Positions 1 through 14,687 of a stretch of DNA of 14,687 bases are shown piece by piece. The notes under the pieces are model-generated. The model did not search any database and was not told the origin of the DNA. It worked only from the letters and a program-made list of their open reading frames with translations. The position numbers were made by a program, and so were the translations under genes. The stretch is from Bradyrhizobium sp. (GTDB taxonomy: Bacteria > Pseudomonadota > Alphaproteobacteria > Rhizobiales > Xanthobacteraceae). The stretch is taken from NCBI GenBank assembly GCA_025960445.1, contig JAICIT010000014.1, positions 1 through 14,687 of the forward strand, read 5' to 3'. How positions within the stretch are numbered: the first letter of the stretch is position 1; every line of letters begins with the position of its first letter.

Positions 1-612
1 GAGAACCTCGTAAAGTTTAGAGATTGCGGCGTTCACATGCTCGATTCCGCGGACGATATCCTTCCGGCGGCGCTGAACTATCTCGGTCTCGATCCCAATT
101 CGACTAAACAGGCCGATCTGGAAAAAGCAGCCGATCTCGTACTGAAGATCAGGCCCTATGTCCGAAAATTTCATTCATCGGAATATTTGAGCGCACTGGC
201 GACCGGCGAGATCTGCCTGGTGGTGGGTTGGTCCGGGGATATCATGCAGGCGCGGAGCCGCGCTGCGGAGGCAAACAACGGGATCGAAATCGGATATGCC
301 ATTCCGAAAGAGGGAGCGCAGATGTTTTTCGACAATCTTGCGATTCCGGCCGACGCCAAGAATGTATCGGAAGCCTATGAATTAATAAATTATCTCTATC
401 GCCCCGCGATCGCGGCAAGGAATTCCGACTTTCTGTCGTACCCGAACGGCAATCTGGAGAGCCAGAAGCTGGTCGACGCTAAAATTCTCAACGACAAGAA
501 CATCTACCCGGATGAGGCCATGCTGAAAAAGTTGTTCGTCATCACCGCCCGTGATCCGGCCACGCAACGAACAATCAACCGGCTCTGGACCAGGGTAAAG
601 ACCGGAAGATGA
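1..612 (+). CDS. potF: Polyamine ABC transporter periplasmic binding protein, PotF type (5' end outside window)
   Basis: This is the C-terminal part of an extracellular solute-binding protein that captures putrescine or a related polyamine in the periplasm and delivers it to an ABC permease. The frame is open from base 1, so the gene starts upstream of the window and about 203 residues are visible. The first in-frame ATG at 37 is internal, because family similarity continues before it. PotF-like stretches include ALNYLGLDPNS, RPYVRKFHSSEYL, CLVVGWSGDIMQA, IPKEGAQMFFDNLAIPADAKN and the ending RLWTRVKTG. The family assignment rests on remembered similarity to E. coli PotF. The exact ligand (putrescine, spermidine or other) cannot be told from this half. 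The gene ends only 4 bases from the stop codon of the convergent lpxXL gene. The permease and ATPase genes are not in the window. Confidence 0.9.
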   Translation, partial: ENLVKFRDCGVHMLDSADDILPAALNYLGLDPNSTKQADLEKAADLVLKIRPYVRKFHSSEYLSALATGEICLVVGWSGDIMQARSRAAEANNGIEIGYAIPKEGAQMFFDNLAIPADAKNVSEAYELINYLYRPAIAARNSDFLSYPNGNLESQKLVDAKILNDKNIYPDEAMLKKLFVITARDPATQRTINRLWTRVKTGR

Positions 613-630
613 GCCGCTATCGCCAGCGGC
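613..630. other. Small inverted repeat at the convergent potF/lpxXL junction
   Basis: GCCGCT (613-618) and AGCGGC (625-630) form a perfect 6-bp stem with loop ATCGCC. It lies directly after the potF stop and overlaps the last codons of lpxXL. There is no T-run on either side, so it is not a classical intrinsic terminator. It could act as a weak bidirectional barrier or be chance in GC-rich DNA. Confidence 0.3.
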
Positions 631-1549
631 GGTGCAGCCACAGCCATTGATCGGGATATTCGCGAATCCATTCCTCCATCACGGTGGTGACCGCCTGCAT
701 CGTTCCCTGAACATCGATCTCACCGGCGGCGTTGCGCGCCGGCATTACCTCCTCTGACAGTTCGGCACGAAACCGGTGGCCGGGGAGGCGGATGATCCGG
801 ACCCCGTGAATGGGGCACTCGATCTGGCGCAGGAGTCGCGCCAGCATGGGATTAGCTTTCGTCTTGCGGCCGAAGAACATAACGTCGACCCCGTTGGTGA
901 GGTATTGGTCGACGAGCATTGCAACGTGTTGGCCGTTTCGCAGCGCCTCGGCTAACCTGATCGGAGCGTCTCGACCCGCCGGAATTAACGTTCCCATTTT
1001 CACCGCGCGCATTTCCTGAATGGCGCGGTCGGCGGAAGCGATGTTTGGTCGGCGGTAGAGGATCGCGGCGTCCAGCCCATGAGCCACGGCGGCCAAAGCC
1101 GGCAATTCCCAGTTGCCCAGATGACCCGCAAAAATCAGCGCTGGTTTGCCATCAAGCCGCAACTGCGCGAACAGCTCATGAGTCCGTGGCCCGATTTCGA
1201 TCCGGCTCTGATCGGGCAGCGCCGGATCATGTTGCCAGATGTGATCGAGATGGGCGAATTCGGCGCCGATGCGGCCGAGATTATCCCAGACACCGCCAAG
1301 GATGGTCTCGATTTCCTTAGGCGATTTTTCCGGAAAGGCGGCGGTCAGATTGGCGCGTCCAATCTTTTGCTCGCGCATCAGAGGTCCGATCAGGCGAGCA
1401 ATGCGACCGAACAGATTGGCGGTCTTGATCGGATCGAAATAGCGCGTGATGCGCAGCATTCCGACGGTCAGGGCGCCGACTGCGAGTTCGATCGCAGGTT
1501 TGATCGTATCGCGAAGACGGGCTTTCGTGCGAAGGAGCAGAGGATGCAT
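617..1549 (-). CDS. lpxXL: Lipid A very-long-chain acyltransferase LpxXL (LpxL/HtrB family)
   Basis: This is a predicted inner-membrane acyltransferase of 310 aa that moves the long (omega-1)-hydroxy acyl chain from AcpXL onto the lipid A precursor. Family marks are the catalytic HX4E motif in GHLGNWE (His143, Glu148), YRRPN at about 166-170, MLVDQYLTNGVDVMFFG at about 211-227, and the conserved ending around EYPDQWLWLHRRW. The hydrophobic N-terminal stretch at about residues 18-32 fits the usual membrane anchor. The length matches LpxL enzymes of about 300 aa. The choice of LpxXL over ordinary LpxL/LpxM comes from its position as last gene behind acpXL, fabZXL and the two fabFXL genes; the sequence alone shows only the superfamily. 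The start is the ATG at 1549. It has no strong Shine-Dalgarno, and the frame is open a little further upstream. A gap of 60 bases separates it from fabF1XL. Confidence 0.85.
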   Translation of the reverse strand: MHPLLLRTKARLRDTIKPAIELAVGALTVGMLRITRYFDPIKTANLFGRIARLIGPLMREQKIGRANLTAAFPEKSPKEIETILGGVWDNLGRIGAEFAHLDHIWQHDPALPDQSRIEIGPRTHELFAQLRLDGKPALIFAGHLGNWELPALAAVAHGLDAAILYRRPNIASADRAIQEMRAVKMGTLIPAGRDAPIRLAEALRNGQHVAMLVDQYLTNGVDVMFFGRKTKANPMLARLLRQIECPIHGVRIIRLPGHRFRAELSEEVMPARNAAGEIDVQGTMQAVTTVMEEWIREYPDQWLWLHRRWR

Positions 1550-1609
1550 TAGAAACCCACGACCGTTTTGCCGAAATCTGCCGGCTTGAAAGCGCAGCTT
1601 GGGCCGGGG

Positions 1610-2887
1610 TTAAACAGGCTCGCGCGTCAGAATCAACGAGGCATTCTGGCCACCGAAGCCGAACGAGTTCGACATTACGGCGCTAACGCGAGCGTCGCGT
1701 GCCTTGTTGGGAACCACATCAAACGGAATCGCCGGATCGGGCACGTCGTAGTTGATGGTCGGCGGAATTCTCTGGTGCTCAAGCGTCAGCAGTGAAAACA
1801 CTGCTTCGACGGCACCCGCCGCCGACAGCGTGTGGCCGACCATGGATTTGTTGGAGGACACTGGAACCTGCCCGGTACGCTCACCGAACACGGTCGAGAT
1901 GCCCAGATACTCCATCTTGTCGTTTTCCGGCGTGCCGGTACCGTGTGCGTTGATGTAGTCGATTTCTTCCGGGCCGATGCCGGCATCGGCGAGCGCGTTG
2001 CGCACACATCCGATGATCGGTTTGCCATCCGGGCTGGAGCGCGTCCTATGGAACGAATCGGCCAATTCACCGCAGCCGGCGAGTACGCCAAGTATCCTGG
2101 CGCCGCGCGACGTGGCGGCTTCAAAGCTTTCCAGCACCAGCGCACCGGCGCCTTCCGCCATCACGAAGCCATCCCGGTTTTTTGCGAACGGCCGCACCGC
2201 GGCCTGCGGTGGATCGTTATGGGTCGACAACGCCGACAGCAATGAGAAGCGAACCAGCGCTTCTGGATTCACTGATCCGTCGGTCGCCACACATAACGCA
2301 GCGTCCGCTTCGCCCCGGCGAATGGCCTCGACACCGAGTTGAATGGCGGTGCCGCCGGAGGCACAGGCAGTTGAAAGCGAAATCGGAGAACCCTTGGTGC
2401 CAAATTTCTCCGCAAGATGATCTGCGACCGAGCCGAACTGGAATCGATGATGGTAGCGCGTGAATCGTCCACCGCCGCTGACCCGCAGGATGGAATCATA
2501 ATTGAAATCGGTTTCACCGGTCGCGCGTCCAAGCTCCAGTCGTTGCGGCCATTCGACTTCCACGGGAGCAACGGCGAGAAACAACGGTCCAGGAAAATCG
2601 GCTTTGCTCCCGATCGCAGCCTGCGCGACGGCTTCCTCCGTCGCGATATCGGCCAGGCGCTCGGAAAGATCCGTCGACGAAAACGGTTCGATCGGCACAA
2701 AGTCGACGGTGCCAGCCATCGTCGTTTTCAAGCCGTCTGTGGGAAAACGCGTGATGGTGCGGATTCCGGATTCGCCTGCTGTCAGCTTCTTCCAGTTGTC
2801 GGCCTTGCCGGCGCCGAGCGAAGTGACGACGCCCATGCCGGTCACGACCACGACCGGCCTTCCGAGTTTATCGCGCGGTGCTGCCAT
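1610..2887 (-). CDS. fabF1XL: Beta-ketoacyl-ACP synthase FabF1XL (catalytically complete KAS II type)
   Basis: This condensing enzyme of 425 aa extends acyl chains by two carbons using malonyl-ACP. In this cluster it is predicted to build the C26-C28 chain on AcpXL. The N terminus has VVVTGMGVVTSLG. The nucleophile is Cys175 in STACASGG. The catalytic histidines are His315 in INAHGTGTPENDKMEY and His352 in SMVGHTLSAAGA, with conserved Lys347 in SSNKS. The C-terminal SNSFGFGGQNASLIL is typical of FabF. I chose the ATG at 2887 because the ketosynthase fold begins at residue 11 or so and GAGG lies 9 bases upstream. An in-frame extension to 2953 would only run into fabF2XL. The start is 23 bases after the fabF2XL stop. 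Unlike its neighbour FabF2XL it has every active-site residue, so it is probably the working half of a pair. Confidence 0.9.
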   Translation of the reverse strand: MAAPRDKLGRPVVVVTGMGVVTSLGAGKADNWKKLTAGESGIRTITRFPTDGLKTTMAGTVDFVPIEPFSSTDLSERLADIATEEAVAQAAIGSKADFPGPLFLAVAPVEVEWPQRLELGRATGETDFNYDSILRVSGGGRFTRYHHRFQFGSVADHLAEKFGTKGSPISLSTACASGGTAIQLGVEAIRRGEADAALCVATDGSVNPEALVRFSLLSALSTHNDPPQAAVRPFAKNRDGFVMAEGAGALVLESFEAATSRGARILGVLAGCGELADSFHRTRSSPDGKPIIGCVRNALADAGIGPEEIDYINAHGTGTPENDKMEYLGISTVFGERTGQVPVSSNKSMVGHTLSAAGAVEAVFSLLTLEHQRIPPTINYDVPDPAIPFDVVPNKARDARVSAVMSNSFGFGGQNASLILTREPV

Positions 2888-2910
2888 GTTCCCCTGCCTC
2901 AGTGCCTTGC

Positions 2911-4125
2911 TCACCCGATCGCTTCGACCAGCGCCATACCTTCGCCGCGCCAATGACCGGCTCCGAGGACTACAATCTGCGACGGGGGCTTGGACATTTC
3001 AACCTCGAGGCCGCTGGGGTCGTTGGGTGGAAACAGCGCGCCGCGTGAAATCGAAAGCGCTGCCAAGCCTATTCCGAGCGGAAATTGCGTTTCCATATTG
3101 TGACCGAACGAGCTGCCGGTCGCTCGCACGGGGAAATTCCGATGTGCGTCCAGGAAGGCCCGCTCCTCCGACGTGGCAGGCTCCGCGCCTGTTGCGCCCG
3201 TTATGATCGCCCCCTGCTCACCCAGCTTGCCGCCGAGCTTGGACCAGAGCTTCTCCAGGCTGTTCGTTACCTCTCCCGGATGCTTCCGATGCGCAAGATC
3301 TGCGACCACGTTCGTCAGGCGCGCGTATGGCCTGGCGCCCCGGGCTTGCGCGTGTGCTTTGGATTCGATGACGAGAAAAGCTCCGGCCGAGCCGAGCGCG
3401 AAACCGGCATTGTTCTGGCGCTCCCAAACTGGAGCGAACTTTCCTTTAAGATTGAAGCCGCCGAATTCATAAAGGACCAGGAGGTCCTTGCGCTCGCCGT
3501 TTTGCGAGCCTCCGATCAGGGCGATTTCGCTCTGACCCGCAGCAATGCGTGCAAGCGCGATCCGCGCGGCATCAACTCCGGCGGTTTCCTCGCCCATGAA
3601 CGTGCGGGACGATCCGGTCACGCCATGAACGATGGCAATGTTGCCGGCCAGCAGATTCGAAAGCTGTGCCAAAAACAGGGTCGGCCGGAGATCGTTCATC
3701 AGCCGCTCGTTCAGAAAGCCGGGAGCCGAGTTGCCCCGGGCTTGTAAATTAAGAATGTTGCTGTCGACAGCCAGATCGCGTTCGCCGCCGCCCGCCGCGA
3801 CGATCATGTCCATCCGGCCGAGGATTTCCTTGTTCCCCTTCAAGCCCGCCGAATCCAGCGCGAGCCCCGCGGCGTAGGTCCCGATGCGCTGCCACGCCTC
3901 CATCTGGCGCTGGTCGCCCTTTTTCGGAATCTGGGTGTCCAGATTTACCGGCGCCCAAGGATGGACGATATACGGTGCGAAGGTTTTCTCATCGACATTG
4001 ACGCGTCGTGCGTTTAGCGCATCCCAATTCGCGTCCAGTCCCTCACCAAGCGACGTCGCCAGGCCGATACCGGTGATCCAAACTTCCGCTGGGCCCGGAG
4101 TTGAAGGCGACTTCGTCTCGGTCAT
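2911..4125 (-). CDS. fabF2XL: Ketosynthase-fold protein FabF2XL lacking the active-site Cys
   Basis: This 404-aa protein has the thiolase/ketosynthase fold, seen in VWITGIGLATSLGEG near the N terminus, GQSEIALIGGSQNG at about 197-210, and ATGSSFGHNMETQFPLG at about 335-351. Aligned by eye with FabF1XL, catalytic Cys175 becomes Glu180, the first His becomes Ala311 and Lys347 becomes Gly337; only the second His (His342) is kept. No cysteine occurs anywhere in the protein. It therefore cannot form the acyl-thioester of a normal condensing enzyme. This is the pattern of KS-beta (chain-length factor) subunits, where Cys is usually replaced by Gln. I infer a heterodimer with FabF1XL that sets chain length. 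The ATG at 4125 overlaps the fabZXL stop as ATGA, which implies translational coupling and supports this start over an in-frame extension to 4236. The gene order matches rhizobial fabF2XL. Confidence 0.85.
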   Translation of the reverse strand: MTETKSPSTPGPAEVWITGIGLATSLGEGLDANWDALNARRVNVDEKTFAPYIVHPWAPVNLDTQIPKKGDQRQMEAWQRIGTYAAGLALDSAGLKGNKEILGRMDMIVAAGGGERDLAVDSNILNLQARGNSAPGFLNERLMNDLRPTLFLAQLSNLLAGNIAIVHGVTGSSRTFMGEETAGVDAARIALARIAAGQSEIALIGGSQNGERKDLLVLYEFGGFNLKGKFAPVWERQNNAGFALGSAGAFLVIESKAHAQARGARPYARLTNVVADLAHRKHPGEVTNSLEKLWSKLGGKLGEQGAIITGATGAEPATSEERAFLDAHRNFPVRATGSSFGHNMETQFPLGIGLAALSISRGALFPPNDPSGLEVEMSKPPSQIVVLGAGHWRGEGMALVEAIG

Positions 4126-4592
4126 GGCAGAACGACCTGCTGAGGAAAGCCGATACGCTTGGCCACGGCATCCATGTGTCCGCGCAAGTCCGCATTCGGA
4201 AACGGGATATGGCTGAAGGTAATCGTGGCGTTGCACCGCAGCTTGCCGCCGACGCTGACCCTCGCCTGCGTTATTGCGTAACCCGAGCCATCGTGAAGCA
4301 GGCTGGCCTCGACACTGAGCAATTCACCGGGCGAGACGAAGCCGCGCATCTTGGCTTCCTTGACCGCGGCCAAAAACGGCATCCGCTCAAATTTCATAAG
4401 AGCGAGCAGCAGCCAGCCGGACGTCTGAGCCATCGACTCGATCAGCAACACGCCAGGCATGATTGGATAGCCCGGGAAATGCCCTTCGAAAATGGTGTTT
4501 TGCTGCGGAACCTGCGCCTCTACCGTGATGGATTTCTCATCCAGATTGAGGTCGGTGATCCGGTCGATCAGCTGGAAATATTCAAGGTGCAT
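4122..4592 (-). CDS. fabZXL: 3-hydroxyacyl-ACP dehydratase FabZXL
   Basis: This is a hot-dog-fold dehydratase of 156 aa that removes water from 3-hydroxyacyl-ACP to give trans-2-enoyl-ACP. Here it probably works on long chains carried by AcpXL. The FabZ signature is clear: FEGHFPGYPIMPGVL with catalytic His38, followed by LIESMAQ with catalytic Glu52. The length is close to that of ordinary FabZ (about 150 aa). The C-terminal part after about residue 125 is less conserved, so it may be specialised. The start ATG at 4592 lies 9 bases after the acpXL stop and has only a weak Shine-Dalgarno, so translation may depend on ribosomes from acpXL. Its stop overlaps the fabF2XL start by 4 bases. It is called FabZXL rather than housekeeping FabZ because of operon position. 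Confidence 0.88.
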   Translation of the reverse strand: MHLEYFQLIDRITDLNLDEKSITVEAQVPQQNTIFEGHFPGYPIMPGVLLIESMAQTSGWLLLALMKFERMPFLAAVKEAKMRGFVSPGELLSVEASLLHDGSGYAITQARVSVGGKLRCNATITFSHIPFPNADLRGHMDAVAKRIGFPQQVVLP

Positions 4593-4601
4593 GACGGGCG
4601 A

Positions 4602-4883
4602 TTAAGCGCCCTTGGCGGCGACCAATTCGTCGATTCGCGCGCTGAGGTTTTTCAGGACAAAGTACTGTTCGGTGGTGGCCTTGCCGTCGTTAACTTCCTG
4701 CGTCCATTTTTCCAGCGGCAGCTTGATCCCGAATGCCTTGTCGATCGCGAACGCAATGTCGAGAAAATCGAGGCTGTCGATGCCCAAATCATCGATTGCA
4801 TGGCTTTCCGGCGTGATCGTGTCGCGTGGGATGTCGCAGGTTTCCGCGATAATCGTGGCGACCTGATCAAATGTTGATGACAT
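4602..4883 (-). CDS. acpXL: Acyl carrier protein AcpXL for very-long-chain fatty acid of lipid A
   Basis: This dedicated acyl carrier protein of 93 aa holds the growing C26-C28 chain on a 4'-phosphopantetheine arm before transfer to lipid A. The arm attaches to Ser37 in [18 protein letters not shown]. The sequence tracks remembered rhizobial AcpXL closely: the first residues [12 protein letters not shown], the segment [13 protein letters not shown], and the ending [18 protein letters not shown]. AcpXL differs from housekeeping AcpP by its longer C-terminal half, which is seen here. The ATG at 4883 has AAAGG 7 bases upstream. An in-frame extension to 5009 is rejected because it runs through the promoter and has no family similarity. 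It is the first gene of the lipid A operon, with a leader of about 90 bases after a sigma70-like promoter. Confidence 0.95.
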
Positions 4884-4980
4884 CACTAAGCCTTTGATAG
4901 ATTGATGATAAATTCCAAAATGGCACGGAGGCCATACGTAGTGCGCCGGAATGCCCGATCCCCATCCGGAGTCGAGTGCC

Positions 4981-5009
4981 CGTATATCGGAGCGGCGCTC
5001 TGAGTTCAA
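4981..5009 (-). promoter_or_regulatory. Predicted sigma70-like promoter of the acpXL operon
   Basis: Read on the minus strand, TTGAAC (5009-5004) is followed after exactly 17 bases by TATACG (4986-4981). These match the -35 box at 4-5 of 6 positions and the -10 box at 4 of 6. The start of transcription would fall near 4974, giving a leader of about 90 bases before the acpXL ATG. No other promoter is needed downstream, since the five genes are spaced by at most 60 bases. Confidence 0.55.
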
Positions 5010-5052
5010 TGGAGCCGGGATGGGCGGGCTGGATTAGGTTTCCGGACCAAAC

Positions 5053-5065
5053 GGCCCGACGGGCC
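5053..5065 (-). terminator. Candidate weak terminator after the small membrane-protein gene
   Basis: GGCCC-GAC-GGGCC forms a 5-bp GC-only stem 9 bases past the stop of the gene ending at 5074. On the minus strand it is followed by GTTTGG, so the U-tract is poor. It could separate that gene from the acpXL promoter just downstream. It is weak and unproven. Confidence 0.35.
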
Positions 5066-5073
5066 TTGAACCT

Positions 5074-5418
5074 TTAGAAATGCGGTGTGGAGATGCGGGC
5101 GCAATCACGCCGGCCCATCAGCACGCAATCCTGGGTGTTGCGCAAATCGGCAATGCTCATGGCGAGCCATATGCCGACTGCGGTCAGGGCGACGGTAAAG
5201 GCGAAGGCCGCCACGTTCGCCAGCATGCGCTGACGAAAATCGTCTGGCTCATCCCGGGGCTGCTCGTAGCGCGACAGATCGCCTGGCTGTCCCTTCGCGT
5301 CGTCACCAGGACGTTGGTCCGCTGAATATCCCCGTTCCGGCGGCCGCGCCGCGGTGCGCGGGCGGAATTTAAGCACGCGGTGCTCTTCCTGGGACGTGAT
5401 GGGCTGCTGGCTATTCAC
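5074..5418 (-). CDS. Uncharacterised single-pass membrane protein
   Basis: I do not recognise a named family for this 114-aa protein. Residues 1-60 are polar, rich in Pro, Arg, Asp and Gln, and probably disordered. One hydrophobic helix follows at about 67-90 (NVAAFAFTVALTAVGIWLAM). A short tail holds two cysteines, Cys98 and Cys106, in NTQDCVLMGRRDCARIS. With Arg/Lys-rich sequence before the helix, the N terminus is probably cytoplasmic and the Cys pair periplasmic, where a disulfide could form. The start is GTG at 5418, with GGAG 9 bases upstream. It lies 80 bases after the KirBac stop on the same strand and about 190 bases before acpXL, so it could share a transcript with the channel. Nothing in the sequence gives a function. 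I believe similar small proteins exist in Bradyrhizobium-like genomes, but I cannot check this. Confidence 0.65.
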   Translation of the reverse strand: MNSQQPITSQEEHRVLKFRPRTAARPPERGYSADQRPGDDAKGQPGDLSRYEQPRDEPDDFRQRMLANVAAFAFTVALTAVGIWLAMSIADLRNTQDCVLMGRRDCARISTPHF

Positions 5419-5498
5419 TGCTTCCAGCTCCGATACATCTTCATCTTAGCACGCCAGCTTATGAGGCTCAGAAAAATCTCGCCATGCCGGTAAGGGAG

Positions 5499-6380
5499 CT
5501 ATCCCTCCATAGTCTCATGGAACCTGCCGTAGTCTATTCTAAGCCGGCCTTCTTCCGATGTATCGAGGATATCGGCATAACGCTGGCCGAAGCGAAGCTC
5601 GGAATGGTCATAGGACTTTCGCGCGTGCACGGTTTGGGCCGCGACCACATCATATCCTGACACAACCACGACCAACGAAACCGCCGATGCGCCGAGCGCT
5701 TCTGGGTCGAGGCCGTAAAGCGGACTTTCCGGATCGATCACGTGATAGAGCGTCCAGCTCAAGGCGAGCGCGGGATGTTCGTTTCGAACCAGCCGCAATT
5801 CATAAAACCGCCGGAACGATTGCCCTTCAAGGCTCATCTCATTCTTCAGCAGCCACAACCTTGCCGATGCGTTGCCGATGATGTTGTGACGCTCATTGGC
5901 GAAACGAATCATCAGGGTCGGCTTGCCGTCGTGGCTTGAAATGACAGGGTGGTCAGCGAACAGCAATCGGGCATTCGGGCGCGCGAACCGCGCGAAGATT
6001 AGCCCGGTCATCAGTGACATCGAGAAGATGCCCGTGAACAACTCAACAGCGGCGACGAAATGCCCATAGTGGGTCTGCGGATGCATGTCGCCATAGCCGG
6101 CGGTCGAAAGCGTTTCAATGCTGAAATAGAGATAATCGATGTACGCGCCCTGCACATTCGATATCGGCTGATTCCCGATCCAGTAAAAGATGGCGAACAC
6201 CGCGTTGAACCCGATGAAGACCAACGCCGCCCCGCCGATAAAGGAAGGCCATGAGGCGGTCATGCAGCGATGGCTGATATCTGCCCAGAAGCTGAGCCGA
6301 AGACCCTCGGCGATGACTTCCCGGCCGCCGAGCCGGACGATGCGTCGTTTCGATTTTCGTTCACCGGGGCGGTTGGCCAT
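5499..6380 (-). CDS. KirBac-type inward rectifier potassium channel
   Basis: This is a predicted inner-membrane potassium channel subunit of 293 aa, acting as a tetramer. An N-terminal amphipathic slide-helix region covers about residues 22-40. TM1 is at about 46-67. The pore loop contains FSIETLSTAGYGDMHP, with the selectivity filter at 93-97. TM2 is at about 106-132 and ends in the typical LIFARFARPNARLLFA. The remainder, about 135-290, is the cytoplasmic immunoglobulin-like IRK domain, with KirBac-like stretches LMIRFANERHNIIGNA, YELRLVRNEHP and IDYGRFHET. The filter reads TAGYG where KirBac channels normally have TVGYG. The ATG at 6380 follows AAGAAG, a weak ribosome site. It is transcribed away from the ParB-like gene at 6493, and the 112 bases between them must hold both promoters. 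Confidence 0.92.
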   Translation of the reverse strand: MANRPGERKSKRRIVRLGGREVIAEGLRLSFWADISHRCMTASWPSFIGGAALVFIGFNAVFAIFYWIGNQPISNVQGAYIDYLYFSIETLSTAGYGDMHPQTHYGHFVAAVELFTGIFSMSLMTGLIFARFARPNARLLFADHPVISSHDGKPTLMIRFANERHNIIGNASARLWLLKNEMSLEGQSFRRFYELRLVRNEHPALALSWTLYHVIDPESPLYGLDPEALGASAVSLVVVVSGYDVVAAQTVHARKSYDHSELRFGQRYADILDTSEEGRLRIDYGRFHETMEG

Positions 6381-6492
6381 CTTCTTTGAAATCTCTTCGG
6401 GCGCTTGGTAACCTCGTCAATGGCCGATGCCATCAAGGTACAATCAGGCAAACATTAGCACTACTTTGCCAACTCAGACGGAGGTTCAAGCC

Positions 6493-7131
6493 ATGGCGAA
6501 TACGCGCGAGCCGATCCTTCAGCCCATTCCAATCCTCTCGCTCCGTCCAACCCAGATGACGGTTGGAATGATGGAGGTCAAGCGAAAGCGCAAGCACTTG
6601 CGTGAGCATTGGCGGCAGCACAAATCGAAGAAGAAGCAAGGCGAGTTTCTCGGCAGACATGCGATACCGGTCGTTCTGGGTCCAAACGACCGCCACTACG
6701 TGATCGACCACCATCACCTCGCCCGCGCTCTCCACGAAGAGGGGGTCAGCGATATTCTGGTGACCCTTATCGCCGACCTCACGATGGTCGATCCCGACGC
6801 CTTCTGGGGTGTGCTCGATAGTCACAAATGGGCATATCCTTATGACGCGAAAGGTGAGCGCCGCCACTTCACGGACATTCCAAAGACGGTGGCGGACCTG
6901 AAGGACGATCCATTTCGAAGCCTTGCGGGCGAACTGCGTCGCGTCGGCGGCTTCGCCAAGGACACGACTCCGTTCAGCGAATTCCTGTGGGCAGATTTTT
7001 TGCGGCGGAAAATGTCGCGCAAAAGCGTAGAAGATAACTTCGAAAAGGCGATCGAGAAGGCTTTAGGCCTGGCGAAAAGCAAGGACGCAATCTATTTGCC
7101 TGGCTGGTGCGGAGCCGCGTCCGATGATTAG
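6493..7131 (+). CDS. ParB-like protein (ParBc_2 family), chromosomal orphan
   Basis: This 212-aa protein resembles the ParBc_2 (putative ParB-like nuclease) family rather than true ParB. A conserved opening, about residues 10-30 (QPIPILSLRPTQMTVGMMEV), precedes a very basic stretch at about 30-49 (KRKRKHLREHW, then KSKKKQG). The ParB/sulfiredoxin-type core follows at about 56-80, with HAIPVVLGPNDRHYVID and HHHLARAL. The remainder is helical, with DPFRSLAGELRRVGGF and FSEFLWADFLRRKM. There is no helix-turn-helix partition domain and no parA beside it, so plasmid or chromosome partition is unlikely. The start is the ATG at 6493, because GGAGG ends 8 bases upstream; the in-frame ATG at 6427 has no such site. 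The function is unknown, and the basic patch suggests nucleic acid contact. It is convergent with the next gene, with only 18 bases between stops. Confidence 0.8.
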   Translation: MANTREPILQPIPILSLRPTQMTVGMMEVKRKRKHLREHWRQHKSKKKQGEFLGRHAIPVVLGPNDRHYVIDHHHLARALHEEGVSDILVTLIADLTMVDPDAFWGVLDSHKWAYPYDAKGERRHFTDIPKTVADLKDDPFRSLAGELRRVGGFAKDTTPFSEFLWADFLRRKMSRKSVEDNFEKAIEKALGLAKSKDAIYLPGWCGAASDD

Positions 7132-7149
7132 GGTTTTCGAACCGAACGA

Positions 7150-7728
7150 CTATTTCGGCAAACGGCCCATCATGTAGAATTCATCGTTCGGACGCATGTC
7201 CGTGACGTTCGCCAACCGGTTCGACAGCGCGAAAAACGCGGAGATCGCGGCTATGTCCCAGATGTCGTCGTCGCTGAAGCCATGACGCGCGATCTCCGCA
7301 AAATCCGAATCGGAAATCTTGTGCGCCTCAGTACTCACCTTCATCGCGAAGTCGAGCATCGCCCGCTGGCGCGGTGTGATATCCGCCTTCCGATAATTGA
7401 TGGCGATCTGGTCGGCTATTTGCGGGTTCTTCGCGCGGATGCGAAGGATCGCGCCGTGTGCGATGACGCAATAATGGCATTGGTTGGCGCTGGACGTGGC
7501 GACCACAATCATTTCTCGTTCGGCTTTGGTCAGTCCACTATCCCGCTCCATGAGGGCGTCATGATAGGCAAAGAACGCGCGAAATTCGTCGGGCCGATAC
7601 GCCAGCGTCAAGAAAACGTTCGGGACGAAACCGGACTTCTCCTGGAGCGCCAGCAATCGGGTACGGATATCGTCCGGCAAGCTCTCCATGGAAGGGGTCG
7701 GGAAGCGCTTTGCGATGGGTTGGGTCAT
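7150..7728 (-). CDS. Peroxidase-related AhpD/carboxymuconolactone decarboxylase-like protein
   Basis: This is a predicted cytoplasmic protein of 192 aa in the AhpD-like fold, of the subgroup usually annotated as uncharacterised peroxidase-related enzyme. It carries the redox motif in SSANQCHYCVIAHGAIL, with Cys84, Cys87 and His91, preceded by TKAEREMIVVAT with Glu70 and Glu72, one of which would be the proton-relay glutamate. AhpD-fold proteins of this kind can reduce peroxides or disulfide partners through the CxxC pair, but the substrate here is unknown. The C-terminal ending SNRLANVTDMRPNDEFYMMGR is also typical of the subgroup. I chose the ATG at 7728 (MTQPIAKRFP), because the 26 residues of an in-frame extension to 7806 look non-homologous. 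Its ribosome site is weak. It lies about 100 bases after the HerA-like gene on the same strand and could be read with it. Confidence 0.85.
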   Translation of the reverse strand: MTQPIAKRFPTPSMESLPDDIRTRLLALQEKSGFVPNVFLTLAYRPDEFRAFFAYHDALMERDSGLTKAEREMIVVATSSANQCHYCVIAHGAILRIRAKNPQIADQIAINYRKADITPRQRAMLDFAMKVSTEAHKISDSDFAEIARHGFSDDDIWDIAAISAFFALSNRLANVTDMRPNDEFYMMGRLPK

Positions 7729-7831
7729 GGATGATTCCGGCTCGGGCCGCCTGATGCGGCTAGGCCGGAACATAGTCCATGCCCGTAGCGCTGCAAAGCT
7801 TACCACGGCTAGTGGTCGTATCGGCTTCGGG

Positions 7832-9574
7832 TCAGCGCAGCGGTTTTTTCAGCAGCGAAAAGCGGTCTGGATCAAGACCCATCGATGGCTGCAGCATCGG
7901 TGCTTCCACCAAAACCGGCCGAGCCGCGGTCCGGTCATTGCTGCCAGGATCGCTGGGAGCATCGCGGCTCGATGTCGCGCCGCGCCAACGCTCCAGCACG
8001 GCTCCAACGAAATGCATGTCGTGACCTGAAGTGGCCGACGGCACAGTCGAGATGCTGGCTTCGCTCCGCGGCAATTGATGTACAGGTACCTCTTTGAAGC
8101 GCAGTCGCGTCGGAAGCGCCACGCCTTCGCCGAAAGCGAGCACTTCGCGGCTGCCGAGCGAGGGCACGAACGACAACAGGTTGGCCGCGGCATCGGAAAC
8201 GGCCGCGCGTAACAGCGACTGGTCGCGTTCGTTCGCAAGCCGCATCGCAAACAGCGTGTTGCACTGGGAAATGATCGTGGCATCGAGTTCAGCGGGACGT
8301 TGCGTGACTAGCCCGAGATAGACGCCGTATTTGCGGCCTTCCTTGGCGATACGCGACACTGCTTTGCGCGTAGGGCCGAAACCGATGCTACGATCTGCGG
8401 AAGCGTAACGATGGGCCTCCTCGCAAACGAACAGAAGCGGCGACACGCCATCGCTCCAAAGTCCGAAATCAAAAGCCATGCGGCAAAGCACGGAGACCAC
8501 GGAATCGACGACTTCGGCGGGGAAACCTGCCAACTGCATTACGGTCATCGGTTTGCCATTGGCTGGCAGCCGAAACAGATGACTGACAACGTCCGCCATG
8601 GTGTCGCCACCGACGTTGGCGTTGTCGAACATGAACGTATAGCGCGGATCATTGCGTACGGCTTCGATACGCGAAATCAGCTTGTGATAGATAATGCGCG
8701 AAGAGCGGTTCTCGAGCTTGCCCATCCGTTCATCGATCAACGAGATCAGGTCTACCAGGCGGTAGGGCACCGGCGTGTCTACGGTGTAGCCGGCACCCCT
8801 GGATTCGCTGCGCTTGACGGCCACGCGATCGCCGTTCTGGTATTGGGTATAGATGCCCTTCGCCACCGGAATGACTTCGGCGAGGATATCGAGCTCGTCG
8901 GGGACGCCGGGGCGTCCGGCAAACAACACGTCAACAATCTCTTCGAAATTGAACAACCAGAACGGCAGTTTCAGATTGCGCGGGTTGAGAACCAGGGACC
9001 GATCGCCGAAGCAGCGTCCGTATTCATTATGGACGTCGAGCAGGAAAATCCGCAAATTCGGCCGGGATTTGAGAATTTCGTTCAGGAGCAGCGACACGCC
9101 GGTGGATTTGCCGACGCCGGTAGAGCCGAGCACGGCAAAGTGTTTCGAGAGCATCTCCTCGATATCGACATAGGCGACGACTGACCGGTCCTGCTGCAGG
9201 GTGCCGACATCGATCTGATCCGAGCCGCTCGGCGCGTATACGGTGCGAAGCTCCTGACTCGTGATCAGGTCGACAGTATCGCCGATCGTCGGATAGTTGG
9301 TGATACCGCGCTGGAACTTGGGCCGTTCCGGGCCGCCAAGTATCTCCCCGAGCAGGTCCACCGAGGCGCTCGCGATGTAGGTGCCGGACTCCGGCAAATC
9401 TCCCTCGGAGGAGACTTCGGTGATCATCGCGACGATGGTCGAATTCGCGCAGCGAATGCTGACGAAACGGCCGACGGTGGCACGAACTTCCGACACCCCC
9501 AGTTGATTGCTCGCCAGCAGCCCGACCCGGGCAAGAGATCCACGTACCGAAATCACACGTCCGAAGGATGTCAC
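7832..9574 (-). CDS. HerA-type (DUF87) hexameric ATPase
   Basis: This 580-aa ATPase belongs to the HerA/FtsK-related superfamily, which forms hexameric rings that move DNA. The N terminus (GRVISVRGSLARVGLLA and on to about residue 100) looks like the HAS-barrel domain. Walker A is GSTGVGKS at 150-157, followed by FLLDVHNEYGRCF at about 177-189. Walker B is LLFVCEEAHRYA at 380-391 with acidic Glu385/386. It is followed by AVSRIAKEGRKYGVYLGLVTQ and ISQCNTLFAMRLANERDQ, which supply the sensor and probable arginine-finger residues. The last 75 residues are low in hydrophobic content and variable. HerA usually pairs with the nuclease NurA, or with defence effectors in bacteria; neither is in the window. 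The start is GTG at 9574 with GAGG about 10 bases upstream. The GTG overlaps the stop of a doubtful small ORF (GTGA). Confidence 0.88.
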   Translation of the reverse strand: MTSFGRVISVRGSLARVGLLASNQLGVSEVRATVGRFVSIRCANSTIVAMITEVSSEGDLPESGTYIASASVDLLGEILGGPERPKFQRGITNYPTIGDTVDLITSQELRTVYAPSGSDQIDVGTLQQDRSVVAYVDIEEMLSKHFAVLGSTGVGKSTGVSLLLNEILKSRPNLRIFLLDVHNEYGRCFGDRSLVLNPRNLKLPFWLFNFEEIVDVLFAGRPGVPDELDILAEVIPVAKGIYTQYQNGDRVAVKRSESRGAGYTVDTPVPYRLVDLISLIDERMGKLENRSSRIIYHKLISRIEAVRNDPRYTFMFDNANVGGDTMADVVSHLFRLPANGKPMTVMQLAGFPAEVVDSVVSVLCRMAFDFGLWSDGVSPLLFVCEEAHRYASADRSIGFGPTRKAVSRIAKEGRKYGVYLGLVTQRPAELDATIISQCNTLFAMRLANERDQSLLRAAVSDAAANLLSFVPSLGSREVLAFGEGVALPTRLRFKEVPVHQLPRSEASISTVPSATSGHDMHFVGAVLERWRGATSSRDAPSDPGSNDRTAARPVLVEAPMLQPSMGLDPDRFSLLKKPLR

Positions 9575-9768
9575 AGTCGTTGCACCTCAGATTGGGCCAG
9601 TGCCGCACTATGAAGGCGCCGGCTGGACAAACGGTTAAGCCGCCCCCGTTCCGGATTGCTCAAATCGGCTGCATCTCCGCCAGAGCCGTACCTTGGCGTG
9701 CCAGGCAGGGGCGCGAGAGCCTCATTTTGCGACGAATCTAGCTGTCCGGGGCTCGACCCGTTCATCAT
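9571..9768 (-). CDS. Doubtful small ORF overlapping the HerA-type ATPase start
   Basis: The reading frame gives 65 residues from the ATG at 9768, beginning MMNGSSPGQLDSSQ and ending LAQSEVQRL, and stops at 9571-9573. Its TGA overlaps the GTG start of the ATPase as GTGA, the arrangement of translationally coupled genes. Against it, there is no Shine-Dalgarno before either ATG, the composition is Ser/Gly/Arg/Leu-rich without a recognisable domain, and the frame stays open upstream to 9936 without family similarity. It could be a short coupled leader gene or a chance open frame. I do not recognise it. Confidence 0.25.
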   Translation of the reverse strand: MMNGSSPGQLDSSQNEALAPLPGTPRYGSGGDAADLSNPERGRLNRLSSRRLHSAALAQSEVQRL

Positions 9769-9806
9769 TGGCGTTCGGCGGGTTTTAACGCTTGGTTTAC
9801 GAAATT

Positions 9807-9826
9807 CGCGGGGCTTTGCCCCTGCG
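9807..9826. other. Stable GC hairpin in the intergenic region
   Basis: CGC-GGGGC-TTT-GCCCC-T-GCG: a perfect 5-bp GGGGC/GCCCC stem with a TTT loop at 9810-9822, extended by CGC/GCG across one bulged T. On the plus strand it is followed by ACCTTGTTGTTT, which is T-rich but not a true T-run. No plus-strand gene ends before it. It may be a terminator for an unseen transcript, a regulatory RNA structure or a repeat-like element. Confidence 0.35.
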
Positions 9827-9898
9827 ACCTTGTTGTTTCCGGACCGCTGATTCTGCGCTCGAGTTTCCGCCGATATCGATCGGGGAACCCTCTCATAA

Positions 9899-9926
9899 TT
9901 GACACCCGAAATATCGCGGCTAACCT
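9899..9926 (+). promoter_or_regulatory. Candidate promoter of the MFS gene
   Basis: A perfect TTGACA (9899-9904) is followed after 16 bases by TAACCT (9921-9926), which keeps the key T, A and final T of a -10 box but only 3 of 6 bases overall. A transcript would start near 9933, about 95 bases before the MFS start. The -35 box is strong and the -10 box is poor. Confidence 0.4.
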
Positions 9927-10008
9927 GCGGTCCCAATCAGGCAATCCATCTTCAAACGAGATGAGCTTGCTCAAAACAAAACAAGAAACAGGGCAGGGAC
10001 GGCGCGCG

Positions 10009-10032
10009 ATGACACGCGGCATCAGGTTTTGA
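10009..10032 (+). other. Seven-codon frame with ATG and ribosome site abutting the MFS start
   Basis: The ATG at 10009 has AGGGA 9 bases upstream and encodes MTRGIRF before a TGA at 10030-10032. That TGA overlaps the TTG (10029-10031) that opens the MFS frame. One extra T in the TTTT run at 10027-10030 would fuse this ATG in frame with the MFS protein. So it is either a coupled leader peptide or the true start displaced by a one-base deletion or sequencing error. Confidence 0.4.
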
Positions 10033-11282
10033 GTCGCTTGGCGCGGCCCTCCGCGCTCGCACCGTTTCGCATCCGGAACTACCGTTTCCAATGGCCTGCC
10101 GATCTGCTCACGTCCTGGGCGTTCGAGATGGAGACGCTTATTCTCGGTTGGTACGTGCTGGTCGAAACGAAATCGGTATTGCTACTAACCTTGTTTGCCT
10201 CGCTTACTTACATTGGCACCCTCATCGCGCCGATCTTCGGCGTCGCTGGCGACCGTATCGGCCATCGCGACCTGCTTGCCATGATGCGCTCCACCTATGC
10301 TGTGCTGGCGGGCACATTGATGACGCTGGCGCTGACGGGCCATTTGACGCCGCTCTATGTCTTCATCATCGCCGCGATCATGGGATTGGTCCGCCCCTCT
10401 GACCTCGGCGTTCGCGGCGCGCTGGTCGCGACGATCATGCCGCATGACCAGTTGATTGGGGCAATCAGTATTTCGCGAACGACAATGGATACCGCGCGCA
10501 TTGCCGGTGCGTTGAGCGGGGCGGCATTGTTCGCCGCTTTGGGCATGGGCCCGGCGTATGTGGCGATCACCGCTCTTTATGTGCTCGGCACATTGCTGAC
10601 ACTCTGCGTCATAGCACCATGGAAACCGCCCGCGGTGGATGCATCGCCCGCCGCAGTGCACTCACCGATCCGCGATCTGAAGGAAGGTGTGGCTTATGTC
10701 TGGACCACGCCGAGGATGCGGGCCGCGATCTGGATCGCGTTTCTGGCCAATCTCACGGCATACCCGCTTTCAAATGGACTGCTGCCTTATATCGCACGCG
10801 AGATCTACGGTACCAATCAGACCGGACTTGGCTATCTATCGGCAAGTTTCGCCATCGGCTCGTTGGCCGGCTCTATTCTGCTGAGCGTGATTGGCGGAAT
10901 CCGCGTTGCCCGATTGATGATCGCCTCGACGGTGATGTGGTACGCAGCACTTCTGGTGTTTGTGCAGATGCAAACCATTTCCGCCGCGATCGCTTGCCTG
11001 GTGCTCGCGGGATTCGCGCAAAGCCTGACCATGATCTCGATCGCGGTGATCCTGATGAGAACCGCAAGCGAGCGCTTTCGCGGCCGGGTGATGGGTGTGC
11101 GCATGCTCGCGATCTACAGCTTGCCGCTTGGTTTGCTGGCGGCCGGCAGCCTGATCGACGAGATCGGATTTGCCGCAACGGGCACGCTCTACGCGGCTGC
11201 GGGGCTCGCACTGATCCTGAGCATCGTGCTGCATTGGCGCGCAGACCTCTGGCATCTCCACGCGCCGGCAAATGCCAAGTGA
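10029..11282 (+). CDS. MFS transporter (EntS-like / MFS_3 type exporter)
   Basis: This is a predicted inner-membrane major facilitator superfamily protein of 417 aa with about 10-12 hydrophobic segments. MFS motif A appears as GVAGDRIGHRDLL at about 71-83, between the second and third helices. A second-half counterpart appears as ASERFRGRVMGVR at about 342-354. The opening (PSALAPFRIRNYRFQWPADLLTSWAFEMETLILGWYV, read as two parts) fits the subgroup related to enterobactin exporter EntS. The substrate is unknown, and no siderophore gene is nearby. The start is uncertain: the frame begins with TTG at 10029, which lacks a sensible ribosome site (AGG only 2 bases away), and there is no in-frame ATG before residue 34, inside the first helix. 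An ATG with a good ribosome site lies 20 bases upstream in another frame. The folE gene follows after 92 bases. Confidence 0.85.
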   Translation: MSRLARPSALAPFRIRNYRFQWPADLLTSWAFEMETLILGWYVLVETKSVLLLTLFASLTYIGTLIAPIFGVAGDRIGHRDLLAMMRSTYAVLAGTLMTLALTGHLTPLYVFIIAAIMGLVRPSDLGVRGALVATIMPHDQLIGAISISRTTMDTARIAGALSGAALFAALGMGPAYVAITALYVLGTLLTLCVIAPWKPPAVDASPAAVHSPIRDLKEGVAYVWTTPRMRAAIWIAFLANLTAYPLSNGLLPYIAREIYGTNQTGLGYLSASFAIGSLAGSILLSVIGGIRVARLMIASTVMWYAALLVFVQMQTISAAIACLVLAGFAQSLTMISIAVILMRTASERFRGRVMGVRMLAIYSLPLGLLAAGSLIDEIGFAATGTLYAAAGLALILSIVLHWRADLWHLHAPANAK

Positions 11283-11374
11283 AATGAATCCGACGACTAT
11301 CGAAATCAATTGGCGCGCGCGGTGAATCTCGCGTCCAAGGGACTTGGGAACCTTTTTCGTCAGGGATCATCTAA

Positions 11375-12040
11375 GTGGCATCTGCGTCGCACAAGGGCGT
11401 CAATTCGACGTCCACTATCAAGGAGCAGTCCCAAGTGAATCCGAATGTCCACGCGCTTGACCGCGCAAGAACGCCGACAAAACCGAGCCGCGCCGAGGTC
11501 GAAGCGGCGGTGCGAACCATCATCCGATGGACGGGCGAAGACCCCGACCGCGACGGCCTGATCGAAACGCCGGCTCGCGTCACCCGCTCGTTTCAAGAGT
11601 TCTTCTCAGGTTATGGCCAGGATCCGGTCGAGATCCTGGAAAAGACGTTTGAGGAGATTGAAGGCTACGATGAAATGATCGTCCTGCGGGACATCCGCTT
11701 CGAAAGCCATTGTGAGCACCACATGGCGCCGATTATCGGTCGGGCCTGGGTTGCCTACATTCCGAGTGGCCGGGTGGTCGGCATTTCCAAGCTGGCCCGG
11801 GTGGTCGATATCTACGCCAGGCGCCTGCAGATTCAGGAAAAGATGACGGCGCAAATCGCCAACACCATCAACGACGTACTCAAGCCACAAGGCGTTGGCG
11901 TGATCATCAAGGCGACCCATCACTGCATGACGACCCGCGGCGTTCACAAGCCGGGCACCGACCTGGTCACCAGCCGTATGCTGGGCTGTTTCCGCGACAA
12001 CGCCCTCACGCGGCAGGAATTCCTCGGGATGGCAAGTTGA
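11375..12040 (+). CDS. folE: GTP cyclohydrolase I (FolE, type IA)
   Basis: This cytoplasmic enzyme of 221 aa converts GTP to 7,8-dihydroneopterin triphosphate, the first step towards tetrahydrofolate. The zinc ligands are present: Cys113 and His116 in [11 protein letters not shown], and Cys184 in [12 protein letters not shown], an offset of three from E. coli Cys110/His113/Cys181. Other family stretches are [36 protein letters not shown] and SRMLGCFRD. The start is not settled. GTG at 11375 gives 221 aa and the extra 20 codons have high third-position GC, like coding sequence. GTG at 11435 gives 201 aa and has the better ribosome site, AAGGAG ending 9 bases upstream. I keep the longer form. 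The oxidoreductase gene begins 53 bases downstream and is probably cotranscribed. Confidence 0.95.
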
Positions 12041-12093
12041 TGTAAATTCCAGAACATCGCCTGGCACTACCACGACAGAGGAGGTGAGGGACT

Positions 12094-13620
12094 ATGGCTG
12101 AAGAGCAAGCCCAGCCCACTGGGCCGGACCTCACGCAGGGCATTCCCCTGGACGACTTCACCGGCGAGACCTTGCTGGGGCACGTAGGCGATGAAAGTGT
12201 TGTGCTCGTCCGCGCCGGTTCCGAGATATTCGCCATCGACGCCCATTGCAGCCACTATCACGGACCGCTCGCGGAGGGACTTGTGGTCGGCGCCACCGTT
12301 CGTTGTCCCTGGCATCACGCCTGCTTCGATCTGCGAACGGGCGAGGCAACGCGCGCACCGGCGTTGAATGCACTCTCGGTCTGGGAAGTCGAACACGAGG
12401 CCGGTCGGATCTTCGTCCGGCGAAAACGACAACAGCCGCAGCCAAACGTAAAACCGCCCGCCGGTGCGCCTGACAAGATCGTGATCGTCGGCGGCGGCGC
12501 CGCTGGACTTGCAGCGGCCGACATGCTGCGAAGGCGGAACTTTCGGGGCAGCATCGTCATGCTAAGCAACGACGCAGCGCCTCCGGTCGATAGGCCGAAC
12601 CTGTCCAAGGATTATCTTGCCGGCAATGCACCTGAGGACTGGTTACCGCTGCGCCCCGACAGCTTCTACACCGACTCCGGAATCGATCTTCGGCTCGAAA
12701 CCACTGTCGTCTCGATCGATACCAAAGCGCGCAACGTTCTTCTCGAAGGCGGCGCCGCTGTTCCCTACGACCGCCTGTTGCTGACAATGGGGGCCGAGCC
12801 AGTCCGGCTGCCGATCCCCGGCACGGACCAGCCGCACGTCCATACTTTGCGTTCTCTTGCGGATAGCCGTGCGATCATTGGGTCCCTTGACGGGGCCCGC
12901 CGCGCGATCGTGATTGGCGCCAGCTTTATCGGCCTGGAAGTGGCGGCGTCGTTGCGCGCACGCCAGATCGAGGTTCACGTCGTGGCTCCCGAGCAGCGGC
13001 CGATGGAGCGGGTGCTGGGTCCGCAGCTGGGCGACTTCATCCGCGCGCTACACGACCAGCACGGTGTTGTGTTTCATCTCGGCGATACCGTTACTGCGAT
13101 CGATGGAAAGCGCGCGACGCTGAAGAGCGGCGGCATGCTGGAGGCCGATACTGTCGTTATCGGGGTGGGTGTCCGTCCCCGCCTCGCGTTAGCCGAACAA
13201 GCCGGCCTTAAGCTTGACCGCGGCATCGCGGTCAATGAATTTCTCGAAACCAGCATTCCAGGAATCTATGCGGCGGGCGATATCGCGCGTTGGCCGGACG
13301 TGCACTCTCAGCAAAATATTCGGGTTGAGCATTGGGTGGTGGCCGAACGCCAAGGCCAGACCGCCGCACGCAATATGCTGGGTGAGCGCGAGCGGTTCGA
13401 TGCGGTGCCCTTTTTCTGGAGTCAGCACTACGACGTGCCGATCAACTATGTCGGCCACGCCGAATCGTGGGATGAGATCACGGTTGGCGGCGACATTGCC
13501 GCGAGGGACTGCCTGTTGCAGTACAAGAGCAAGGGACGCGTCCTCGCTGTCGCCTCGATCTATCGCGATCTCGAGAATCTCCGGACGGAATTCGAGATGG
13601 AGCGGAAAGGCGCGGCCTGA
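12094..13620 (+). CDS. Rieske [2Fe-2S]-FAD/NAD(P) oxidoreductase fusion (AIFM3-like)
   Basis: This 508-aa fusion protein has a Rieske iron-sulfur domain at about residues 12-110. Its cluster ligands are Cys52 and His54 in HCSHYHGPL and Cys71 and His74 in RCPWHHACFD. A pyridine nucleotide-disulfide-type FAD reductase follows from about 127. The FAD-binding site is KIVIVGGGAAGLAAADML at about 128-145. A second, NAD(P)H-binding Rossmann motif is AIVIGASFIGLEVAASLRA. The late FAD motif is GIYAAGDIARWPD, followed by a reductase C-terminal domain. The order matches bacterial relatives of AIFM3. It probably passes electrons from NAD(P)H through FAD to the Rieske centre and then to an unknown acceptor. 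The ATG at 12094 has a near-perfect ribosome site, GAGGAGG, 9 bases upstream. Its closeness to folE may be chance, and no oxygenase partner is seen. Confidence 0.92.
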   Translation: MAEEQAQPTGPDLTQGIPLDDFTGETLLGHVGDESVVLVRAGSEIFAIDAHCSHYHGPLAEGLVVGATVRCPWHHACFDLRTGEATRAPALNALSVWEVEHEAGRIFVRRKRQQPQPNVKPPAGAPDKIVIVGGGAAGLAAADMLRRRNFRGSIVMLSNDAAPPVDRPNLSKDYLAGNAPEDWLPLRPDSFYTDSGIDLRLETTVVSIDTKARNVLLEGGAAVPYDRLLLTMGAEPVRLPIPGTDQPHVHTLRSLADSRAIIGSLDGARRAIVIGASFIGLEVAASLRARQIEVHVVAPEQRPMERVLGPQLGDFIRALHDQHGVVFHLGDTVTAIDGKRATLKSGGMLEADTVVIGVGVRPRLALAEQAGLKLDRGIAVNEFLETSIPGIYAAGDIARWPDVHSQQNIRVEHWVVAERQGQTAARNMLGERERFDAVPFFWSQHYDVPINYVGHAESWDEITVGGDIAARDCLLQYKSKGRVLAVASIYRDLENLRTEFEMERKGAA

Positions 13621-13693
13621 AAGCATCGATGCTGCGGCGGCGTTTACATTTAGCGATTGAGCATATCGAACTGCGATAGCACCAGTTTGCCGG

Positions 13694-14227
13694 TCAGTTG
13701 GCCGGGTAGCTTAGCGTGCCATCGGGATTCGCAATGGCGGCGGGCGTCATGCTGGCCGGGTTGACGGCGCCGGGTCCGAGTATATGCCAAACCGTCTCGC
13801 CGGCATCGAGTAGGTAGTCGGCTATGATCCGGCGATGGCAGCGCCACCAGACGGCTTCGGCGCACATAACGCTGCAGCGCTCTCGGCGGCCAACCTCCAG
13901 CAGCTTTGTAAGGCCTGTTCGAAAGCTGCTGCCCATCGCGTAGTCGGCGTAATTGTGAAAACTCTGATTTTCCCAGTAGCCGTTCGTGGCGGGCGGAATG
14001 CCTTGGGTGTGCGAGCGTCGGCCTCCCAATTCCGCGATGTATGCGTAGCCGATTTGATGCTCTGACAGCGCCTGCGGGAGCGTCTCGCGATTATATTGCG
14101 GGTTCGTCCGCGAGCGCGGAATACTGCGGACGTCGATTACCAGGTTGACGCGGGAGGCGTGAAGCAGCTCGACAAATTGCTCGATCTTCCGGGTGGAATG
14201 ACCGATGGTGAAGAATGGCGCCGCCAT
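13694..14227 (-). CDS. DUF488 family protein
   Basis: This 177-aa cytoplasmic protein of the DUF488 family has no established function that I can name. Family marks are TIGHSTRKIEQFVELL at 7-22, DVRSIPRSRTNPQYN at 32-46, YIAELGGRR at 63-71, and MCAEAVWWRCHRRIIADYL at 121-139, whose Cys122, Glu124, Cys130 and His131 are the usual conserved residues. The length is in the normal range for the family. The ATG at 14227 places the first conserved strand at residue 5, as expected, although the ribosome site is weak. It converges with the Rieske/FAD gene, leaving 73 bases between the stops, and is divergent from the gene starting at 14449. A terminator-like hairpin sits in its leader at 14272-14291. 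Confidence 0.88.
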   Translation of the reverse strand: MAAPFFTIGHSTRKIEQFVELLHASRVNLVIDVRSIPRSRTNPQYNRETLPQALSEHQIGYAYIAELGGRRSHTQGIPPATNGYWENQSFHNYADYAMGSSFRTGLTKLLEVGRRERCSVMCAEAVWWRCHRRIIADYLLDAGETVWHILGPGAVNPASMTPAAIANPDGTLSYPAN

Positions 14228-14271
14228 AGAACCCGAGCTTTGCAGTCAGCCGTTGCCACGGCAATCTTAAA

Positions 14272-14291
14272 GCCCGGCGAAAGTTCCGGGC
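14272..14291 (-). other. Terminator-like hairpin in the leader of the DUF488 gene
   Basis: GCCCGG (14272-14277) and CCGGGC (14286-14291) form a perfect 6-bp stem with an 8-base loop. On the minus strand the stem is followed by TTTAAG, a short U-tract. No minus-strand gene ends just before it; it lies about 45 bases ahead of the DUF488 ATG. It overlaps a 10-base palindrome CCGGGCCCGG at 14286-14295. Confidence 0.35.
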
Positions 14292-14448
14292 CCGGCTAAG
14301 TCGGCCCACGTTGTCGATCGCGAAAATTGGTTTGCGCAGCTCAAAATCCGCGGCTTACGCGTTTTCAATCAGGATGATCTCATGCGGAGTTTAGCCTCGT
14401 TTTGTCATCGCCCCTATCTCCAGCGGCTTTACCGGGTGCGGAGGCAAC

Positions 14449-14687
14449 ATGCGCTTGCATGACTGTTACAATTTCCACGACTTCAGGCGGCTGGCCAAGC
14501 GACGTCTTCCAGGCCCGATTTTCGATTACATCGATGGAGCGGCTGACGACGAGGTAACTCTTAGGCGCAATACGGCAAGCTTCGAAAACTGTGATCTGGT
14601 GCCGAACGTTCTTCGGGGTGTCGAGACAGTGGATATCTCGGTCACCGTTATGGGCCAGAAGCTCGCAATGCCCGTGTATTGTTCGCC
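14449..14687 (+). CDS. FMN-dependent alpha-hydroxy-acid dehydrogenase (3' end outside window)
   Basis: The first 79 residues are visible and the frame is open to the window end. The product starts MRLHDCYNFHDFRRLAKRRL and continues with GPIFDYIDGAADDEVTLRRN at about 22-41, then LVPNVLRGVETVDIS and GQKLAMPVYCS. This is the N terminus of the L-lactate dehydrogenase (LldD)/glycolate oxidase family. These enzymes oxidise 2-hydroxy acids to 2-keto acids with FMN and pass electrons to quinone or oxygen. The FMN-binding and catalytic His/Arg residues lie beyond the window, so the substrate (L-lactate, glycolate, mandelate or other) is open. The ATG at 14449 follows GGAGG with only 4 bases between, a slightly short but acceptable spacing. 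Confidence 0.88.
   Translation, partial: MRLHDCYNFHDFRRLAKRRLPGPIFDYIDGAADDEVTLRRNTASFENCDLVPNVLRGVETVDISVTVMGQKLAMPVYCS

Follow-up and report, generated by a model that had tools for sequence, protein, structure and literature searches.

The closest described counterparts of the locus studied here are pairs formed by a ketosynthase (KS) and a chain length factor (CLF). In the accessible parts of the respective papers, the CLF of type II polyketide systems is presented as an inactive KS-like subunit and the channel at the interface as the main determinant of how many extensions take place (PMC12664062), and the KS-CLF of PfaC is assigned the final long-chain elongations of polyunsaturated fatty acid (PUFA) synthesis (PMC12895367). 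In rhizobia and other bacteria, the very long chain of lipid A is important to the strength of the outer membrane, and the gene cluster for this very-long-chain fatty acid (VLCFA) has hitherto been described with two 3-oxoacyl-ACP synthases. The genes in question, fabF1XL and fabF2XL, are both termed synthases or elongation proteins (PMC11901934, PMC5613085), active-site loss goes unmentioned in the accessible parts of these two papers, and the words "cysteine" and "chain length factor" are absent from PMC11901934. We found no earlier statement of a non-catalytic or CLF reading of FabF2XL in the open-licence literature searched, and one may exist elsewhere.

The genetics of this cluster, as given in the accessible parts of the two studies, already point to the importance of fabF2XL. 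In Agrobacterium fabrum C58, a fabF2XL insertion removes all VLCFA from lipid A, and fabF2XL supplied in trans partly restores it (PMC11901934). Since fabF2XL, fabF1XL, adh and lpxXL share a single transcript in this species (PMC11901934), polarity on fabF1XL may explain part of the defect; the partial complementation by fabF2XL alone nevertheless argues that fabF2XL itself is needed. In Bradyrhizobium ORS278, mutants in acpXL, fabZXL, fabF1XL and fabF2XL were unobtainable (PMC5613085).

The cluster that we analysed lies in a 14,687-nucleotide stretch of DNA from Bradyrhizobium sp. (contig JAICIT010000014.1), hereafter the window, and all its features given below are on the reverse strand. The genes follow one another in the order known for lipid A VLCFA clusters: acpXL (4602..4883; NF005079), encoding a specialised acyl carrier protein; fabZXL (4122..4592), encoding a dehydratase; fabF2XL (2911..4125; NCBIfam NF005084/PRK06519, 627 bits against a cut-off of 320), encoding a ketosynthase-like protein of 404 residues predicted to be non-condensing; fabF1XL (1610..2887; NF005076/PRK06501), encoding an intact elongating ketosynthase and its predicted partner; and lpxXL (617..1549; NF005120), encoding the acyltransferase that places the VLCFA onto lipid A. 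Four of the five pass the cut-offs of their NCBIfam models; the exception is fabZXL, with 96 bits where the general FabZ model has 113. The fabZXL stop and the fabF2XL start overlap as ATGA, and 23 bases separate the fabF2XL stop from the fabF1XL start. The closest match to FabF2XL, at 95% identity, is a protein from a Bradyrhizobium sp. assembly. This gene order recurs in 101 of 127 neighbourhoods (loci of at least 9 kb), of which 43 have and 58 lack an adh gene between fabF1XL and lpxXL. The rhizobial adh gene, which in Sinorhizobium lies at that place, is absent from positions 1550-1609 of the window; the accessible part of another study reports it likewise absent in Bradyrhizobium ORS278 (PMC5613085).

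The first line of evidence on FabF2XL is the loss of catalytic residues. Orthologues were drawn from 207 loci plus the window, some of the loci overlapping, which gave 198 FabF2XL and 195 FabF1XL reading frames; 173 of the FabF2XL sequences are distinct over a 200-residue stretch, and the alignment has 174 rows because the window is counted twice. The original prediction placed Glu180, Ala311, Gly337 and His342 of FabF2XL opposite Cys175, His315, Lys347 and His352 of FabF1XL, and our alignment agrees with it at every one of these positions. Glu180 (codon 3586..3588, within a TFMGEE motif) occupies the place of the catalytic Cys, where 172 of the 173 distinct orthologues have Glu, one has Asp and none has Cys; the two preceding residues, Gly178 and Glu179, are invariant in FabF2XL rows. 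The only orthologue with Asp (L180:3913-5160) reads LMGEDPGG at this point. Ala311 (codon 3193..3195) stands at the first catalytic His and Gly337 (codon 3115..3117) at the catalytic Lys, and no row among the 171 with a letter has the expected residue at either place. When the alignment is widened, the column of the first His is shifted by one residue, so that the window shows Gly, and again it is never His. His342 (codon 3100..3102), at the second catalytic His, is kept in 156 of the 171 rows that have a letter there. The suggestion that loss of the Cys might be universal among homologues is thus borne out within this sample, and it extends to the first His and the Lys. The substitution of the nucleophile is not a matter of chance. 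The complete lack of Cys in the 404 residues of the window protein, which was also predicted and which we confirm, was considered as a signal of its own and rejected: at the Cys frequency of the 14 window products (0.69%), a protein of this length would be Cys-free by chance in about 6% of cases, and Cys is absent from residue 13 onwards in 66 of 174 rows, which makes it unremarkable and incidental. FabF2XL has the thiolase-type fold of a ketoacyl-ACP synthase (KAS) without the residue set of an active elongating KAS II (FabF), namely Cys, two His and Lys, and its sequence supports the view that it cannot be an ordinary condensing enzyme.

The second line of evidence concerns the partner. FabF1XL had been described as fully intact, and it is: each of its four catalytic positions, including Cys175 (codon 2363..2365), has the expected residue in every one of the 161 rows that can be read there, the remaining row of the 162 having an X or a gap (the X at the Cys belongs to L173). 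FabF2XL and FabF1XL occur in an identical set of 79 genomes among 297 sampled from the order. For 195 of 198 FabF2XL reading frames, a FabF1XL follows downstream in the same orientation, with a stop-to-stop distance of 0.8-1.7 kb, and in two of the three others (L187 and L019) FabF2XL itself is cut by a contig end. The third, L171, is complete; no other complete FabF2XL in the set lacks a neighbouring FabF1XL. Co-occurrence and gene order thus tie FabF2XL to FabF1XL, and the locus has the layout of a CLF, a Cys-less KS-like gene adjoining an intact KS gene. In broader searches, FabF2XL was found in 35 of 398 genomes of the phylum, all belonging to the class of the window (Legionella, said to make VLCFA lipid A, was left out of this search), and 18 of 385 genomes of the class pass the FabF2XL family cut-off.

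The third line of evidence is structural. The model of the FabF2XL monomer has a pLDDT of 87.2 and a pTM of 0.87 and is weakest, the N terminus aside, at residues 111-160 (block means 51-71). When FabF1XL and FabF2XL were modelled as a pair, the result, read as one chain, has a pLDDT of 89.0 and a pTM of 0.91, and the blocks matching monomer residues 111-160 (chain residues 101-150) rise to 74-89, a gain that may include the effect of a deeper alignment (29 rows for the pair, 16 for the monomer). The complex prediction that had been proposed as a check supports a KS-CLF arrangement for the modelled pair. By Foldseek, the pair model matches the PfaC KS-CLF didomain (6riw) with a TMq of 0.73 over 983 columns covering both halves, whereas the other 49 chains among the matches listed have TMq values of 0.43-0.44. 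The 6riw match rests on Foldseek, and with VIA-align all 50 matches listed for the pair model cover the FabF1XL half alone and 6riw is not among them. KS homodimers have the same arrangement as the modelled pair, and AlphaFold may dock any two ketosynthases in this way.

Taken with the sequence evidence, these models give good support to the predicted pairing of a KS with a non-condensing KS-like partner, and we consider it probable that FabF2XL is an obligate, non-condensing, CLF-like subunit of FabF1XL. The two proteins, which very likely bind each other in the cell, would assemble as a heterodimer, arranged in the way usual for a KS-CLF, in which FabF1XL would provide Cys175, His315, Lys347 and His352 and condense on AcpXL, and FabF2XL would contribute the opposite half of the interface. 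Because the acyl pocket ends at the interface in related enzymes, FabF2XL would probably both accommodate chains of C26-C30 and cap them. It is plausible that FabF2XL sets this length, and we regard the chances for and against a shared acyl tunnel with length control as evenly balanced.

A feature that may bear on the pocket is the GGGERD motif of FabF2XL (residues 112-117, codons 3775..3792), which aligns with the FabF loop that bears Ile108, described in the accessible part of one study as gating the acyl pocket (PMC7138838). Gly113 stands opposite this Ile, and across the 174 FabF2XL rows the position holds Gly (158), Ser (8), Asn (5) or Ala (3), small residues that would fit an opened pocket end. 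The rest of the motif hardly varies, with Gly114, Arg116 and Asp117 in all 174 rows and Glu115 in 171. At the corresponding place FabF1XL seems to carry a loop of its own: a GSGIGG-like string, as in FabF, is found in only 2 of 162 rows, and Pro108 (162/162), Glu110 (156/162) and Trp113 (161/162) would put a PxExxW loop there. This conserved motif, which takes the place of the FabF GSGIGG loop at positions 2537-2578 of the window (FabF1XL residues 104-117), may match the GGGERD loop in FabF2XL. The GFGG gating loop 1 is present in 160 of 162 FabF1XL rows and missing from FabF2XL, where GFGG strings in 5 of 174 rows sit elsewhere in the protein. Co-variation between FabF1XL and FabF2XL, computed over 171 pairs (effective number 58), is not clearly enriched at the presumed interface: interface-joining pairs make up 10%, 4% and 6% of the top 20, 50 and 100, against 4.2% expected, which neither helps nor harms the reading of a contact.

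The alternative that survives best, although we think it unlikely, is that FabF2XL is needed only for the stability of FabF1XL or for recognition of AcpXL, with the chain length determined by FabF1XL, by LpxXL or by substrate supply. All the evidence for a heterodimer fits this explanation equally well. Furthermore, the A. fabrum mutant loses its VLCFA entirely and makes no other lengths, and a complemented adhlA2XL mutant has a minor VLCFA of 26:0 in place of 30:0, both according to the accessible part of PMC11901934; the second result means that length depends on other factors too. What argues against it is indirect. Mean conservation of FabF2XL is 0.72 over residues 100-185, compared with 0.59 in the rest of residues 13-400 and 0.50 in residues 285-400, the part that bears the His motifs in active enzymes, and this best-conserved part takes in the elbow that once held the nucleophile as well as the stretch presumed to lie at the interface. 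The prevalence of Gly opposite FabF Ile108 is, likewise, what would be expected of an opened pocket.

Considerably weaker is the idea, raised in the original prediction, that FabF2XL acts as a KSQ-like decarboxylase that would make acetyl- from malonyl-AcpXL or control the use of malonyl groups. In KSQ domains the Cys is changed to Gln, and both His are kept and needed. FabF2XL does have a polar residue in place of the Cys and the second His in most rows, but Gln never occurs at the Cys position, the Lys is lost and the first His is gone in all 171 rows with a letter. Moreover, a pathway that extends long acyl chains has no need of an acetyl starter. The missing first His and the absence of Gln lead us to disfavour this role, which we regard as very improbable. 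We give even less credence to the possibility that FabF2XL is an ordinary second 3-oxoacyl-ACP synthase. This is what the gene name and the annotations say, and FabF2XL is a plain member of the beta-ketoacyl-ACP synthase family NCBIfam NF005084 (PRK06519), but the activity implied by the family name is contradicted by its residues, with no Cys at the nucleophile position among the 173 distinct sequences and neither the first His nor the Lys in any row with a letter, and the Pfam C-terminal ketosynthase domain goes undetected in FabF2XL at an E value of 0.001. Least credible of all is a decaying passenger gene, for which a long branch (1.32 changes per site), low conservation of the C-terminal half and the shortened second FabF2XL copies in L153 and L159 could be invoked, but which sits badly with 53 strongly conserved positions and a distribution identical to that of FabF1XL in the 297 sampled genomes, and is contradicted by the published loss of VLCFA on knock-out and its partial complementation, as described in the accessible part of PMC11901934.

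How does the proposed CLF-like subunit compare with the known KS-CLF systems? PfaC resembles the modelled pair in having a KS and a CLF in the same overall arrangement, but in PfaC these are two domains of one megasynthase chain with the KS before the CLF, whereas FabF1XL and FabF2XL are encoded by two genes with the CLF-like one first. Unlike PfaC, moreover, they serve a saturated C26-C30 chain, use a dedicated AcpXL and have lipid A as the destination of their product. The actinorhodin-type KS-alpha/CLF (1tqy) is encoded, like FabF1XL/FabF2XL, by two neighbouring genes of which one is intact and the other lacks the Cys, and it shares the fold, 1tqy_B, the CLF chain, being among the Foldseek matches. 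Set beside the aryl polyene ApeO-ApeC and the ishigamide KS-CLF, FabF2XL has its full length, and both of its halves are folded in the model. For a comparison of residues we used seven KS-alpha/CLF pairs from Streptomyces plasmids, in which six CLFs are so named and that of L244 is only called ketosynthase-like. Their Cys position holds Gln in six and Gly in one, and in all seven the first His is replaced by Asp and the second by Arg, with the Lys retained, in contrast to the Glu (or Asp), Ala, mostly His and no Lys of FabF2XL. FabF2XL has therefore lost a different set of residues, and it does not have the Gln that marks most type II polyketide CLFs, although the local motifs look alike ([ED]QAGGLD in six of the seven Streptomyces CLFs, GEEAAGVD-like in FabF2XL). 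No KS-CLF genes were found when plasmids were searched for them via FabF1XL.

Phylogeny places FabF2XL beside the CLFs with a support of 54, or of 92/97.6 (not starred) in a second tree with one row fewer, the row dropped from the first being KS_L220, a reading frame that carries a long extension. A single clade of FabF1XL and FabF2XL is not rejected (p-AU 0.348); long branches make both results unsafe, and an origin of FabF2XL by recent duplication of FabF1XL is neither recovered in the trees nor rejected. On present evidence FabF2XL works like a CLF, which is a matter apart from membership of the polyketide CLF family.

Should FabF2XL prove to be a partner without catalytic activity, condensation in the pathway would fall to a single enzyme, FabF2XL assayed by itself should show no activity, and reconstitution would require co-expression of both genes. 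What fixes the C26-C30 length of the lipid A chain would become directly testable, and KS-CLF pairs would extend to envelope lipid metabolism, beyond polyketide, aryl polyene and PUFA synthesis.

Several loci depart from the usual single pair: further copies, which mostly come as pairs, speak for the proposed partnership, and genes found without their partner speak against it. In genome G428, FabF2XL (L171:4022-5350) and FabF1XL (L283:975) are on separate contigs, neither with its partner adjoining. Two FabF2XL-FabF1XL pairs each are found in L153, L154, L159 and L163. Second, diverged pairs occur in genus g289 (L153:12446-14783, L154:2159-4619 and L159:1802-4074), where the family model matches only the first two thirds of FabF2XL and the Glu at the Cys position is retained. 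On a conjugative plasmid of Bradyrhizobium sp. Ash2021, a fabF2XL-fabF1XL pair (L209:5977-8498) adjoins a gene for a SAM-dependent methyltransferase, with no acpXL within 6 kb. Finally, plasmid pRPC1 of Rhizobium sp. BG4 carries a gene for a FabF1XL-type ketosynthase with an intact active site (L208:5806-7278), beside which no FabF2XL, acpXL or lpxXL was found in the 13 kb of the locus. Its neighbours resemble, by eye, an efflux system with an HlyD-type adaptor and an MFS transporter, and this gene may show what FabF1XL is capable of without FabF2XL.
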